The position numbers were made by a program, and so were the translations under genes. From Ignavibacteriae bacterium HGW-Ignavibacteriae-1 (GTDB lineage Bacteria; Bacteroidota; Ignavibacteria; Kapaibacteriales; UBA2268), in the NCBI GenBank assembly GCA_002839825.1, contig PGYU01000012.1:1-64000 (forward strand): a stretch of DNA of 64,000 nt. The letters are read 5' to 3'. The notes under the pieces are model-generated. The model saw nothing but the letters and a program-made list of their open reading frames with translations. It was not told the DNA's origin and ran no database searches. Positions 1 through 64,000 of the stretch are shown one piece after another (position 1 is the first letter of the stretch; each line of letters begins with the position of its first letter).

Positions 1-2
1 TT

Positions 3-92
3 CGCGTTGACCTATCCGAAATTCCCAATGGAGTATATTTTGTAATAGTAAATAATAATGAATACCGTTCGATGTTCATAAAGCGAGATTAA
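3..92 (+). CDS. C-terminal tail of a T9SS-sorted secreted protein (5' partial)
   Basis: Only the last 29 codons are inside the window, so the main body and function of this protein are unknown. The tail reads VDLSEIPNGVYFVIV, then a short polar stretch, and ends MFIKRD. This matches the last two beta strands of a type A T9SS C-terminal sorting domain, in which an L-(S/P)-x-G-x-Y motif is followed about 20 residues later by a basic end such as F-x-K. The parent protein is therefore probably exported across the inner membrane, moved through the T9SS translocon and attached to the surface or released. A strong terminator follows 27 bases after the stop codon. Confidence 0.75.
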   Translation, partial: RVDLSEIPNGVYFVIVNNNEYRSMFIKRD

Positions 93-118
93 GAGCATTT
101 AAAATGAATCATTTAAAA

Positions 119-150
119 AAACAATCGGTATAATTTTATACCGATTGTTT
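119..150. terminator. Bidirectional intrinsic terminator between convergent genes
   Basis: A perfect 14-bp stem (119-132 pairs with 137-150) encloses a 4-base loop. It has an A-run on its left side and a T-run on its right side, so it can end transcription from both directions. It lies between the stop codon of the T9SS tail at 92 and the stop codon of the minus-strand pseudouridine synthase gene at 155. Confidence 0.9.
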
Positions 151-154
151 TCAT

Positions 155-880
155 TTAGGCGCCATATTTACGCAAGGATTTGAGCAAAACCTCGAAATCG
201 AGTGGATACTCGGTATCGAAGCGAACTCTTTCGTTTTTAATGGGGTGAGTGAATTCGATTGATTTTGATTGCATGGTGATTCGCTTGATAATCGGCTTTT
301 CGACCACGTCTTTTGGAATATTATACCGGCGTTTAAGCATCGAAAGGTAGAAAGCGTCCGCTTTGCCGTAATGCGGGTCAACCAACAATGGATGCCCAAT
401 TGCCGCTACGTGTGCTCTCAGTTGATGTTGCCGCCCCGTTACAAGGTTGCATTCAAGCAATGTTGCTATTCTAAACCGCTCTAAAACCCGAATTTCAGTT
501 AGCGACTCTTTGCCTCGCGCAGAAGGTATGACCCCGCCTTTTCCGGCAGGGTCTGTTAGTAATGGAATATCAATAGCCAAATCATCTTTCATCAATTTGC
601 CTGAGATGACCGCATGGTAAAGTTTTGTCACTTCGCGGTTCTCGAATTGGTCATTGAGCGATTTATGGCTTAACGCAGTACGCGCAAAGACCATAACACC
701 GCCTGTATCGCGGTCTAATCTATGAACTGTATAAACTTCACCATAAATGCTACCCAAAAAATCCAAAGCATTTGGCAATAATTTGTTGAATCGGTCAGGA
801 ATCGAAAGCAATCCTGCCGGTTTGTCAATTACGATTATTTCATCGTCTTCGAATAATATTGTGCTCTCAAGGTTGTTCAT
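155..880 (-). CDS. RluA-family RNA pseudouridine synthase
   Basis: This 241-residue protein should isomerise specific uridines in rRNA or tRNA to pseudouridine. The RluA-family catalytic motif HRLDRDTGG is at residues 53-61, with Asp56 as the expected nucleophile. The later family motif GRQHQLRAH is also present. There is no N-terminal S4 domain and the protein is shorter than RluC or RluD, so it resembles the short RluA/TruC-like subgroup. The target base cannot be told from sequence. Its ATG overlaps the stop codon of folD (877-880), which suggests the two genes are transcribed and translated together from the folD side. Confidence 0.9.
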   Translation of the reverse strand: MNNLESTILFEDDEIIVIDKPAGLLSIPDRFNKLLPNALDFLGSIYGEVYTVHRLDRDTGGVMVFARTALSHKSLNDQFENREVTKLYHAVISGKLMKDDLAIDIPLLTDPAGKGGVIPSARGKESLTEIRVLERFRIATLLECNLVTGRQHQLRAHVAAIGHPLLVDPHYGKADAFYLSMLKRRYNIPKDVVEKPIIKRITMQSKSIEFTHPIKNERVRFDTEYPLDFEVLLKSLRKYGA

Positions 881-1758
881 CGCGCTTGCATTATTGCGGC
901 TTCGAGCGTATTGTACATCAGCATCGTGATTGTCATCGGTCCAACTCCGCCCGGAACAGGTGTAATGAGCGAGACTTTGTCATATACATCATTGAAATCT
1001 ACATCACCCGTCAAACGATAGCCTTTTTCGGTGCCGGGAGCTTCAACTCTGTTCGTGCCTACGTCAATTATCACAACTCCCTCTTTAATCATATCTCTTT
1101 TGATGATTTCAGGTGCTCCTGCAGCGGCTATCAAAACATCCGCTTGGCGAGTATAATATGCTATATCCTGTGCGGCAGTATGGCAAATTGTGACTATCGC
1201 ATTTGCGTCTTTGTTCTTTTGGTATAACAAGTTCGCAATCGGTTTACCCACGATATTGCTTCTGCCCAATACTACTGCATGTTTGCCTTTGAGCGATACA
1301 TTGCTCCTCTTCAATAATTCCATGATTCCGGCGGGTGTGCATGCTTGCAAGCAAGGTATTCCGGCAACTAATTTGCCCACATTTACGGGATGGAATCCGT
1401 CAACGTCTTTGTCAGGATTGATTCTCTTGATGACTTCCATATCGCTTACATGCTTCGGTAATGGCATTTGCACAAGTATTCCGTGTATGTCGGGGCGATT
1501 GTTCCACTCATCAATCATTGCTAATACTTGCTCTTGGCTTGTCGTTTCCGGCAAACGCTCAATAAGCGAATAAAAACCAAGCTTTTCGCATGTTTTTGCT
1601 TTCATTCCCACATAAACTTCCGATGCAGGGTCATTGCCCACTATCATCAATGCAAGTCCCGGAATTATTCCGGTACTTTCTTTAAATGCCGTTGCCTTTG
1701 AAAAGATTTCTTCTCTGATGTCTTGGGAAATTTTCTTCCCGTCAATAATTTTTTCCAT
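877..1758 (-). CDS. folD: Bifunctional methylenetetrahydrofolate dehydrogenase / methenyl-THF cyclohydrolase
   Basis: FolD interconverts 5,10-methylene-THF, 5,10-methenyl-THF and 10-formyl-THF in the cytoplasm, supplying one-carbon units for purines and initiator formyl-Met. The 293 residues match the normal family length of about 285-300. The catalytic Tyr/Lys pair lies in YVGMK (Tyr49, Lys53). The folate-site motif MPLPKHV, the nucleotide-binding motif GRSNIVGKP and the C-terminal PGGVGPMT signature are all present. It is the upstream gene of a two-gene minus-strand operon with the pseudouridine synthase, and it is divergent from dnaE across a 158-bp gap that probably holds both promoters. 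Confidence 0.97.
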   Translation of the reverse strand: MEKIIDGKKISQDIREEIFSKATAFKESTGIIPGLALMIVGNDPASEVYVGMKAKTCEKLGFYSLIERLPETTSQEQVLAMIDEWNNRPDIHGILVQMPLPKHVSDMEVIKRINPDKDVDGFHPVNVGKLVAGIPCLQACTPAGIMELLKRSNVSLKGKHAVVLGRSNIVGKPIANLLYQKNKDANAIVTICHTAAQDIAYYTRQADVLIAAAGAPEIIKRDMIKEGVVIIDVGTNRVEAPGTEKGYRLTGDVDFNDVYDKVSLITPVPGGVGPMTITMLMYNTLEAAIMQAR

Positions 1759-1916
1759 ATTTTAATTTGCTCTAATATAAGACTTTTACAAAATCCAAAA
1801 TACGATTTTTCGACTTAACTTTGACCGTTTAGAAAAATTTGTTGAAAACTTTTCAACTGAAATCAATATCTTGTACTTGAAAAAATTACTAATCAAAATT
1901 AAGTTTCGAGTCAAAA

Positions 1917-4900
1917 ATGTCATCTTACGTTCATTTACACAATCACACTCATTATTCATTATTAGATGCTGCTACAACTCCATCTCAGCTAATTGACGCT
2001 GCTATTGCAGACGGACAAGAGGCAATCGCATTGACTGACCACGGCAATATGTTTGGTGCAGTCGAATTCTTCAACTATGCCAAAAAGAACTCTATCAAGC
2101 CCATTATCGGAATGGAAGGTTATATCTCCGTCGGTTCTCGCTTTGAAAGAATCGCTACAAACAAAAACGAAAAAATCCGCAACTATTTTCATATTCTCTT
2201 GCTCGCCAAAGACCAACAAGGCTACAAAAATTTGATTAAGCTCTCTTCTTTGGCATATACAGAAGGTTTTTACTATCGCCCACGAATTGACAAAGAATTG
2301 TTAGAAAAGTATCACGAGGGACTGATTTGCACTTCAGCATGTATGGGAAGTATGGTAAACGCTTGGATTTTAGATGGTAATTACGAAAAAGCCTATTCGG
2401 AAGCAAAATATTATAAAGACATGTTTGGAGATGATTTTTATCTCGAAATCCAAAATCATGGACTGGAAAATGACCCTTTGATTCTGGAAAAAGTTCCCCG
2501 TATGGCTCGTGAATTGGACATCAAAATGACTGTCAGCAACGATATTCATTACCTCAAACCCGAACACGCTATTGCTCATAACGTTTTGCTTAGTATCAAA
2601 GATGCAAATCCATCGAACGGCAAGTTCATGAATATTCTCGAGCTCCGCTATGGTAAGCCGGAATTTTACTTCAAGTCCACAGAGCAAATGAAGCAGCTAT
2701 TCAAGGACTACCCCGATGCAATTGCAAATACAGTCGAAATCGCCGACAAATGCAATTTCGAAATTGATAAAACACGCGTTTTTCCTGATTTTCCATTACC
2801 AAAGGAAACAGAGTCAACGAATTTAGATGATTATTTACGCGAACTTGTTTATGAAGGTTTAACCAAAAAATACAATCCGGTTACGGATGAAATCCGCCAA
2901 AGAGTAGAATACGAATTGCAAGTAATTATTGACATGGGATTTTCGGGCTATTTTTTGATTGTGTGGGATTTCATAGTGGCAGCAAATAGGCTTGGCGTCC
3001 GAGTCGGTCCCGGTCGTGGTTCTGTCGTTGGCAGTGTCGTTGCATATGCTTTAGATATTACACTTGTTGACCCATTGCCTTATGATTTGCTTTTTGAAAG
3101 ATTTCTAAATCCCGAACGCTTCACCATGCCTGATATTGATATTGATTTCAACGATGAAAAGCGCGGTTTGGTAATTGATTATGTAAAGAATAAATATGGC
3201 GAAAAAGCTGTAGCACAAATCGTTACATTCGGAAAATTAACAACTAAAGCTGTTATTACCGATGTCGGGCGCGTTTTAGGTGTTGACCTAAGCACCATTC
3301 GGAAAATTACTAAGTTAATCCCTGTCAATTTGGGTAAAGTAACGCCTCTCGAAAAAGCCCTTGAACTCAAAGAATTACATTGGGTGAAAGATTCCCAAGA
3401 CCAAAAAATCAAAGATTTGATTGAATATTCCTTATTGCTCGAAAACAAAAATCGCCATACAGGTATTCACGCTGCCGGGATAGTAATAACAAAAGGGGAA
3501 ATAACCGATTATGTTCCGGTTTATAAGCCTAAGGAAACTGACGAAGCCGTTGTAGATATGGCTACTCAGTATAGTATGGGTGAACTGGAAGACGTCGGGC
3601 TCTTGAAAATGGACTTTCTCGGACTCAAAACACTTTCAATTATTGACCATACACTTGATATGATTGAAAAAAATCATGGTTTGCGGATAGATTTGGAAAA
3701 AATTGATTTTGAAGATAAGTCAACATATGACATGATTTCCGAGGGCGATACAACTGCAATATTCCAATTTGAATCCGACGGTATGCAAGAATACCTCAAA
3801 CGTCTCAAACCTCATAACCTCGAAGAACTTACGGCAATGAACGCTTTATATCGTCCGGGTCCGATGGAAAGCATTCCACTTTTTATTGACCGCAAGCACG
3901 GTCGCAAGTCCATAACTCTTCTTCACCCGATTATGGAAAAAGTGCTCAAAACAACTTATGGTATCATCGTTTATCAAGAGCAGGTTATGCAGTTGGTGCA
4001 AGTCATTGGCGGCTTTTCGCTAGGACAAGCCGATATTTTGCGTAGAGCTATGGGTAAGAAAAAAGTCAAAGAAATGGAAGCCATGAAACCGGAGTTTGTC
4101 AGAGGTGCAGCAGAAAAAGGCATTTCAAAATCTACAACTATGGAAATTTGGGATTTGATTAATAAATTTGCTGATTATGGATTCAACAAGTCACATGCTG
4201 TAGCTTATTCATATCTCGCTTTCCAAACAGCATGGCTCAAAGCTCATTACAGAGCAGAATTTTTCGCTGCAAATATGACTTCGAAACTCAATGAGTTATC
4301 CCAAATTATCAAACTTGTCGAAGAAGCCGAAAAATTCGGAATTTCGGTTGTGCCTCCTGATATTAACAAATCTGATTCGGTCTTTGTGGTCTCGGATAAT
4401 AAAATTTACTTTGCCTTATCTGCACTGAAAAATATCGGAGTTTCTGCAGTCCAACATATCGTAGAAATGAGGCAAGAAAAGCCATTTGCTTCATTTTTTG
4501 ATTTCGTCCGGCGAATTGATGCGAAATATATTAACAAACGTGGGCTTGAATCTCTTGTTTGTAGCGGTGCATTTGATTCTATCGAAAATAATAAACGTCG
4601 CGCCCTATATGATTCAATCGAATTGGCTCTCGAATTTTCCAAACGTGTCAATGATGGTTCTGATGGTGCTGAGAGCTTGTTTGGAGCCGATGTGGTTGAA
4701 ATTGACGTCGTAGAACCTACGCTTCCAGATGTTGATGAATGGTCGGAACGTGAAAGGCTCAAACACGAATTCGATGTAATGAATTATTATGTTACAGGTC
4801 ACCCACTCAATTCATATGAACCATTTATAACAGCTTTTTCCACAAAATTGGAAAATGGTGACGTGAGTAATCCCATCGGTTCGAGTTTGAGTTTTTGCGG

Positions 4901-5387
4901 TTCGGTGAGTGGCATTCGCCGACGAAACGATTCTAAGAACAACACTTTTGCATTTGCCGAGGTCGAAAATTTGCAATATAAAGCGGAAATGCAAATTTGG
5001 AGTAGAACATATGAAAATTTTGGGCATTTGCTCAACGAAAATTCAGTGCTTGTTTTCAGAGGAAAATTGACCGAAATTGAAGATAAGTATAAAGTAAATG
5101 TCGAAGAAATTTATAATTTGCATGACGCAATGAGCAGATATACTAAAGGTTTGAATATCCGAATCTTAGTTGATAAATATGATTTAAGTATTATTAATGA
5201 TATTAAAAACCTATTGACACGTGATTTTGGCACTGATATTAAAATTACATTCAATATCGAAAATAAGGATAAAAGCTTGCGGAAAACTTATGCAGTTTTT
5301 GGTTTTCATGCCAAATATGATGTCGAATCTATTATGAAACTATGCGATTTGGTTGGTAGCAACAATGTCCGTTTTGAATTGAAATAA
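1917..5387 (+). CDS. dnaE: DNA polymerase III alpha subunit (replicative polymerase)
   Basis: This 1156-residue protein is the catalytic subunit of the replicative polymerase (DnaE1 class by length). The N-terminus is a PHP domain starting HLHNHTHYSLLDA. The palm contains GPGRGSVVGS and the catalytic PDIDIDF motif, with metal-binding Asp406 and Asp408. A helix-hairpin-helix region with NKSHAVAYSYLAF follows. Near residue 925 an AESLFG segment resembles the beta-clamp-binding motif of DnaE proteins, and the C-terminal part fits the OB-fold and tau-binding domains. No proofreading exonuclease insertion is seen, so this is not PolC. The gene is followed by a short hairpin terminator. Confidence 0.97.
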   Translation: MSSYVHLHNHTHYSLLDAATTPSQLIDAAIADGQEAIALTDHGNMFGAVEFFNYAKKNSIKPIIGMEGYISVGSRFERIATNKNEKIRNYFHILLLAKDQQGYKNLIKLSSLAYTEGFYYRPRIDKELLEKYHEGLICTSACMGSMVNAWILDGNYEKAYSEAKYYKDMFGDDFYLEIQNHGLENDPLILEKVPRMARELDIKMTVSNDIHYLKPEHAIAHNVLLSIKDANPSNGKFMNILELRYGKPEFYFKSTEQMKQLFKDYPDAIANTVEIADKCNFEIDKTRVFPDFPLPKETESTNLDDYLRELVYEGLTKKYNPVTDEIRQRVEYELQVIIDMGFSGYFLIVWDFIVAANRLGVRVGPGRGSVVGSVVAYALDITLVDPLPYDLLFERFLNPERFTMPDIDIDFNDEKRGLVIDYVKNKYGEKAVAQIVTFGKLTTKAVITDVGRVLGVDLSTIRKITKLIPVNLGKVTPLEKALELKELHWVKDSQDQKIKDLIEYSLLLENKNRHTGIHAAGIVITKGEITDYVPVYKPKETDEAVVDMATQYSMGELEDVGLLKMDFLGLKTLSIIDHTLDMIEKNHGLRIDLEKIDFEDKSTYDMISEGDTTAIFQFESDGMQEYLKRLKPHNLEELTAMNALYRPGPMESIPLFIDRKHGRKSITLLHPIMEKVLKTTYGIIVYQEQVMQLVQVIGGFSLGQADILRRAMGKKKVKEMEAMKPEFVRGAAEKGISKSTTMEIWDLINKFADYGFNKSHAVAYSYLAFQTAWLKAHYRAEFFAANMTSKLNELSQIIKLVEEAEKFGISVVPPDINKSDSVFVVSDNKIYFALSALKNIGVSAVQHIVEMRQEKPFASFFDFVRRIDAKYINKRGLESLVCSGAFDSIENNKRRALYDSIELALEFSKRVNDGSDGAESLFGADVVEIDVVEPTLPDVDEWSERERLKHEFDVMNYYVTGHPLNSYEPFITAFSTKLENGDVSNPIGSSLSFCGSVSGIRRRNDSKNNTFAFAEVENLQYKAEMQIWSRTYENFGHLLNENSVLVFRGKLTEIEDKYKVNVEEIYNLHDAMSRYTKGLNIRILVDKYDLSIINDIKNLLTRDFGTDIKITFNIENKDKSLRKTYAVFGFHAKYDVESIMKLCDLVGSNNVRFELK

Positions 5388-5408
5388 CACTCATTTCGGG
5401 TGTTTTTC
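5386..5408 (+). terminator. Hairpin terminator after dnaE
   Basis: A 6-7 bp stem with one G-U pair (about 5386-5392 with 5398-5404) has a 5-base loop and is followed by T-residues. It begins just after the dnaE stop codon. The stem is short, so read-through into the downstream small gene is plausible. Confidence 0.55.
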
Positions 5409-5453
5409 GTTTGTCTAGAGAAGTTTATTGATACACTATTAAAAGGTTTGAAA

Positions 5454-5648
5454 ATGAAAAAAATTTTATCTTGGGTAATTGCGATTTTTGTTGCGTATAT
5501 ATTTGTAAAATTGATTTTCTTTATAATGAAAGTCACTTTTAATATTGTGGCATTTTCTTTCGTAACCATTATTTTTGTTGCGTTGTTGGCAGTTTTCGCA
5601 GTTCCTTTATACATAATTGTCAGAAAAAAACTTTTTTCGGGGAAATAA
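5454..5648 (+). CDS. Small two-helix membrane protein, unknown function
   Basis: I do not recognise a family for this 64-residue protein. The chosen start is the ATG at 5454 (MKKILSWVIAIF), because the reading frame upstream of it overlaps the dnaE terminator and has no Shine-Dalgarno sequence. The sequence is almost wholly hydrophobic: one helix at about residues 5-27 and a second at about 30-54, ending in the basic tail VRKKLFSGK. This predicts an inner-membrane hairpin. Its stop codon lies two bases before the TTG start of the next gene, so the two are probably co-translated. Confidence 0.6.
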   Translation: MKKILSWVIAIFVAYIFVKLIFFIMKVTFNIVAFSFVTIIFVALLAVFAVPLYIIVRKKLFSGK

Positions 5649-5649
5649 C

Positions 5650-6948
5650 TTGAAAACATTCGCCTCCTTTTGCATTGCAATCGCATGTATTGCAATCATG
5701 ATTCCTTCGCAGACAAAAGCACAACAAACTTCACAAGATTATACAATTGAATTGGCTCGGCTATTTTCGCAAGACCTTTTTGAAAGCAACGGCGTATTAT
5801 TCATGGAACCTGTGGTAAAAATGATAAACGCCACTTCCAATTCCAGATTTTTCAGTTCAGCATATATTCCACAGAAAGTTGAAAAGCCCTATTACCGAAT
5901 TGGTGTCCAATCAATGCTCGGATTTGTAACGGATAATTTGCGTTCGTTTACGCCTGTAATGCCCTCAAAAGAGTATAATTTCGCGGATTTGGGCGAGTTC
6001 ATTGGTTTCAATATATTAACCGGCGAAATTACGCGACTTGATACAGCCAAATTGATTCATTATATTTTCCTGAATATGATGTATGACGGCGTCCATGGCA
6101 AAAACAAGGGATTAATCCAAACGCCAAATTCAGCTTCGACTGCCATGGGCACAGGCAATACCAAATTTATTTTGCCTCATGAAAGTTTAGACTCGCTTTT
6201 CAGGGCACACCCCTTGTATAATTTCCCACAAATGCCGCAATTCCTGAAGGATACGATAAATTCTGCAATTTATCAGTTCCCGACCGAATTTACGCTTTAC
6301 GGCGGTAATGATTTGTCTGCAATTTTTGCGGCAGTTCCTCAGATTGAAATTGGTTCGCTTTATGGCACGGAATTGCTGTTTCGGCTTATTCCACCCGTTG
6401 ACCTTGGCGAAACAGTCGGTAAATTTGCTTTTTGGGGCCTTGGCTTGAAACATAGTATTTCGCAATATTTGCATAATAATCACAGACTTTCGGCTAATTT
6501 TGACGAGCCTGTCAATCCCTATGATATTGCTGTGCAGGTGGTTTATCAGGGAACTTCACTTGAAAACACTGTCGGTATTACAAAAGCCGATTTGAAAGCT
6601 AACGCAACGATTTATAATGCAAATTTGCATGGTAGCTATAATTTGGGCAAAGGTTTTGAAGCTTATACCGGAGTGGGATTCGAGCAAATTACAATCAATT
6701 CTACGTATAAATATTTTTTGCCTGTCGAAATTCAGTGGCAACTCGGGCTGCTCGAACAAGGAATGAACGAGCCTACTCCGGGTTATCCGGGCGACCAAAA
6801 TCCACAAAGTACCGATTTGACCTTTACGGACACAAATATTAAGTGGACAATAGGAATGACGGCAAAATTTGGTAATTTCAGGACCATTTTGGATTATAGT
6901 TTGAGCAAATTTAATGTCCTTAGTTTCGGGTTAGTTTACGAATTATAA
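5650..6948 (+). CDS. Exported outer-membrane-type protein, DUF6588-like
   Basis: The start is taken as the TTG at 5650, because it gives a clean signal peptide (MKTFASFCIAIACIAI, then a cleavage region ending TKAQQ) and has a GGGGA Shine-Dalgarno sequence about seven bases upstream. The mature part is rich in aromatic residues and alternating strands, and ends FNVLSFGLVYEL, as in outer-membrane barrels. The segment around GLGLKHSISQYL, with a nearby strand-rich region, resembles DUF6588 proteins of Bacteroidota, but this is from memory and not certain. It probably sits in the outer membrane. Its job is unknown; the neighbours are lipid A genes. Confidence 0.65.
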   Translation: MKTFASFCIAIACIAIMIPSQTKAQQTSQDYTIELARLFSQDLFESNGVLFMEPVVKMINATSNSRFFSSAYIPQKVEKPYYRIGVQSMLGFVTDNLRSFTPVMPSKEYNFADLGEFIGFNILTGEITRLDTAKLIHYIFLNMMYDGVHGKNKGLIQTPNSASTAMGTGNTKFILPHESLDSLFRAHPLYNFPQMPQFLKDTINSAIYQFPTEFTLYGGNDLSAIFAAVPQIEIGSLYGTELLFRLIPPVDLGETVGKFAFWGLGLKHSISQYLHNNHRLSANFDEPVNPYDIAVQVVYQGTSLENTVGITKADLKANATIYNANLHGSYNLGKGFEAYTGVGFEQITINSTYKYFLPVEIQWQLGLLEQGMNEPTPGYPGDQNPQSTDLTFTDTNIKWTIGMTAKFGNFRTILDYSLSKFNVLSFGLVYEL

Positions 6949-6959
6949 GGGATTCTTTT

Positions 6960-8054
6960 TTGAAACGCTACTTCATAATTGCCGGTGACCCTTCAGGGGA
7001 TTCACACGGTGCCTTGCTAATTCGCGAAATTCGTAAAATCGAACCCCAAAGCCACTTTTATGGCATCGGTGGTTCGGCGATGCTCGCCGAAGGCTTCGAT
7101 TCTATCATTCCTCAAAGCAGCGTGTCAGTAGTCGGATTCTGGGAAGTCCTCAAAAAATATTCATTCTTCAAAAACTTGCTTAATCGCTGCCAATCCATTT
7201 TACGCAACGACAAGCCCGATGCTTTCATACCAATTGACTATCCCGGATTCAATATCCGAATGGCAAAATACGCCAAATCAATCAATATTCCCGTGATTTA
7301 TTACATTGCTCCGCAACTTTGGGCTTGGGGTAAAGACCGAGCTAAGCAACTCGTTGGCAACGTTGACAAACTCCTCACAGTTTTTCCCTTCGAGACAGAA
7401 TTTTTTGCTCGATTTGGCATCAATACCGATTTCGTGGGTCATCCATTGCTTGATAATCCCGATTTTGAAAATATTTCACAGCTCGAAAGGGAAAATAAAT
7501 TGGCGTTTTTCCCCGGCAGTCGTGAGCAAGAAGTGGTCAAGCACCTGAAGCTTTTCACAAATATTTTGCAAGAAACAAGACTTCAAAATGAATTCCAAAT
7601 TTCAGTAGCAAAAGCCAAAAATGTCCCGAATACTGTTTATGATTCATTTGCCTCTCAATTTCAAAACATTGAATTTGAAAGCGATTCCGCAAACTTACTC
7701 AGAACTGCTAAAGCGGGTTTCATCAAAACCGGGACTTCAAATTTAGAGGCTTGTTTGGCTGAATTGCCTTTTGCGATGTACTACAAAACTTCAATAGTTT
7801 CGTATTTGATTGCAAAAAATCTTGTGAATTTGGAGCATATTTCAATTGTAAATATATTGACAAAGCGCAATACAATCCGAGAATTTGTCCAAAATGACAT
7901 TGAACCCAAAGCCGTCGCCAAGCACCTCAGACAATTGATGACTGATGACGCTCAACGCAAGGCAATGATTGATGAATTTAGAGAAATTAGAAGCTATCTC
8001 GGTGGTCCGGGCGCATCGAATCGTGCAGCAAAAATCATAAGCGAATTTAGATGA
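6960..8054 (+). CDS. lpxB: Lipid-A-disaccharide synthase
   Basis: LpxB condenses UDP-2,3-diacylglucosamine with lipid X to form the tetraacyl disaccharide of lipid A on the inner face of the inner membrane. The 364 residues fit the family. The N-terminus IIAGDPSGDSHGALL matches the GE(P/A)SGD motif of LpxB with Asp in place of Glu, and later segments such as IAPQLWAWG and FPGSREQEV match the family closely. The start is the TTG at 6960. The 3' end overlaps the next gene by four bases, giving a lpxB - acyltransferase - lpxK block. Confidence 0.95.
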   Translation: MKRYFIIAGDPSGDSHGALLIREIRKIEPQSHFYGIGGSAMLAEGFDSIIPQSSVSVVGFWEVLKKYSFFKNLLNRCQSILRNDKPDAFIPIDYPGFNIRMAKYAKSINIPVIYYIAPQLWAWGKDRAKQLVGNVDKLLTVFPFETEFFARFGINTDFVGHPLLDNPDFENISQLERENKLAFFPGSREQEVVKHLKLFTNILQETRLQNEFQISVAKAKNVPNTVYDSFASQFQNIEFESDSANLLRTAKAGFIKTGTSNLEACLAELPFAMYYKTSIVSYLIAKNLVNLEHISIVNILTKRNTIREFVQNDIEPKAVAKHLRQLMTDDAQRKAMIDEFREIRSYLGGPGASNRAAKIISEFR

Positions 8055-8647
8055 CAGAATTGAAATTCAAACATAGAATTTTTATCAAAATTGTCAATTT
8101 GTTGAGCAATACTTGGCGCTTTCATGTGAACGACAATATGCCCTTAAAGCCGGCAATAATCCTTTTTTGGCATGGCTTGATGCTGCCCGGTTGGAAATTC
8201 TACGAGGGACGCGATGCATATGCGCTCGTCAGTACCAGTAAAGATGGCGAAATACTGACAAATTTACTCCAAAAGTGGGATTTCAATATACTTCGTGGTT
8301 CGTCCTCGAAGCAAGGAAAGGAAGCCCTCGAGCAAATGAATGAAATCGCTCCCCAAGGATTTCTGCTCATTACACCCGATGGTCCCAGAGGTCCCTCGCA
8401 AGAGATGAAAGCAGGCGCAGTTGTGACTTCCGTTAAATCGCAAGTGCCGATTTATCTATGCGGAATCAAAATTTCCAAGAAAATTACATTCAAAAAAAGT
8501 TGGGACAAATTTGAACTACCACTGCCATTCAGCAAAATTGAACTTACTTTCGATGGACCACATTTATTTCCGCAATCTTCAAACCGTGAAGAAATTTCAT
8601 CTTTTATTCAGGATTTAAACACAAAATTGTTATATTTACTAAAGTGA
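8051..8647 (+). CDS. DUF374 / lysophospholipid-acyltransferase-like protein
   Basis: This 198-residue protein matches the DUF374 family, which is related to LPLAT acyltransferases. Visible family features are ILFWHGLMLPGW, where the His stands in place of the HX4D catalytic motif, the VSTSKDGEILT segment, RGSSSKQGKEAL and TPDGPRGPSQEMKAG. Its place between lpxB and lpxK, overlapping lpxB by four bases, suggests a role in lipid A acylation or another membrane-lipid transfer. I infer this from context, since DUF374 proteins have no firm reaction assigned. No signal peptide is seen, so it is probably a peripheral inner-membrane enzyme. Confidence 0.85.
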   Translation: MTELKFKHRIFIKIVNLLSNTWRFHVNDNMPLKPAIILFWHGLMLPGWKFYEGRDAYALVSTSKDGEILTNLLQKWDFNILRGSSSKQGKEALEQMNEIAPQGFLLITPDGPRGPSQEMKAGAVVTSVKSQVPIYLCGIKISKKITFKKSWDKFELPLPFSKIELTFDGPHLFPQSSNREEISSFIQDLNTKLLYLLK

Positions 8648-8686
8648 TATTTTGTAAATTTTGTTTTAGATTGTTTGAAAAATGAT

Positions 8687-9712
8687 ATGATAAAAACTTT
8701 AGCTTCAAAAATATATGGAATGGTTGTCGGCTCGATTAACAAAAAGCACGATGAAAATGAACCCATTTACCAGTGCAAAGTTCCGGTTATAAGTGTCGGT
8801 AATTTGACTGTTGGTGGCACAGGGAAGACCCCTTTTGTGCAGATGTTGACCAAATTTTTCCTGAGCAAAAATCTTAAAGTGGGAATCATCGGCAGAGGCT
8901 ATAAAAAGGATTTGAAAGGCGAAGTCATTGTTGGCGACGGCGAAAGCATTCTCGCAACGGCTGATGAAGGTGGCGACGAAATGCTTTTATTGGCACAAAC
9001 GCTCAAAGTTCCTGTGATAGCCAATGAAAAAAAGTATCTTGCTGCGAAAAGTATGGAAGAAAAGTTTGACATTGATTTAATAATTGTTGATGACGGTTTC
9101 CAGCACCGCAATTTACATCGCGATATTGATATTTTGTTGCTCGATAGGGAAACGGTCGAAAATCCCGAATTAATCCCTAAAGGGAAATTGCGTGAGCCTT
9201 TGGATTCGATTGAGCGCGCCGATGTTATCTGTCTCGCCGGAATTACGGATTTGGACGAAGAAATAATGAAATTTATCAATCCCGAAAAAATAATTATTAA
9301 AGTTAAGCCTATTAATGCGAATCCTTACGAACTTGGCGATAAAACTCCGCTGAAATTTTCAAAAATTAAGGAAATCCAAGAATCGGTTCTGCCATTTGCC
9401 GGAATCGCTAAACCAGACCGATTCTTCAATATGTTGGAAGGTATGAACTATAAATTTTCGAGCACCAAAGAATTTTCTGACCATCACAAATATAGTGAGT
9501 CTGATATTCAAAAATTAATTTCTTTAGCTACAAAAGCAGGTACGAAATTTTTAGCTACAACCGAAAAAGATGCTACTAAATTAAGCGAATTCAAAGATTT
9601 ATTAGATGCTGCAAACATCACCTGCTATGTATTCCCGATAGCCCTTACAATTTGGGACGGCAAAAATCCATTTTTCAAATTATTAAACTCAGTCATCAAG
9701 GTCAAAAAATGA
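8687..9712 (+). CDS. lpxK: Tetraacyldisaccharide 4'-kinase
   Basis: LpxK phosphorylates the 4' position of the lipid A precursor disaccharide at the inner membrane. The Walker-A-like motif VGGTGKTPF, typical of LpxK, appears near residue 45. Further family segments are IIGRGYKKD, DEGGDEMLL, VDDGFQHRNL and LLDRE. I use the ATG at 8687 (341 residues). An in-frame TTG at 8675 would add four residues and cannot be excluded. The stop overlaps the start of the next gene (ATGA at 9709-9712), so all four genes from lpxB onward probably form one transcript. Confidence 0.93.
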   Translation: MIKTLASKIYGMVVGSINKKHDENEPIYQCKVPVISVGNLTVGGTGKTPFVQMLTKFFLSKNLKVGIIGRGYKKDLKGEVIVGDGESILATADEGGDEMLLLAQTLKVPVIANEKKYLAAKSMEEKFDIDLIIVDDGFQHRNLHRDIDILLLDRETVENPELIPKGKLREPLDSIERADVICLAGITDLDEEIMKFINPEKIIIKVKPINANPYELGDKTPLKFSKIKEIQESVLPFAGIAKPDRFFNMLEGMNYKFSSTKEFSDHHKYSESDIQKLISLATKAGTKFLATTEKDATKLSEFKDLLDAANITCYVFPIALTIWDGKNPFFKLLNSVIKVKK

Positions 9713-10488
9713 GAAAATTTTTGATTTTCGCATTGCTAATTATCATTTGTGCGGCATGTGCACCGAAAGAAAAGCCACTAATCATAGCACTTTCAAAGGG
9801 TGCAGGCTCGGAAAGCTACGAGAAATATGAAAAATGGCTCAAAAGCACCAATCCAAATATCGAATGCATTGATTTGTTTTTTATTGATAAAGACGAAGCT
9901 CTGAAAGTTCTCGAAAGGGCAGATGGCGTTGTTCTCACAGGTGGTCCCGATGTTCATCCATTTCATTATGGCAAAGATTTCGACACATCTCGTTGTGAAA
10001 TTGACTTAGTTCGCGACACTCTGGAATTTGAAATTATTCGAATTGCCCGAAGCAAAGGGATTCCTATGCTCGCTGTGTGCCGAGGCGCCCAAATTATCAA
10101 TGTAGCTTTTGGCGGAACTTTGATAGTAGATATACCCGAAGATACTGATTCAGAGGTGATTCACCAAGTTGAAGAGGGCGATGCCATGCATGAAATTATT
10201 ATCGAAGACAGCTATCTTTCGAAAATTTCCGGGGTCAGAACAGCATATGTAAATAGCAATCACCATCAAGCGGTTGATGCTCTCGCTGCCGGATTGAAAG
10301 CTACGGCTCGAACTGCGGACGGAATTGTCGAAGCATTCGAATACACTGACCAAAAATCAAATTTCATGATTGCCGTTCAGTGGCATCCTGAGAGAATGGA
10401 TAAGTCAGACACTTTATCTGCGAGCATTGCGAAAGAATTTTTGCATCATTCCGAAAAATTCAGACAAGCGAAATCGCTTACAAAGTAA
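9709..10488 (+). CDS. Lipoprotein with class I glutamine amidotransferase / peptidase C26 domain
   Basis: This 259-residue protein has a lipoprotein signal (MRKFLIFALLIIICAAC; lipidated Cys17), so it should be anchored on the periplasmic side. The rest resembles gamma-glutamyl-GABA hydrolase (PuuD-like, peptidase C26). The nucleophile elbow AVCRGAQ holds Cys124, and the C-terminal motif QWHPE supplies His and Glu. GGPDVHPFHY is the usual oxyanion-side segment. Family members hydrolyse gamma-glutamyl amides. A periplasmic lipoprotein form suggests scavenging of gamma-glutamyl compounds or a cell-wall substrate, which is inference. It is translationally coupled to lpxK and overlaps the convergent downstream gene by 11 bp. 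Confidence 0.85.
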   Translation: MRKFLIFALLIIICAACAPKEKPLIIALSKGAGSESYEKYEKWLKSTNPNIECIDLFFIDKDEALKVLERADGVVLTGGPDVHPFHYGKDFDTSRCEIDLVRDTLEFEIIRIARSKGIPMLAVCRGAQIINVAFGGTLIVDIPEDTDSEVIHQVEEGDAMHEIIIEDSYLSKISGVRTAYVNSNHHQAVDALAAGLKATARTADGIVEAFEYTDQKSNFMIAVQWHPERMDKSDTLSASIAKEFLHHSEKFRQAKSLTK

Positions 10489-12439
10489 ATTCTAAAGTCA
10501 CAAATACTCTGCTTTCGGCATTTCCCGCTATTTCATCATAAGCGGAACTGACCGATTTGACGTAATTTTTCGATGTATCCGCATATCTCAAACGCAAAGT
10601 CAGTTGCTGAATTGGCTTAAGATTTACATAAATGAAGCTCCGGTTTCCTGCCCCGAACAATGCAGGAGAATTTGAATAGCCGGGCATAACCGACTCGTAT
10701 TGCCAAATTGATGAATTATACGAATCTGTATCAAATAATGAAATTCGACCACCAAAAGTTAAATAATCCGTCGCTTCAGCTTTGATTTCAAAAAATGCCC
10801 CAACGCCACTTTCATTTGGAATTTTGCTCTCATACTCGAGATAAACATATTCCAATCTGCACCTGAACATCAATCGCGGGTTCGGTTTGTATGCCCAATC
10901 AGCCCGCAATTGATATTTATCTTTCTGGACTAAATGCCTCAAATCCTCAGAATCAGTCACTGCGGATGTTATTTCCTTATGTCGCCCTTTGAAAGTTACC
11001 AGAATTCGTTCCAGCCCCGAATACTGCAATTCCAACATCTTGTCCGTTCCTTTGATAGTGCCCGGGATAGTATATGTTCTACCATGGCTTCGGAATAAGT
11101 CAATATATGTGTTCAAAACGACAGAGTTTGATGCTCGGATACGCGATCCGAAATATAAACCACTTTCGTTAGCCGGACTGTAAAATTCTCCGAAATTATT
11201 GCCGTAAGGACTTCGGAAACTTTTGTCATAATTTCTGTAATGCATTGCGAATTCAATATCTTTCAGCTTGTAAATAGCTGCTAATTTAGCTCCGAGATTT
11301 TGTTTGGCATCGAAACCAAATTCGCCGCCCAACATGAAATCATAATATCGGTAAAATGAATAGACGGAACCTAGCAAACCTTCCTTACCATTAAAAGTTG
11401 AAATTGACTGGGAATTAATCGTTTTTGAAAATTCAACATACATACTATTAAATCCCAAAGTGAAATTCGTGCGGACAAATTCAAGATTCATTCCGCCAAT
11501 TTCTTCTACCACAGCATTCTGTTTCGCAATTTCATTTTCAGTGCGATACAAACCGCTGATATAAATTGATGTTATTTCGCCGCTTTCTTCGTCCAAACTA
11601 CCTGCAAGATTTTTGTAAGAATAAAAGGCTCTGATATTCAAATTTGTATTTTTGCCAAGGAAAATATTTGAAGTGCCGCCCCAACCTCTGAAATTGCCAT
11701 ATTGAAGTGATGAGCGCCACGGATTGAAGCCATTTCCACGTTGAAATGCAGCATCTATAGCGTCCCATGATTTATTTTGGCTGAATGGTGCCCAAGTTAG
11801 TAAACCCATTCCGCTATTAAAACTGAAATCGCCAATTATTAATCGCGCATTTTTGGAATGCAATCCTAAATGGAAACTTGTGAAACTTTCAGAATGAATT
11901 TCTCCCGGCTCTTTTTTAACTAATACGCCACCGTAAAAGTCCGCAATTTCAGTGTCTTGGCTCAATAGCAATCTATTATACAAATCATACGATGGTCCCG
12001 CATAAATTTCCTCTTCAATGCCTCTGGTTTCCTGCAATCGCTCTCTGAATCTGCTTCTGAACTGAATACTTCTGCCTTGAGATTTTCCACGAATATATGT
12101 AGTTTCTTTCAGAATCAATTCAATTTCATGAGGAATTTCGAGCATTCTGCAAATTTCCTCGATTGATATTTCCGGATTTTTATCTACAAGTGAAATAATG
12201 TTATCCGCCATTATCAAATCAATCCCGGGAATTCGAGACAAATCCGCATTAGTCACATTTCCGAGATTCATTTTGTTTTCGCGAAGATATTCGAGCATGG
12301 TTAAATCAGGATTTTCATTAGTTTCAATTGCGATTTCCTCGAAATATTTGCCCTCGTCATATTCTTGCGCTTTTATCTTGAACGTAGCGAATATGCAAGG
12401 TATCAGACAAATCACGCAATATTTGAATATGATTTCCAT
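10478..12439 (-). CDS. Exported protein with helix-hairpin-helix N-terminus and outer-membrane barrel
   Basis: This 653-residue protein starts with a signal peptide ending KIKAQ. Residues about 50-110 contain a ComEA-like helix-hairpin-helix (ADLSRIPGIDLIMADNIIS, then a second LEIPHEIELIL unit). The remaining roughly 520 residues look like an outer-membrane beta-barrel, with alternating aromatic strands and a terminal strand ending VFVTLEFTL. Similar HhH-plus-barrel proteins occur in Bacteroidota, but I know of no assigned function. HhH motifs usually bind DNA, so a role in DNA uptake at the outer membrane is possible though unproven. It lies 7 bp behind the barrel gene at 12447-13262 and is probably in its operon. 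Confidence 0.75.
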   Translation of the reverse strand: MEIIFKYCVICLIPCIFATFKIKAQEYDEGKYFEEIAIETNENPDLTMLEYLRENKMNLGNVTNADLSRIPGIDLIMADNIISLVDKNPEISIEEICRMLEIPHEIELILKETTYIRGKSQGRSIQFRSRFRERLQETRGIEEEIYAGPSYDLYNRLLLSQDTEIADFYGGVLVKKEPGEIHSESFTSFHLGLHSKNARLIIGDFSFNSGMGLLTWAPFSQNKSWDAIDAAFQRGNGFNPWRSSLQYGNFRGWGGTSNIFLGKNTNLNIRAFYSYKNLAGSLDEESGEITSIYISGLYRTENEIAKQNAVVEEIGGMNLEFVRTNFTLGFNSMYVEFSKTINSQSISTFNGKEGLLGSVYSFYRYYDFMLGGEFGFDAKQNLGAKLAAIYKLKDIEFAMHYRNYDKSFRSPYGNNFGEFYSPANESGLYFGSRIRASNSVVLNTYIDLFRSHGRTYTIPGTIKGTDKMLELQYSGLERILVTFKGRHKEITSAVTDSEDLRHLVQKDKYQLRADWAYKPNPRLMFRCRLEYVYLEYESKIPNESGVGAFFEIKAEATDYLTFGGRISLFDTDSYNSSIWQYESVMPGYSNSPALFGAGNRSFIYVNLKPIQQLTLRLRYADTSKNYVKSVSSAYDEIAGNAESRVFVTLEFTL

Positions 12440-12446
12440 GCTGCGG

Positions 12447-13262
12447 TCAGTAGCTTAGTGCCATTCCTATCATTGGCGATATGCCCAAAATGCTGTTATA
12501 TTGGGTCAATAGCACAAAATCAATCGAGTAAATATCTTTTAATAAAATTCCGGCTTCAACGAATGAGGGCGAGTTTCTCCATGCAATTCGCAAATCTGCA
12601 AATTCAAATACCGAATATTTGAAAGCCAAAGCTATTGCGGATTTGTGCGTAATATCAATTATTGCATCGGCGTCTATTTGGGCGTCTTCCATAATTTTGT
12701 AAGAAACACCAACCACTGCAGTTTGCCAAATATATAGCGAGTCGCTTCCGTAAGACGATTTGAGCAAATTCCGTAAGTAAAATCCGGCATCCAAATCGTC
12801 GCTGATTGATAATTTGCTCCCAATATGTACCGAAAATGCTGATTGCGACGAGAATCTGTCAATGTTGATTGTGCTGTAATCGGCTGCAATTCCCACGAGA
12901 ATTTTATCAGATAATTTAGTACTATAGCCCAATTCCGCAGAATATTCATTGTATAAATTATTACCGATGTAGAAAAAATTTGAATTTATAAAATGCTTAT
13001 CCGACAATCCGAACTGAAGATTGATTTCTGCAGGTGTAAGCTCTTTGATGCCGAATCTATAAGGTGAAATTCTTAAATCCGAATTAAATGATTTGCCGGT
13101 TAATTCAGACGCAGGATTTTTTGAATACTTGAATAATGAGGCACTAGCAGTTGCTGATGGAATTGGGTCCATAAGGTATTTGCCGAAAATCTGCGAAAGT
13201 AAGATTTCCGGATTCAGCAAAAACAGAACAAGAACAATTTTGAAAATTTGGCACGGATTCAT
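12447..13262 (-). CDS. Exported beta-barrel protein, PorV/PorQ-like in style
   Basis: The protein has 271 residues with a signal peptide (IFKIVLVLFLLNPEILLSQ). The mature part is made of strand-like segments with regular turns (GIAADYSTINIDRF, FSVHIGSKLSISDDLDAGF, AIALAFKYSVFEF), and it ends ISPMIGMALSY with a terminal aromatic residue, as expected for an outer-membrane barrel. The early motif GKYLMDPIPSATASASLF and the following NPA segment resemble the N-terminal region of PorV/PorQ-type proteins. I would not assign a specific T9SS subunit. It is the first gene of a two-gene minus-strand unit and is divergent from the porD-like gene. Confidence 0.65.
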   Translation of the reverse strand: MNPCQIFKIVLVLFLLNPEILLSQIFGKYLMDPIPSATASASLFKYSKNPASELTGKSFNSDLRISPYRFGIKELTPAEINLQFGLSDKHFINSNFFYIGNNLYNEYSAELGYSTKLSDKILVGIAADYSTINIDRFSSQSAFSVHIGSKLSISDDLDAGFYLRNLLKSSYGSDSLYIWQTAVVGVSYKIMEDAQIDADAIIDITHKSAIALAFKYSVFEFADLRIAWRNSPSFVEAGILLKDIYSIDFVLLTQYNSILGISPMIGMALSY

Positions 13263-13376
13263 AAATGATTTTCCGACAAATCTAAACTTTTAGTAAATTA
13301 TTTCGTTTTAGTTTTAGTACTTTGTGTGAAATTACTTATTTTTAGTAAAATAATCAAGAACAAAATTGGAAATATC

Positions 13377-14276
13377 ATGAATTATTTGAAAATACTTGTT
13401 GTCTTTATGTTAGCGACGCTTGCCATCAAAGCTCAAGAGATTGAAGCTACTGTTTCGGTAAATATGGAGCCTATTCCCGAGGAATACCGGACAAATATAA
13501 TGTCGTTGCAAGGCGATGTTGAAACATATCTCAACAACCAAAGATTTACGAGCATCGAATGGGAGGGACCCAAAATCCCGATTGAAGTAAATATTGCAAT
13601 AACCGGTGGCATGCAGAATAATTATTCCGCGCAGTTGTTCATCGCTTCGAAACGCTATATCTACGGGCAAGAAGGCGGTATGTCCGTAGCTTTAAAATTG
13701 ATTGACCGAACTTGGGTTTTTGAATACAATCGTGGAGCTATGCTATCCTACAATCCTTCGCGATATAATGAATTTACTTCTTTGCTCGATTTTTACATGC
13801 TTTTAATCATCGGATTTGACCTTGATACATATGAATCGCTCAGCGGAAGCCGCGTGTATGATTTAGCCCGTACAATTGTGACTATGGGTGCAGCTTTTGG
13901 CGCCGATGGTTGGCAAACAACTGCTACTCCGGGCGAATTTACTCGATATACGCTAATTTCGGAATTGACCGATATGAAATTCGAGCCTTTGCGCAAGTTA
14001 GTCTTCAGCTATTATTATGACGGCTTGGACGTTATGGCAGAAGACCGCGAACAAGGACTTTCGAATTTAGCATTTGTAATCCAAGAAATGGCAGATTTCA
14101 AAGACAAAAAACTCTCAAGTCCTTCGGTGTTGATTCAAGCATTTTTCGATGCGAAGGCGCCGGAATTAGCTGATATGTTCAAAGGCTACAAAAAACACCC
14201 GGGCGTTTTCCGTGATTTGATGTATTTGGACCCTTCAAATTCGCAAATTTACGACGAAGCTCAACAGGGTAGATAA
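13377..14276 (+). CDS. porD: DUF4835 family protein, PorD-like T9SS component
   Basis: This 299-residue exported protein (signal MNYLKILVVFMLATLAIKAQ) matches DUF4835. Family features are the EIEATVSVNMEPIPEEYR opening, the strand IPIEVNIAITG, the TWVFEYNRGAML-like segment and the DSYESLGG-type region (DTYESLSGSRVYDLA) with GWQ soon after. DUF4835 proteins are named PorD in T9SS annotations and are conserved in Bacteroidota, although their biochemical role is not settled. The ATG at 13377 is used because it gives the signal peptide and has GGAAA upstream; an in-frame ATG-like start at 13326 would add 17 residues with no export signal. Its stop abuts the stop of the convergent sppA gene. Confidence 0.85.
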   Translation: MNYLKILVVFMLATLAIKAQEIEATVSVNMEPIPEEYRTNIMSLQGDVETYLNNQRFTSIEWEGPKIPIEVNIAITGGMQNNYSAQLFIASKRYIYGQEGGMSVALKLIDRTWVFEYNRGAMLSYNPSRYNEFTSLLDFYMLLIIGFDLDTYESLSGSRVYDLARTIVTMGAAFGADGWQTTATPGEFTRYTLISELTDMKFEPLRKLVFSYYYDGLDVMAEDREQGLSNLAFVIQEMADFKDKKLSSPSVLIQAFFDAKAPELADMFKGYKKHPGVFRDLMYLDPSNSQIYDEAQQGR

Positions 14277-16769
14277 TTATTTGACTATATCCCAATAATC
14301 TATAGAAAGCATTGGCATCGGTTTGCCGTTGTTTTGAAGCAAGAAATCTAATGTAGTGATTTCTTGCTTTGTTTTTTCAATGTTGATTCCTACCATGTTT
14401 GAAATAAATGGTATTAGGTCGAACATCTTAGGTGTCGGGAATTCATCAATTGTATATCTTTCGCCTTCTTTGATTCCTGCTTTTTCCTTAGCTAATTGAA
14501 TTGCATCATCCAAACCGCCGATTTTATCTACCAAGCCATTTTTCAATGCATCAGCTCCAGTCCAAATTCTGCCTTGAGCTACATTTTCGACATTATCTTT
14601 GGACATTTCCCTTCCATCAGCTACAAGAGTGATAAATTTGTCGTATAATGCCATGATTTCAATTGTGCGTTGGTCAAATTCATCATCAGTCATATTTCTT
14701 AGCGGCAATCCGATTGGAATAATCGGTAATGTATAAGATTGCCCCATATCGGAATATTTGCCTCTTTTAACCATATCGTAATTTATGCCGAGCGTATCTT
14801 TCAAGCCTTTGTCGTACACCCAAGCACCAATGACGCCAATCGAACCTGTAACAGTGAATGGCGAAGCTATAATGTCGTCGGCATTCATCGAAAGCCAATA
14901 TCCGCCGGAAGCTGCAACCATTCCTTGAGTTACAATTACAGGTTTTACTTCCTTTTTAACTTTAAAAAATGATGACCACGAAGTGCCGCCGGAACTAAAC
15001 GAGATAACTCTAACGTTGTCTTCTCTTTGGTTGAGTAATTTTGAAATATAATCTGAAGCCATTGCATCACCACCGGGAGAATCAACTCTTAAAATCAATG
15101 CCGAATATGAGGATTTTTCTAATATCCATTTGATTGTTTCGGCTGCTTCACGTGCTTTGATTCCTTCGTCCATAGCGCAAACGCCGGTCAGATAATAAAT
15201 CGCGATTTTCTTCTTGGGTGCGCCCCATTGGTCGTCTATTGGTTCTTGGAGATATTGCCTGTATCCGATTGGAACTACTCCAGCTATCTTATAATCTTTT
15301 GATGTTTTCTTTTGCATATCCATCCATCGCCCCATTTCGTCTGCCAATTTTTCTGCAATCGCATCGCTCGGGAAATAGCCGATTTTCGAATCCACAATTC
15401 GGTCAAAGTCGCTTTGGCTGATTCTTCTGGATTTGCAGATTTCATCGCGTGTATTTTCATACCACGAATCTATCAATGCTCGGCGTTGTTCACGTTCTCC
15501 TTCGGACATGTCTGTGCGAGTATAGTCTTCGACTGCCGATTTGTACTTGAAAAATCTCAATTCTTCAAATCCTAGACCCAAATTATCGAACATTCGCTTA
15601 TAATAGCTTCTGCCCGAAGCATATCCTTTTATGCTGAGGTAACCCATCTCATCAATGATGATTTTATCGGCTACTGATGCTAAGTGGTACAAATCCATAG
15701 AGGCTCTGTCAATATATGCCACAATTGTTTTGCCCGAATTTTTGAACTCGAGTAATTTATTTCTAATTTCCCAAATCATTGATTTATTAGCGGAAAAATT
15801 GGTCAAATTGACCACCATGCCTTTTATATACTTATCTTCGATTGATTCATCAATAAGGTGTAACAAATCAATCAATGTCATCGAATCGTCAAACCAGCGA
15901 TTTCGTTGATATTTAATCGTACCTGACAAATCCAATTCTACAAACATATCCTCAGACAAAACATCATCGGTGAATGTCCGGTCATTTCCAAACATTCTTA
16001 ACCCAATTGCAGATTGTGCGAATCCGTCCGAGGAATTTGAAACCTGGTTATAACCCATTCCATATCTTCCGAAACTGACATCTACCCCCAATGAATATAT
16101 TTCATCGCTGAAATAGCGCCCATTGGCTCTGATTCCGGGAGCAAATTCCCATGACAAGCCACCGCTGTAGTTCACTTCTGACAAATTTTTATCATCGAAT
16201 AATGACGCATCAACAAAAAATGTCATCGGGTAATCGGTAAATGGTCGGAGTGCAATTTCAGCAACCGTTTCGGCATTTGAATTCTTCAAGGAGAAGCCGT
16301 AATTGAAAGCTAGGGATAAATTTCCATTGGGTCGAATTAACATCCCAACTTGCATCATGTCACCGAAACCGTATTTACTTGCATGAGAGTTTGACCAACC
16401 GTATGAAACGCCCATCCCAAAAGTTCTGCTGCCAAAGCTTTGTGATATACGGTAGTCATAGGCAGGTTTGCCGTCGTAAAAACGCGACATTACACCAAAC
16501 CCGGTTCCACCAAGTCCGGTGAACAATCCCCAACGCTTAAAACCAATTATATTTTCTTGGCTTGAAATTATCCCCAACATGTCCAAGCTGCTTTGATTGT
16601 AGTTCAATATTGCAGGATTGTCAAATCCATACAGACCAAATTTGAAAGCTCCCGATGATGCTTGCATAAAATCGCGCATTTCGTAATAGGTGGTGAAGCT
16701 TTTTTGTGAAAATGAATTGTAGGTAGAAATCAGCATCAATCCCGTGATGAGAAGTAGTATTCGTTTCAT
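14277..16769 (-). CDS. sppA: S49 signal-peptide-peptidase-like protease fused to an N-terminal barrel-like domain
   Basis: This 830-residue protein has two S49 peptidase halves, as in the 67-kDa SppA type. The general base is expected at Lys410 (in FKYKSAVEDY) and the nucleophile at Ser621 (in GMVAASGGYW). The 211-residue spacing is close to the Lys209-Ser409 spacing of E. coli SppA. The unusual part is the first 280 or so residues: a signal peptide ending SFSQ, then a Gly/aromatic-rich strand pattern like an outer-membrane barrel, with no transmembrane helix. Most SppA proteins are instead inner-membrane anchored. The protease is probably periplasmic and tethered to the outer membrane, degrading peptides or misfolded envelope proteins; this is inference. 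Confidence 0.88.
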   Translation of the reverse strand: MKRILLLITGLMLISTYNSFSQKSFTTYYEMRDFMQASSGAFKFGLYGFDNPAILNYNQSSLDMLGIISSQENIIGFKRWGLFTGLGGTGFGVMSRFYDGKPAYDYRISQSFGSRTFGMGVSYGWSNSHASKYGFGDMMQVGMLIRPNGNLSLAFNYGFSLKNSNAETVAEIALRPFTDYPMTFFVDASLFDDKNLSEVNYSGGLSWEFAPGIRANGRYFSDEIYSLGVDVSFGRYGMGYNQVSNSSDGFAQSAIGLRMFGNDRTFTDDVLSEDMFVELDLSGTIKYQRNRWFDDSMTLIDLLHLIDESIEDKYIKGMVVNLTNFSANKSMIWEIRNKLLEFKNSGKTIVAYIDRASMDLYHLASVADKIIIDEMGYLSIKGYASGRSYYKRMFDNLGLGFEELRFFKYKSAVEDYTRTDMSEGEREQRRALIDSWYENTRDEICKSRRISQSDFDRIVDSKIGYFPSDAIAEKLADEMGRWMDMQKKTSKDYKIAGVVPIGYRQYLQEPIDDQWGAPKKKIAIYYLTGVCAMDEGIKAREAAETIKWILEKSSYSALILRVDSPGGDAMASDYISKLLNQREDNVRVISFSSGGTSWSSFFKVKKEVKPVIVTQGMVAASGGYWLSMNADDIIASPFTVTGSIGVIGAWVYDKGLKDTLGINYDMVKRGKYSDMGQSYTLPIIPIGLPLRNMTDDEFDQRTIEIMALYDKFITLVADGREMSKDNVENVAQGRIWTGADALKNGLVDKIGGLDDAIQLAKEKAGIKEGERYTIDEFPTPKMFDLIPFISNMVGINIEKTKQEITTLDFLLQNNGKPMPMLSIDYWDIVK

Positions 16770-16885
16770 AAATTTAACCTTGAATCTAAAATGTATAGTT
16801 TGAAAATTTTTTCTTTTCGATTTTATTAATAATTCATTACAATATTACGAAAGATTCTTGGTTTATTAAATAAAAAAATAACAAG

Positions 16886-17284
16886 ATGAATACAAAAAAT
16901 CAAAAAATTACAAATGAGATTTTAGTGGAAGTGGTAACCGAATACATTTCCCCTGATAGGGTGCAAGGTGATTCGCGGAATTTCTTTGCATATACGGTTA
17001 CTTTGACTAATTTGGGAAAAAAGCAAGTGCAGTTATTATCCCGTCATTGGATAATAATTAACGCTGACGGCAATCGCGATGAAGTCAGAGGTGATGGAGT
17101 TGTTGGTTTTACGCCGAAATTGTTTCCGGGGCAAACTTTTACTTACACAAGTAATTGCCCGATGGATACTGAGTGGGGCACTATGGAAGGCGAATATACT
17201 TTCATCACAGACGAAGGTGTCTTTTTTCAAGTAGAAATTCCTCGATTTTACTTAGTAATTCCCGCATTATTAAGCAATCAATAA
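16886..17284 (+). CDS. apaG: ApaG domain protein
   Basis: This 132-residue cytoplasmic protein matches ApaG over its full length. Diagnostic segments are the N-terminal VEVVTEYISP, FFAYTVTLTN, LLSRHWIIINADG and the GVVGFTPKLFPGQTFTYTSNCPM region, followed by GTMEGEYTF. ApaG has a fibronectin-III-like fold. It has been linked to Co2+ and Mg2+ tolerance and Ap4A levels in enterobacteria, but no reaction is established. A Nudix hydrolase of Ap4A type lies 4 kb downstream, though not in the same operon. It converges with the chemoreceptor gene, leaving 5 bp between stop codons. Confidence 0.95.
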   Translation: MNTKNQKITNEILVEVVTEYISPDRVQGDSRNFFAYTVTLTNLGKKQVQLLSRHWIIINADGNRDEVRGDGVVGFTPKLFPGQTFTYTSNCPMDTEWGTMEGEYTFITDEGVFFQVEIPRFYLVIPALLSNQ

Positions 17285-17289
17285 GCAAG

Positions 17290-19344
17290 CTAACTTTTCA
17301 ATTTGAATAAGGAAATCTCTTCAGAAAGTTCATGCATAGATTGGACTAACTGATTTGTAGCCTTTTGAAATTCAGTCAATGAATTTTTAGTTTGGTCAAT
17401 TGTGATGTTCAGTTGCTTCATAGCCTGATTGATTTGATTTGCTGCCGAATTTTGGTTCTTCATACCCGAATTAACCACCCTGAATTCCGGCTCCAACTCT
17501 TGCACTTCGTCAATTATCGAACTAAGGTGGCGGCTGATGTCAATCACTTCTGTAATTGTCATATTCACATTGTCGGTGAATTTAGTGATTTCGCCGATTC
17601 CCGATTTGACAGAATTTTGCATTTCCTTGACCATATAAGCAATGTCCTTAGCTGCGATTTTTGTCAAATCAGACAATCTGCTTATTTCTCTCGCCACAAT
17701 CGAAAATCCTTTGCCGTATTCTCCGGCTCGTTCTGCTTCGATTGCCGCATTGAGCGCAAGCAGACCCGTTTGGTCGGAAATTTTGTTTATAGTTGTGACG
17801 ATTCCTGAGATTTTCTTTGCTTTGTCTTCAACTATAGAAAATTTATCATAAAATAGCTTAGTCGAATTTACAAATCCCGAAACATGTCTCTCCATTTCGT
17901 CGAGTTTCACTTTACCGTCTTGAGTGTTTTGCACCGAATCTTGTATTCTGCCACTAATTGCATCCATCGTTTTGACAAGCTTATTCGATATAGATGCGAT
18001 CTCCGTGCTTGACGCCGTTACTTCATGCGATGATGCAGCTTGTTCGGTGGCACTTGTTTCCAAATCTCTCGCCGATGCATTGATTTCATTGACGGCACTT
18101 CGGACTTCGAGCGATGATTGCTGTACTTTGCCAATCAGCGAACTGAGATTGGATGTCATAATCAATGCTGTCCGAACTAAGCGTACGACTTCGTTTTTGG
18201 AGTTCAGAAATGAATCATTATTTGTCATTATCCCTTTCTTTTCGTAATCGCTTCTCAAATCTTCAATCAATGCTTGAGCTTCTTGAAAATCTCCGGCTGC
18301 GAGGAACTCACCAAGTTCGACAGCTTTGGATATAGGCTTGGAAATATTTTTCGAGATTAAAATAATGATAATGAACAAAATGATAAATCCTGCTAATCCG
18401 ATTAGCAAAATCAAAATGCTCCGAGAGTTAACTTCTTCCATAATTTCATCACGCGGGAAAAACAAACCCAAAGCCCATCCGCTTGTTGGCAATGGAGCAT
18501 AATACAAAAAGCCGTCTGTTTGGGCAAAGTTGCTGTGATATTCCAAAAACTCAGCAGTCCCGCTTGTCATTTTTTTGCCGACCATATTCAAACCCGGATT
18601 GTTGGTTCGATCCGCCATATGAGAGATAGATGTGTCTCGCTCGTAATTTGCAAAAGGATGTGCAATTATTTTGCCTGTTTTGGAAATTAAAAAAGCGTAT
18701 CCTGTCTTGTATACTTTGATTGACGAAACATAATCTTTCAATGCTTCCAAAGCAATGTCGCAAGTCACCACACCTGCAAAGCGATCGTATTCGCCAATTT
18801 TTTTGAATATTGGCAAAGAATATGTGGACATGAAAATGTCTCCGCCGCCTTCATCAAAGTATGGTTCGCTCCATAACGGCACACCTTTCTCTTTCGGAAT
18901 TTTGTACCAATCCCAAATCAAATAGTTGTAGGATGTATCGGAAAGGTCGCCATAAAGCACATTCTCAGCGTTTCTGTAGTAATAAGGAGCGAAATATTTA
19001 AGCGTAGTATCTATCAAATAGGGTTCGAGCGAAATTGTCGAGCCGTAAATTTCATCATTGGATTCGACCACTGAACGCAGAAAATCACATATTGCAGCTG
19101 AATCTAACTTTTGTGATGAGATGAAAACGGCAGACGTTTGGGCAATCTTTTCAACATTTTTTAGGTTTATATCAATTTCTGTCAAAGTTTTTGTAGTAAT
19201 CAATTCTGCCTTTTCGCGAACTGATGAAATTGCTGCATCTCGCGATAGGAAGTAGTTTGCTCCGAATATGATGAGAAAAATCACAGACAAAGCTGATAGG
19301 ATAAAGAATGATGTTTTGTATGCAATACTTCGTTTTTCGAGCAT
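17290..19344 (-). CDS. Methyl-accepting chemotaxis protein with a periplasmic Cache sensor
   Basis: The 684 residues have transmembrane helix 1 at about 10-30, a periplasmic double-Cache (dCache_1) sensor at about 35-290, helix 2 at about 305-330 and a cytoplasmic coiled-coil signalling domain. The receptor tip is present as SDQTGLLALNAAIEAERAGE, followed by YGKGFSIVAREISRLSD. Cache features include the YLIWDWYKIPKEKG and WSEPYFDEGGGD segments, typical of amino-acid or organic-acid sensing dCache domains. No CheR/CheB pentapeptide is visible at the C-terminus. No other chemotaxis gene lies in the window apart from a stand-alone receiver at 33098. The ligand is unknown. Confidence 0.92.
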   Translation of the reverse strand: MLEKRSIAYKTSFFILSALSVIFLIIFGANYFLSRDAAISSVREKAELITTKTLTEIDINLKNVEKIAQTSAVFISSQKLDSAAICDFLRSVVESNDEIYGSTISLEPYLIDTTLKYFAPYYYRNAENVLYGDLSDTSYNYLIWDWYKIPKEKGVPLWSEPYFDEGGGDIFMSTYSLPIFKKIGEYDRFAGVVTCDIALEALKDYVSSIKVYKTGYAFLISKTGKIIAHPFANYERDTSISHMADRTNNPGLNMVGKKMTSGTAEFLEYHSNFAQTDGFLYYAPLPTSGWALGLFFPRDEIMEEVNSRSILILLIGLAGFIILFIIIILISKNISKPISKAVELGEFLAAGDFQEAQALIEDLRSDYEKKGIMTNNDSFLNSKNEVVRLVRTALIMTSNLSSLIGKVQQSSLEVRSAVNEINASARDLETSATEQAASSHEVTASSTEIASISNKLVKTMDAISGRIQDSVQNTQDGKVKLDEMERHVSGFVNSTKLFYDKFSIVEDKAKKISGIVTTINKISDQTGLLALNAAIEAERAGEYGKGFSIVAREISRLSDLTKIAAKDIAYMVKEMQNSVKSGIGEITKFTDNVNMTITEVIDISRHLSSIIDEVQELEPEFRVVNSGMKNQNSAANQINQAMKQLNITIDQTKNSLTEFQKATNQLVQSMHELSEEISLFKLKS

Positions 19345-19483
19345 TTCTATTTCAGATTTTTCATAATCAAAAAATTGTCAATTACAAATAAACTACGATT
19401 TATCCAATAAACAATATAAAGATGTTATTAGCAATATATTTTAGCTGTTGAACTCTATTTTCTTATTTTTGCATTGTTACAAA

Positions 19484-21361
19484 ATGAAAAATAATTTGAA
19501 AGATAATACAAATACTCAGAAAAAAACGGATTCGTACAGTAATTTGCTCCGAATCGCAAAGTACGTCGTCCCATTTAAGTGGCTGATGGTACTGCAAATT
19601 GTACTGAACACAATCTTTTCGTTTCTAAATACTGTTTCAGTAACTTTGATTCTCCCAATTCTCGAACTGATTTTTTCCGATGGAAAAGTCAAAACCGAGA
19701 CTGCCGAAAGCTCTAATCCTTTGAATAATATCACAGATTCATTTTTTGAATTCATGTACAGCCTGATTGGACTGCGAGATGATAGTGGCGATGTACTATA
19801 TAAAATTAGTGCATTGATTATAGTCGTGTTTGCTCTGAAAAATATTTTCAAATATGTGGCGGGAATCGTCTCCACCAAGCTGGAAGAAGGAATAATCAAA
19901 TCCATTCGGGATAAAGTATTTGCGAAACTGACTGAGCTGTCGGTGGACTTCTTTTCAATCAATCGCCAAGGCAATCTAATTTCCATACTCACAAACGATG
20001 TGCAGGTAATCAATTCTTCAACTCTGAATTCCATAACGGTCTTTCTCCGCGAAATTATCCAAGTTTTGCTGTTCATGTTGCTATTGCTGTCTATTTCGCC
20101 AATTCTTACTCTCATTGCGTTCAGTACGAGTATTATCAGCTTTTTCTTAGTCAGAGCGGCAATGAAGTTTCTCCGTCGTTACGCAGGCAGAATGCAAGCA
20201 GCTATGGGCGAATATACTTCGACTCTCTCGGAAACCATCACCGGAATTCGTGTAATTAAAGCTTACAATGCCGAAGATACGGCAAATGAAAAATTCACAA
20301 CCGAAACCGGAAAGTATGTACAATCAGCAGTCAAGCACCGCAAAATTATTGAATTGATTCCCACTTCCAATGAATTTTTCGCGATTCTTGCTTTGTGTGT
20401 TGTGCTATTTGTGGGTGGTGGTGAGGTCTTAAACGGGCAAATGGAGCCTGAGAAATTGATGCTGTTTTTATTCGCATTATTTTCAATTATGTCGCCCGTT
20501 GCTACTATTGTAAATTCGATTTCGAGATTCCAACATGGTCTGGTTGCAGCAGAAAGGGTATTCAGCGTGCTTGATTATGAGCCCAAAGTGATGCCCGGAA
20601 CTGAGAAAATCAGCGATTTCAAAGATAAAATCGAAATCAAAGACCTTGTATTTTCATACGACAATTCGCCTGTGATAGATAGTGTTTCTTTAGTGCTTCC
20701 AAAGTCTCGAAAAATAGCTTTTGTTGGTTCGAGCGGAAGTGGCAAATCAACAATGCTTGATTTGGTAATCCGATTTTATGACCCAAACAGTGGCAAGATT
20801 GAAATTGACGGGCAGGACATCAAAATGCTCGATACCAAATCTTATCGCTCCTTATTCGGCATTGTAGGGCAAGAAAACATGCTTTTCAATGACACTATCC
20901 GAAATAATATCAAATATGGATTCAAATCCGCAACTGAAGAGCAAATAATCAGTGCTGCCAAAAAATCGAATGCTTATGATTTCATTATGAATACGAAAAA
21001 TGGCTTCGATACTGTTGTCGGTGACCGTGGAGTAACACTCTCAGGTGGCGAAAGGCAACGAATTGCGATTGCACGGGCGCTAATTCGCAAACCTCAGATA
21101 CTAATTTTCGATGAAGCGACTTCGGCTCTCGATGCCGAATCCGAAAAAATCGTCCAAGCCGCAATCAACAAATCGCTTGCCGACAAAACAGCAATAATTG
21201 TAGCTCACCGATTGGCTACAATTATTGATTGCGACATGATTTATGTGTTCGACAAAGGCAAAATTGCCGAAAGTGGTACTCACAAAGAGCTTATTGCACA
21301 TTCAGGTGTATATAAGATGCTATATGATTTGCAATTTTCCCAAGCAGCGCTAAATGTATGA
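19484..21361 (+). CDS. ABC exporter of the MsbA type (fused permease-ATPase)
   Basis: This 625-residue half-transporter has six predicted helices in residues about 30-330 and a nucleotide-binding domain after that. The Walker A motif is VGSSGSGKST, the signature is LSGGERQRIAIARAL and Walker B is ILIFDEATSALD. Family and length fit MsbA-like lipid flippases or drug exporters. Lipid A transport is plausible given lpxB and lpxK nearby, but the genes are 10 kb apart and many paralogues exist, so no symbol is given. The start is the ATG at 19484; an upstream in-frame TTG at 19448 would add 12 residues. It overlaps the convergent Nudix gene by 12 bp. Confidence 0.9.
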   Translation: MKNNLKDNTNTQKKTDSYSNLLRIAKYVVPFKWLMVLQIVLNTIFSFLNTVSVTLILPILELIFSDGKVKTETAESSNPLNNITDSFFEFMYSLIGLRDDSGDVLYKISALIIVVFALKNIFKYVAGIVSTKLEEGIIKSIRDKVFAKLTELSVDFFSINRQGNLISILTNDVQVINSSTLNSITVFLREIIQVLLFMLLLLSISPILTLIAFSTSIISFFLVRAAMKFLRRYAGRMQAAMGEYTSTLSETITGIRVIKAYNAEDTANEKFTTETGKYVQSAVKHRKIIELIPTSNEFFAILALCVVLFVGGGEVLNGQMEPEKLMLFLFALFSIMSPVATIVNSISRFQHGLVAAERVFSVLDYEPKVMPGTEKISDFKDKIEIKDLVFSYDNSPVIDSVSLVLPKSRKIAFVGSSGSGKSTMLDLVIRFYDPNSGKIEIDGQDIKMLDTKSYRSLFGIVGQENMLFNDTIRNNIKYGFKSATEEQIISAAKKSNAYDFIMNTKNGFDTVVGDRGVTLSGGERQRIAIARALIRKPQILIFDEATSALDAESEKIVQAAINKSLADKTAIIVAHRLATIIDCDMIYVFDKGKIAESGTHKELIAHSGVYKMLYDLQFSQAALNV

Positions 21362-21781
21362 TTTCCAGAATTTTTCGACTTCTGCAAGCAATGGGTCAAT
21401 AGTTTCAAACTGAATTTTATGTGGCGGAGCCCATTCTATCCATTCAAAATGACTGTGCTCGGTCAACTTTACATCCGGCGTATGGTCAATCAGCCCAAGA
21501 AAAATATTCAATTCCTTGAGAATCGGTTTCGACTGAAATTTTCGCGTTTTGGTATAATACTGAGTTTGGTACTGAAAACCATCTATTAGTCTAATCAAAT
21601 CAGGATAAATGCCGGTCTCTTCGTAAAATTCTCTAAATGCACACTCTTTCAGCGATTCGCTATGTTCCATATGTCCCTTAGGCAAATCCCAGCGTGTGCG
21701 ATGCCGCAATAACAAAAACCGAAGTTTCGGTTCTAACGAAAATAATAAAATTCCGGCGGCGTAAATTTTTGGTTCTTCCAA
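21350..21781 (-). CDS. Nudix hydrolase, Ap4A-hydrolase-like
   Basis: This 143-residue protein has a complete Nudix box reading GHMEHSES, then LKECAFREFYEETGI, which satisfies G-x5-E-x7-R-E-U-x-E-E-x-G-U. The WDLPKG segment just before it and the opening AAGILLFSLEP resemble bis(5'-nucleosyl)-tetraphosphatases of the Ap4A type, so cleavage of diadenosine polyphosphates in the cytoplasm is the best guess. Substrate cannot be fixed from the box alone. The 3' end overlaps that of the ABC exporter. On the other side a 109-bp gap separates it from the divergent DUF444 gene. Confidence 0.88.
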   Translation of the reverse strand: MEEPKIYAAGILLFSLEPKLRFLLLRHRTRWDLPKGHMEHSESLKECAFREFYEETGIYPDLIRLIDGFQYQTQYYTKTRKFQSKPILKELNIFLGLIDHTPDVKLTEHSHFEWIEWAPPHKIQFETIDPLLAEVEKFWKSYI

Positions 21782-21890
21782 ATCTATTCTTCTTAAAATT
21801 GTCTAAATATATCAGGCAAATTTACCAAATCAAATTCATTAAATTACACTTCGAAATAAAATAGATTAAGATTATTGCCATAGACAAAAA

Positions 21891-23297
21891 ATGTGTATTT
21901 TTATATCACGTCGTAATAAAAAACTGAATAACGGCATTGAAGCTATGAAAAAAGAATCTGAAAACACGAAATTTTTCGATAATTCTGCTACAAACAGCTA
22001 TGATTATATCGAATGGGAAAAGAAGATTGGTGGAAACCATGAAATCGTAATCCAATCTGAGGATGCGAAGTCTAATAATTTATTTTCCGAATCAGTAGGG
22101 CTGAAGCCCGATTCGTCGAGTTATAATATGACTATGCAAACTTTGGACGAACTTTTAACTCGTGATGACCAACGCGACAAAGACGGTTTTCCACGAAGAA
22201 TCAAATTGGGCAAATTAGTTAAACCCGGCAAAAAAAAGCAACAAGTAATCATTGTCCCGACTACTACAGAGCCAAAATTCTACCATGACGACTCGATTAC
22301 AACCGAAGAAGAAACCACAGGTGGCACCGGCGATGGGGAAGATGGTGAAGTAATCGGGGAAGAATCTGCCGATGGGGAACCCGGCGAAGGCGAAGGTCAA
22401 GGCGCCGGCAAAGGCGGAGGAGATGGGCATGACGTCATTTCTGATGCTTTTGATTTGGGGAGGATTTTGACCGAGAAATTCCAACTTCCAAACTTGAAAG
22501 TAAAAGGTAAAAAGAGGTCGTTTACAAAATACACTTATGATTTGACCGATAAAAACAAGCGTTTCGGGCAAATTCTCGATAAAATGGCAACATTGAAAAA
22601 TGTGATTAAAACCAACATTTTGCTTGGGAATATTGACCCCGACGAAGAATTTTCGCCGGATAAATTGATGTTGAATCCGAATGATGAAATTTATAGAATC
22701 CTTTCTGCTGAGAAAGACTTCGAAACTCAAGCAATTGTTTTCTTTTTGCGCGATTATTCCGGTTCGATGCAAGGAAAACCCACAGAAGTAGTGACTACGC
22801 AGCATTTGCTGATTTATAGTTGGCTGATGTACCAATATAACGAAAATGTCGAAACACGTTTTATTTTGCACGACCAAGCTGCAAAGGAAGTTCCTGATTT
22901 TTACACTTATCACAATTCCCAAGTTGCAGGCGGTACGAATGTTTTTCCTGCATTTGAGCTTGTAAACCAAATAATCGAAAAGGAGCAATTAGTTCGCGAT
23001 TACAACATTTATGTTTTTTACGGAACTGATGGTGATGATTGGGATGCCGACGGCAAACTTGCAATAACGGAGCTGCAAAAAATGATTAATACCACCAATC
23101 GCGTTGGTATTACTGTAGCGAGAAATTCTTGGGGTGGTGCTTCAACAACGACGGTAGAAAAATATATCGAATCGTCCGGTTTGCTGAAACAACACCCCGA
23201 GATATTCAAAATGGATGGCTTCTCGGCTACAGATGCAGACGAAAATCGAATCATGGACGGAATTAAGAAATTAGTCGAGCAAGGAGTAACACATTAA
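21891..23297 (+). CDS. DUF444 / YeaH-YhbH family protein with VWA-like domain
   Basis: The protein belongs with the PrkA-associated DUF444 family (E. coli YeaH, B. subtilis YhbH). Residues about 130-180 form an acidic, Gly-rich linker (GGTGDGEDGEVIGEE). The C-terminal half is a VWA-like fold with a complete metal-binding site: DYSGS (Asp288 counted from the first Met), the Thr of AGGTNVFPA and the Asp of YGTDGDDWDAD. The start is uncertain: the ATG at 21891 gives 468 residues and the ATG at 21945 (MKKESENTKFF) gives 450, and neither has a good ribosome site. It is the first gene of a three-gene unit with spoVR and prkA, overlapping spoVR by one base. The molecular role is not established. Confidence 0.88.
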   Translation: MCIFISRRNKKLNNGIEAMKKESENTKFFDNSATNSYDYIEWEKKIGGNHEIVIQSEDAKSNNLFSESVGLKPDSSSYNMTMQTLDELLTRDDQRDKDGFPRRIKLGKLVKPGKKKQQVIIVPTTTEPKFYHDDSITTEEETTGGTGDGEDGEVIGEESADGEPGEGEGQGAGKGGGDGHDVISDAFDLGRILTEKFQLPNLKVKGKKRSFTKYTYDLTDKNKRFGQILDKMATLKNVIKTNILLGNIDPDEEFSPDKLMLNPNDEIYRILSAEKDFETQAIVFFLRDYSGSMQGKPTEVVTTQHLLIYSWLMYQYNENVETRFILHDQAAKEVPDFYTYHNSQVAGGTNVFPAFELVNQIIEKEQLVRDYNIYVFYGTDGDDWDADGKLAITELQKMINTTNRVGITVARNSWGGASTTTVEKYIESSGLLKQHPEIFKMDGFSATDADENRIMDGIKKLVEQGVTH

Positions 23298-24919
23298 TGA
23301 AATTAATAGACCAAGATACAAAAAAAATCATGGAAGAGTGCAAATCTCGCGCTCAAGATGCCGGTTTGAACTTCCAAAGCGAAACTCTCGAATATATAGT
23401 TACAAACCAAGATTTGATTGAACTTTCGCCCAAAGGCATGATTCCGACTCTCTACGATTATTGGGTGAACGATGTGGAAGTGCTCAAGGGCAAAGGTCAA
23501 TATAAATTATATCCGCACAATCCCTATGAGACTGTGATTAATTCTCGTCCTGCGATTTCTTACTATAACGACAACAATCCCGATTGGCTGAATATTATGA
23601 TTTTTTATCATGTGCTCGGTCACGTTGATTTCTTCCAAAATAATTTTTTTTTCGAGCACACTTGGAATGATGATTTCGTCGGTCAAGCTCTTGCCGAGAA
23701 AAGATTGATTGCCACTTTACGGAGCAGTCATGGACGTTGGGTGGATTATATCATAGAATTTTGTCGGGGAATTGATAATTTATCGGGATATTTCTCCGAT
23801 TTATCTCAACAAAATTTTCCCAGCAATATGGAATTATCCTCCAAATTGAATTATTATTTCGAGGATTTTCTTCAATCCGAAGTAAAGGTTTCATCAGGGG
23901 AGGTTTATTCGGAAGTAAAACGATATAATGATATTTTCGATAAAAATCCCGACCTTGCAGAATCGCTCTTTTTCTCGGGCATCAAATCTAAATATCCCGA
24001 ATTTGACAGCAAATATGAAAAATCACAAAAAGTTGATAAGGAAAGACCCACAGATATTCTCGAATTCATCCGCGATAATTCGCCCTATTTGAATCGTGAT
24101 GAAAATGAATGGATGAAAGCTATAATGAATATCGTTCGGAGCACATCGGTTTACTTTGCTCCACAAATTCGTACAAAAACTATCAATGAGGGTTGGGCGA
24201 GTTATTGGCATGACGAATTGTTTATCAAAGATGACAGAATCAAAGGTCATGAATCGGAATATGCCGTTATAAACTCCAAAGTTACTTCAATCAGTCGAAT
24301 TGGCTATAATCCTTATGCAATAGGGCTGAGATTGTTTCAACATATCGAACAATCTGCCAACAGAGGCAAATTAAATTACAACTACCAGCTAATCAAAGAT
24401 TACGAGAAACGCGAGAATTATGACCGGCAAACAAATTCAGGCAAAAGAGTATTATTTGACATTCGTAAGAATTTTACAGATTTCATGCTGATTAATACAT
24501 TCGTTGACCAAGAATTTGTTGATGAATATGACTTGTTCGTTGTCGGCAAGCGAATGAATAAAAGTCGCGGAACTTATGAATATTACGTCAAAAGCCGAAA
24601 AGCAGCCGATTATAAGCAGATGCTCATTGACAATATGTACCATCCGCCAATAATAAGCGTTGATGTAGCTAAAAGTAATGACAAGACTTTGTATCTAAAA
24701 CATGCCTTTGAGGGCAAGCAACTTTATAAGCCATATATTTCCGATACATTGTTAGGTATCGAGTATCTTTGGACGGGCGGAATGTACGAAGGCACTGTCA
24801 TACTCGAAACTACAGACATCTACAAAAAAACTGAAGACACAGACTCCGATGATAAATTCGAGTTTCGTCCCGTTGTTTATACTATGAAAAATAAAAAATT
24901 ATCCAAAAGAAATCTTTAA
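23297..24919 (+). CDS. SpoVR family protein
   Basis: This 540-residue protein matches SpoVR (E. coli YcgB), a family linked to spore cortex formation in Bacillus and to stress and stationary phase in Proteobacteria, with no known enzymatic activity. Family signatures are HVLGHVDFFQNNFFFEHT near residue 110, the NEGWASYWHDELF segment near 295, and the following NPYAIGLRLF. The start codon overlaps the stop of the DUF444 gene (TAATG). The prkA gene follows after six bases, so all three products are probably made together. Confidence 0.92.
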   Translation: MKLIDQDTKKIMEECKSRAQDAGLNFQSETLEYIVTNQDLIELSPKGMIPTLYDYWVNDVEVLKGKGQYKLYPHNPYETVINSRPAISYYNDNNPDWLNIMIFYHVLGHVDFFQNNFFFEHTWNDDFVGQALAEKRLIATLRSSHGRWVDYIIEFCRGIDNLSGYFSDLSQQNFPSNMELSSKLNYYFEDFLQSEVKVSSGEVYSEVKRYNDIFDKNPDLAESLFFSGIKSKYPEFDSKYEKSQKVDKERPTDILEFIRDNSPYLNRDENEWMKAIMNIVRSTSVYFAPQIRTKTINEGWASYWHDELFIKDDRIKGHESEYAVINSKVTSISRIGYNPYAIGLRLFQHIEQSANRGKLNYNYQLIKDYEKRENYDRQTNSGKRVLFDIRKNFTDFMLINTFVDQEFVDEYDLFVVGKRMNKSRGTYEYYVKSRKAADYKQMLIDNMYHPPIISVDVAKSNDKTLYLKHAFEGKQLYKPYISDTLLGIEYLWTGGMYEGTVILETTDIYKKTEDTDSDDKFEFRPVVYTMKNKKLSKRNL

Positions 24920-24925
24920 AAAAAC

Positions 24926-27211
24926 ATGGAAACATTTGTCGAGATTCAATCCAAAGCTAAAAGACTCGAAGCTCTAATAAATTTGAGCAATAACATAATG
25001 GAAAAGGAAAAAAGAATGCCGATTCCGTTTAACGATTTTTTGTATTTATCATCGAAAAATCCTGAATTGGTGTTCCGAAATATATATCAACTATTTCATG
25101 ACATGGTGCATCATTACGTTCCCGACGGGAAAGATAATTTTTCTCGCGACACAGAACATATTGGATTTATAGATTATGATACATCAAAATTGTTAGCAGA
25201 TGAATGCGACGACCCATTTTTCTCGGATAGATTGTTTGCAAATCGCTTCATGAATCTTATCAATGACTTCCGCAAAGGCTCAAATACAAACCGAATTTAT
25301 ATTTTCGAGGGACCTCCCGGAAGCGGCAAAAGCACTTTTTTGAATAATTTGCTCCAAAAATTTGAAGAATATACCAAAAAACCGGAAGGTGTCTCTTACA
25401 AAACTTATTGGAGACTCGATATCGAAAAACTCGGTGGATTCCAATCTAAAGAAATGCAAAAGTATAGGATAGAAGAGGAAAAGCATAAGGAAAAGAAGGA
25501 AGCAGCTAATACTTCGATATTAAATTTTCCCGAAAAATATCTCGAATTTTCATGTCCAAATCATGACCATCCGGTTTTGCAAATTCCCAAGCCTTTCCGG
25601 AGGCAATTCCTTGAAGAACTAATACCCGAAGGTGAATTCAAAGTGAAAATGTTCAATAATCGGGAGTATGAATGGATTTTCAAGGATGTACCATGCTCAA
25701 TTTGCAGTTCAATCTCCAAAACTTTAATGGACAGACTCGGCGACCCACTTGCAGTCTTCAGCATGATGAATGCTCGTAAAAATTATTATAATCGTCAGTT
25801 GGGCGAAGGCATCAGTGTTTTCAATCCCGGCGACCCGCTTTGCAAGGAGATTTTATCTAAACCATCCTTGCAATATATGATAAATGACTTGCTCAAAAAT
25901 GACGAAGTCAATTACGCTTTTTCATATTTAGCTAAGACCAATAACGGTGTTTTAGCTTTGATGGATATTAAGGAACATAACGTAGAGAGATTGAAAGCTT
26001 ACCATGGAATTATAAGCGACGGTGTTCATAAAGTGGATTTGACGGAAGAGTACATCAGGACTCTGTTTATAGGCTTGGTCAATCCCGAAGACAAAATTCA
26101 TTATGTTGACATAAAGTCATTCCAAGACAGAATCATAAATGTAAACATTCCGTATGTGCTCGATTACAACACGGAAGTTGCTATCTATAAAGAAAAATTC
26201 AACGAATCAATTTTGCATAGCTTTTTACCGGGCATACTATCAAATTTTGCAAAAATTATCATCGCAACACGTTTAGAAAATGATGCACCGGCATTGAAAA
26301 AATGGATAAATAAGCCCGATAAATATGCAAAATATCTCGATAAAAGCCTTTTATTGCTAAAGATGGAAATCTATAACGGCAAAATTCCGGAATGGCTCAG
26401 CGAAGACGATATCAAACGATTCAATAAAGCGATGCGGAAGGAAGTATTGGCTCAATCGGAAATGGAAGGCAGAAAAGGGATTTCAGGCAGACGTTCGCTA
26501 TGGGTTTTCAACGAATTTTACTCATTGCATCGCAATTCCAAAAGATTGATTACTATGGATGATGTGAAGAAATATTTCGAGAACAAAAAAGAAGATGCCG
26601 ACGTTGATGTGCCGGATGATTTCATCGAAAAGCTGATTGATTTGTACGATTACGATGTATTGCAACAAGTCAAAGAAGCAATTTATTTCTTCAACAAAAA
26701 GCATATTTCAGATGATATTGCCAATTACCTTTTCGCTATTAATTTCGAAATTGGCGACACAAAAAGAAACGAAACCACAGGCGACGTAATTGTTGTGACC
26801 GAGGAATATCTTGAGACTTTCGAAGCCAGAATTTTAGGTAAATCAGCCACACCGACTACTCAAAAAGCTCTGCGACGCGACACATTCAATGAATATGTTT
26901 CCGATACTCTTTCCCAAGAGATTCGTTTGGAAGGAAAGACGGTGTATGAAACGAAATTGTTCAAAGTCCTATTCGAAAAATATACTCGAAATTTGAAAGA
27001 GAATGCACTCGCTCCATATGCTAAGAATGAAAATTTCCGTCGTGCAATTCTGGATTACGGGTATAGCCAATTCCAAACTTACGACGAACGATTGAAACGA
27101 GACGTCAGCTATATGATTGAAAACCTACAGTCGAAATTCGGTTATAGCGAAATTGGGGCAACACAAGTCAGCATCTATGTCTTAGACAAAGATTTGCCGA
27201 ATAAGTATTAG
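24926..27211 (+). CDS. prkA: PrkA family AAA/serine protein kinase-like protein
   Basis: PrkA proteins combine an AAA ATPase module with a PrkA C-terminal domain. E. coli YeaG and B. subtilis PrkA are implicated in stress and sporulation, with kinase and Lon-like protease activities both reported. Here the 761 residues contain Walker A GPPGSGKST at 129-137 and a cysteine/histidine pattern (CPNH near 210, CSIC near 255) not needed for the ATPase core. The kinase region includes GRRSLWVFNEF. It is about 120 residues longer than YeaG, mainly in the insert between the Walker A motif and the C-terminal domain. It ends a DUF444 - SpoVR - PrkA operon and is likely induced under starvation, by analogy. 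Confidence 0.92.
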   Translation: METFVEIQSKAKRLEALINLSNNIMEKEKRMPIPFNDFLYLSSKNPELVFRNIYQLFHDMVHHYVPDGKDNFSRDTEHIGFIDYDTSKLLADECDDPFFSDRLFANRFMNLINDFRKGSNTNRIYIFEGPPGSGKSTFLNNLLQKFEEYTKKPEGVSYKTYWRLDIEKLGGFQSKEMQKYRIEEEKHKEKKEAANTSILNFPEKYLEFSCPNHDHPVLQIPKPFRRQFLEELIPEGEFKVKMFNNREYEWIFKDVPCSICSSISKTLMDRLGDPLAVFSMMNARKNYYNRQLGEGISVFNPGDPLCKEILSKPSLQYMINDLLKNDEVNYAFSYLAKTNNGVLALMDIKEHNVERLKAYHGIISDGVHKVDLTEEYIRTLFIGLVNPEDKIHYVDIKSFQDRIINVNIPYVLDYNTEVAIYKEKFNESILHSFLPGILSNFAKIIIATRLENDAPALKKWINKPDKYAKYLDKSLLLLKMEIYNGKIPEWLSEDDIKRFNKAMRKEVLAQSEMEGRKGISGRRSLWVFNEFYSLHRNSKRLITMDDVKKYFENKKEDADVDVPDDFIEKLIDLYDYDVLQQVKEAIYFFNKKHISDDIANYLFAINFEIGDTKRNETTGDVIVVTEEYLETFEARILGKSATPTTQKALRRDTFNEYVSDTLSQEIRLEGKTVYETKLFKVLFEKYTRNLKENALAPYAKNENFRRAILDYGYSQFQTYDERLKRDVSYMIENLQSKFGYSEIGATQVSIYVLDKDLPNKY

Positions 27212-27254
27212 TGGGTTTAGTTTTAGGATTGATTATAATCGGATTTTTATAAAT

Positions 27255-27467
27255 TCAGTTATTTCTCGAATTCCTAACTGTCTCCACAACTTCAGTTATC
27301 TCATCAAGATTAGGAACAATTTTGTTCCTCGTTCTCATTTTTTTGAGTATTTTTTCTAAGTCTAACTGAAAATCATCAGGTTTAATCCGAATCAGGTCCA
27401 TATCTGCTAATTCTTTCAACAGATTTAATGCCTTGGGATTTACTATGTCAATTCTTATAGTTTGCAT
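27255..27467 (-). CDS. Small antitoxin-like protein without a visible toxin partner
   Basis: I take the start at the ATG at 27467 (MQTIRIDIVNPKALNLL), giving 70 residues; an ATG at 27488 would add seven. The pattern of an N-terminal strand, a short NPKAxxLLxxLxxMxLI helix and a charged C-terminal helix resembles small Bacteroidota proteins annotated as antitoxin-like, normally next to a PIN or RelE-type toxin. No such toxin gene lies on either side: 44 bp downstream is the end of prkA and 94 bp upstream is the end of the next T9SS gene. Family assignment is tentative. Confidence 0.5.
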   Translation of the reverse strand: MQTIRIDIVNPKALNLLKELADMDLIRIKPDDFQLDLEKILKKMRTRNKIVPNLDEITEVVETVRNSRNN

Positions 27468-27560
27468 AAATATCCTTGTAATTATCATTATGATAGACGA
27501 ATGAACTAAGTTTAAATGTCTTAAAATTTACATGTAATTTCTTTAGTACAGCTTCACCCA

Positions 27561-30500
27561 CTACCTCACTTTCACCATTCTCAATGTTTCGTTTTTGATG
27601 CCGTTATAAATTTGGATGTAATATACACCCGAACTTAGGCTCTCGGTATTTAGCGTAATCAACCCGCTTCCCATCGAATCATGAGTTGATTGACTTACGA
27701 AACGTCCGCTTTCGTCGCTTATGATGATTTCAATCGGATAATTAGGATTTGCATTGTGAATCTGAACAAATCCTGCTTGGACTGTCGGGTTTGGATAATA
27801 TTCTATGTTCAATTCGTGCGAACAACAAAGCTCTTCGACTGATGACGGGTCATAACCTGTGCCCGTGAATGACACTCGGCGAACTTTTTGGAAAAATGAA
27901 GTCGTAGTGATATCCACAGGTTTTGTAATAGAAGATGCTTGTTTGGGCTTGAATCGAACTTTTACGTTCATACTTTCGTTAGCGCCCAAATCATATGGTG
28001 GATTGAAATCAATCAGTTCAAAAATTCCATTGTTGAGTATTACATCAATTTTTTCAATTGTTAAAATTCCGCCTCCGGAATTTCCTAACTGTACATCCAT
28101 GTCTTTGAAACTGCCCACTTCAGCTGTCCCGAAGTCATATGATTCCTCAGCAGCCAAATCCGGACGTGGTCCATCGCCTGTTCCGCTTAAACTTACTGTT
28201 ACTTCATTATAATTATAGGCATTAGAACCGATTTTCAGACTTGCATTGTAATCAATATATTCAATGGGCGAAAATTTGACTCGAACTGTTTCTTCGCTTT
28301 TGGCTTCTACCACAAAACTTTCCCCGTCGAGCACTTCAAACACAGCATCTTTGTTGCCAATTATATCTATGTAATCAATTTCTAATGCTATTTCTCCAAA
28401 ATTTTCGATTATTATTTCCATCACTCGTGGTGTGTCTATATGAACTATGCCGAAATTTAGCAAATTTTGATTAACCGCAATCATCGGTTGGTCAGCAAAT
28501 CCATATCCTTCCAAATCGTAGCCACGGCGGGTGCCATTAATAGCATTTGAAATGAATTCAACTTCGCCAATAAACAAGCCGCGCTTATCGGGATTGAATT
28601 TTGCGCCGATGCTTAGTTCCTCACCCGGAGCTAATATAAATCCTGACGGGACTGAAGTAAATTCGAAGATTGGCGATAACTTTGAAATCGAATAATTTTC
28701 CACTACCAAATCTGCATCACCAATATTTTGAATAACAAATTCCAAACTTTTATTTTCATTGGCATTTACTGTCCCAAAATCAAGTTTTGCTTGTTTGAAA
28801 GCTATGATTGCTTGTGGTTCTGCCCAAGTTTTGATAATATTATAAGTTCCGTTTGGCAAAATATCCAAGTTCAAATTCATAGGTGGATTGTAAACTTTTA
28901 CAGTTTGTAAATTTTTCTCGGGCAATCGCACCGTAATCGAATCAATCCTATTTTTTTGCGCCATTCCGATTGTCTGCAAAAATGGTTGTTGGTTAGAAAA
29001 ATGTCCCAAACCGGCTTGTAGCTCACGCATTTGATTCAAATCGCCGGAGTGAACTGTTACTCGAGTTCCTATGCCTGATTGATTCACACCCGAAGGCATC
29101 TTGGGGTTTACTCCTGTCCAATTATTCATATTTCCAATTTTATTTTCAAGCAAAACGATTGCCATGTATGCTCTTGGAACTTGCACTTTTTGAGTTTGAC
29201 CGTTAATGACTGTATCAATTAGCAATGTATCGCGAGCCTGACGCGTTACGATTAAATCTTGGTCGCCGTCTAAATCGAAATCAATCGGCTCCATCGAGTG
29301 CCCTTCCTTCATACTGAAGAAAATTCCCAGCTTCTTGGAAATATCTTCGAAACTCGTGTCTTCCTTTTGTTGAAGTATATAAAGACGTTCTTGTCCTTCG
29401 ATGTTTGCTTGTGGATAGGACATCTGACCGATAGCAACGTCAAGCTTGCCATCATTATCTATGTCAAACCAGGTAGCGCCCATATCACCGAGATGTGAGT
29501 TTAACGGAGCATCCCGCTTAAGCAAATTCACATCCCATTCGTATTGGTAACCATCTTCTGCACCACCATTTACAGCTATTGTAGTTCTGCCTACTCCGGC
29601 TCCGTAACCGCCATGAACCAAAACTTGTAACAAGTCCATGTCGCCGTCGTTGTCAAAATCTGCCGGATTGGCTTCCCATTGGCACAAAAGTCCGGGACCG
29701 TTCCGTAGCAAATGTTGGGCGCTGTAATTTGCTTCTGATGTAGCATCACGAAAAGTTCCGTCGCCATTATTTGCGAATATGCTGCCTGTGCTGCGGCAAT
29801 ACGGCGATGTGACTATATCCTGCCAACCGTCATTATTCCAATCTGTGACATTTACTCCATACATCGGCTCGCGGACAGAGTTAATTGCAGCGTCATTTAC
29901 TCGGGTAAACGAACCATCACCATTGCCTTGGAACAATACATCTAATTGTTTCACATCATTTGCGCTTGCATAGTAATCGGTAAACCAAGTCGAAATATAC
30001 ATATCAATGTTGCCATCGTAATCGTAATCAAGGAATGCGATTCCGGATGCGTTTATCAAGCCTTGTGGCAATATTGGGTCTAATTGAATTGTATTCAAAC
30101 CCGATAATTTGTAAAGGGTAAATTTCCCCGTTCCATCGTTTAACAAAAGTTCGGTTCTATCGCCCGGGTCATTTTCGCCTTTGTATCCTGTGAATCTGTG
30201 GTAATAAATGCTTGTTACAATGTCTATATGCCCGTCGTTGTTGACATCTGCTAATGCCGCAACATCAGAAATCCGCAAACGGTCGCTTCCGTCACGCGTT
30301 TGATTGATACCGGATTCCTCGGTAAACTCGACAAAAATTCTACTTGGGTCGCCGGGTAAGCCTGTGCCCGGGCGGTTCAAGAAGACTCGCAATGTGTTGT
30401 GAGTCGCTTTTGGTCCGCCCAAGACCAAATCAGGATAGTTGTCGCCATCAATATCGGCTACCCATAAACGTGATACTGAAACGTCATCGAGTCCGACTGA

Positions 30501-30596
30501 GTTTGTAATGTCTTCAAGCCAATCAGGTGTTTGGGCTGTTAGAATGCTTGTTGGGACTAACATCAATAATAGTATTATTCGTAATTTTTGCATCAT
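27561..30596 (-). CDS. Secreted FG-GAP/VCBS repeat protein with ASPIC/UnbV, choice-of-anchor-D and T9SS sorting domains
   Basis: The start is set at the ATG at 30596, giving a signal peptide (MMQKLRIILLLMLVP) ending LTAQ; 1011 residues. Residues about 40-450 hold at least seven FG-GAP-like calcium-binding repeats of the type DxDxDGxxD (DIDGDNYPDLV, DVNNDGHIDIV, DFDNDGDMDLL). An ASPIC/UnbV region follows (GIGTRVTVHSGD, then LQAGLGHFSNQ). Three choice-of-anchor-D modules each start with a D/N-FG-x-V/A strand (LDFGTVNANE, LNFGIVHIDT, YDFGTAEVGS). The C-terminus is a type A sorting domain (YYPNPTVQAG, LSSGVYYIQI, MVKVR). It is likely a large surface or secreted adhesin-like protein exported by T9SS. 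The ligand is unknown. Confidence 0.88.
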   Translation of the reverse strand: MMQKLRIILLLMLVPTSILTAQTPDWLEDITNSVGLDDVSVSRLWVADIDGDNYPDLVLGGPKATHNTLRVFLNRPGTGLPGDPSRIFVEFTEESGINQTRDGSDRLRISDVAALADVNNDGHIDIVTSIYYHRFTGYKGENDPGDRTELLLNDGTGKFTLYKLSGLNTIQLDPILPQGLINASGIAFLDYDYDGNIDMYISTWFTDYYASANDVKQLDVLFQGNGDGSFTRVNDAAINSVREPMYGVNVTDWNNDGWQDIVTSPYCRSTGSIFANNGDGTFRDATSEANYSAQHLLRNGPGLLCQWEANPADFDNDGDMDLLQVLVHGGYGAGVGRTTIAVNGGAEDGYQYEWDVNLLKRDAPLNSHLGDMGATWFDIDNDGKLDVAIGQMSYPQANIEGQERLYILQQKEDTSFEDISKKLGIFFSMKEGHSMEPIDFDLDGDQDLIVTRQARDTLLIDTVINGQTQKVQVPRAYMAIVLLENKIGNMNNWTGVNPKMPSGVNQSGIGTRVTVHSGDLNQMRELQAGLGHFSNQQPFLQTIGMAQKNRIDSITVRLPEKNLQTVKVYNPPMNLNLDILPNGTYNIIKTWAEPQAIIAFKQAKLDFGTVNANENKSLEFVIQNIGDADLVVENYSISKLSPIFEFTSVPSGFILAPGEELSIGAKFNPDKRGLFIGEVEFISNAINGTRRGYDLEGYGFADQPMIAVNQNLLNFGIVHIDTPRVMEIIIENFGEIALEIDYIDIIGNKDAVFEVLDGESFVVEAKSEETVRVKFSPIEYIDYNASLKIGSNAYNYNEVTVSLSGTGDGPRPDLAAEESYDFGTAEVGSFKDMDVQLGNSGGGILTIEKIDVILNNGIFELIDFNPPYDLGANESMNVKVRFKPKQASSITKPVDITTTSFFQKVRRVSFTGTGYDPSSVEELCCSHELNIEYYPNPTVQAGFVQIHNANPNYPIEIIISDESGRFVSQSTHDSMGSGLITLNTESLSSGVYYIQIYNGIKNETLRMVKVR

Positions 30597-30689
30597 TTTA
30601 AATAGTTTTTTTAGTTTTACATTTGTACTGAATTTAATCTTAACATTTTTTTTTGTAATAGTCAAATTTATTTTTATCGGAGTTGTATT

Positions 30690-31922
30690 TTGAACATAAT
30701 TGCTGTTATAATCTTAGTAACTTTAGTTGTAAATTTCATAATTTCACTCATCTCTGAGCATTTGAACAAAAAGAAGATGTATGCTTCGGATGTACCTCCG
30801 GAGTTAGCTGATATATATACGGATGAGCAATTTTCGAAAGCAAAGTCATATTACTCCGATAGGCTCAAAATGTCGTCGGTATCCGATGCCTTGGGCTTGA
30901 TTGCATTCCCTCTATTATGGTTTTTGGGCGGTTTCCCGTATTTGGAATCTGTCGTTTCCGGCATTACAGATTCAGAAATCTATCGCGGGTTGCTATTTAT
31001 CGGCATCCTTGTTTTTGCCCAATTTCTAATCGGATTGCCATTTTCCATATATTCTACTTTTGTGATTGAAGCCAAATACGGATTTAACAAAATGACAGTG
31101 AAAACATTCGCGCTTGATTTGCTCAAATCAACGTTGCTGTCTATGCTAATCGGTTTGCCTATTCTCGCCGCGATATTATGGGTGTTTGGCGAACTTGGCA
31201 ATAGTGCTTGGCTAATCGGATTTTTGCTTGTTACGGCAATTTCATTCATCTTATCTTATATCGCTCCGACTTGGATTATGCCGATTTTCAATAAATTTGT
31301 GCCGCTCGAAGCGGGCTCACTTCGAGATAAAATCACTGCTATGGCTGAAAAAGCAAAATTCCCACTGACAAATATTTTCGTGATTGATGGTTCCAAACGT
31401 TCTACAAAATCGAACGCATTTTTCACTGGTTTCGGCAAGAACAAACGTATTGCTCTTTACGACACACTGATTCAAAATCATTCGGAAGAGGAGCTCGTTG
31501 CAGTGCTGGCACACGAAATCGGACATTACAAACTAAAGCATATTACCCAAGGAATGGCAATCGGTATAGTTCATACTTTCGTTTTGTTTTTCCTCTTGGG
31601 GCAAATTTTGCAATCGGAAATGCTGTACACCGCTTTTTATATGACTAATATGCCAATCTATGCGGGTTTGATATTTTTCGGAATACTGTTTTCACCGATT
31701 GAAAGCATTTTATCTGTAGCGATGAGTGCACTGTCGCGCCGAAATGAATTTGCAGCCGATAATTTTGCGAAAAAGTTGATTGGTAAAGGCACGCATCTAA
31801 TCGAAGCTTTGAAAAAACTCAGCACAGATAATTTGTCAAATCCGGTTCCACATCCTTTTTATGTTTTGCTGAATTATTCGCATCCTCCGGTTGTCGAACG
31901 TATCCGTAAACTTGCTGAATGA
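30690..31922 (+). CDS. M48 family zinc metalloprotease, Ste24 (CAAX protease) type
   Basis: This 410-residue integral membrane protease has the zinc motif HEIGH (His275, Glu276, His279), with the third ligand expected at the Glu in RRNEFAAD. The N-terminal half has several transmembrane helices and the M48 N-terminal domain, giving the full-length Ste24 layout rather than the short HtpX form. In bacteria such enzymes take part in membrane-protein quality control; CAAX processing is a eukaryotic role. The start is the TTG at 30690, with GGAG about 10 bases before it. It is divergent from the FG-GAP protein gene over about 93 bp and is followed 53 bp later by the exchanger gene. Confidence 0.92.
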   Translation: MNIIAVIILVTLVVNFIISLISEHLNKKKMYASDVPPELADIYTDEQFSKAKSYYSDRLKMSSVSDALGLIAFPLLWFLGGFPYLESVVSGITDSEIYRGLLFIGILVFAQFLIGLPFSIYSTFVIEAKYGFNKMTVKTFALDLLKSTLLSMLIGLPILAAILWVFGELGNSAWLIGFLLVTAISFILSYIAPTWIMPIFNKFVPLEAGSLRDKITAMAEKAKFPLTNIFVIDGSKRSTKSNAFFTGFGKNKRIALYDTLIQNHSEEELVAVLAHEIGHYKLKHITQGMAIGIVHTFVLFFLLGQILQSEMLYTAFYMTNMPIYAGLIFFGILFSPIESILSVAMSALSRRNEFAADNFAKKLIGKGTHLIEALKKLSTDNLSNPVPHPFYVLLNYSHPPVVERIRKLAE

Positions 31923-31975
31923 AGTAATATTTAAGCAAAATTTCGTCTTTATTCATTTAAAAAACACTTAAAAAT

Positions 31976-32956
31976 ATGGATATATCTACTGATTCGATTC
32001 CTTTCGCAATTGCTTTGTTGATTTTGGGAACTGTCATGTTGTACTACGGGGCAGAGGGCTTAGTAAAAGGCTCTGTAAAACTTGCATTCCGCATTGGCAT
32101 TACACCCTTGATAATTGGGCTGACTGTGGTGGCATTTGGCACAAGCAGCCCTGAATTAGTTGTGAGCCTTTCAGCTGCTTATCAAGGCAGTAGCGAAATC
32201 GCAATTGGCAACGTAATCGGCTCAAATATATGTAATATTGCACTCATACTTGGAATTGCGGCATTAATCAGACCTATTCATGTCAAAATGCAATTAATCA
32301 AAACCGATATTGCTATTATGATAGCTTTTTCGATTCTGGTATTTCTTTTCATAATTGATGGAGAAATTTCGCAATTTGAAGGTGTGATACTTGTTGTATC
32401 GCTATTTGCCTATATTTACTACAATGTTTGGCTTACTAAGAAAAATAATAAAAAAATCGAATTAGACGACCTTGATATTCCCAAGTCCAAAACCGATAAG
32501 CCCATTTTGGATATACTGCTCATCATTGCAGGCTTGCTTATTCTAATGTTGGGTGCCCATACTTTCCTCGAAGGTGCTATCAGGATTGCCAAGTATATTG
32601 GCGCTTCGAATGCAATTATAGGATTGACTGTTGTAGCATTTGGAACAAGTTTGCCCGAATTGGCAACTTCAGTAGTAGCTTCAATCAAAAATGAAGGAGA
32701 TATTTCAATCGGCAATGCAATTGGCTCGAATATCTTTAATTTACTTATGATACTCGGCGTTACCGGATTGTTTTATTCAATCAATACAAGCGGTATCAGC
32801 TACTTGGATTACGGCGTTATGATTGGCACTTCGGTCATTATTGTTCCAATGGCTTTGATGGGAATGAGAATCAGCAGGATGAACGGAGCGACATTGCTTT
32901 TGATTTATATTGTCTATATTGGGTACTTGTTTACTAATCTTCAAACCTATGATTAA
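31976..32956 (+). CDS. CaCA-family Ca2+/Na+ exchanger (YrbG-like)
   Basis: The 326 residues form two homologous halves, each with the alpha-repeat motif of Ca2+:cation antiporters. The first is VVAFGTSSPELVVS with GNVIGSNICNIALILG, and the second is VVAFGTSLPELATS with GNAIGSNIFNLLMILG. The acidic Glu of each SPEL/LPEL motif is the expected ion ligand. Ten transmembrane helices are likely, with a central loop rich in Lys and Asp (KKNNKKIELDDLDI). It should extrude Ca2+ in exchange for Na+ or H+ across the inner membrane; the exact coupling ion is unknown. Confidence 0.93.
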   Translation: MDISTDSIPFAIALLILGTVMLYYGAEGLVKGSVKLAFRIGITPLIIGLTVVAFGTSSPELVVSLSAAYQGSSEIAIGNVIGSNICNIALILGIAALIRPIHVKMQLIKTDIAIMIAFSILVFLFIIDGEISQFEGVILVVSLFAYIYYNVWLTKKNNKKIELDDLDIPKSKTDKPILDILLIIAGLLILMLGAHTFLEGAIRIAKYIGASNAIIGLTVVAFGTSLPELATSVVASIKNEGDISIGNAIGSNIFNLLMILGVTGLFYSINTSGISYLDYGVMIGTSVIIVPMALMGMRISRMNGATLLLIYIVYIGYLFTNLQTYD

Positions 32957-33097
32957 AATTTGTACAGAATGAATTCTCCTAAGTTAGCTTTTTTGCTCAA
33001 TATTATAAAGAATAACAGAATTGATTTCAGAAGTTTTTGATTAACTTTGTAACTTATACATTTTGAATTTCAAAAAAATTGACTTCGGGAGCAAATA

Positions 33098-33469
33098 ATG
33101 ATAGATTTGAACGGCAAAACCATTCTAATAGCGGAAGACGAAGAGTTTAACTACAAATTTCTTGAACGTGTTCTTATCAAACTTGGAGCTGAAGTAATCA
33201 GAGCCCATAATGGCAAAGAAGCGGTTGAGTTAGTTGGTAGCAACAATAAATTTTGGATTCTACTATTAGATTTGAAAATGCCGGTGATGACAGGCTATGA
33301 AGCAGTTCACCATATTCGGAGTGCCGGATATAGACTTCCGGTCTTAGCTGTCACAGCTTATGCTTTTTCCGAAGATAGAGAAAAAGCCATTGCTGCCGGT
33401 TGTGATGATTACATTTCAAAACCATTCGAAATTCAAGATTTGATAGAGTTATTGAAAAAATATTTGTAA
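33098..33469 (+). CDS. Stand-alone response-regulator receiver protein
   Basis: This 123-residue protein is only a REC domain, like CheY or Spo0F. The acidic pocket is Glu13/Asp14 (AEDEEFN), the phospho-acceptor is Asp58 in LLLDLKMP, the conserved Thr is Thr86 (AVTAYAF) and the Lys is Lys108 (YISKPFE). The EDEEFNYKFLE opening and SEDREKAIAAGCDDYISKPF closing are most like receivers attached to hybrid histidine kinases, so it may be a phosphotransfer intermediate. No kinase gene is adjacent. A possible Shine-Dalgarno GGGAG lies about nine bases upstream of the ATG. Confidence 0.93.
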   Translation: MIDLNGKTILIAEDEEFNYKFLERVLIKLGAEVIRAHNGKEAVELVGSNNKFWILLLDLKMPVMTGYEAVHHIRSAGYRLPVLAVTAYAFSEDREKAIAAGCDDYISKPFEIQDLIELLKKYL

Positions 33470-33543
33470 TTTTCACCATTTTAGTGTAATCTTTTTCACT
33501 TTCATGTGTTTATACTATATATAACATACTGAATGGTAAAAAA

Positions 33544-36444
33544 ATGTTTAGCAAACTGAAATCGTGGTTTAAAAGTTTGCATCTGCAAATATTGGCAACT
33601 TTGATAATACTGCCAAGCACCATTCTTGTATCTCAAATTGATACTGTTGACATCCTTCCTCCTGTTTTATGGCCTAATTCCGGTTGCGGCGAGTTTGCCT
33701 ATGTGGTCACTGAGAATCGTAATTTCCAATTGAATGCCGATACTTTCAATCTCGACGCAGGGATAAGTAACGAGCCAATTTTTTATGATTCATTGTCAAA
33801 AAATCTTTCAAAAATTAAACTAAATTCGGACTTCATACCCGGCAAAAAGAATTACCGCTTTTCATTCACAATGTCAGTTATTGATAAGTATAAGGAAGCA
33901 TTTGGACTTTTTGCTTTGTATGATGCATCACCCAATAACAATTTCATATTCGATTCGGTCCGATATGTTCCTGAATTATTAGAATTCTCACCGATGAATT
34001 TGAGCTATGGTAATGTTTTTATCGGAAACAGTGCCCAATTAGAATCTAAGTTGACCAATATTACCGATTCCACAATCGAAATTAAAGAACTTAGATTGGC
34101 TAACAGTACAGTTTTTAAAATTGTATCAATTGAGCCGGATATTCGATTTATAGAACCCAAAGAATCTATTATAATCAAAATTGAATATAGCCCTATCGAA
34201 AATCCAAATTCTTATGATTATGATTTTGACTCTTTAATTGTCAAAACAAATTGCCTTGAGTTCGTTTCCGAAATGTTCGGTACAGGAGTCAAACCTTATA
34301 TACAAGTTGACGATATTGATTTTGGAGCAATACCAATTGGTTCAAAATTATGTAATGATGAGCAACCATTGGCACCCGGAGTTCGAATTTATAATCAAGG
34401 AAACGGACATTTAATAATTAAAGATTATATTCCGCCCGACATTGATGGTCCCTTCTATGTTTTGGAAACTATGGCTTCGCCTATCAAAGGTCGTGTCGTT
34501 ATGCCGACATCAGAAATCTACTTCAAATCAATATGCTTCGAACCTACTCAGCAGGGTGAATTTTTCGACGAAGTTGTTTTCAGAAGTAACGCTACCGGTA
34601 CTGACAGCATTTGCAAATTAAGAGCAATTGCTTATTTCCCCGGTGTACATTTTTTAGCTGTCAACTTTGGCTCATTGAGAGTGGGCGATACATTGGAAAA
34701 ATTCATTGTCATACGCAATGATAGTGACGCCCCTATTGATTTGACAAATGTTTTTCTCGACAAAGCTACTACCGAGTTTAAAATTTTATCTCAAAAGGCG
34801 GCACTTTTCCCAACTGCAAACAACCCTGTCACAATTTATCCCAAAAGCACTCAAGAGCCGGGTAAAATAACCGAATTGCTGATTCCGGTTCAATATATGC
34901 CGATAAATGAAGGATATTTGGAAATTCGTATCAATTTGGAGATAAGCAGACAAGGCGTTCAGAGCATCCCGATGTTTAATTATGTTCGGGGAAATGCTTA
35001 TTTGCCTAAATTATTTGCCAAGGGATATAATTTTGCCGAAAGAACTCCTGTAAATAATGTCAGCTCCGATACCGGATTTGTGTATTTACATTCTTTTTCA
35101 CAAACCGCCGACCTTAGAATCAAAAAAATCGAAGTCGAAAAAACTGAATTCCCTGGAATCAATGATTTTATATTTACCTTTGCTTTCCCTAGAGATATTG
35201 TACTCTACCGCAATAGTTCTTTACGACTACCCGTGATTTTTCGTCCTGAAGGTGCGGGACACCGCAGTATTAAAGTTGTTATCTATCACGATGCGTACAA
35301 AGGCAAAACTGACCCATTGAGGTATGATACAACCATAGTCTATCTCACTGGCGAAGGCTATAACAAAGTGCTTGCTTTTGAAAATCTGCTTTTTGATAAC
35401 GTGTTTCATTGCACAGAATCAACAGGGAAATTGAAATTAAGCAATATCAGCACGGATAAAGAAGCATTTATAATGGATATGAAAATCATTTCCGGTGATA
35501 TTGATGCCTTTGAGATTGATGTTGAAGAAATTTACACTGAATTTGTGATACTTCAACCCGGCGAAAGTTTCGAAGTAAATGTAACTTTCAAACCTGATAT
35601 TTACTACAAAAATAATTTCGAATCCGTTGTCAGGGTTTTCTCAGATGTTGATACTGCGACGGCAATATTGAAAGCTACTACTCGCAAATATGATTTAGCT
35701 GTCAAACTCGATACTCTCAACAATGTAATTCCGGGAATGTTGACCTTGCTCAGAGAGAAATTGCCCATGAATCGCGAATTTCCGATTTCCTTAGTTTCTG
35801 ATAATTTAGCGGATTTAGGGATAAGGAAATTTGATATAACGCTAAAATTCGGCAAAAATGATTTGAGATATTTTGACCAAGTTGAGCCGGGCTTAGGTAT
35901 TATTGATTGGCATACACTCGATGCACAGCTTATCCAATTTGATGATAAATACAATTTGTTGCATATTTGGGGCGAGGGAGACTCTGATTTGATTATAGGC
36001 GAGGATGTCATTAAACCCGGATTTATAGTGATGCTTGGTGATTCCGGCACTATAAATGTCGAAATTCACGACGCCACATTCTACACAGCTGATTCTTGTG
36101 CCGTATATACGTTAAATCCCGGGCAAATGCATATGTCCTATTGTGGTAGCCACATTCGCAATCTTATTATCTCCAATCTGGTTTACGGTATATGGGCGGA
36201 ACAAATTATATCAAAAAATAGTGGTGGAACCGAACTGAATTATAATGTGGCAATTGAAAGCCACACACAAGTTCGGATTTACAATTCGACAGGTGTTTTA
36301 GTTGAAACTGTTGCTGATAATATTCTCAAAAAAGGCTCCTATACACATCAAATTGACCTCGCAAAATATTCCGGCGGGATGTATTTTGTTACGATGAATT
36401 CAGGTCCATATACAGCCGTTCGAAAATTCTTTGTAATAAATTGA
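33544..36444 (+). CDS. Large secreted choice-of-anchor-D protein with T9SS sorting domain
   Basis: The 966-residue protein opens with a long signal-like segment (hydrophobic LQILATLIILPSTILVSQ at about residues 15-32). At least three to four immunoglobulin-like choice-of-anchor-D modules can be seen from their starting strands: LSYGNVFIGNSAQLES, IDFGAIPIGSKL and VNFGSLRVGDTLE, with more divergent copies later (LLFDNVFHCTES). The C-terminus (NVAIESHTQVRIYNSTG, then KYSGGMYFVTM, RKFFVIN) is a T9SS type A sorting domain. It is likely a secreted or surface structural protein. There is no catalytic domain that I can recognise. Confidence 0.82.
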   Translation: MFSKLKSWFKSLHLQILATLIILPSTILVSQIDTVDILPPVLWPNSGCGEFAYVVTENRNFQLNADTFNLDAGISNEPIFYDSLSKNLSKIKLNSDFIPGKKNYRFSFTMSVIDKYKEAFGLFALYDASPNNNFIFDSVRYVPELLEFSPMNLSYGNVFIGNSAQLESKLTNITDSTIEIKELRLANSTVFKIVSIEPDIRFIEPKESIIIKIEYSPIENPNSYDYDFDSLIVKTNCLEFVSEMFGTGVKPYIQVDDIDFGAIPIGSKLCNDEQPLAPGVRIYNQGNGHLIIKDYIPPDIDGPFYVLETMASPIKGRVVMPTSEIYFKSICFEPTQQGEFFDEVVFRSNATGTDSICKLRAIAYFPGVHFLAVNFGSLRVGDTLEKFIVIRNDSDAPIDLTNVFLDKATTEFKILSQKAALFPTANNPVTIYPKSTQEPGKITELLIPVQYMPINEGYLEIRINLEISRQGVQSIPMFNYVRGNAYLPKLFAKGYNFAERTPVNNVSSDTGFVYLHSFSQTADLRIKKIEVEKTEFPGINDFIFTFAFPRDIVLYRNSSLRLPVIFRPEGAGHRSIKVVIYHDAYKGKTDPLRYDTTIVYLTGEGYNKVLAFENLLFDNVFHCTESTGKLKLSNISTDKEAFIMDMKIISGDIDAFEIDVEEIYTEFVILQPGESFEVNVTFKPDIYYKNNFESVVRVFSDVDTATAILKATTRKYDLAVKLDTLNNVIPGMLTLLREKLPMNREFPISLVSDNLADLGIRKFDITLKFGKNDLRYFDQVEPGLGIIDWHTLDAQLIQFDDKYNLLHIWGEGDSDLIIGEDVIKPGFIVMLGDSGTINVEIHDATFYTADSCAVYTLNPGQMHMSYCGSHIRNLIISNLVYGIWAEQIISKNSGGTELNYNVAIESHTQVRIYNSTGVLVETVADNILKKGSYTHQIDLAKYSGGMYFVTMNSGPYTAVRKFFVIN

Positions 36445-36538
36445 TTTTTCTGCCCGAATAATTTTCTATTATCTACAAATTGTGATAAATTTGCTATATA
36501 TAATATTGCTTAACAAGATTTTATTTATTGGAGTTTAC

Positions 36539-36877
36539 ATGACTATTGAAACTTTCGAAAACCCAAACCCAAATCGTAATTACGAAATTACACATGTCAA
36601 TCCGGAGTTTACTTCCGTGTGCCCTAAGACAGGTTTGCCGGATTTCGGTACAGTGACCATCAAATATATTCCGGATGCAATTTGCTTAGAATTGAAATCA
36701 TTGAAATACTATTTTCTCGAATTCCGCAGCAAAGGAATCTTTTACGAAGCAGTCACAAACCTCATCCTTGATGAATTGGTTGCGGCTTGCAATCCCAAAG
36801 AGATGGAAATTGTGACTGAATGGAAGGCTCGCGGTGGGATGATTTCTACCATCAAAGCGAATTTCAGGAGGAGCTAA
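36539..36877 (+). CDS. queF: NADPH-dependent 7-cyano-7-deazaguanine (preQ0) reductase
   Basis: QueF reduces the nitrile of preQ0 to the aminomethyl group of preQ1, the base later placed into tRNA on the way to queuosine. This 112-residue form is the short, unimodular type. The catalytic Cys28 and Asp35 lie in SVCPKTGLPD with the same seven-residue spacing as in B. subtilis QueF (Cys55/Asp62). The QueF motif is present as LELKSLKYYFLEFRSKGIF. The ATG at 36539 follows a GGAG site six bases upstream; an in-frame start at 36482 lacks one and adds a non-family hydrophobic leader. queD follows with a two-base gap. Confidence 0.95.
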   Translation: MTIETFENPNPNRNYEITHVNPEFTSVCPKTGLPDFGTVTIKYIPDAICLELKSLKYYFLEFRSKGIFYEAVTNLILDELVAACNPKEMEIVTEWKARGGMISTIKANFRRS

Positions 36878-36879
36878 AA

Positions 36880-37308
36880 TTGGAACTGACGAAAATTGGG
36901 AAAGAATACAAGTGGGAGATGAGCCACAGGCTTCCATTTCACGAAGGTCCTTGCAAAAACATTCACGGGCATACTTATAAATTGATTATCGAATTGGAAG
37001 GCACTTTGGTCAATGAGGCTATGGTAGTGGATTATTATGAAATTGACAAGATTTTCAAGCCAATTTTGCAGCAATTAGACCACGCTTTTTTGTGCGATAA
37101 AGATGATGTTGAAATTATTGACTTTCTCAAATCGCAGGGATTCAAACATTATGTCATAGATTATCTCACAACATCCGAGAATATCGTCACATTTTTCATC
37201 GAAATTGCTCGAGCGGAATTTGCATCATTCGACAATCTTCACTCGCTGAAAATCCGCGTTTACGAAACTGAAGATGCTTACGCAGAACGAACAGTGAAAT
37301 TAAAGTAA
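36880..37308 (+). CDS. queD: 6-carboxy-5,6,7,8-tetrahydropterin synthase
   Basis: QueD makes 6-carboxytetrahydropterin from dihydroneopterin triphosphate, an early step to preQ0 and queuosine. I set the start at the TTG at 36880, since an AGGAGG ribosome site sits about eight bases upstream inside the end of queF; earlier ATG codons in this frame lie within queF. The 142-residue product has zinc ligands His16, His29 and His31 (SHRL and HGHTYK) and catalytic Cys25. The C-terminal Glu of VYETEDAYAE completes the active site. Pairing with queF supports queuosine synthesis over pterin synthesis. Confidence 0.94.
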   Translation: MELTKIGKEYKWEMSHRLPFHEGPCKNIHGHTYKLIIELEGTLVNEAMVVDYYEIDKIFKPILQQLDHAFLCDKDDVEIIDFLKSQGFKHYVIDYLTTSENIVTFFIEIARAEFASFDNLHSLKIRVYETEDAYAERTVKLK

Positions 37309-37355
37309 TAACAAGACTTTTTTAGTTTATATTTTTTTTACATTTGGAGAATAAA

Positions 37356-38294
37356 ATGAAAGTTACAGTTATCGGCGCCGGAAACGTAGGCGCAACAGTT
37401 GCTCAAATCCTTGCAAACAAAGAATTAGCAAACGACATCTACATGGTGGACATTGATGAAGGAATTGCCAAAGGTAAAGCTTTGGATATGTACGAATCAA
37501 TGCCAATTTTGCAATCTGATGCCAGAATTCACGGAACAAGCGATTACGCAGAAACTGCCGGTTCGCATATCGTAATTATGACTGCGGGATTAGCTCGCAA
37601 ACCCGGAATGTCGCGTGATGACTTGTTGGTCAAAAATGCCGCAATCGTCTCGTCATGTGTCAGCCAAGCGGTCAAATACTCACCCGATGCTTATTTTATC
37701 GTAGTTTCAAATCCGCTTGACGTAATGACATACGTTACGCTCCAAGTAACAGGATTGCCTAAGCACAAAGTAATTGGAATGGCCGGAATCTTAGATACAG
37801 CACGTTACCGCTCCTTTATTTCCATGGCTACAGGCTACTCGATGCGCGACATCCAAGCACTATTGCTCGGCGGTCACGGAGATACAATGGTTCCGCTTCC
37901 ACGCTATACAACTGTTGCCGGAATCCCTGTCACAGAGTTGCTATCGAAGGAAAAAATTGACGAAATCGTAAACCGTGCTATCAACGGCGGAATCGAAATC
38001 GTGAACTTCTTGAAGACCGGTTCTGCATATTACGCTCCCGGAACAGCCGCAGTCGAAATGGCAGAAGCAATCATCAAAGACCAAAAGCGCATTTTGCCAT
38101 GTACAGTCTTATTAGACGGCGAATATGGCATTGGCGACGTTTGCGTTGGAGTTCCGATTAAAATTGGCAAAGATGGCATCGAAGAAATCATTCAACTTAA
38201 ATTGACTGCCGACGAGCAAGCAATGTTCACCAAATCAGCCGAACACGTCAAAGCAACAATCAAACAAGCAATGGAACTAATCAGTAATCAATAG
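37356..38294 (+). CDS. mdh: Malate dehydrogenase, LDH-like type
   Basis: The enzyme interconverts malate and oxaloacetate with NAD(H) in the TCA cycle. The 312 residues have the nucleotide-binding motif GAGNVGATVA, with the following acidic MVDIDEG suggesting NAD preference. The substrate loop LARKPGMSRDDLL carries the Arg residues for malate rather than lactate, and the catalytic His is in GGHGDTMVPL. This is the tetrameric, LDH-like MDH common in Bacteroidota and Chlorobi. The ATG at 37356 has GGAG eight bases upstream; an in-frame TTG at 37344 is less likely. A strong terminator follows. Confidence 0.96.
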   Translation: MKVTVIGAGNVGATVAQILANKELANDIYMVDIDEGIAKGKALDMYESMPILQSDARIHGTSDYAETAGSHIVIMTAGLARKPGMSRDDLLVKNAAIVSSCVSQAVKYSPDAYFIVVSNPLDVMTYVTLQVTGLPKHKVIGMAGILDTARYRSFISMATGYSMRDIQALLLGGHGDTMVPLPRYTTVAGIPVTELLSKEKIDEIVNRAINGGIEIVNFLKTGSAYYAPGTAAVEMAEAIIKDQKRILPCTVLLDGEYGIGDVCVGVPIKIGKDGIEEIIQLKLTADEQAMFTKSAEHVKATIKQAMELISNQ

Positions 38295-38318
38295 CTTATA
38301 CAGCATTTTATAATATTA

Positions 38319-38357
38319 GTGCCACCCTGAGCCAGTCCAAGGGTGGCACATTTTTTA
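38319..38357 (+). terminator. Intrinsic terminator of mdh
   Basis: A perfect 10-bp stem pairs 38319-38328 (GTGCCACCCT) with 38340-38349 (AGGGTGGCAC) across an 11-base loop, followed by a run of six T residues. It lies 25 bases after the mdh stop codon. Confidence 0.9.
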
Positions 38358-38358
38358 T

Positions 38359-38433
38359 GGTCATTCTGAGCGCAGCGAAGAATCAAGTTTTCATAAAAGG
38401 CATGGATTCTTCGACTTCGTCTTCAGAATGACC
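38359..38433. repeat. Stem-loop repeat of the TCATTCTGA...GAAGAATC type
   Basis: The outer arms GGTCATTCTGA (38359-38369) and TCAGAATGACC (38423-38433) are perfect inverted copies, and CGAAGAATC (38376-38384) pairs with GATTCTTCG (38405-38413) inside. A related copy lies at 54407-54474, again directly after a terminator. The motif is familiar from intergenic repeats in many bacteria, so I read it as a dispersed palindromic repeat rather than a gene. Confidence 0.75.
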
Positions 38434-38437
38434 AGAT

Positions 38438-38621
38438 GTCTGAACTATGATTTGTATGATTTGAATGAATTCTATGATTACATAGTGTGGTGTTTGAATT
38501 TCATGTCCCGTCAGTTGTTATAATTTACGGATAGGGATAAATCTGTAGTATCGTCGTTATTGTAACAAAGATGATACACTAACTTTGGAACAACTGACGG
38601 GACAGTAATCATAGTTCAGAC
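38438..38621. repeat. Long inverted-repeat element, family 2, copy 1
   Basis: The left end GTCTGAACTATGATT (38438-38452) and the right end AATCATAGTTCAGAC (38607-38621) are perfect 15-bp inverted copies. The interior shares GTGGTGTTTG with the copy at 60121-60230. The other end-matched copies are at 54481-54753 and 60121-60230. This copy carries a separate 101-bp inverted-repeat unit within it. No open reading frame is inside. Confidence 0.8.
38504..38604. repeat. 101-bp unit with perfect 16-bp terminal inverted repeats, nested in a larger repeat
   Basis: TGTCCCGTCAGTTGTT (38504-38519) and AACAACTGACGGGACA (38589-38604) are exact inverted copies that enclose 69 bases. The interior contains partly complementary TAGTATCGTC and GATGATACACTA. 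The unit is MITE-like in size and form. No clear target-site duplication flanks it, and I see no second copy in the window. Confidence 0.7.
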
Positions 38622-38629
38622 TTGGCACC

Positions 38630-39313
38630 TTAGAGGCTATCTTCGTCTTCATCTGATTCGGGCAATAAGCAAGTTCCTTCAAATTCTGTTGTTACAAAAT
38701 CTTCGTCATTTAACCAATATTTGGAAGTAATCAATGTAAAATTAGTTTCATCTTTTTTCATTAATTTCCACAAAACCGCTTCAGCTTCGTTAAATCCTTT
38801 ATCTGTAGTCATTTGCTCTTCAAATAATCTTTTAATGATATTACTGTCGGAAATTCCGTTATTAAAAGATTTTAGAACAATTTCTTTTGTAATTTCATCA
38901 TTATAACCATCTTGAGAAATCATCGAAAAATCTACAATTGTTGCTTTTGTATTTGGAAATTTACCATTGAAAGCTTTGTACAATAATTGGTTGATACTGA
39001 ATAAATCATACTGCAAATCTATTTCAGGATATTCTTCGGATACTTTGTCAAGTAACATATCATTCGAAATTTGAGCTATTTGACCTTCATTCAATTTTTC
39101 GGAAAGTTTGTAGCTCAAAACAATTTCGGCAGCTTTATTAGGTTCAAAATCGGTAATCGCCATGTTTAGCATTTCTCTTAAATTTTCTGGATTTATAGTA
39201 TTTGCTTCAGGAAAATTCAATCGCTCTAACAAGTTGATGTAGTCTTGATTCTGCCAATAGTTGGCAATTTCTTCGACTGTTGTAACGCTATTTATTTTAA
39301 TATTAAATTTCAT
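38630..39313 (-). CDS. Hypothetical protein inside a repeat-rich island
   Basis: I do not recognise this 227-residue protein. It has no signal peptide, no transmembrane helix and no cysteine-rich or nucleotide-binding motif. It is mostly alpha-helical by composition (NPENLREMLNMAITDFEPNKAAEIVLSYKLSEKL is a typical helical stretch only in its parts NLREMLNMAI and AAEIVLSYKL) and ends in a very acidic tail, PESDEDEDSL. It is likely a soluble cytoplasmic protein. It stands alone with repeats on both sides, in a stretch of lower GC than mdh or rpsA. This suggests a strain-variable gene, possibly acquired. Confidence 0.65.
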   Translation of the reverse strand: MKFNIKINSVTTVEEIANYWQNQDYINLLERLNFPEANTINPENLREMLNMAITDFEPNKAAEIVLSYKLSEKLNEGQIAQISNDMLLDKVSEEYPEIDLQYDLFSINQLLYKAFNGKFPNTKATIVDFSMISQDGYNDEITKEIVLKSFNNGISDSNIIKRLFEEQMTTDKGFNEAEAVLWKLMKKDETNFTLITSKYWLNDEDFVTTEFEGTCLLPESDEDEDSL

Positions 39314-39655
39314 TTTTATTCTTTTTGCCTACTCTTTTAGCTTTTCGGATTTCTCTCCTTTGAAATGTGTGGTCATTAAGTTTAGTTGGTAGTCGTCTCG
39401 TACTACCATTGTTTATAACAACTTTATACACGCAGCGAATCGTGTATTATTTTCTTAAGCAACGACGAGGGCAGGGGAGAGTTGCCTTTATCTCATAAAG
39501 TAGCCTTGTTTTTAAAACATTGTATCGTAGAGAAATATTTAAAAAACGCTACCAGAAAAAAAATAAAAATCATAGTTAAAACAAGAAACCTTCCGAAGGT
39601 TTCGAACATTCGGAAGGTTAGGAATTCAAGTCATAATAATCATAGTTCCGACAGG
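39314..39655. other. Intergenic stretch with hairpins and repeats
   Basis: The 342 bases contain a GGTAGT/ACTACC hairpin near 39390-39410, an ACACG/CGTGT hairpin near 39430-39450, a family 1 repeat at 39585-39619 and a degenerate family 2 right end (AATCATAGTTCCGAC) near 39640. I looked for transposase fragments and found no translated sequence that I recognise. Confidence 0.6.
39585..39619. repeat. Family 1 palindromic repeat, copy 1
   Basis: The repeat contains GAAACCTTCCGAAGGTTTC, itself a near-perfect palindrome, followed by a second half-copy GAACATTCGGAAGGTT. Matching copies are at 41961-41995 and 54668-54702. Copies 1 and 3 lie just downstream of T9SS genes and copy 2 lies upstream of one. 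Confidence 0.85.
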
Positions 39656-41812
39656 CTACATTTTCACAAACATCTGCGTCCTGTTACCAATACGAACATA
39701 ATACAGACCACGAGGCAAATGCGAAACATCAATTCTAAAATTGCCGCTCCCTGAGCCTGTCGAAGGGAGAGCGGTCGGGGCGGTCATCACACATTCACCC
39801 AAAGTATTGAAAATTTTGATTTCAGCACCTTCATCAACCCTACGGTTAACCGTAGGGTTGACATCTACGGCTATTTCAATATATTCCGTTGCCGGGTTGG
39901 GGAAGATTGCAAAAGTATTTAAAATTGGATTTCTAAGGTTTACAGAAGTTGTATTCAAATTTAATTCATACAGTCCATAAAAATAACCGGCAAAAATCGA
40001 ATTGCGGGATTTATTATATGTCAAAGACCAAATCGTTAAACCATTTTGCGGTGCAGGAAATGATTCATAAGAAGTATTGATTTTCGAATCACTTATAATA
40101 TACCAACTTGAATCAGCAGCCAAAATAACGTCATCCATCATGCTGCTTGATTCATTGTCTATCACAATCATCTTTTTGATTATGATTGGTAAAGTAATCT
40201 CGGAGACTGTCAAACCATTGTTATCGGATTTATAAATTGATGTATAATCGTTATTATGATAACCCACAAAAATATCACCTACACTATTCGTAACAATATC
40301 AAAAGGAGCTCTTTTGGGGAATGATGTTTCATCCCAAGTATGTGTAATTGCATTCTTGATAAAAACACCTTTGCTCGTCCCGGCTATCATTTGTTCATCA
40401 TGATTTTTTTTCAATATTCTAATATCATGATTGGAAATATTCGAATTTTCATTATTCCAAGTTGTGCCATCATCCGTACTAAAAAAAATACCTTTAACAT
40501 TGCTGCTAAGACCTGCTCCTGCAAAAATAGTATCTTGTTTTTCAGTATATGTATAAGGTCTAAAATTATAAATATTGTATAATTTCTCCCATGTTTTCCC
40601 ATAATCACTGCTTCTATAAAAATCGTCACTATAAATACTAATGAATAGTGAACCATTTTTAGTGTAATAAATTGACATTACATTACCTGCAATTGGAGTA
40701 GCAAATCTAATCGGTTTGCTTGAGACTTCTTCATCTTTAAGCTCATAAACCGAACCATCATAATTGCCAATAAATAACCTGTCGTTATAGTTAAATAACT
40801 GAGTAACAATCTTAGTTCCAACATTAGTATTTGGATATAGCCAATTTAGACCACCATCTTGACTAATGAATATTCCCGAAGCATAGTCACCAACATAAAG
40901 ATTTCCCTTATTATCAAAACTCAATGCATAAACTGTTCTACACGGAAAGTTATTGCTATAATTTACCCACTTATTATTTTCAATATCAAATTTTTGCAAA
41001 ACACTGCCGTATGTTCCGAGTACAACATCTCCACTAATTGGATCTTGAGCATAGCATTTTCCTTTTGGCTTATAATTTGATTCTAAACCATTCATTCTGC
41101 TTTCCCAAGTAATACCATTATCAGATGAAAAGTAAATTGCATTCCATGTTGAAACCCATAAGTTATCGCTATTATCTACAAAAATCACTCTTGCATTCTT
41201 ATCATATAAGGTTTCTTGCGTGAAATCAAAAAAGGACTCACCATTGTCTGTGGATTTCCATATTCCATTTTCATTTGGCAATATAAAAATATCACCATTT
41301 GAAGTTTTTGCGATATCAAAAATATATAAAAACCCTTCAACTAAATGCTCCCAAGTCTCGCCGCCATCCTTTGATAACAAAAAATCAGTACTACCAACTA
41401 CGATAAAATTACCATTATTGGCTTCAATCATCTTTTCTAAGGACTTGAATCCTTCGCCTTTCAGAACCCAAGTTTCACCTAAATCACTTGATTTATATAT
41501 CTTGCTTTCATCAATAATTGCCCAAATATTATTATTTCTGTCTTTTAGAAGGAATGAGCAAACTGTATTTTTTAAAAAGGCGTTGTCAATTTGATTCCAT
41601 GTCAAACCTCCATCTGTACTTTTTATTATTCCGGATTTCTTATTTGAGGTTTTTAACCAAGGATCAGTTCCTGCAAAGATTAAATTTTCATCATATGAAA
41701 GAATACTTTTTATCATCATACCATTTGGGTTTGTGTGGTATTTCCAATCTAATGAATAGCTATTTGCAACTGTCATTAACAAAAATAGTAACAACATCTT
41801 TTTCATAATCAC
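39656..41812 (-). CDS. Secreted BNR/Asp-box beta-propeller protein with T9SS sorting domain
   Basis: The 718-residue protein has a signal peptide (MKKMLLLFLLMTVANS). It contains many sialidase-type Asp-box repeats of the form S-x-D-x-G-x-T-W (STDGGLTWN, SSDLGETW, SKDGGETW, SSDNGITW, SSDYGKTW, STDDGTTWN), as in VPS10/Ycf48-like beta-propellers. The last 85 residues are a T9SS type A sorting domain (FPNPATEYIEIAV to MFVKM). That domain's DNA is almost identical to the sorting domains of the genes at 54757 and 57648 and contains an in-frame 28-bp palindrome (39834-39861) and a second hairpin (39744-39774). A binding or scaffold role at the cell surface is likely. No catalytic residues of sialidases are seen. 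Confidence 0.88.
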   Translation of the reverse strand: MIMKKMLLLFLLMTVANSYSLDWKYHTNPNGMMIKSILSYDENLIFAGTDPWLKTSNKKSGIIKSTDGGLTWNQIDNAFLKNTVCSFLLKDRNNNIWAIIDESKIYKSSDLGETWVLKGEGFKSLEKMIEANNGNFIVVGSTDFLLSKDGGETWEHLVEGFLYIFDIAKTSNGDIFILPNENGIWKSTDNGESFFDFTQETLYDKNARVIFVDNSDNLWVSTWNAIYFSSDNGITWESRMNGLESNYKPKGKCYAQDPISGDVVLGTYGSVLQKFDIENNKWVNYSNNFPCRTVYALSFDNKGNLYVGDYASGIFISQDGGLNWLYPNTNVGTKIVTQLFNYNDRLFIGNYDGSVYELKDEEVSSKPIRFATPIAGNVMSIYYTKNGSLFISIYSDDFYRSSDYGKTWEKLYNIYNFRPYTYTEKQDTIFAGAGLSSNVKGIFFSTDDGTTWNNENSNISNHDIRILKKNHDEQMIAGTSKGVFIKNAITHTWDETSFPKRAPFDIVTNSVGDIFVGYHNNDYTSIYKSDNNGLTVSEITLPIIIKKMIVIDNESSSMMDDVILAADSSWYIISDSKINTSYESFPAPQNGLTIWSLTYNKSRNSIFAGYFYGLYELNLNTTSVNLRNPILNTFAIFPNPATEYIEIAVDVNPTVNRRVDEGAEIKIFNTLGECVMTAPTALPSTGSGSGNFRIDVSHLPRGLYYVRIGNRTQMFVKM
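39744..39774. repeat. Hairpin inside a T9SS sorting domain (CCCTGAGCCTGTCGAAGGG type)
   Basis: CCGCTCCCT pairs with AGGGAGAGCGG (two-base bulge) around the core GAGCCTGTCGA. In the protein it encodes the linker ALPSTGSGSG between GECVMT and the RIDVSHLPRG motif. At the same position the two sister genes carry a different palindrome. Confidence 0.75.
39834..39861. repeat. 28-bp perfect palindrome translated in frame, copy 1
   Basis: TCAACCCTACGGTT followed by its exact inverted copy AACCGTAGGGTTGA forms a 28-bp perfect palindrome in coding DNA. On the minus strand it encodes the residues around NPTVNRRVDE, between the first and second strands of the T9SS sorting domain. One-mismatch copies are at 54919-54948 and 57813-57842. 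Confidence 0.9.
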
Positions 41813-41960
41813 TCCTACTAAAAGTTGATAAAAAAATCAAAATCTTCCAAAAAAAAAATGATTTCAAAATAAGATCCCTATAATTAGTAATAACAAGTGA
41901 AAAGTCATTTTGTCACACCTGTATCAAAAAAAAGTTGAAAAATTGCTACAAAGACGAGAC

Positions 41961-41995
41961 GAAACCTTCCGAAGGTTTCGAACCTTCGGAAAGTT
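41961..41995. repeat. Family 1 palindromic repeat, copy 2
   Basis: GAAACCTTCCGAAGGTTTC is followed by GAACCTTCGGAAAGTT; it differs from copy 3 by one base. The preceding ACAAAGACGAGAC resembles the ACAAAGATTAGAC in front of copy 3, so the repeat unit extends to its left. Confidence 0.85.
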
Positions 41996-42027
41996 AGGAA
42001 TGTGTATTCCTCAAAATATTCCAAACC

Positions 42028-42050
42028 CACGAATAAATTCATTGGCTATG
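42028..42050. repeat. Family 3 repeat, copy 1
   Basis: This 23-bp word (CACGAATAAATTCAT followed by one variable base and GGCTATG) recurs at 42178-42200 and 60323-60345. It lies next to other dispersed repeats each time. No function is evident. Confidence 0.75.
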
Positions 42051-42069
42051 TTTCGGATAGAACAGCGTT

Positions 42070-42150
42070 ATTCATCCGATGACTTGAACTATTCAGATTT
42101 TTGAATTTATTAAAGCTGTAGGACATATAAGTGGGAGTCATCGGATGAAT
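42070..42150. repeat. 81-bp unit with perfect 15-bp inverted ends
   Basis: ATTCATCCGATGACT (42070-42084) and AGTCATCGGATGAAT (42136-42150) are exact inverted copies enclosing 51 bases. It sits between two family 3 repeats. A small MITE-like or hairpin repeat is the likely nature. No other copy is in the window. Confidence 0.7.
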
Positions 42151-42177
42151 TAATCAATAACATCTAATTTCATTCCC

Positions 42178-42200
42178 CACGAATAAATTCATGGGCTATG
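42178..42200. repeat. Family 3 repeat, copy 2
   Basis: The word CACGAATAAATTCATGGGC with TATG following differs by one base from the copy at 42028-42050 and starts 150 bp after it. Confidence 0.75.
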
Positions 42201-42270
42201 TATTTCTTTCTCCCTCTCCTTCGGAGAGGGTCGGGGTGAGGTTCTTCAAGCATTTTTGTCTAGTTCTACT

Positions 42271-42450
42271 CTTTGCGTCCTTTGCGTCTTCTTAGCGCCC
42301 TTTGCGGTTAAATGTATTAGTTTTGATTTTAATCCTGTCCATCACGAAATCTTGATAATCCTGTTCAAATTACTTTGCGGTTAAATAATATTAGTTCGTC
42401 CTAAAATTATTTCGTAACACCCCCTAACCCCCTCTTGAAAGAGGTGGGAT
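42271..42450. repeat. Composite dispersed repeat, copy 1
   Basis: It contains CTTTGCGTCCTTTGCGT, then CTTTGCGGTTAAAT twice, then TTAGTTCGTCCTAAAA and a C-rich end CACCCCCTAACCCCCTCTTG. The same parts in the same order are at 60367-60472, where the second CTTTGCGG unit and about 70 bases are missing. I see no coding potential. Confidence 0.75.
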
Positions 42451-42463
42451 AAAACATTTTACC

Positions 42464-42499
42464 ACAAAATAAAAGAGGCTGCCCATATGGACAGCCTCT
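42464..42499 (-). terminator. Intrinsic terminator of rpsA
   Basis: AGAGGCTG (42474-42481) pairs with CAGCCTCT (42492-42499), with more pairing inside after one mismatch. On the minus strand the hairpin is followed by TTTTATTTT. It lies 25 bases beyond the rpsA stop codon. Confidence 0.9.
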
Positions 42500-42523
42500 G
42501 TATAAATTTAATTCTGAAGTGAA

Positions 42524-44737
42524 TTATGGTTTTGGTTCTTCTTCTTCAGTTGTTTCTTCGTTTTCGGCAGGAGTTTCTTCCACTTCGGGGTCTTCTACCG
42601 GAACTTCGATTACAGGCTCTTCTTCGGGCACTTCAATCACTGGTTCGTCTTCAGCCGGAACTTCGACTTCGGGTTCTGCCGGTAGTGGCTCAACGATTTC
42701 TTCCGGAGCTTCTTCTGTAACTGGTTCGGTAGCTTCAGCATCTGGTGCTTCTGCAACTTCTTCTTTAACTTTTTCAGCTTTAGGAGCTTTAGGAGCTTTG
42801 GCTACAGGTGCTGCCGGAGCATCATCTTCGAAAGAATCTGAACCTTTGAATTGTTCTTCGATTTTTTGCTTCAACAGCTTATAATCGGGATTGTATTCTT
42901 CGTTGAAGATGTCTGCTTGTGAGCTGTCATAAGTGATTTCGACCGCTAAGTTATCAGCATTCGGTACCGGGTGAGCGGTGTTGTAATCATCAATCAAAGT
43001 TTGGTCTTTGCCACGAAGTGCTTCGACAACCGATAATACGATTTTCTTCGCATCTTTGTCAAATTCAACGACTTTCAATGGCAACAAATCGCCAATTTTG
43101 AAGTATTCACTGATGTTTTTGACCGGTGCAAACGATAATTGTGATACGGGAACGAAACCGTCAACTCCGTCTGGAAGTTCGACGATGACGCCTTTTTCGA
43201 TAATGCGTTCAATCTTAGCTTCGGTTTCAGCAGTAATCTTGTATTTATCCTCAAAGAAGTCCCAAGGATTGTCATTGATCTGCTTATGTCCGAGTGCGAT
43301 ACGACGTTGGTCGGGGTCAATACTCAATACGATAACATCGAGGCGGTCGCCTTTTTTGACGAATTCCCCGGGATGTCTGATCTTCTTAGTCCAAGACAAG
43401 TCGCTAATATGCACCAAACCATCAACGCCCGGTTCGAGTTCGACAAATACGCCAAAGTTGGTCAAATTGCGAACGATACCGATATGTTTTGATTCAACGG
43501 GATATTTTTTCATCAAATCTTCCCATGGGTCCGGCTCTAATTGTTTCATTCCGAGAGCTAATTTCTTGTTGTCTTTGTCAATATTCAATACAATTGCATC
43601 GAGAACTTGTCCCATAGACACGATTTGCGATGGATGCTTGACATGTTGAGTCCAAGACATTTCGCTAATGTGAATCAGACCTTCGACGCCTTTTTCAATT
43701 TCAATAAATGCACCGTAATCAGTCAAGCTGACCACTTTGCCTGTAACTTTTGTACTTTTTTCGTATTTTTCGCCGATAGTATCCCATGGATGAGGAGTAA
43801 GTTGTTTCATGCCGAGTGAAATACGTTTTTTGTCACCGTCGAAATCAAGAACAACAACTTTCACAGTTGAGTCTAGACTAACGATTTCTGAAGGATGAGT
43901 AACTCTACCCCATGATAAGTCAGTAATGTGAACGAGCCCGTCAACACCGCCAAGGTCAACAAACACACCGAAGTCGGAAATTGCTTTCACGATACCTTCG
44001 AGTACGAGACCTTTTTCGAGTCTTGCCATGATTTCATGTCTTTGTTCGGATAGTTGTTCTTCGAGGAGTACTTTGTGCGAAACAACAACGTTTTCGCTTG
44101 GATGATTGACTTTTACTACGCGGACATCAATAGTCTTTGTAACCCAACCATCGAAATCGCGAACGGGACGAACGTCAATTTGCGAACCGGGCAAAAATGC
44201 TTCGATACCGAGCAAATCAACAACCATACCGCCTTTGATTCTTCTCAGAATCTTGACTTTTACGATTTCTTGTTTGTCAAATAATGAAATAATATCATCC
44301 CAAATTCTCATGAAATCTGCACGACGACGTGATAGAACAAGTCTGCCCGTAGGGTCTTCCATTTTGTCTATGTAAACGTCAATTTCGTCGCCAATTTGGT
44401 AAGTTTCGGCATTAAGTAATTCTGCACGCGGAACAACGCCTAAAGATTTGAACCCGATGTCAACAAAAACTTCATCTTTCGACAATTGGACTATCTTACC
44501 TTTGACCAATTCATCTTCTTTGATTGTCTGAATCTTTGTGTCGAATAAATTCGTAAAGTCGTCATCGCTTAGTTCGAGCGATTCAAATCCATTTTCAAGT
44601 AAATTTACGACTTCGTCGTAACTTGAGCGAGATTGGGGTTTTGCTTTTGTTGCTTCCATTAGCTTAGCAGATGAATCAAGTTTAACTTGTTCGGTTGCAA
44701 CCATTGAATCATGGTTGATATCAGTATTATCTGACAT
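42524..44737 (-). CDS. rpsA: 30S ribosomal protein S1 with long acidic C-terminal tail
   Basis: S1 binds mRNA and helps load it on the 30S subunit. The 737 residues are longer than E. coli S1 (557). About 80 N-terminal residues precede six S1/OB repeats; the best are GIVKAISDFGVFVDLGGVDG with LVHITDLSW, GKVVSLTDYGAFIEIEKGVE and GIVRNLTNFGVFVELEPGVD. The last 110 or so residues are an Ala/Lys then Glu/Pro/Val-rich tail with imperfect repeats (EPVIEVPEEEPVIEVPVED), probably disordered. Such acidic tails are known in some Bacteroidota S1 proteins. The gene is transcribed alone, ends at a good terminator and starts 266 bp from the divergent metal-uptake operon. Confidence 0.95.
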   Translation of the reverse strand: MSDNTDINHDSMVATEQVKLDSSAKLMEATKAKPQSRSSYDEVVNLLENGFESLELSDDDFTNLFDTKIQTIKEDELVKGKIVQLSKDEVFVDIGFKSLGVVPRAELLNAETYQIGDEIDVYIDKMEDPTGRLVLSRRRADFMRIWDDIISLFDKQEIVKVKILRRIKGGMVVDLLGIEAFLPGSQIDVRPVRDFDGWVTKTIDVRVVKVNHPSENVVVSHKVLLEEQLSEQRHEIMARLEKGLVLEGIVKAISDFGVFVDLGGVDGLVHITDLSWGRVTHPSEIVSLDSTVKVVVLDFDGDKKRISLGMKQLTPHPWDTIGEKYEKSTKVTGKVVSLTDYGAFIEIEKGVEGLIHISEMSWTQHVKHPSQIVSMGQVLDAIVLNIDKDNKKLALGMKQLEPDPWEDLMKKYPVESKHIGIVRNLTNFGVFVELEPGVDGLVHISDLSWTKKIRHPGEFVKKGDRLDVIVLSIDPDQRRIALGHKQINDNPWDFFEDKYKITAETEAKIERIIEKGVIVELPDGVDGFVPVSQLSFAPVKNISEYFKIGDLLPLKVVEFDKDAKKIVLSVVEALRGKDQTLIDDYNTAHPVPNADNLAVEITYDSSQADIFNEEYNPDYKLLKQKIEEQFKGSDSFEDDAPAAPVAKAPKAPKAEKVKEEVAEAPDAEATEPVTEEAPEEIVEPLPAEPEVEVPAEDEPVIEVPEEEPVIEVPVEDPEVEETPAENEETTEEEEPKP

Positions 44738-45003
44738 TAAAATCCTCCAAAAAAAAATACAATTTAGTTTTACAAAAGATGTAATTATTCCACATCTACA
44801 ATTATTATTTTCACTCTTTGGTGTATAGAGTTTTGCAAAGTAATATTATTTTGCAAACTGACCAAATTATTTTTACATAACTTATATTTTTTATTGAAAC
44901 TTATATAAAAACCTCGAAATATTTAGGTAAAAATAAAAATAAATTTAGCCCGAAAATTGAAAGTTAATCGTTAATACCATTTTGTTATATATATGGAGTA
45001 AAA
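44738..45003. promoter_or_regulatory. Divergent promoter region between rpsA and the metal ABC operon
   Basis: This AT-rich 266-bp gap must hold the promoters of rpsA (leftward) and the binding-protein gene (rightward). A TGGAG ribosome site sits six to ten bases before the ATG at 45004, and AAAATCCTCC on the minus side gives rpsA a GGAGG site. I searched for a Zur- or Fur-type palindrome and for a DtxR-type box and found no convincing one. Confidence 0.5.
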
Positions 45004-45954
45004 ATGAAAATCAATTTCCTAAAATTATTGTTTGTTCTATTGGTGGCTGTGTTGATGGTTTCTTGCTCGAAGGAAGAAAGCAAAACTGAAGATACAGGCA
45101 AATTGAAAATTGTAGCTACAACGGGCATGATTGACGATGCTATCAAAAATATTGGCGGCGATAGAGTCGAAATCATCAAAGTAATCTGCGGACCCGGCGT
45201 TGACCCGCATTCTTACGTGCCGAGCGTGTCTGATGCCGAAGCAATAATCAATGCGGATTTGGTTTTTTACAATGGAGTCGGTCTCGAAGCTAAAATGGGG
45301 GATATTCTCGAATCGAAAAGCGCCGACAAATCATTTGCAATTGGCGATGCAATTCCGATTGACAGCTTGATTGACATCAATCCCGATGATAATATCGAAG
45401 ATTACGACCCGCATATTTGGAATAATCCTTTGATTTGGAAATATTCTATTCAACGAATTATTGATGTATTAGTAGATAAAGACCCGCTGAACGCCAACTT
45501 TTACAAGGACAGAGGCGCCGATTACCTTCGAGATGTTTTTGATGCGTATAATTATGCACTTTACAAGTACCAGCAAATCCCTGACGAAAATAGAATCCTC
45601 GTCACCGGGCATGACGCTTTCAGATATTTTTCTCGAGCTTATAGCTTCCAGGTGAAGGCTGTTCATGGCATCACAACTGAAACTGAAGCCGGAATCAAAG
45701 AATTACGCGAACTTGCTGATTATGTAGTTGATAAAAAAGTACACGTATTATTTTTTGAAACTATGGTGAACAATAAGTCTGTAGAAGCTTTGCGAAATGC
45801 AGTTCAAAGCCGTAACCATGATATTAAAATTTCCGATAAACCGCTTTATTCGGATGCTTTGGGCGACGTATCGCCGGTGGATACCTACATTGGGATTATT
45901 AAATACAATGCAGATTTGATACAAAATGAACTTACATCAGGCCACAGTGAATAA
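45004..45954 (+). CDS. Metal (Zn/Mn-type) ABC transporter substrate-binding lipoprotein
   Basis: The 316-residue protein has a lipobox (LLVAVLMVSC; lipidated Cys21) and belongs to the TroA/ZnuA/MntC cluster 9 family. Expected ligand positions are the His of DPHSYVP, the His of DPHIWNNP, a residue in the GITTETEAG segment and the Asp of YSDALG. The His-rich loop of typical ZnuA is absent, so Mn or Fe is as likely as Zn. It is first in a four-gene operon, and its end overlaps the ATPase gene by 29 bp. Confidence 0.93.
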   Translation: MKINFLKLLFVLLVAVLMVSCSKEESKTEDTGKLKIVATTGMIDDAIKNIGGDRVEIIKVICGPGVDPHSYVPSVSDAEAIINADLVFYNGVGLEAKMGDILESKSADKSFAIGDAIPIDSLIDINPDDNIEDYDPHIWNNPLIWKYSIQRIIDVLVDKDPLNANFYKDRGADYLRDVFDAYNYALYKYQQIPDENRILVTGHDAFRYFSRAYSFQVKAVHGITTETEAGIKELRELADYVVDKKVHVLFFETMVNNKSVEALRNAVQSRNHDIKISDKPLYSDALGDVSPVDTYIGIIKYNADLIQNELTSGHSE

Positions 45955-46696
45955 TTTGCCGGCAATCGAGATAAATGATTTAACGGTTGCATATAACGAC
46001 AAACCCGTACTATGGGATATTGATTTGTCAATTCCGCAAGGAGTTATAATGGGCATAGCGGGACCTAATGGCGCCGGCAAGAGTACATTGATTAAATCAA
46101 TTCTCAAATTGGTCAAACCTATTGCCGGAAAAATTAAAATTCTCGGGGAAGATTACGATAAAGTTAGAAAAAAAATCGCATACGTACCTCAGCGTTCGGC
46201 GGTAGATTGGGATTTCCCTGCTACTGTATTTGACGTCGTAATGATGGGAACATACGGGCAATTAGGCTGGTTCCGCCGACCCGGCAAAATTCAAAAAGCA
46301 TTAGCATTTGATGCTATTCAACGCGTAGGAATGGAGGAATATGCCGACCGACAAATCAGTCAACTTTCCGGCGGACAGCAGCAGAGAACTTTTATAGCGC
46401 GTGCTTTAGTCCAAAATGCCGATATATTTTTGCTTGATGAACCATTTGCCGGAATAGATGCGAAAACTGAGAAATCAATAATGCAAATTTTCCGTGAATT
46501 GAAAGCCGAAGGCAAGACAATCGTTGCTGTGCATCATGAATTAATAACTTTGAGTCATTATTTCGATATGATAACTGTGTTGAACATTAAGATTTACGCA
46601 AGCGGTAAAGTCGAAGATGTTTACAAGAAGGAAATCATTTACGAAGCATATGGCGGACATTTCAATTTTACGCAAAATGATTCAATTATAGATTGA
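45926..46696 (+). CDS. Metal ABC transporter ATP-binding protein
   Basis: The 256-residue ATPase powers uptake with the two permeases that follow. Walker A is GPNGAGKST, the signature is LSGGQQQRTFIARAL and Walker B is IFLLDEPFAGID. It matches the ZnuC/TroB/MntB group, including VPQRSAVDWDFPATV with the conserved DWDFP segment. The ATG at 45926 lies inside the end of the binding-protein gene, and its stop overlaps the next start (TGATG), indicating tight translational coupling. Confidence 0.94.
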   Translation: MNLHQATVNNLPAIEINDLTVAYNDKPVLWDIDLSIPQGVIMGIAGPNGAGKSTLIKSILKLVKPIAGKIKILGEDYDKVRKKIAYVPQRSAVDWDFPATVFDVVMMGTYGQLGWFRRPGKIQKALAFDAIQRVGMEEYADRQISQLSGGQQQRTFIARALVQNADIFLLDEPFAGIDAKTEKSIMQIFRELKAEGKTIVAVHHELITLSHYFDMITVLNIKIYASGKVEDVYKKEIIYEAYGGHFNFTQNDSIID

Positions 46697-47844
46697 TGGA
46701 ATTTATCCACGACATATTTTATGATTATACAATCCGAAACGTAGCTCTGGGTTCTTCGATTTTGGGAATTGTTGCCGGAGCGTTCGGTAGCTTTGCCTTT
46801 TTGCGAAAGGAAAGTTTAGCCGGAGACGTAGTGGCACATTCAGCGTTACCCGGAATTGTATTAGCATTCCTACTCAGCTTTTTAATCACAGGCAGTAGTA
46901 GTAAGAGTTCTTTGATTCTTATTCTCGGAGCAACTATTACGGGATTTCTGGCTATGCACTTTTCGTCCCGATTGATGAACGTAAGCAAAATCAAATCCGA
47001 TAGCTCGATGGGGATTATGTTAGCGGTATTTTTCGGATTGGGCATATTTTTGCTTTCATTGATTCAACGTAGAAATATTCCCGGCAAATCAGGATTGGAG
47101 GATTATATTTTCGGGAGTGCATCAACGCTCACACACAGCGACGTAAATATTATATCCATTTTCGGCATTCTGACTATTTCGGGTTTAATAATTTTTTGGA
47201 AAGAATTCAAATTGCATACTTTTGACAGGACTTTTGCTCATTCGCTTGGGTTCAACTCAAAGTTGTTAGATGCGATGATGGTATCGTCTATTGTTATAGC
47301 AATTATTATTGGCTTGCAATCGGTTGGTGTAATATTGATGGTAGCGATGATTGTTACTCCTGCCGCAGCAGCTCGGCAATGGACTAATAAACTATCAACT
47401 ATGGTCATCATCTCTGCTTTTATTGGCTTGGTAGCAGGTTTGAGCGGAGCGCTAATTTCGGCTACTGTCCAAAAGTTACCAACAGGACCCGTAATTGTGC
47501 TAATACTCGTGCTGATTTTTGTCATTTCGATATTATTCTCCCCAAATAGAGGGCTTATCGCAGAGTTAATCAAGGGTTTTGCCCGAAAACAAAGAATCAG
47601 ACTGAGCTTAGTACTTGTGGATTTGTACCAACTCAAAATACATCACAATGACGACTATAATGTGGGTCACAGTGCCAATGTATTGCTAACGATGCACGAG
47701 CAGAAATTCAATGTCCGAAAGAGTTTGATTTTATTGTCAGAATTGGGCTTAGTTAGAAATATGAACGGCGATGTTTGGGTTTTGACTGAAAAAGGACTCA
47801 AGAAAGCTGAATCCATTTTAAATACAAAAGGTGAACTGATATGA
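46696..47844 (+). CDS. Metal ABC transporter permease with C-terminal winged-helix-like extension
   Basis: Residues 1 to about 275 are a cluster 9 ABC-3 permease with around eight helices and the typical GDVVAHSALPGIVLAF and MIVTPAAAARQWTN segments. The last 90 or so residues are soluble: after RKQRIRLSLVLVDLYQL comes an HTH-like part (NVRKSLILLSELGLVRNMNGDVWVLTEKGLKKAESIL), which resembles a DtxR-type winged helix without the metal-binding and SH3 domains. Permease-HTH fusions are known for some manganese and iron systems. The ATG at 46696 is used; a TTG three bases upstream is the alternative. The end overlaps the next permease gene by four bases. Confidence 0.92.
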   Translation: MEFIHDIFYDYTIRNVALGSSILGIVAGAFGSFAFLRKESLAGDVVAHSALPGIVLAFLLSFLITGSSSKSSLILILGATITGFLAMHFSSRLMNVSKIKSDSSMGIMLAVFFGLGIFLLSLIQRRNIPGKSGLEDYIFGSASTLTHSDVNIISIFGILTISGLIIFWKEFKLHTFDRTFAHSLGFNSKLLDAMMVSSIVIAIIIGLQSVGVILMVAMIVTPAAAARQWTNKLSTMVIISAFIGLVAGLSGALISATVQKLPTGPVIVLILVLIFVISILFSPNRGLIAELIKGFARKQRIRLSLVLVDLYQLKIHHNDDYNVGHSANVLLTMHEQKFNVRKSLILLSELGLVRNMNGDVWVLTEKGLKKAESILNTKGELI

Positions 47845-48686
47845 TAAGCCTAATGGTATTGCTCATAGGGCTATTGACGGCGATTGCATGTGCAATACCC
47901 GGTACCTATTTAGTTCTCAGGCGAATGTCTATGATGAGCGATGCAATTAGCCATTCAGTTCTGCCGGGTATTATCATTGCTTTTTTGATAGTATTGGATA
48001 GGTCATCGCCATTTATAATCTTAGGTGCAGCCTTATCAGGCTTACTAATGGTATATCTGACAGAGCTAATCAGCCGCTCCAAACTTGTCAAAACAGATGC
48101 CTCGATTGGGCTTGTTTTCCCGGGATTATTTTCAATTGGCGTAATTTTAATTTCCATGCAAATGTCAAGTGTGCATTTTCACGAACATAGTGTCTTAGTT
48201 GGTGATATTACGCTTTCTGCGCTAAATAATTTAGTGATAGACGGTGTGGATTACGGTCCCAAATCCTTATATATACTTGGTTCGGTGATTATGATTAACT
48301 TGTTATTTATCATAATATTTTTTAAAGAATTGAACATCACAACTTTCGACCCGCAGATTTCTGCTGTACTCGGGTTTAAAAATTTGACATTGCATTACTT
48401 GTTTATGACAATCGTATCAATTACTGCGGTAGCCTCATTCGATGCAGCAGGTTCGATTTTGGTGATAGCACTGTTTATAGTTCCCGCTGCAACTGCTCAT
48501 TTGTTTACGCGCACGGTGATTAGTATGATTGTATGGGCAATTATTTTTGCCATAATTTCATCTATTTCGGGGTTCTACCTTTCGATTTATTTTGATGCAG
48601 CAGTTTCAGGCGGTATAGCAGTAATGTGCGGAGTAGTTTTCTTGCTTACATTGTCCTTGGTAAAATTAAAAGCAATTAGAGTGTGA
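47841..48686 (+). CDS. Second metal ABC transporter permease
   Basis: The 281 residues form an ABC-3 family integral membrane permease with about eight helices and the family segments RMSMMSDAISHSVLPGIIIAF and ALFIVPAATAHLFT. It lacks the C-terminal extension of the preceding permease. Two different permeases with one ATPase match the TroC/TroD arrangement of Treponema-type Zn/Mn importers. The gene overlaps its upstream neighbour by four bases and precedes the signalling genes by only 20 bp, so the metal operon might read into them. Confidence 0.94.
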   Translation: MISLMVLLIGLLTAIACAIPGTYLVLRRMSMMSDAISHSVLPGIIIAFLIVLDRSSPFIILGAALSGLLMVYLTELISRSKLVKTDASIGLVFPGLFSIGVILISMQMSSVHFHEHSVLVGDITLSALNNLVIDGVDYGPKSLYILGSVIMINLLFIIIFFKELNITTFDPQISAVLGFKNLTLHYLFMTIVSITAVASFDAAGSILVIALFIVPAATAHLFTRTVISMIVWAIIFAIISSISGFYLSIYFDAAVSGGIAVMCGVVFLLTLSLVKLKAIRV

Positions 48687-48705
48687 CAATTTCGACTGAT
48701 TACTT

Positions 48706-50688
48706 ATGAACTTAAAAAAACAAATAATAATCGCAGCAATATTGATTTCATTATCAAGTTGGAATTTGAGTTGGGCAGACAGAGAATCGAACACGATTTT
48801 AATACTCGAAGCCGAAGCCAATTTCGATGATAACGTTCTCGAAGCATACGACTTGACAAAGGGAATCATACAGACTCTAAGAAATGAAAATGATACACTC
48901 AATTTAGCAAAAGCATATCATTTATTGGGTATGTCATATTATGTGATGAATAACCCCTTCAAATCACACCTTTATCATGACTCCTCAAGAATTGAATATA
49001 CAAAGCTTAAAGACACAACTAAAGTTTATGAGTTGCTCGTTATTTCGGCAAAAATCGCCCGAGAAGCCCAAGAATACGACGCTGCCAAATCGTATTTGGA
49101 TTTGTTGTTCAATTCGCAACTTCCTGAAAATTTCAAAGCATATTATTCGGCAGCGACTTCGGAAATGGCATTGATTTATGAGGAAACGGGAGATATACCT
49201 GCAGCTGAAACCGAATTCAATAAAGCATTAGATTTCAACAAAGCAAATGATTTCAAATCAAATTATGCCCGTAACCTATTAGATTTAGCTCGAATTTACC
49301 GTACACAATTGCAAAATGATGCAGTATTTGAAATATTGCGTCAAGCAGAGATTCAATACCGACATTTAGCCGATAGAGACGGCTTGGCAGAGACTTATAC
49401 GATATGGGGTGAAACTTCATACGACATTGGTGATTTAGAAACTGCTAAGGATAAATTACAAAAAGCTGAAACTATTTTAGTTGAAATCAACCATTTGTCA
49501 ATGCTAAAGAGAGTGCTTTATGCACTGTATTTATTAGAACTGAAAAATGAAAATCCCACACAAGCGCTTGTTTATTTGGAAAATTATTCTAAAATTTTGA
49601 CTGAAGAGATAAAATCGAGTTCGCCACTACGAGAGATGAACAAACGATTAAATCTTGAACAAATAAAACGTGCAATATCGCAAGATAAATTATCCGAAAT
49701 CGAACTTGCGAACAGTAACATGGAACTTCAGATGCAATTGAAAGAGAGCATGTTGACCAACCAAAGGCAAACAATCTATTATATTTCACTGTTTCTGGGA
49801 TTGTTTATTATCATATTGATAATTCTTTTCATCTTATTCGGTTCCAAAAAGAAAAGTAATGCATTATTAGAAGAGAAAAACCAAAGGCTTGAATCCGTCA
49901 ATGAGCTACTGAATAAACAAAATGAGACAATCGTCGAGCAAACAGAACGAATCATGGACAGCATCAATTATGGTCTTACGATTCAAAATGCGATGCTACC
50001 GTCGGTGGCTTACATTAAAGAATTATTCACTGAGAATTTCGTTTTTTTCAAACCGAAAGATGTAGTTTCGGGAGATTTTTATTGGTTTAAAAAAGTAAGT
50101 GGCATACGTTTTGCGGCTGTTATTGACTGTACAGGTCATGGAGTGCCCGGAGCATTTATGTCCATGATTGGTAACACTTTGCTGAATGAAATTGTAGTGA
50201 ATGATTTGGTCTCAAATCTGGCTGAAATTTTAAATGAATTGGACAAAAGGGTAAGCCATTCATTGCAAAATGCCGAAAATTATGTTGTAAACGATGGAAT
50301 GGATGTTTGTTTGATTAGCGTAGATGAATTCGGAAATGTAAATTTTGCAGGTGCGAGGCGACCCGTTTACATTGTTCGTGATAGTGAAATTTTGGAAATC
50401 AAGGGTGAACAACAGTCTATTGGCAGTTTTTCAGGAGACTTGAAATATACATTACATGAATTGGGAAATCAACAAACCTCGATGATTTATCTGACAAGCG
50501 ATGGCTTTGCAGACCAAAATAATGATGTAAACAAAAAATACAGCACAAAGAAACTAAAAAATTTGTTATATTTGTTATCTCAAAAAGGTGCCGAAGAACA
50601 ATTAAACATTATTAATCAAGAGTTCGAGGACCACATTGGAAACGAACGACAAAGAGATGATATCACCATAATCGGATTAAGGATCTGA
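48706..50688 (+). CDS. Membrane-bound TPR sensor with cytoplasmic PP2C/SpoIIE phosphatase
   Basis: The 660-residue protein has a signal peptide (MNLKKQIIIAAILISL), a periplasmic array of tetratricopeptide-like helices at about 30-330, one transmembrane helix at about 350-373 (YYISLFLGLFIIILIILF), a coiled coil at about 375-415 and a SpoIIE-type PP2C phosphatase at about 430-660. Metal-binding aspartates are in SGDFYWFKK, VIDCTGHGVPGAFMS, TSDGFADQ and RDDITII. By position and family it should play the role of SiaA, dephosphorylating the SiaC-like protein in response to a periplasmic signal. It is four bases from the SiaB-like gene. Confidence 0.88.
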   Translation: MNLKKQIIIAAILISLSSWNLSWADRESNTILILEAEANFDDNVLEAYDLTKGIIQTLRNENDTLNLAKAYHLLGMSYYVMNNPFKSHLYHDSSRIEYTKLKDTTKVYELLVISAKIAREAQEYDAAKSYLDLLFNSQLPENFKAYYSAATSEMALIYEETGDIPAAETEFNKALDFNKANDFKSNYARNLLDLARIYRTQLQNDAVFEILRQAEIQYRHLADRDGLAETYTIWGETSYDIGDLETAKDKLQKAETILVEINHLSMLKRVLYALYLLELKNENPTQALVYLENYSKILTEEIKSSSPLREMNKRLNLEQIKRAISQDKLSEIELANSNMELQMQLKESMLTNQRQTIYYISLFLGLFIIILIILFILFGSKKKSNALLEEKNQRLESVNELLNKQNETIVEQTERIMDSINYGLTIQNAMLPSVAYIKELFTENFVFFKPKDVVSGDFYWFKKVSGIRFAAVIDCTGHGVPGAFMSMIGNTLLNEIVVNDLVSNLAEILNELDKRVSHSLQNAENYVVNDGMDVCLISVDEFGNVNFAGARRPVYIVRDSEILEIKGEQQSIGSFSGDLKYTLHELGNQQTSMIYLTSDGFADQNNDVNKKYSTKKLKNLLYLLSQKGAEEQLNIINQEFEDHIGNERQRDDITIIGLRI

Positions 50689-50691
50689 GCA

Positions 50692-51225
50692 ATGATAGAC
50701 TTACACGAATACTACGACACAGCCAACAGGCATAACGTACTGCTTTCATTCAAAGGAGCTTTATCGCAAGAAATTCTTGTAGAAATGGGCAATATTGTAA
50801 AGAACAGGGTTAATCTGAACAAAAAATTGAAGAAACTCTTCTCGATTTTTGTCGAACTTTCTCAAAATATTATGCACTATTCTTCAGAACGTGTACTAAT
50901 TGATGGGAAAGAAATCGGCGTTGGAATAATTCTTTTCACCGAAAATGATACCAATTTTACGATTTATTCCGGCAACATGGTGGACACTCAAGGCGTTCGA
51001 TTTTTGACCGACAAAATTGATAACTTGAATGCGATGAATGACGACCAACTCAAGGACACCTATTCAACAAGTTTGCATGCCGATAGACCTGTAGAAAGCA
51101 AAGGTGCCGGATTGGGCTTGATTGAAATTGCCCGAAAAGCTTCAGGGAAAATTTCGTACAATAAACACAAAAAAGATGCTAAAAATACTTTTGTAACCAT
51201 CAAAGTTCAAATTGATAAGGAGTAA
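50692..51225 (+). CDS. SiaB-like serine/threonine protein kinase (HATPase family)
   Basis: The 177-residue protein matches the SiaB/DUF6272 family, whose Pseudomonas member phosphorylates SiaC. The ATP-binding fold is visible: an N-box-like segment ELSQNIMHYSSE and a G-box-like segment KGAGLGLIEIARKASG, as in anti-sigma-factor kinases. Between an upstream phosphatase and the SiaC-like gene, this is the kinase arm of a partner-switch. It should be cytoplasmic. Specificity is inferred from context. Confidence 0.88.
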   Translation: MIDLHEYYDTANRHNVLLSFKGALSQEILVEMGNIVKNRVNLNKKLKKLFSIFVELSQNIMHYSSERVLIDGKEIGVGIILFTENDTNFTIYSGNMVDTQGVRFLTDKIDNLNAMNDDQLKDTYSTSLHADRPVESKGAGLGLIEIARKASGKISYNKHKKDAKNTFVTIKVQIDKE

Positions 51226-51229
51226 ATGA

Positions 51230-51601
51230 ATGTCTGACTTAAATCTTGGTAAAACAAAAACTACACCGTCCATTGAATTCAATGGCGCTACGGGTAAACT
51301 TATCATTGCAGGAGAATCTTATCCTGAAAATTCTGCAGAATTTTACAAACCGGTTTTCGGGTGGTTGAACAATTATATGGAAATGAAACGCGAAATTGAG
51401 TTTTCATTCAAGCTGACTTATTTCAATACAAGTTCTTCAAAATCAATACTTGATATTATCGAGGTATTGGAAAATTATCACCAAACAGGCGGCAAAGTCT
51501 CCTTGAATTGGTATTTTGAAGAAGAAGATGATGATATCGAGGACAGCGGAATTGAATTTACTTCCGATTTGACTTTACCATGTAAATTAATTCCTTATTA
51601 A
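51230..51601 (+). CDS. SiaC-like regulatory phosphoprotein (DUF1987)
   Basis: The 123-residue protein matches DUF1987/SiaC. The conserved N-terminal region reads TTPSIEFN, then GKLIIAGESYPENSAEFY. The phosphorylation site of Pseudomonas SiaC (Thr68) corresponds to Thr67 in LTYFNTSSSKS. The remainder has an STAS-like strand-helix pattern and an acidic loop, EEEDDDIED. In Pseudomonas, unphosphorylated SiaC activates the diguanylate cyclase SiaD. No diguanylate cyclase gene lies here, so the output partner is not visible. It is four bases downstream of the kinase gene. Confidence 0.9.
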   Translation: MSDLNLGKTKTTPSIEFNGATGKLIIAGESYPENSAEFYKPVFGWLNNYMEMKREIEFSFKLTYFNTSSSKSILDIIEVLENYHQTGGKVSLNWYFEEEDDDIEDSGIEFTSDLTLPCKLIPY

Positions 51602-51609
51602 AGATTATT

Positions 51610-52632
51610 ATGGGTTTAGATAAGCATCTTCACGAAATTGACATCAACGTATTCCCGGGTGAATACAATAGGCTTCGAAGCATAATAGATTCCATTGAGC
51701 AACAATATGGAACTGATGCTTCGAAGAATGTTCATATTGATGAACTTGTTAGTGAATATGCGAAAATACTCAAGCAAACCGCCAAAATTGTAAGAATTAG
51801 CGACAATAATCAGCAAAAACTAAGAAATGCGCGCCAAAAGCTCGAAGAACAAAACGAAGTCATTTCAGGCAAAAACAAAGAACTCAATAAGGCAAACAAT
51901 AAGATTTTGTTAGAACTTAAACGAGCTGCGGAATATGTCAGAAGTATGATTCCGGAACCTGCGGCATTCGATTCCCACAAGCTCAAAATTGATTGGTCAT
52001 TTATACCTTCGCTCCATCTGGGTGGCGATTTGTTAGGATTCAAGCATTTAGACGACGAGCATTTTGCACTTTATTTATTAGATGTATGCGGGCATGGTGT
52101 TAGGTCAGCATTGTATTCAGTTTCTGTCGTGAACACAATCAATAATGCTCATATGACCGGAATTGATTACCGTGATCCGGGCGAATTGCTCAATGCACTC
52201 AACCAGCAATACCAAATGAAGGACCATGATAATTTGTACTTCACAATTTGGTACGGCGTCTATAATCATAAAACGAAAATGTTGAGCTACTGTGCTGCAG
52301 GACATCCTCCTGCATTTTTGCTTGACCAAAATTTAGCCCTAACGCAACTTGGCTCCGATAATTTTTTTATTGGAATCATCAAAGAGACTAATTACAAAAG
52401 TGAACAAGTCGAAATCGTTCCGCCGGCAAATCTTATGATTTATTCCGACGGAGCATACGAAATTCCGATTGACGGCGACGAAATGATGACGATAGACCAA
52501 TTTGCCGATTTCATTTATGAATCTTTCAAAGCAAACGAAGATATCAAAGATATCTACGATAAATTAGTAGTACTGTACGATAACAACCCACTTGACGACG
52601 ACTTTTCAATTCTTAAGGCTTCATTTCGTTAA
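51610..52632 (+). CDS. Soluble PP2C/SpoIIE phosphatase with coiled-coil N-terminus
   Basis: This 340-residue protein has an N-terminal coiled coil at about 60-110 (NARQKLEEQNEVISGKNKEL) and a SpoIIE-type PP2C phosphatase after it. Metal ligands are expected in LHLGGDLLGFKHL, LLDVCGHGVRSALYS, YSDGAYEIP and LDDDFSIL. It has no signal peptide or membrane helix. It is the second phosphatase of the module and lies eight bases after the SiaC-like gene. It might act on the same phosphoprotein under a different signal. Confidence 0.9.
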   Translation: MGLDKHLHEIDINVFPGEYNRLRSIIDSIEQQYGTDASKNVHIDELVSEYAKILKQTAKIVRISDNNQQKLRNARQKLEEQNEVISGKNKELNKANNKILLELKRAAEYVRSMIPEPAAFDSHKLKIDWSFIPSLHLGGDLLGFKHLDDEHFALYLLDVCGHGVRSALYSVSVVNTINNAHMTGIDYRDPGELLNALNQQYQMKDHDNLYFTIWYGVYNHKTKMLSYCAAGHPPAFLLDQNLALTQLGSDNFFIGIIKETNYKSEQVEIVPPANLMIYSDGAYEIPIDGDEMMTIDQFADFIYESFKANEDIKDIYDKLVVLYDNNPLDDDFSILKASFR

Positions 52633-52664
52633 TAGCCTCATGTTACATCAAATAAATTAAAACA

Positions 52665-54341
52665 ATGTCAGAAGATAACAAAATCATCTTTTCAATGATT
52701 GGAGTGAGTAAAACTTTTCCTCCAGCAAAAAAGGTACTAAATGATATTTATTTATCGTTTTTCTATGGAGCCAAAATCGGTATAATCGGTTTGAACGGCT
52801 CCGGTAAGTCAACTTTACTCAAAATTATAGCAGGCGAAGAGCAATCCTACGACGGGAAAGTCACTTTCTCGCCCGGCTATAATGTCGGGTTTTTGCATCA
52901 AGAGCCCGAATTGGACGAAACCAAAACCGTAATCGAAATAGTCCGCGAGGGAGTCCAACCAATAATGGATTTGCTCAACGAGTACGAAGCCATCAGTGCA
53001 AAATTTGCTGAGCCGATGGATGACGATGAGATGCAAAAAGTAATCAATCGCCAAGGCGAGCTCACAGACCAATTAGACCGTCACGATGCATGGGAAATTG
53101 ACAACAAGTTAGAGCGTGCAATGGACGCTTTGCGATGCCCCGAAGGCGATATGCCGATTAAAATCTTGTCCGGTGGTGAAAAAAGACGCGTCGCACTTTG
53201 CAGATTACTTTTGCAAGAACCGGAAATTTTATTGCTTGATGAGCCTACCAACCACCTTGACGCAGAATCCGTTCAGTGGCTCGAGCAACATCTTAACCAA
53301 TACAAAGGAACTGTCATCGCTATCACCCATGATAGGTACTTCCTCGATAATGTTGCAGGATGGATATTAGAATTAGATAGGGGCGAAGGCATTCCTTGGA
53401 AAGGGAATTATTCGTCATGGCTCGACCAAAAAGCAAAACGCTTAGAGCAAGAGGGCAAAACCCAAGATAAGCGCATTAAGACACTCGAGCGCGAACTCGA
53501 ATGGGTCAGAATGTCGCCAAAAGCCAGACATGCAAAATCTAAAGCCAGATTGGGTGCATATGAAAACCTATTGAACGAGGACGTAAGGCAAAAAGAAGAA
53601 AAGCTCGAGCTATTCATACCGAATGGTCCGAGATTGGGCAATAATGTAATCGAAGCAAAATCGGTCACCAAAGGCTATGGCGATAGGATTTTATTCGAGG
53701 ATTTGAATTTCTCGCTACCGCCAAATGGAATCGTCGGAGTAATCGGTCCAAACGGCGCCGGGAAAACGACGCTTTTCAAACTAATTCTTGGAATTGAAAA
53801 TCCGGATGCGGGCACGTTTACAATCGGCGAAACCGTCAAAACCGCATACGTTGACCAGCAACACACCGCCATAGACCCCGAAAAAACAGTCTTTGAGCAA
53901 ATCACCGGCGGACTCGAATCCATGACTTTGGGAAATAAAACGATAAACTCGCGCTCCTACGTTGCGAAATTCAATTTCTCCGGTGGCGACCAGCAGAAGA
54001 AATGCGGCACACTTTCGGGCGGTGAACGTAATCGCTTGCATCTTGCAATTACCTTGAAAGAGGAAGGAAACGTGATTTTGCTTGACGAACCGACAAACGA
54101 TATTGACATCAACACCTTGCGTGCATTAGAAGAGGCAATCGAAAATTTTGCAGGTTGCGCAGTGGTAATATCCCATGATAGGTGGTTCTTAGACAGAATT
54201 GCAACCCATATACTCGCATTTGAAGGCGATTCCAAGGTATATTTCTTCGAAGGCTCTTTCACCGAATATGAAGAAAATCGCAAAGCCAGAATCGGCGACA
54301 ACACGCCCCACAGAATCAAATACAAAAAATTGGTAAAGTAA
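52665..54341 (+). CDS. ettA: Energy-dependent translational throttle protein EttA (ABC-F)
   Basis: EttA is a soluble ABC-F ATPase that binds the ribosomal E site and gates the first elongation steps according to ATP/ADP. The 558 residues match E. coli EttA (555). Two ATPase cassettes are seen: GLNGSGKST with LSGGEKRRVALCRLL, and GPNGAGKTT with LSGGERNRLHLAITL. The interdomain linker carries the EttA-specific segment ELEWVRMSPKARHAKSKARL, and the first-domain arm region is present near residues 95-140. It starts 32 bases after the phosphatase gene and ends with a strong terminator. Confidence 0.96.
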   Translation: MSEDNKIIFSMIGVSKTFPPAKKVLNDIYLSFFYGAKIGIIGLNGSGKSTLLKIIAGEEQSYDGKVTFSPGYNVGFLHQEPELDETKTVIEIVREGVQPIMDLLNEYEAISAKFAEPMDDDEMQKVINRQGELTDQLDRHDAWEIDNKLERAMDALRCPEGDMPIKILSGGEKRRVALCRLLLQEPEILLLDEPTNHLDAESVQWLEQHLNQYKGTVIAITHDRYFLDNVAGWILELDRGEGIPWKGNYSSWLDQKAKRLEQEGKTQDKRIKTLERELEWVRMSPKARHAKSKARLGAYENLLNEDVRQKEEKLELFIPNGPRLGNNVIEAKSVTKGYGDRILFEDLNFSLPPNGIVGVIGPNGAGKTTLFKLILGIENPDAGTFTIGETVKTAYVDQQHTAIDPEKTVFEQITGGLESMTLGNKTINSRSYVAKFNFSGGDQQKKCGTLSGGERNRLHLAITLKEEGNVILLDEPTNDIDINTLRALEEAIENFAGCAVVISHDRWFLDRIATHILAFEGDSKVYFFEGSFTEYEENRKARIGDNTPHRIKYKKLVK

Positions 54342-54364
54342 TCTGTTTTGTATTTCAAATTTCC

Positions 54365-54405
54365 AGATGTGCCACACCTGCCAAGGTGTGGCACATCTAT
54401 TTTTA
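54365..54405 (+). terminator. Intrinsic terminator of ettA
   Basis: A perfect 15-bp stem pairs AGATGTGCCACACCT (54365-54379) with its inverted copy (54384-54398) around a 4-base loop, then ATTTTTATG follows. It lies 24 bases after the ettA stop codon. Confidence 0.93.
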
Positions 54406-54406
54406 T

Positions 54407-54474
54407 GTCATTCTGAACGAAGTGAAGAATCAAGTTTTTGGAATGGTATGGATTCTTCGCCTTCGGCTGAGACC
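54407..54474. repeat. Stem-loop repeat of the TCATTCTGA...GAAGAATC type, copy 2
   Basis: The left arm GTCATTCTGAACGAAGTGAAG with AATC following is complementary in part to GATTCTTCGCCTTCGGC at 54451. Its relation to the element at 38359-38433 is clear in order and sequence, and both sit directly after a terminator. Confidence 0.7.
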
Positions 54475-54576
54475 AGTATTGTCTGAAATATGATTTGTAG
54501 GATTTAAGTGATTAAGATGATTATACAAAAGAGAGTAAACATATTTCAGGAAAAGAAAAATAATGAAATTTTGTAG

Positions 54577-54597
54577 GGACAGAACAGCGTTCTGTCC
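54577..54597. repeat. Short palindrome (GGACAGAAC / GTTCTGTCC)
   Basis: Nine base pairs of perfect inverted repeat enclose AGC. It resembles in form the palindrome at 54608-54635 and lies 10 bases from it. Confidence 0.7.
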
Positions 54598-54607
54598 TTT
54601 TGTTTTT

Positions 54608-54635
54608 GTAGTGACACAGCGCGCTGTGTCACTAC
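54608..54635. repeat. 28-bp perfect palindrome between genes, same class as the in-frame palindromes
   Basis: GTAGTGACACAGCG is followed by its exact inverted copy CGCTGTGTCACTAC. It differs at only a few positions per half from the in-frame palindrome GTAGAGACACGGCA at 54839-54868 and 57734-57761, so the same element class occurs both inside and outside coding sequence. Confidence 0.85.
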
Positions 54636-54667
54636 TTGAGTCGTGTCAGGTGTAACAAAGATTAGAC

Positions 54668-54702
54668 GAAACCTTCCGAAGGTTTCGAACCTTCGGAAGG
54701 TT
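54668..54702. repeat. Family 1 palindromic repeat, copy 3
   Basis: GAAACCTTCCGAAGGTTTC is followed by GAACCTTCGGAAGGTT. After it comes AGTAATTCAAATCATAA, close to AGGAATTCAAGTCATAA after copy 1. The flanks of copies 1 and 3 are therefore homologous too. Confidence 0.88.
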
Positions 54703-54756
54703 AGTAATTCAAATCATAAAAATCATCTTAATCATATAAATCATAGTTCAGACAGT

Positions 54757-57462
54757 TCACATCTTCACAAACATCTGCGTCCGGCTACCGATGCGAAGAT
54801 AATAAACGCCGCGAGGCAGATGCGAAATATCAATTCTTTGTAGAGACACGGCATGCCGTGTCTCTACAGTCATCACGCATTCGCCAAGCGTATTGAAAAT
54901 TTTGATTTCTGAACCTTCATCAACCCTACGATTAACCGTAGGGTTGATATCTACGGCTATTTCAATATATTCCGTTGCGGGGTTGGGGTGGATGGCTAAT
55001 TCTAAACGAATATCAGTTACATCAGTTGTGGGAGTAACAGTTAAATTTATATTTTCCGAATTGACCGTGCCGCAAATATTAGTAATTTCACAATAATAAA
55101 TACCGGCATCATTTAATTCAGCATTAGTTTTAATAATATTTTTTGAGTTGTATCCCGGCAATAAAACTGAATTTCTAAACCATTGATAATGAATAGTATC
55201 AAAAGAAACTGCTTCCACATTTAGTTCGAAGTTTTCACCTTCATTAATAATCAAGGAATTCGAACTTTGTGAAAGTATTTGCGGTTTTTCGTTAACTGCA
55301 ATGTAAGTTGATTCAGACCGGACTTTAATATTCTCCTTTAATGCTTCAATTTCTAAAAAATATTTACCAGAATTGATTATTTGTGTTTTCGAGATTTTCA
55401 ATTCAGCTTCATTAAGTTCAATATTTTCATTATTGGAAATTGGTTGCTCATTAAAGAACCAGCGAAATGATAGTGTATCGCAGTTTTTAGTTTGATAATC
55501 AACTTTTATTTCGGCAAAATCACTTTCGCAAATGTTAATATTTTTAGAACTATTAATTATGACAATTTCAGATATTTTGGAAATGGTAAACCGCTTAGAA
55601 ACGACTTTGCCGCAAAGCGATATTATTTCAACAAAAAAATAATCACCCTTTTCGCAAATATCTAAATTGCTTAGTCCTGTGATAACAAATTGTATTGAAT
55701 TTGTACCACTATATCTTGAATTATCTTTTAAAGCTGTTTTTTCGCCCACTTTGGCAGTATATTTAAACCACTGTATTGAATCTTTATAATCAGGAGGAAG
55801 TTTACCATTAGAATGAACTTTGACTTCAAATTCGTAATTTTCACCTATAATAGCATCGGTAATATCTTCAGATTGGTCAATTATTATAGGTACACTTACA
55901 GCATAAACAGGTATATAGTCAGACCAAACCACAGACTCTGCGGAAGTATATACCATACATTGATATATACCGGTAGAATTAGAATCAAATTTTGAAAACA
56001 CAAGCCTGGAGGAATTTTCAGCTTCCAATCTTGAAAAATCTTTGTACCATTGGTAATGTAGTTCTTGTCCGTAACTGGAGTTAGCATTACATTCAATATA
56101 ATTATTTTCAGTACCGGCACAATAGATTAATTCTTTGGTAAAATTCTCAATTTTTAATGTATCAACAATTTTATCTCGAATCCAAGTGAATTTTGTAGAT
56201 TCCAGACCGAAAAAGTTATGTACTGTAGAAATTGAAATCGAATCTATATAAGAAAGTGGTATCCCTGAAACGGTATATTGCATAAGAGGTTGTACTGTCG
56301 GTATTGGAGTATCACCGTTTGTATTAAACACTTGAAATAATCCGCTTTGAGGGTAACGAGAGAAATAAGTGCCATTAATAAATAAATTGAAGTGACTTAT
56401 ACCCGACTCAAGATCAGCATCTGCAGACCAATTAATAATAAAATTGTAATTCCCGGCTGATGAATCAATTTCAATTTTAAAAGGTGCAGGTGGTGGAGTA
56501 AAGTCCTTGACATATGTCAATATTAAAAATTCTTGGAATTTGGAGGCACAAATTGAATCGGGCATCCAAGATTTTGAAAGTGGATTTCCGTCAAAAGTTG
56601 ATGCTTTATAAATTTTTGGAGTACCTACTGTAATAGTATCAACTAACCACGCCCTGCTTTGATTCATATCTCTGAGTTGGGATGAACCTTCGGCTGGCAA
56701 ACGCTGAGAAAGAACAGCATCAAAAAAAGGTATAGTCATTAGTCTTAAAAAACTAAAACCATGATTTTGATTAGCGTTGTAGGCGATGCTTGCTAAACCG
56801 CCCATACTTCGTAATTTTGAAAATGCGATCAAGGAAGTACCCCAGCAATCAATCCCGGGAGCATTGAAATCATTAGCGCCGGCGTGACGTACCAATACCG
56901 GAATTTTTGCGGCTTCTGACGGATAATCGAAAGTCGGCAGTAAACCCGGTGAATAACTAACTGTAGCAATAACTCTTTCAGGGTATTCTTTCGTCATCGC
57001 CAGAACCCAATAACCGCCACCCGAATGCCCCCACAAAAGCCATGGTGAGGTGTTCAGTTCCGAATGTCCCGATTTTCGGGCAAGACTATCAAGAGCAGCT
57101 ATAAGAGCTGGTCCGGAACCATCCTCTGGATTAATCCAATCAAAACAATTACTTCCGGATTTTGGATACAAATCTGTTCCCAAAATAGCTAAACCCCACT
57201 TTTTAGCGAATGCTTGGTACTGAGCATCTTGAACCATAGGTTCGCCCCGGCCTTCTGCTCCGCATCCGTGTTGATGAATAAATACACCCTTTATAGTTTC
57301 TAATCCTTTGGGTATAAAAATTGTGTAGCGGGCTTTAGTAAGGAAATTACTCTCACCGCCTCCGGATAATTCCACAGCATAAGTATCGCCATTCCAATAT
57401 GATTCGGAGTGCAAGGGACTAATGATAGTAAATACTGAAAGTATTATTAATAGAAACTTTAT
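54757..57462 (-). CDS. Secreted alpha/beta-hydrolase with Ig-like domains and T9SS sorting domain; probable ATA start
   Basis: Residues about 20-270 form an alpha/beta-hydrolase (esterase/PHB-depolymerase-like) with oxyanion region HQHGCGAEGRG and nucleophile elbow GHSGGG (Ser in LLWGHSGGGYW). Ig-like modules follow (HYQWYKDFS, FRWFFNEQP, HYQWFRNSV). The end is a type A sorting domain (HPNPATEYIEIAV to MFVKM). The reading frame has no ATG, GTG or TTG before a TTG at 57414, which lies after the signal-peptide-like KFLLIILSVFTIISPLHS. An ATA at 57462 sits seven bases after AGGAG, so I place the start there (901 residues). The substrate is unknown. Confidence 0.8.
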   Translation of the reverse strand: MKFLLIILSVFTIISPLHSESYWNGDTYAVELSGGGESNFLTKARYTIFIPKGLETIKGVFIHQHGCGAEGRGEPMVQDAQYQAFAKKWGLAILGTDLYPKSGSNCFDWINPEDGSGPALIAALDSLARKSGHSELNTSPWLLWGHSGGGYWVLAMTKEYPERVIATVSYSPGLLPTFDYPSEAAKIPVLVRHAGANDFNAPGIDCWGTSLIAFSKLRSMGGLASIAYNANQNHGFSFLRLMTIPFFDAVLSQRLPAEGSSQLRDMNQSRAWLVDTITVGTPKIYKASTFDGNPLSKSWMPDSICASKFQEFLILTYVKDFTPPPAPFKIEIDSSAGNYNFIINWSADADLESGISHFNLFINGTYFSRYPQSGLFQVFNTNGDTPIPTVQPLMQYTVSGIPLSYIDSISISTVHNFFGLESTKFTWIRDKIVDTLKIENFTKELIYCAGTENNYIECNANSSYGQELHYQWYKDFSRLEAENSSRLVFSKFDSNSTGIYQCMVYTSAESVVWSDYIPVYAVSVPIIIDQSEDITDAIIGENYEFEVKVHSNGKLPPDYKDSIQWFKYTAKVGEKTALKDNSRYSGTNSIQFVITGLSNLDICEKGDYFFVEIISLCGKVVSKRFTISKISEIVIINSSKNINICESDFAEIKVDYQTKNCDTLSFRWFFNEQPISNNENIELNEAELKISKTQIINSGKYFLEIEALKENIKVRSESTYIAVNEKPQILSQSSNSLIINEGENFELNVEAVSFDTIHYQWFRNSVLLPGYNSKNIIKTNAELNDAGIYYCEITNICGTVNSENINLTVTPTTDVTDIRLELAIHPNPATEYIEIAVDINPTVNRRVDEGSEIKIFNTLGECVMTVETRHAVSLQRIDISHLPRGVYYLRIGSRTQMFVKM
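54839..54868. repeat. 30-bp perfect palindrome translated in frame, copy 1
   Basis: TGTAGAGACACGGCA and its exact inverted copy TGCCGTGTCTCTACA join to a 30-bp palindrome inside the sorting domain. On the minus strand it encodes VETRHAVSLQ, between GECVMT and RIDISHLPRG. A 28-bp copy is at 57734-57761, and a related palindrome lies between genes at 54608-54635. Confidence 0.92.
54919..54948. repeat. In-frame palindrome encoding NPTVNRR, copy 2
   Basis: ATCAACCCTACGATT and AACCGTAGGGTTGAT are inverted copies with one mismatch. It occupies the same codons as the perfect palindrome at 39834-39861. Confidence 0.88.
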
Positions 57463-57647
57463 AGCTCTTCTCCTAAATATCTAGTACAAAAAACCCTAGG
57501 TTCCTTAGCTCGCTAATTCGCTTTTGGGCTTTTATGTAGAAGAAATACTTACATTCATGTCCAAAATACAAATTTTCATTATAAAATAGTTTCGATACAA
57601 CACAAAATCATATACTAATATTTCAATATTGCAAACTTACTAAATTC

Positions 57648-60029
57648 TCATTTCACAACCACAAATTTTTGCGAATAATTTCCTATTCTTACAAAATAAA
57701 CCCCAATCGGCAGATGCGAGATATCAATTCTTGGTAGAGACACGGCATGCCGTGTCTCTACAGTCATCACACATTCGCCAAGTGTGTTGAAAATTTTGAT
57801 GTCAGAACCTTCATCAACCCCACGGTTAACCGTAGGGTTGATATCTACGGCTATTTCAATATATTCGCTTGCCGGATTGGGGAATATAAATAAGTCTTGT
57901 CCTCCGGACAGTATCGGCTCACTTGTATTTTCAACCGAACTGACGACTTTCTTCTTTGTTCGCCATAAGCCCGTATAATTCATTGCGTAAAGCCTCCCGT
58001 CATTACCGAGTCGCAATGCTGTAATTACTGATGGCTCTAACAAACCCTTGCTCATATTGTGAAAAGACTTCAGCGAATCTGTGGAGCGGTATATACCACT
58101 TTGGGTAGGCATATAGAAGTATCCGGTTGTGTTATCTGTTAGGATTACGTCTTGATCACTATTAATTTTGTTAGTGAATATGTTAGTCATAAATTTAAGT
58201 GGTGACTTGTTCGAATTCTGATATAAATATTTAGTCCAAGTTCTCCCATGATCCCGAGTTAATAACAAAAATCCATGCCCATAGTAAAAAACAAAACCAA
58301 CGCCTGTGTGATAATTATATACTGTATATAAATAATGTTTATATTCTACATTTTTAAAAGCTGATTCTGAAGATTCGTTGTGAATTAAATTCCAAGACTT
58401 TCCATAATCCTTAGATAAGTAAACTTTTGCTGAGTCTGCAAAGAAAATGAATTCATCATACTTATTAAATCGGAAACTTCCCTTAGTTATGGGTTCATTA
58501 TTTGTAGGTAAATAGGCGTTTTCCAATATTTCCCAGGTCTCACCACAATCTTTTGACTGTAAATAGTAATATTGGCGAGTCTTTCCATCTACTTGAACAT
58601 ACCCTCTCCCTAAATATCGGTTTTGATCATGTTCATCCCAATTATAATCCATAAACGAGATTGTTATGGAATCATTCGATTTAATCTGATAAAATGAATA
58701 AAATGGATATTCAGTAGTAAGTAAAGATGTTTTATATGTATCAACTATGTATTTATCATTTGGTAAAATTCTCATTTGGTCACTTAAATTATCCGGTTGA
58801 AAATCTTCCCACATATAACTAACATCAATCCATTTAATATTATTATAATAACGCGAAGCAGTTAAAATTTCGGATTTTGAGTTGACCTGAAAGTAGAATG
58901 CACCCTTATAATTGTATAAGCCTGAATGCTTTTTAGTCCAAAGAGTGTCATTTAAAGATAATTTTTCGATATTGCCACTAAAACAAGCATAAATATTATC
59001 TTTACTGTCCACAGCAATATCCATTATCGTACTATATATAAACGAATAAGGAATATCCTCCCATGTTTTCATTGCATCTCGGGAACGACGGAGATTAGCT
59101 CTGTTATTCTCAGGGCTTTTGGTTGAAGAATAAAATTCTGCTTCATTTAATTTGAATAAACGATAAGTTTTCGCATTATAACCTTCAATCTCGGTTACTT
59201 CATAAGTCTTATTATCAATATCAATTACCATGTAGCCATTGCTCATAGTTATATAAAGTTTTTTTTGTGAATATGTTGGGTAAATCGAATAATAATTTGG
59301 TTGGCTTTTCCCGGGATCAAAATAAATATCACCCTCAGAATTAGAATTAAGTGTATCCCAAGAATTCCCATAATCTGTTGAACGTACTATTAAGATATTA
59401 TCGCGAGGATTATCACTTTCAAAAAACAAAAAAAATGTTGATTCATCATAAAGTGAAGTCAAAAAATTAGTACCGTCTGCAATTTCATATTTAATGATAT
59501 TTGTATCGTTTTTGGGATAATGTATGAAAAATACATTGTTATAACCCTTTTTTATAGATTTCGATTCATAACACCAAAGGTCGAACCTTTTATCAACAAA
59601 TAGCACTCTTCTTTGAATACTTCTTCCGGGAATTTTTGAATATCTTGAAAAATGGGTCACCTCCCAACTTGAGCCATAATCATATGAAATGAGGTTATAA
59701 CCATCAGATTCCAAATCTGTGGTGTTGGGAAAAATATTATATGTATTGCCCTGAATAAAAAAATAATTATTCTGAATATTCAATGTGCTCCCGTAGTAAA
59801 GAATTGAATCAGGCATATTTAGCCTTGACCAATTTTCACCTTTATCTATTGATTTGAAAATGCCTGTTTTTGCAGCCGCATATAGTTCATCTTGTTCATT
59901 TACTTCAATCCTTACGTTGTCATCATTAAAGTATTCAATGTTCACTTTCTCCCATTCAGGGAAATCGTCTTGGGCGACAAGCCGCATTTGTACTATTAAA
60001 AGTATAAAAAATAGTATGTAAATTTTCAT
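57648..60029 (-). CDS. Secreted BNR/Asp-box propeller protein with T9SS sorting domain
   Basis: The 793-residue protein has a signal peptide (MKIYILFFILLIVQMRLVAQ). Many Asp-box-like repeats are visible (SIDKGENWSRL, SYDYGSSWEV, STDYGNSWDT, SKDCGETWEI, SKDYGKSWNL, TRDHGRTWTK), as in VPS10-type propellers. The last 85 residues are a T9SS type A sorting domain (FPNPASEYIEIAV to KFVVVK). Its DNA closely matches the sorting domains of the genes at 39656 and 54757 and contains two in-frame palindromes (57734-57761 and 57813-57842). I prefer the ATG at 60029, which has GGTGA six bases before it, over the ATG at 60035. A surface binding role is likely. Confidence 0.86.
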   Translation of the reverse strand: MKIYILFFILLIVQMRLVAQDDFPEWEKVNIEYFNDDNVRIEVNEQDELYAAAKTGIFKSIDKGENWSRLNMPDSILYYGSTLNIQNNYFFIQGNTYNIFPNTTDLESDGYNLISYDYGSSWEVTHFSRYSKIPGRSIQRRVLFVDKRFDLWCYESKSIKKGYNNVFFIHYPKNDTNIIKYEIADGTNFLTSLYDESTFFLFFESDNPRDNILIVRSTDYGNSWDTLNSNSEGDIYFDPGKSQPNYYSIYPTYSQKKLYITMSNGYMVIDIDNKTYEVTEIEGYNAKTYRLFKLNEAEFYSSTKSPENNRANLRRSRDAMKTWEDIPYSFIYSTIMDIAVDSKDNIYACFSGNIEKLSLNDTLWTKKHSGLYNYKGAFYFQVNSKSEILTASRYYNNIKWIDVSYMWEDFQPDNLSDQMRILPNDKYIVDTYKTSLLTTEYPFYSFYQIKSNDSITISFMDYNWDEHDQNRYLGRGYVQVDGKTRQYYYLQSKDCGETWEILENAYLPTNNEPITKGSFRFNKYDEFIFFADSAKVYLSKDYGKSWNLIHNESSESAFKNVEYKHYLYTVYNYHTGVGFVFYYGHGFLLLTRDHGRTWTKYLYQNSNKSPLKFMTNIFTNKINSDQDVILTDNTTGYFYMPTQSGIYRSTDSLKSFHNMSKGLLEPSVITALRLGNDGRLYAMNYTGLWRTKKKVVSSVENTSEPILSGGQDLFIFPNPASEYIEIAVDINPTVNRGVDEGSDIKIFNTLGECVMTVETRHAVSLPRIDISHLPIGVYFVRIGNYSQKFVVVK
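57734..57761. repeat. In-frame palindrome encoding VETRHAVSL, copy 2
   Basis: GTAGAGACACGGCA and TGCCGTGTCTCTAC are exact inverted copies (28 bp), at the same codons as the palindrome at 54839-54868. Confidence 0.92.
57813..57842. repeat. In-frame palindrome encoding NPTVNRG, copy 3
   Basis: ATCAACCCCACGGTT and AACCGTAGGGTTGAT are inverted copies with one mismatch, at the same codons as the palindromes at 39834-39861 and 54919-54948. Confidence 0.88.
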
Positions 60030-60120
60030 TTTCATTCACCAAAAATTCCAAACAACAAACCCTATATATCCTATGACACATCAACACGAAATTTATCTCA
60101 GGAAATGTTTGAAAATATCT

Positions 60121-60230
60121 TCTGAACTATGATTATTTTGATTAAAATGATTTTTATGATTTTATAATGTGGTGTTTGTATTCAGTTTTATCATATTAAT
60201 CACAATAATCATAAAAATCATAGTTCAGAC
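60121..60230. repeat. Long inverted-repeat element, family 2, copy 3
   Basis: TCTGAACTATGATT (60121-60134) and AATCATAGTTCAGAC (60216-60230) are inverted ends of a 110-bp element. At this size it is the shortest copy and probably closest to the undisturbed form. Its middle is very AT-rich with many ATGATT/AATCAT words that can pair internally. Confidence 0.8.
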
Positions 60231-60322
60231 AACCTTCTCATTCTGAACGCTGTTGCGGTCCCAACGAATTAAATTCCACTCTTGAGAGGTGTCTGCGCCA
60301 GCAGACGGGGTGGATTGTTACA

Positions 60323-60345
60323 CACGAATAAATTCATAGGCTATG
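60323..60345. repeat. Family 3 repeat, copy 3
   Basis: CACGAATAAATTCATAGGC followed by TATG matches the copies at 42028 and 42178 except for one variable base. It is 18 kb away from them and again stands next to a composite repeat. Confidence 0.75.
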
Positions 60346-60366
60346 TTGTCTTCTTACCAATTCAAT

Positions 60367-60472
60367 CTTTGCGTCCTTTGCGTATTCTCTGCGAACTTTG
60401 CGGTTTAAGTATATTAGCCCGTCCTAAAAAATATTCGTAACACCCCCTAACCCCCTCTTGAGAAGATGGGGG
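60367..60472. repeat. Composite dispersed repeat, copy 2
   Basis: It has CTTTGCGTCCTTTGCGT, one CTTTGCGGTTTAAG unit, TTAGCCCGTCCTAAAA and the C-rich CACCCCCTAACCCCCTCTTG end, in the same order as 42271-42450. Confidence 0.75.
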
Positions 60473-60562
60473 ACAAGACACTCTCCATTTTGTGCAAATC
60501 TTGGGCAAAAAGTTTGCCGAATTTGCCTTATATTGCGAGATTGAATTGAATATTAGTTGAAG

Positions 60563-62791
60563 ATGAATAATAGAATTGCAGAAATAACCAAGGGACTGAA
60601 TTCGGAGCAGGAGAAAGGCGTTACTTCCATGAATGGTCCGGTGATGATTGTGGCAGGTGCCGGAAGTGGCAAAACACGTGTGTTGACTCATAGGATTGCT
60701 TATTTGCTCGAGCACGATGTCTCGCCCGACAAAATTTTAGCCTTGACATTTACGAACAAAGCCGCTAAGGAGATGAAGGAACGGATTTCGTCGCTCGTCG
60801 CTCCACATCTTGCTGAAAGAGTTTGGGCGGGTACATTCCATTCGATTTTTGCCCGAATATTACGCCAAACAGCATCCAAAATCGGCTATACGAGCGACTT
60901 CACAATTTATGATACTGATGATTCGATGGGTGCGGTAAAGCGTGTGATGCAAAATCTTGGCATCTCCAACCAGCAAATCAGCCACCAAGTAGCACGTAAC
61001 GCAATTTCGAGCGCCAAGAATAAGATGGTTACTCGCAAGGAATACGCTCAGATGGCTACTTCGATTCAAGAAAAGCAATTGGCTTTGATTTACAACGAAT
61101 ACGAAAATTATTTGCAATTGAATAATTCGATGGATTTCGACGATTTGTTGATTAATTTAATCGTGCTGTTGCGCCAAGACCGCGAAGTGTTGGAACGATA
61201 CCAAAATCGTTTCAAATATATCTTGGTGGACGAGTACCAAGATACTAATCGCCCGCAATATATCGCAATCAAGCTGTTGGCAGAGGCTCACCAAAATATT
61301 TGCGTCGTCGGCGATGATGCTCAGAGCATTTATCGGTGGCGCGGTGCAGATATTCAAAATATTCTGCATTTCAAGAAGGATTATCCCTACTCGAAAATCA
61401 TCCGATTGGAGCAAAATTATCGCTCTACAAAAACAATTCTGGCAGCCGCAGACAGCATAATCAAGCGAAATAAGAATCAGATTCATAAGACTTTGTGGAC
61501 GGATAATCCCGAAGGCGAAAAAATAGACTTGCTCCGGTGCAACGATGATTTTGACGAAGCGATAAAAATCGCTACACGAGTGGATATGTTCAGCCGAAAC
61601 GGCTATTCGCTGAATGATATTGCCGTTTTGTACCGCACAAATGCCCAATCTATGGTGCTCGAAAATGCCCTGCGAAAGTCAAATATTCCATATATTATCG
61701 TAGGTGGAATCTCCTTTTACAAACGGAAAGAAATCAAAGATGTGTTGTCATATATTCGCTTGTTGGTCAATCCAAAGGACGACGAGGCATATTACCGCAT
61801 TATCAACGAGCCTCCACGCGGAATCGGTCAGACGACCTTGAAACACGTTCGGCATTTTTCGTCATCTAAGCAAATGTGCTTGAGCGATGCCTTCTCGCGA
61901 ATCACCGAGATTGGTGATTTGCAGCAAAGAGCAATTGTTGCTATTCGGGATTTCGAAGCATTTTTGAATGTTTATCGCGAAAAAATCGTGCACGAAGAAA
62001 ATCCTGCAAATGTAATTGCGGAATATATCGAAACGACGGGATTGCTCGAGATGTACAAGGAAATGAATACTGAGGAATCTTTAGACCGTTGGAATAATGT
62101 GCTGCAAATTCTATCGGATATTAAAAGCTTTTTCAAAACAAATCCTGAATTGACAATTGCGGATTATATTCAACAAATTTCGCTGATGTCGGACATTGAC
62201 GAGAAGGATTTGAAATCGGGAAGTTTGACTTTGATGACAGTGCACTCTGCAAAAGGTTTAGAGTACCCGATTGTATTCATTTCGGGTATGGAACGAGGGC
62301 TATTCCCATTGCAACGCCAAGACATGCATGAAGAAGAGGAAGAGGAGGAAAGACGTTTATTCTATGTTGGTGTGACTCGAGCCAAGGAAAGACTTTTATT
62401 GACATATGCTGACCGTAGAGCAAGATTTGGAGACGTTAGCGAGCAATCACCATCGAATTTTTTGAGGGAAATCAATCCCGATTTGATTAATCGTCCCGAA
62501 TATCGCAAACCTGCAACATCATTCACAGCACCGAAACCAAAGCTATTTGCCAAGAAAGAGGACACTTCGTTTGGAAATTTCAGTCAAATTCCCGAGCAAG
62601 ATTATTACTCACAAATAGAACCGGTTAATGTGTCGTTCAAAGTTGGCGATATAATCAAGCATCCGCACTTCGGTAAGGGCAAAATCATGCACCTTAACGG
62701 AGTTGGTAAGCAACTCAAAGCTGTAATCAAATTTGATTCAATCGGCAATAAAAACCTAATGCTGGAATATGCAAAATTGGAAAAAATCTAA
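60563..62791 (+). CDS. pcrA: UvrD/PcrA-type superfamily 1 DNA helicase
   Basis: The 742-residue enzyme unwinds DNA 3' to 5' in nucleotide excision and mismatch repair and removes recombination proteins. All SF1A motifs are visible: Walker A GAGSGKTRV, motif Ia LTFTNKAAKEM, motif II VDEYQDTN, motif III GDDAQSIYRWRGAD, motif IV EQNYRST, motif V TVHSAKGLEY and motif VI VGVTRAKERL. The C-terminus has the Tudor-like segment VGDIIKHPHFGKGKI typical of PcrA/UvrD. The ATG at 60563 is preferred over a TTG six bases before. Its 3' end overlaps the convergent TPR gene by four bases. Confidence 0.96.
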   Translation: MNNRIAEITKGLNSEQEKGVTSMNGPVMIVAGAGSGKTRVLTHRIAYLLEHDVSPDKILALTFTNKAAKEMKERISSLVAPHLAERVWAGTFHSIFARILRQTASKIGYTSDFTIYDTDDSMGAVKRVMQNLGISNQQISHQVARNAISSAKNKMVTRKEYAQMATSIQEKQLALIYNEYENYLQLNNSMDFDDLLINLIVLLRQDREVLERYQNRFKYILVDEYQDTNRPQYIAIKLLAEAHQNICVVGDDAQSIYRWRGADIQNILHFKKDYPYSKIIRLEQNYRSTKTILAAADSIIKRNKNQIHKTLWTDNPEGEKIDLLRCNDDFDEAIKIATRVDMFSRNGYSLNDIAVLYRTNAQSMVLENALRKSNIPYIIVGGISFYKRKEIKDVLSYIRLLVNPKDDEAYYRIINEPPRGIGQTTLKHVRHFSSSKQMCLSDAFSRITEIGDLQQRAIVAIRDFEAFLNVYREKIVHEENPANVIAEYIETTGLLEMYKEMNTEESLDRWNNVLQILSDIKSFFKTNPELTIADYIQQISLMSDIDEKDLKSGSLTLMTVHSAKGLEYPIVFISGMERGLFPLQRQDMHEEEEEEERRLFYVGVTRAKERLLLTYADRRARFGDVSEQSPSNFLREINPDLINRPEYRKPATSFTAPKPKLFAKKEDTSFGNFSQIPEQDYYSQIEPVNVSFKVGDIIKHPHFGKGKIMHLNGVGKQLKAVIKFDSIGNKNLMLEYAKLEKI

Positions 62792-64000
62792 TCCAATTTG
62801 TAATTTTCTCCGATTTTAATAGTCTGAAGAGCGCGGTCATATACTTTGCGGTAATATCCGAAAGTATCCTCAGGGGCTTGAAAATAGACGAAAATAAGAT
62901 TATCACCCCATGCTATAGCATACTCGTACATGTTAAATCTCAAATAGTTTTGGTCAGCTTGCACCGTCGAAAGGTTCAATAAGGTGCCATGTTGGTTCCA
63001 TTCTTGGTGACGTTGCCATTGAACAGTATATTCTTGCATATCCTCGTTGCTATAATCCAGACTTCCTTTCCAAAAATCGAGAATGTCTGATTCGCTCTTA
63101 ACCTCATATTTTGAACTCATGTCTTTCATAATCCCAACAGTCACACCTATTAGCATTGCTTCAGATTCGATTGAAATATCTTCAGGTGTGATGAAGAAAT
63201 TAATCATGCCTCCGCTTGTATCGGATTCGATTAGATTCCAGCCTTCGGGCAAATCCATGAAAAAGTCTTTTCCGGCATTCGAATAAGTAACAAATTTCAA
63301 ATCTTCAACGGGAGTATATTTTGCATATTTGATTTCTTCAGCTTTAGCTTTGTCAGCATCTGCATTTATCGAATCGCCCATAAAATGATGAATATAAGCC
63401 CTATTCATCAAAGCTTCTATATCGGTAGAGTCAAGTTCGATAGCTTTAGTCAAATCACTAATTGCTTTGGTTGGAGCACCATTTTTGAAATGTGAATTTC
63501 CCCGATTAAAGTAAATTTTGGAATTGATTAGACCAAGTTCCATTGTTTTATCATAATTTTCGACTGACTTTGCGTAATCGCCGAGATAGTAGTACAATCC
63601 TGCACGTTGCAGATATAGTTCGGGATTTTTCGGGTCAATTTTAACAGCTTGGTCAAAATCTACAATTGCTTTATCGAATTCGCCTTTAGATACGAGTGCA
63701 GAGCCTCTGTTTATATATGCTTGTGCAAATTTCGGGTCTAATTTGATTGCTACGCTAAAATCATCGAATGCCATATCAACATTACCCATATAACTATGGC
63801 ACAGACCTCTGTTATTGTGAGCATCGGGGTTTTTCTTGTCTTTATCAATCACCAAGTTAAAATCCGCAAGTGCTTTATCAAATTGGTTAAGGTATAAATA
63901 AGCCATACCGCGACGGTAGTAGATATCGGCATCTTGCTTGCCACCCTTCATTACTTCGGTGTAAAGCTCTAATGCTTTTTGGTAATCGCCATTAAACATG
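62788..64000 (-). CDS. TPR-repeat protein, 5' end outside the window
   Basis: At least 403 residues are visible, and the frame stays open at the window edge. Six or more tetratricopeptide repeats of 34 residues fill the first 220 residues (examples: ADIYYRRGMAYLYLNQFDKAL, AQAYINRGSALVSKGEFDKAI in parts). The last 180 residues are a separate domain (DFFMDLPEGWNL, ISIESEAMLIGVTVG, YAIAWGDNLIFVYFQAP), which resembles lipid-binding or SHOCT-free DUF1795-like stress domains, but I cannot name it. TPR units suggest protein binding. No signal peptide can be judged because the N-terminus is missing. Confidence 0.85.
   Translation of the reverse strand, partial: MFNGDYQKALELYTEVMKGGKQDADIYYRRGMAYLYLNQFDKALADFNLVIDKDKKNPDAHNNRGLCHSYMGNVDMAFDDFSVAIKLDPKFAQAYINRGSALVSKGEFDKAIVDFDQAVKIDPKNPELYLQRAGLYYYLGDYAKSVENYDKTMELGLINSKIYFNRGNSHFKNGAPTKAISDLTKAIELDSTDIEALMNRAYIHHFMGDSINADADKAKAEEIKYAKYTPVEDLKFVTYSNAGKDFFMDLPEGWNLIESDTSGGMINFFITPEDISIESEAMLIGVTVGIMKDMSSKYEVKSESDILDFWKGSLDYSNEDMQEYTVQWQRHQEWNQHGTLLNLSTVQADQNYLRFNMYEYAIAWGDNLIFVYFQAPEDTFGYYRKVYDRALQTIKIGENYKLD

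Follow-up and report, generated by a model that had tools for sequence, protein, structure and literature searches.

The usual view places SppA in the inner membrane; whether it serves to clear signal peptides or to defend the cell against membrane-active peptides is still debated. The locus described here raises the question of whether an SppA protease can be held in the outer membrane by a barrel, and of what it would do there. The gene lies in a stretch of 64,000 nucleotides from Ignavibacteriae bacterium HGW-Ignavibacteriae-1 (contig PGYU01000012.1, positions 1 to 64,000), which is referred to below as the window. The reading preferred here, and considered likely, is that the gene encodes an SppA anchored in the outer membrane, with active sites turned towards the periplasm, and that at this membrane it degrades released peptides that resemble signal peptides or are membrane-active.

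The gene and its protease part

The gene occupies the interval 14277-16769 that had been given in the initial annotation, where the strand was left unstated; the plus strand of this interval is full of stops, and the 830-codon open reading frame is on the minus strand. Its parts are the following:

14277..16769, minus strand: gene for the FadL-like barrel and tandem S49 (SppA) protease, 830 aa (open reading frame, translation, S49 domains)
16707..16769, minus strand: cleavable signal peptide, residues ~1-21 (from the sequence, with putative cleavage before Gln22)
15984..16706, minus strand: hatch and predicted 14-strand FadL-like barrel, residues ~22-262 (AlphaFold2 model, VIA comparison)
16611..16619, minus strand: NPA hatch motif as in FadL, residues 51-53 (73-row alignment; hhalign)
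15288..15746, minus strand: first S49 domain (Pfam PF01343, 78 bits)
15540..15542, minus strand: catalytic Lys410 (aligned to E. coli K209; invariant in 73/73)
14952..15029, minus strand: 26-residue insert, residues ~581-606, directly before the second S49 domain (20-row and 73-row alignments)
14472..14957, minus strand: second S49 domain (Pfam PF01343, 147.8 bits)
14907..14909, minus strand: catalytic Ser621 (aligned to E. coli S409; invariant in 73/73)
14280..14360, minus strand: conserved C-terminal tail, residues 804-830 (consensus L-K-F-R-L-x-x-N-G-x-P-M-P-x-L-P-x-E)

A scan with one peptide pattern over 84,980 species, each represented by a single genome, found at least 80 loci, a lower bound on the reach of the family because it comes from a single pattern. 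The loci listed belong to Kapabacteria, Ignavibacteria, Balneolia, Gemmatimonadota, a few otherwise-labelled metagenome-assembled genomes (MAGs), Saccharospirillum and Natronospirillum. Eight of the 80 (L046, L047, L055, L061, L081, L082, L083, L099) were cut or interrupted and were left out, and the window protein together with the 72 loci complete enough to align make up the 73 rows used below. A chance open reading frame is rejected on three grounds: a protein from the window's genus is 89% identical to the 830-aa fusion, 229 of the 323 codons changed between the window and the genus mate L035 are synonymous, and 72 other complete loci have the same architecture. The nearest relative, L035, comes from a MAG that is labelled Desulfobulbaceae yet matches the window's genus, and the label is probably wrong.

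The protease part has the feature of tandem SppA, with PF01343 found twice in one chain. As the initial annotation had proposed, Lys410 and Ser621 form an SppA-like pair; they align to Lys209 and Ser409 of E. coli SppA, with the dyad split between both S49 domains, and both residues are invariant in all 73 full-length family rows. The Lys-Ser spacing is 211 residues in the window protein, 200 in E. coli SppA and 188 in the family median, and the observed value falls within the family range of 185-214. The surplus in the window protein is due to the 26-residue insert, which is modelled with low confidence and is confined to two rows, those of the window protein and of its genus mate (2/20 and 2/73 in the two alignments). 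In terms of family models, the window protein scores 288.7 bits with NCBIfam TIGR00705 (SppA_67K), just under the equivalog cut-off of 311.45, and passes the TIGR00706 domain model (202.9 versus a cut-off of 155.45). A Foldseek search with the full-length model matched 3bez with an E value of 3.5e-37 and a TM score of 0.80 by target length, and among the 50 matches listed there were only S49, ClpP-type and related chains. The full-length model, built on 20 rows, is weak in the catalytic stretches, with pLDDT below 50 at residues 381-401 and 409-420. In the C-terminal tail, the column of residue 822 holds Pro in 69/73 rows and Ser in the window protein, and column 815 holds Gly in 66/73. The fused SppA is conserved, and the enzyme is probably active.

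The predicted barrel and its orientation

Because the full-length search had returned only protease-type chains among the matches listed, the N-terminus was modelled alone (AlphaFold2, residues 1-288, alignment of 73 rows). The resulting model has a mean pLDDT of 87.3 and a pTM of 0.79, and shows a closed barrel of 14 strands between residues 61 and 259; the same 14 strands are present, at lower confidence, in the full-length model on 20 rows. The case for a barrel-like N-terminus is thus stronger than the initial annotation had described. A closed barrel of 8 to 12 strands had been named there as support for the idea; a closed barrel is indeed predicted, with 14 strands.

When the barrel model was compared with known structures using VIA-align, the best match was FadL (2r89_A, Z 24.3, rmsd 3.2, 228 residues aligned), and the type 9 translocon chain 8gl6_F, which we take to be PorV, matched with Z 23.4 over 241 residues from residue 21. 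Chains from three Bacteroidota BAM complexes (9n2d, 9hjm, 9hiv) also matched, with Z values of 19.4-21.2. To judge from the entry titles and from two papers (PMC12611786, PMC12578637), in which BamG is described as a 14-strand FadL-family subunit, these chains appear to be BamG. The first barrel outside the FadL family was OmpG with Z 16.8, so that the FadL, PorV and BamG chains stood above all other barrels listed. Foldseek was less specific with the same model (best E 4e-6).

The hatch is part of this likeness, with the FadL and PorV structure alignments including model residues from 21-33 onward. Asn51 and Pro52 are invariant in 73/73 rows and the exact NPA motif is present in 69/73; in hhalign it coincides with the NPA of E. 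coli FadL, within an overall match that is not significant (probability 1.5%). In terms of sequence families, Pfam matched a barrel family in one of the 73 rows (HP_OMP, E 0.0012) and no FadL-type family at E 0.1, a PDB profile search with the barrel gave a single match at E 0.12, and hhalign could not align the barrel with the PorV-like protein encoded nearby at 12447-13262. A barrel-profile search of the window's own genome found the fusion gene only. Since there is no significant sequence match to FadL, the barrel is called FadL-like in fold and is not filed as a member of FadL.

The remaining evidence on the membrane comes from the family alignment. The alternation of side-chain character along the barrel strands exceeded that of all 2000 within-strand shuffles. 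Membrane helices were sought as the maximum 19-residue mean hydropathy after residue 30, which exceeded 2.0 in 0/73 family rows and 1.6 in 9/73; in all nine TM-type SppAs compared, among them E. coli SppA and one (L001) from the window's own genome, the maximum was 2.53-3.34. At the expected place of signal cleavage an x-x-[AGS]-Gln site is present in 54 of 72 family loci and a lipobox-like match in 2 of 72. The signal peptide and the lack of a later membrane helix, as read in the initial annotation, are thus borne out.

Outer-membrane barrels with an even number of strands have both ends in the periplasm. With 14 strands and both barrel ends there, the protease part would therefore lie in the periplasm too. 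The pattern of conservation is consistent with this orientation: the hatch is conserved (mean entropy 1.27 bits), conservation is higher in the periplasmic half of the barrel with its turns than in the outer half with its loops (Mann-Whitney p 6e-7), and the loops assigned to the outside are 1-14 residues long across the family. Arg146, Arg175, Glu208, Arg258 and Arg264 are present in 73/73 rows, and the first four are all placed on the periplasmic side in the predicted orientation. Exceptions to the pattern are Asp187 (67/73) and Arg218 (71/73), which are charged and are assigned to the outer half. From the predicted structure and these comparisons we infer an outer-membrane location and a periplasm-facing protease, which is the arrangement that the initial annotation had suggested.

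Perhaps the barrel is an inert anchor, for which any outer-membrane barrel would suffice, with the enzyme being an ordinary periplasmic SppA. We give this explanation considerable weight, somewhat short of even. The barrel occupies the place of the TM helix of canonical SppA, and with extracellular loops as short as these it seems to bind nothing outside the cell. However, the strong conservation of the hatch and of the periplasmic rim, with its five invariant charged residues, goes beyond the needs of an anchor, although structural need alone could account for part of it.

A more active role is possible but doubtful, in which the barrel would work as a FadL-type intake, taking in hydrophobic or amphipathic peptides from the outer membrane through a lateral opening and leading them past the hatch to the protease below. 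The FadL fold with its NPA hatch and the conservation of hatch and rim favour such a route, and a lateral opening is given as a hallmark of FadL barrels in PMC12611786, but the short strands of the fusion barrel may close that opening. In its fullest form, which we put forward only tentatively, the protein would be a two-part peptide disposal machine in which a miniature FadL barrel draws hydrophobic or membrane-active peptides sideways from the outer membrane and passes them via the NPA hatch to an SppA tetramer beneath, and which would serve some lineages as their only SppA.

Distribution of the family and its gene neighbourhood

Most of the barrel-SppA family is known from MAGs only. The same fusion is present in the cultured strains Saccharospirillum salsuginis KCTC 22169 and S. 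impatiens DSM 12546 (L109, L110), for which reason a MAG chimera is rejected as its source. Among the genomes of 60 relatives, barrel and S49 were found in one match or one frame in 23 (in G002 with an internal stop), and fragments of the gene on short or cut contigs in three more (G009, G015, G038). Of 296 genomes sampled evenly from the window's phylum, 27 were matched; with G326, a 290-residue open reading frame without S49, left out, 26 carry the barrel gene, 23 as strong and 3 as divergent matches. The tandem S49 part was in the same frame in 17/17 strong and 3/3 divergent matches checked.

The divergent loci L136, L137 and L138 (G317, G096 and G305) are frames of 881, 841 and 836 codons that join an NPA barrel-like part to tandem S49 and are without the conserved C-terminal tail. 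They could possibly represent a second branch or a second origin of the fusion.

In a quick tree of the S49 parts, in which three of the nine TM-type SppAs have long branches, all 73 rows fall on one side of a branch that separates them from the TM-type SppAs (SH-aLRT 100). The Gammaproteobacterial rows are nested inside a Balneolia group, which suggests that the fusion was transferred.

The window's genome also has an ordinary TM-anchored SppA (L001). Of the 26 relatives with a whole or fragmentary barrel gene, 25 have a further S49 place, and G012 has none among the matches listed. In more distant genomes the barrel form may stand alone: no other S49 passes the family cut-off in 6 of 20 more distant carriers and none in 3 of 9 others (9/29). 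The copy of a genus mate (L007 in G002, match 1501-3993) has a stop inside the barrel part, and the TM-type SppA of G002 also shows a stop.

PorD (13326-14276, plus strand; NF052317 over the cut-off) and the SppA fusion are convergent and adjoin with no base between the gene ends. Further along are a 271-aa PorV/PorQ-like barrel protein (12447-13262, minus strand), with a weak NCBIfam match far under the cut-off, and a 653-aa exported protein (10478-12439, minus strand) with an apparent helix-hairpin-helix stretch and, after it, a probable outer-membrane barrel; neither Pfam nor NCBIfam matched the 653-aa protein at 0.1.

This neighbourhood could point to a factor for type 9 secretion or for the processing of exported proteins, as could SprA, the type 9 translocon, which accompanies the barrel gene in 22 of 27 genomes, including all 18 from the window's phylum (carriers only were counted). 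We regard such a role as improbable. No SprA was found in G345 or in any of the 4 Gammaproteobacterial carriers, and gene order around the fusion is not conserved, the commonest neighbour cluster being an ABC-type ATPase (by sequence) at 15 of the 81 loci listed. PorD and PorV-like genes are not conserved neighbours at those 81 loci. A role dedicated to type 9 secretion is therefore rejected, and with neighbours not kept and carriers without SprA the link to exported-protein processing suggested in the initial annotation is not supported; the tie to type 9 secretion is weak.

The least credible reading, which we think very improbable, is that the protein is soluble or lies in the inner membrane, with a beta-sandwich or some other non-barrel domain at its N-terminus. 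It would suit a barrel that no sequence family names (Pfam, PDB profile), but the prediction gave no soluble beta-sandwich, the outcome named beforehand as contrary to a barrel; it gave a 14-strand barrel of high confidence that matches FadL, PorV and BamG chains at Z 19-24, and there is no TM helix.

Proposed role and comparison with known systems

The preferred reading of an outer-membrane-anchored SppA can be set out as follows. The signal peptide would direct export of the fusion, after which the N-terminal ~240 residues, with a hatch at their start, would form a short FadL-like barrel of 14 strands in the outer membrane. The tandem S49 part would lie in the periplasm, where a short conserved linker would tie it to the rim of the barrel on that side. 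By analogy with E. coli SppA we infer an active Ser/Lys enzyme that is probably a tetramer, with short hydrophobic or amphipathic peptides (released signal peptides, membrane-active peptides) as the substrates that it would cut at the inner face of the outer membrane. At this site the enzyme would meet the same released peptides and, in addition, peptides directed against the outer membrane. The conserved C-terminal tail could occupy the active site as the tail of B. subtilis SppA does.

Studies of other SppAs are in line with such a role. According to a review, E. coli SppA is a TM-anchored tetramer that keeps its active site at a distance from the inner membrane and cuts signal peptides after their release (PMC9360617). 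B. subtilis SppA cleaves off its own C-terminus, and mutants have no secretion defect and are sensitive to antimicrobial peptides (PMC7568657). In Flavobacterium columnare, deletion of a 589-residue TM-type sppA resulted in more vesicles and stopped gliding (PMC13236525), which shows only that SppA matters to the state of the envelope in the wider group.

No description of this architecture was found in the literature searched, which consisted of openly licensed PubMed Central papers. Being conserved over several phyla, the build is probably real, and it is an apparently undescribed form of SppA; going by the structural models, it is probably a new domain architecture of a known enzyme, with a FadL-like barrel replacing the inner-membrane helix. 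If this is true, SppA can function without a site in the inner membrane, and the genomes with the barrel form alone offer a natural experiment that separates the two proposed jobs of SppA.

In summary, the fusion shares features with four known systems. With FadL, TodX, PorV and BamG the barrel shares 14 strands, the N-terminal hatch with NPA and the fold (Z 19.4-24.3), but those chains have ~345-444 residues, whereas the fusion barrel has ~200 residues and tiny loops, is joined to a protease and has no significant sequence match to them. B. subtilis SppA is likewise a Ser/Lys enzyme, and its self-removed C-terminal part (PMC7568657) is comparable in place to the conserved tail of the fusion, but it is a TM-anchored octamer with a single S49 domain in a Gram-positive bacterium. 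Another counterpart is E. coli SppA (protease IV, 67K tandem S49; 3bez/3bf0), which has the tandem domains, the Lys209/Ser409 dyad and the protease fold in common with the fusion. In contrast to the single N-terminal inner-membrane TM helix that anchors the E. coli enzyme, the window protein has a predicted barrel in its place, and it also differs in its separate tree branch and its own C-terminal tail motif. Omptins such as OmpT are outer-membrane barrel proteases in which the barrel itself carries the active site, at the outer surface. The fusion is likewise both protease and predicted outer-membrane barrel, but omptins are without an S49 domain, and if the preferred reading is true, the fusion is a periplasm-facing outer-membrane protease that is built quite differently from them.

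Follow-up and report, generated by a model that had tools for sequence, protein, structure and literature searches.

The DNA analysed here, called the window in the following, is a 64,000-nucleotide stretch of the Ignavibacteriae bacterium HGW-Ignavibacteriae-1 genome (G000). Two of its ORFs end in a T9SS type A sorting domain, both above the curated cut-offs of TIGR04183 and PF18962, and a third T9SS tail is found elsewhere in the window (Table 1). For tails 1 and 2, the original prediction had described exact palindromes of 30 and 28 bp within the sorting domains, read in frame as VETRHAVSL, and a close relative between genes. All of these features were recovered at the expected positions, with the peptide seen at the C-terminal end of both ORFs, and no match is expected by chance in 100 dinucleotide-preserving shuffles. 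What had been missed is a second in-frame palindrome in both tails, the third tail, and three intergenic 33-bp palindromes which are identical or nearly identical to palindromes translated in further tails of this genome. In the following, the 28-bp palindrome is named E, and the other families are named A, B, C, D, F, and G. The spacer 3′ of the tail 1 gene (54573-54702) holds at least three different palindromic repeats clustered in 130 bases. The GTAG palindrome GTAGGGACAGAACAGCGTTCTGTCC, truncated in this spacer, has an intact form in the sister genome G001 (C1:59295), where it lies outside tails.

Table 1. Positions of the T9SS tails, their genes, and the palindromes within the window.
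Feature	Position	Strand	Remarks
ORF with tail 1, esterase-like/Ig-like protein	54757..57414	-	start codon uncertain
T9SS type A sorting domain, tail 1	54766..54993	-	TIGR04183 38.5 bits, PF18962 46.9 bits
E palindrome TGTAGAGACACGGCATGCCGTGTCTCTACA, exact, 30 bp	54839..54868	-	loop 2, tail 1; read T-VETRHAVSL-Q
A palindrome (ATCAACCCTACGGTTAACCGTAGGGTTGAT-like), one G-U-type mismatch	54919..54948	-	loop 1, tail 1; read INPTVNRRVD
ORF with tail 2, BNR/sortilin-like repeat protein	57648..60035	-	ends in tail 2
T9SS type A sorting domain, tail 2	57657..57887	-	TIGR04183 33 bits, PF18962 43.8 bits
E palindrome GTAGAGACACGGCATGCCGTGTCTCTAC, exact, 28 bp	57734..57761	-	loop 2, tail 2; read VETRHAVSL-P
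A palindrome (ATCAACCCTACGGTTAACCGTAGGGTTGAT-like), one G-U-type mismatch	57813..57842	-	loop 1, tail 2; read INPTVNRGVD
Third T9SS tail	39665..39907	-	loop 1 = A, loop 2 = CCTTCGACAGGCTCAGG-type repeat (PSTGSGSG)
A palindrome	39833..39862	-	loop 1, third tail
GTAG palindrome GTAGGGACAGAACAGCGTTCTGTCC, truncated	54573..54597	none	intergenic
E-family palindrome GTAGTGACACAGCGCGCTGTGTCACTAC	54608..54635	none	intergenic
B palindrome, 33 bp, 15-3-15	54670..54702	+	intergenic; identical to copies translated KPSEGFEPSEGS in other tails
B palindrome, one mismatch	39587..39619	+	intergenic; adjoins third tail gene
B palindrome, one mismatch	41963..41995	+	intergenic

Modelled with AlphaFold2, tail 1 (100 residues modelled, mean pLDDT 77) is predicted to form a seven-strand beta domain, for which the best PDB fold matches are the T9SS C-terminal domains of mirolase (8qb1), NucA (8glk), and PorZ (5m11), at modest E-values of approximately 0.003-0.01. 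In this model, A occupies residues 38-47, in a loop of low confidence that connects strands 31-36 and 51-55. VETRHAVSL covers residues 65-73, where strand 61-66 ends and loop 67-73 leads to strand 74-77. In T9SS bacteria that have been cultured and studied, the C-terminal domain is usually removed after export, and on this general ground the tail loops may be especially tolerant of foreign residues.

Across the 3.23 Mb genome, the search for E, split into coding and non-coding hits, returned approximately 18 places. Eleven of them lie in T9SS tails, all in the same loop and reading frame, and seven lie outside tails, six being intergenic on inspection and one remaining uninspected. The genome contains at least 150 T9SS tails, and strong palindromes were found in 28 of the 150 that were scored, always in the same two loops; altogether, approximately 30 genes with palindromic tails are involved. 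Loop 1, which lies before the strand IKIFNTLGECV, is occupied by A (ATCAACCCTACGGTTAACCGTAGGGTTGAT, INPTVNRRVD), B (AACCTTCCGAAGGTTTCGAACCTTCGGAAGGTT, read KPSEGFEPSEGS), C (AAACTTCGGAAGTTTTGGAAACTTCCGAAGTTT), or D (AACAAGGGGTTGCAACCCCTTGTT), and loop 2 by E, F (AGATGTCCAACATCTTGGAGATGTTGGACATCT, read ADVQHLGDVGHL), or G (ATTCATCCGATGACTCCAAGTCATCGGATGAAT, read IHPMTPSHRMN), the elements of both loops occurring in many combinations. An imperfect hairpin repeat of the CCTTCGACAGGCTCAGG type (PSTGSGSG) is frequent in loop 2, and another translated hairpin repeat, SFLQRQESSSKLSFLRMQES, was seen in loop 1 of a tail in genome G021 (L213). For 30 tail genes the body could be assessed; these bodies form 14 clusters, between which no similarity was detectable.

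All elements are single insertions of 8-12 residues, 24-33 bp in length, and two architectures can be told apart. E begins with GTAG, which pairs with CTAC at its other end, and none of the other families carries the GTAG tag; B, C, F, and G consist of two inverted 15-bp hairpins with a 3-bp spacer (15-3-15). The families also differ in where they are found. All 15 copies of the 30-bp A lie in coding tails, as do all nine copies of the 33-bp F in one genome, and a genome search allowing up to three mismatches returned no intergenic copy of either. The 33-bp B/C elements occupy approximately 34 places, about 12 of them in tails and the remainder largely intergenic. B and F, which have an asymmetric centre, stand in one orientation in every tail. 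Coding copies in the window genome were found in T9SS tails only.

The copied unit is the DNA of the element, and not merely the protein it encodes. When genes of the genome are compared in pairs, DNA identity is 92-100% for the palindromes and 71-81% for the surrounding tail DNA. At positions with the same amino acid, the codons are identical in 92-100% of cases inside the palindromes versus 54-65% in the flanks of the same tails, and it is this near-invariance of codons, absent from the flanks, which indicates that DNA rather than protein was copied. Most palindromes are perfect, and decayed copies with unmatched changes are also present. Variants of E with changes matched on both arms were found in G000 (CACGGCATGCCGTG), G001 (CAATTCATGAATTG), and G021 (CACAGCATGCTGTG). 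Selection at the RNA level was sought by comparing G-U with other mismatches; some mismatches retain a G-U pair in the sense strand, but G-U was not clearly favoured, and the comparison was not decisive. That most palindromes are perfect despite the decayed copies could reflect selection on the hairpin.

Two further genomes of the same genus show the same arrangement of palindromes in their tails, and orthologues whose bodies are 90-96% identical carry different palindromes in the same loop. This is exemplified by G002 L278 (A + G) and G000 L155 (B + G), and by G002 L204 (B + E) and G000 L052 (B + G), the bodies being 96% identical in both pairs, as well as by G000 L178 (D + F) and G002 L292 (A + PSTGSGSG repeat) with bodies of 94% identity. 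In 18 of the 25 pairs, both tail cores were nearer to a different tail from the same genome than to the orthologue, which suggests gene conversion among tails; this inference rests on approximately 123 bases of core per comparison and on the closest match out of some tens of paralogues. Copying is also favoured over many independent insertions by the single orientation of B and F in tails, and a scenario in which every tail copy is an independent insertion was rejected in view of this orientation together with the homogenised appearance of the tail cores. Since coding copies in the window genome are confined to the tails, copying among paralogous T9SS tails has probably contributed.

Outside the genus, exact E (all 28 bases) was found in Chloroflexota (many copies, mostly outside obvious genes), Neomarinimicrobiota, Bacteroidia, and a Leptospiraceae assembly, and within the genus in G001, a genome with a wealth of T9SS tails. 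Three Neomarinimicrobiota proteins, whose bodies differ, have exact E in frame in their T9SS tail, there in loop 1; in further genera of the family to which the window belongs, E-like palindromes likewise occupy loop 1, a Bacteroidia T9SS tail carries the variant VETRHATSL in loop 2, and a methyltransferase-like ORF from Dehalococcoidia (L234) contains E in another frame (RDTACRVST). A 39-base pattern comprising E and tail flank matched none of the named genomes, whereas the bare E did. Because E or E-like palindromes are present in tails of other phyla and genera, there mostly in the other loop, capture took place repeatedly. The idea of a copied palindromic element that tolerates translation, as originally proposed, is supported by the coding and intergenic copies, the single frame within tails, the other frames in non-tail genes, and the differing elements at the same loop of orthologues from sister genomes. 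The outcome that would have refuted it, a palindrome restricted to these genes and conserved as ordinary protein, did not materialise.

A link to transposases emerged through the RAYT model NF047646 and the matches L343, L355, and L013; PF01797 transposase matches in relatives mostly had no strong palindrome nearby, and in G001 a Y1 gene was found by NF047646 and none by PF01797. The curated cut-off of NF047646 is 80 bits. L356 and L357 exceed it, and most RAYTs score somewhat below (L358 65-73, L221 69, the window genome's own RAYT 64.5, and L361 56.5 bits); in these the HxH motif is retained, and the alignment mostly spans the greater part of the model. RAYT genes of the window's family carry or adjoin E, B, F-like, and G palindromes. 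At the G021 RAYT L361, G lies inside the gene, 31 bases before the open frame, and 15 bases after the stop; the inner copy is read NSSDDSKSSDEY, in a frame different from that of the tails' IHPMTPSHRMN. Seven F-like elements surround the G011 RAYT L363, and a B element lies upstream of the G012 RAYT L365, with one 15-bp B unit near L345. Exact E was found within, and not flanking, the RAYT genes L358 (G001) and L221 (Neomarinimicrobiota), in both cases in frame and directly following MPNHIHG. In G001, another RAYT (L366) contains a GTAG palindrome in a frame different from that of the tails, and several further RAYTs have other hairpin repeats in the loop after the HxH motif. No RAYT linked to A or D was found.

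The window genome has a single RAYT (L013/L359, G000:C31:26091-26480), which is not of the E type. It is flanked by six perfect 15-mers AGACTTC[CG]GAAGTCT, four on one side and two on the other, which differ from the C unit by one paired change. With its six 15-bp hairpins, this gene represents a complete REPtron. In the RAYT tree, two fully supported clades were obtained, one with the MPTHFH motif and 15-3-15 double hairpins, the other with MPNHxH and GTAG-type or other single palindromes, so that the two clades match the two element architectures. Nearly every MPNHxH-type RAYT of the family has a translated hairpin repeat after the HxH motif (L366, L371, L374, L369, L364, L360, and L373; e.g., VGANGRSPL and RAGLEPAPT).

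Several explanations have to be weighed against these data. If the peptides were simply conserved parts of a duplicated T9SS tail family, with DNA that is palindromic by chance, it would be expected that palindromic tails form a recognisable subfamily with common residues around the loops, which they do, and all tail copies of E in the window genome indeed share one frame and loop. However, the codon test rules out a conserved protein peptide, the same loop holds unrelated perfect palindromes, and other frames are used elsewhere; together with the intergenic and cross-phylum copies of the same DNA, the codon test refutes ordinary protein homology as a full explanation, and we give it almost no credence. 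Frozen synonymous sites equally weigh against selection of the loop peptide, for instance as a patch recognised by the T9SS machinery, with different palindromes providing different specificities. Most tails have unrelated loops, and frames vary in other genes; the two fixed loops and the swapping between orthologues would suit such a role, which we nevertheless regard as very improbable. The observation that palindromy is common to the insertions while the peptide is not would rather point to hairpins that are retained because they act in mRNA or DNA, for example in translation pausing near the end of the secreted protein, stability of the 3′ end, or termination, and the paired changes on both arms as well as the mismatches retaining a sense-strand G-U pair are in line with it. 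Yet only approximately 30 of 150 tails have a palindrome, decayed copies show ordinary mismatches without a clear preference for G-U, and the same elements occur in RAYT genes and between genes, so that paired variants may stem from copying of whole elements. We therefore consider hairpin function an improbable main cause; that the hairpin acts in mRNA nevertheless remains possible, and any role at the RNA or protein level is unproven.

Gene conversion might also have acted alone, with an ancient capture followed by copying between tails, perhaps stimulated by breaks at hairpins, and without a continuing part for RAYTs. The confinement of the window genome's coding copies to tails, the single orientation of B and F, the tail cores that look homogenised within genomes, and the lack of an E-type RAYT in the window genome all speak for this possibility. 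It does not readily accommodate the captures that occurred independently in other genera and phyla and involve the other loop, nor the RAYT genes that carry or are flanked by elements in the family and in the sister genome G001, and on balance we find it unlikely but well worth keeping in mind. The explanation we favour, with reasonable but not full confidence, is a capture of REP/REPIN-type elements, belonging to two RAYT groups, by the tail loops, followed by their spread and exchange through recombination. The elements would be of the short REP/REPIN type, i.e., GTAG...CTAC palindromes (E) and 33-bp 15-3-15 double hairpins (B, C, F, and G), with the two groups of RAYTs (REP-associated tyrosine, Y1/HUH) as the likely transposases; movement by RAYTs is inferred. 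Copies landing in coding DNA presumably survive if they are in frame and in an exposed loop, and the T9SS sorting domain, a beta-sandwich with two such loops, may have been filled since it is permissive. With moderate confidence we infer that captured elements spread and replace each other across approximately 30 paralogous tails mainly via gene conversion, and this proposed exchange among the tails of one genome would explain why orthologues in sister species hold different elements. The scheme works without any assumed advantage to the host, and for families A and D it rests on analogy alone. Against the REP-type explanation, it has to be noted that no mobility was observed, that the sole RAYT of the window genome is not of the E type and E lies inside rather than beside its RAYTs, that no RAYT was found for A and D, and that A and F lack intergenic copies at up to three mismatches. 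A more speculative extension, which we consider rather doubtful, is that tail loops serve as permanent docking sites for REP-type cassettes, which are exchanged by RAYT activity or hairpin-triggered recombination, and that T9SS tails are a refuge in which elements outlast their own RAYT.

Comparison with known systems places the elements closest to REPs and REPINs. Di Nocera et al. (2013, PMC3733652) described GTAG-tagged REPs and RAYTs (REPtrons), where multicopy, RAYT-linked palindromes of 20-40 bp starting with GTAG are intergenic and sometimes in frame within genes; Chloroflexi are among the hosts, and the host genes stressed are those of DNA repair and replication, not T9SS tails. E is likewise short, multicopy, intergenic as well as in frame, and RAYT-associated, and it has GTAG, but paired with CTAC at the other end and thus as a tag at both ends, which leaves its place among the GTAG-tagged REPs undecided. 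The coding copies of the elements described here are concentrated in two loops of a single domain family, and in the cases found E lies within RAYT genes and not at their flanks. REPINs consist of two REPs in inverted arrangement and are mobilised by RAYTs (PMC3116915, PMC8049555). Similarly, B, C, F, and G are made up of two inverted 15-bp hairpins, 3 bp apart, and occur around RAYT genes, but many of their copies are translated. In Pseudomonas REPINs, units and spacer are much longer than in the 15-3-15 elements. Of the features that define REPs, E, A, B/C, and F show the short length (20-40 bp), the multiple copies, and a palindrome that can fold into a stem-loop. Association with RAYTs is also given, with flanking copies for G (L361), B (L365), F-like (L363), and C-like elements (L013/L359), and only inside the gene for E. 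A predominantly extragenic location is not, with tail copies accounting for 15/15 of A, 9/9 of F, 11/18 of E, and approximately 12/34 of B/C; A and F are therefore not full members and are better termed REP-type elements, proposed to work like a REP. Transposition of these palindromes by a RAYT is inferred, without binding, cleavage, or mobility data.

The original prediction had likened the palindromes to the Rickettsia palindromic elements, which are approximately 150 bp long and occur in many unrelated genes, in frame within coding DNA as well as between genes (PMC10969869). This likeness holds for the in-frame insertion of palindromic repeats into protein-coding genes and for the intergenic copies, but not for the closest kinship, where REP/REPIN and RAYT fit better: the elements here measure 24-33 bp, and the coding copies of the window genome are limited to T9SS tails. 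PARCEL elements, tandem 25-residue repeats, are likewise palindromic DNA that encodes parts of membrane or exported proteins and is shuffled within genomes (PMC2996958), whereas single elements in two fixed loops without tandem 25-residue arrays were found in this case. Paper searches, which left subscription literature outside, returned nothing relevant on T9SS tails with palindromic repeats, in keeping with the earlier statement that no description was known. In-frame REPs and Rickettsia elements are already known, and it is the apparent capture in T9SS tails, as read from the genomes, for which we found no description.

The combination of the same loops, unrelated elements, and orthologues with different inserts amounts to a natural repeated experiment on the entry of selfish DNA into proteins, which includes RAYT genes with related elements in their own coding sequence, and it suggests that selfish DNA has repeatedly reshaped a protein-sorting domain. 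In addition, candidate RAYT groups can now be paired with candidate REP families in a group for which no such pairing was found described. The insertions reveal sites of the T9SS sorting domain that tolerate insertion, which is useful for tagging, and they are a warning that a recurring motif in these proteins, VETRHAVSL for example, can be a translated DNA repeat and not a functional protein motif.

Besides complete tail genes, fragments of approximately 50-108 residues with little or no body, often with palindromes, were observed in G001 and G002 (L302, L303, L305, L311, L277, and L295) and in G021 (L212, L215, and L216). These body-poor fragments represent detached or decayed tails.
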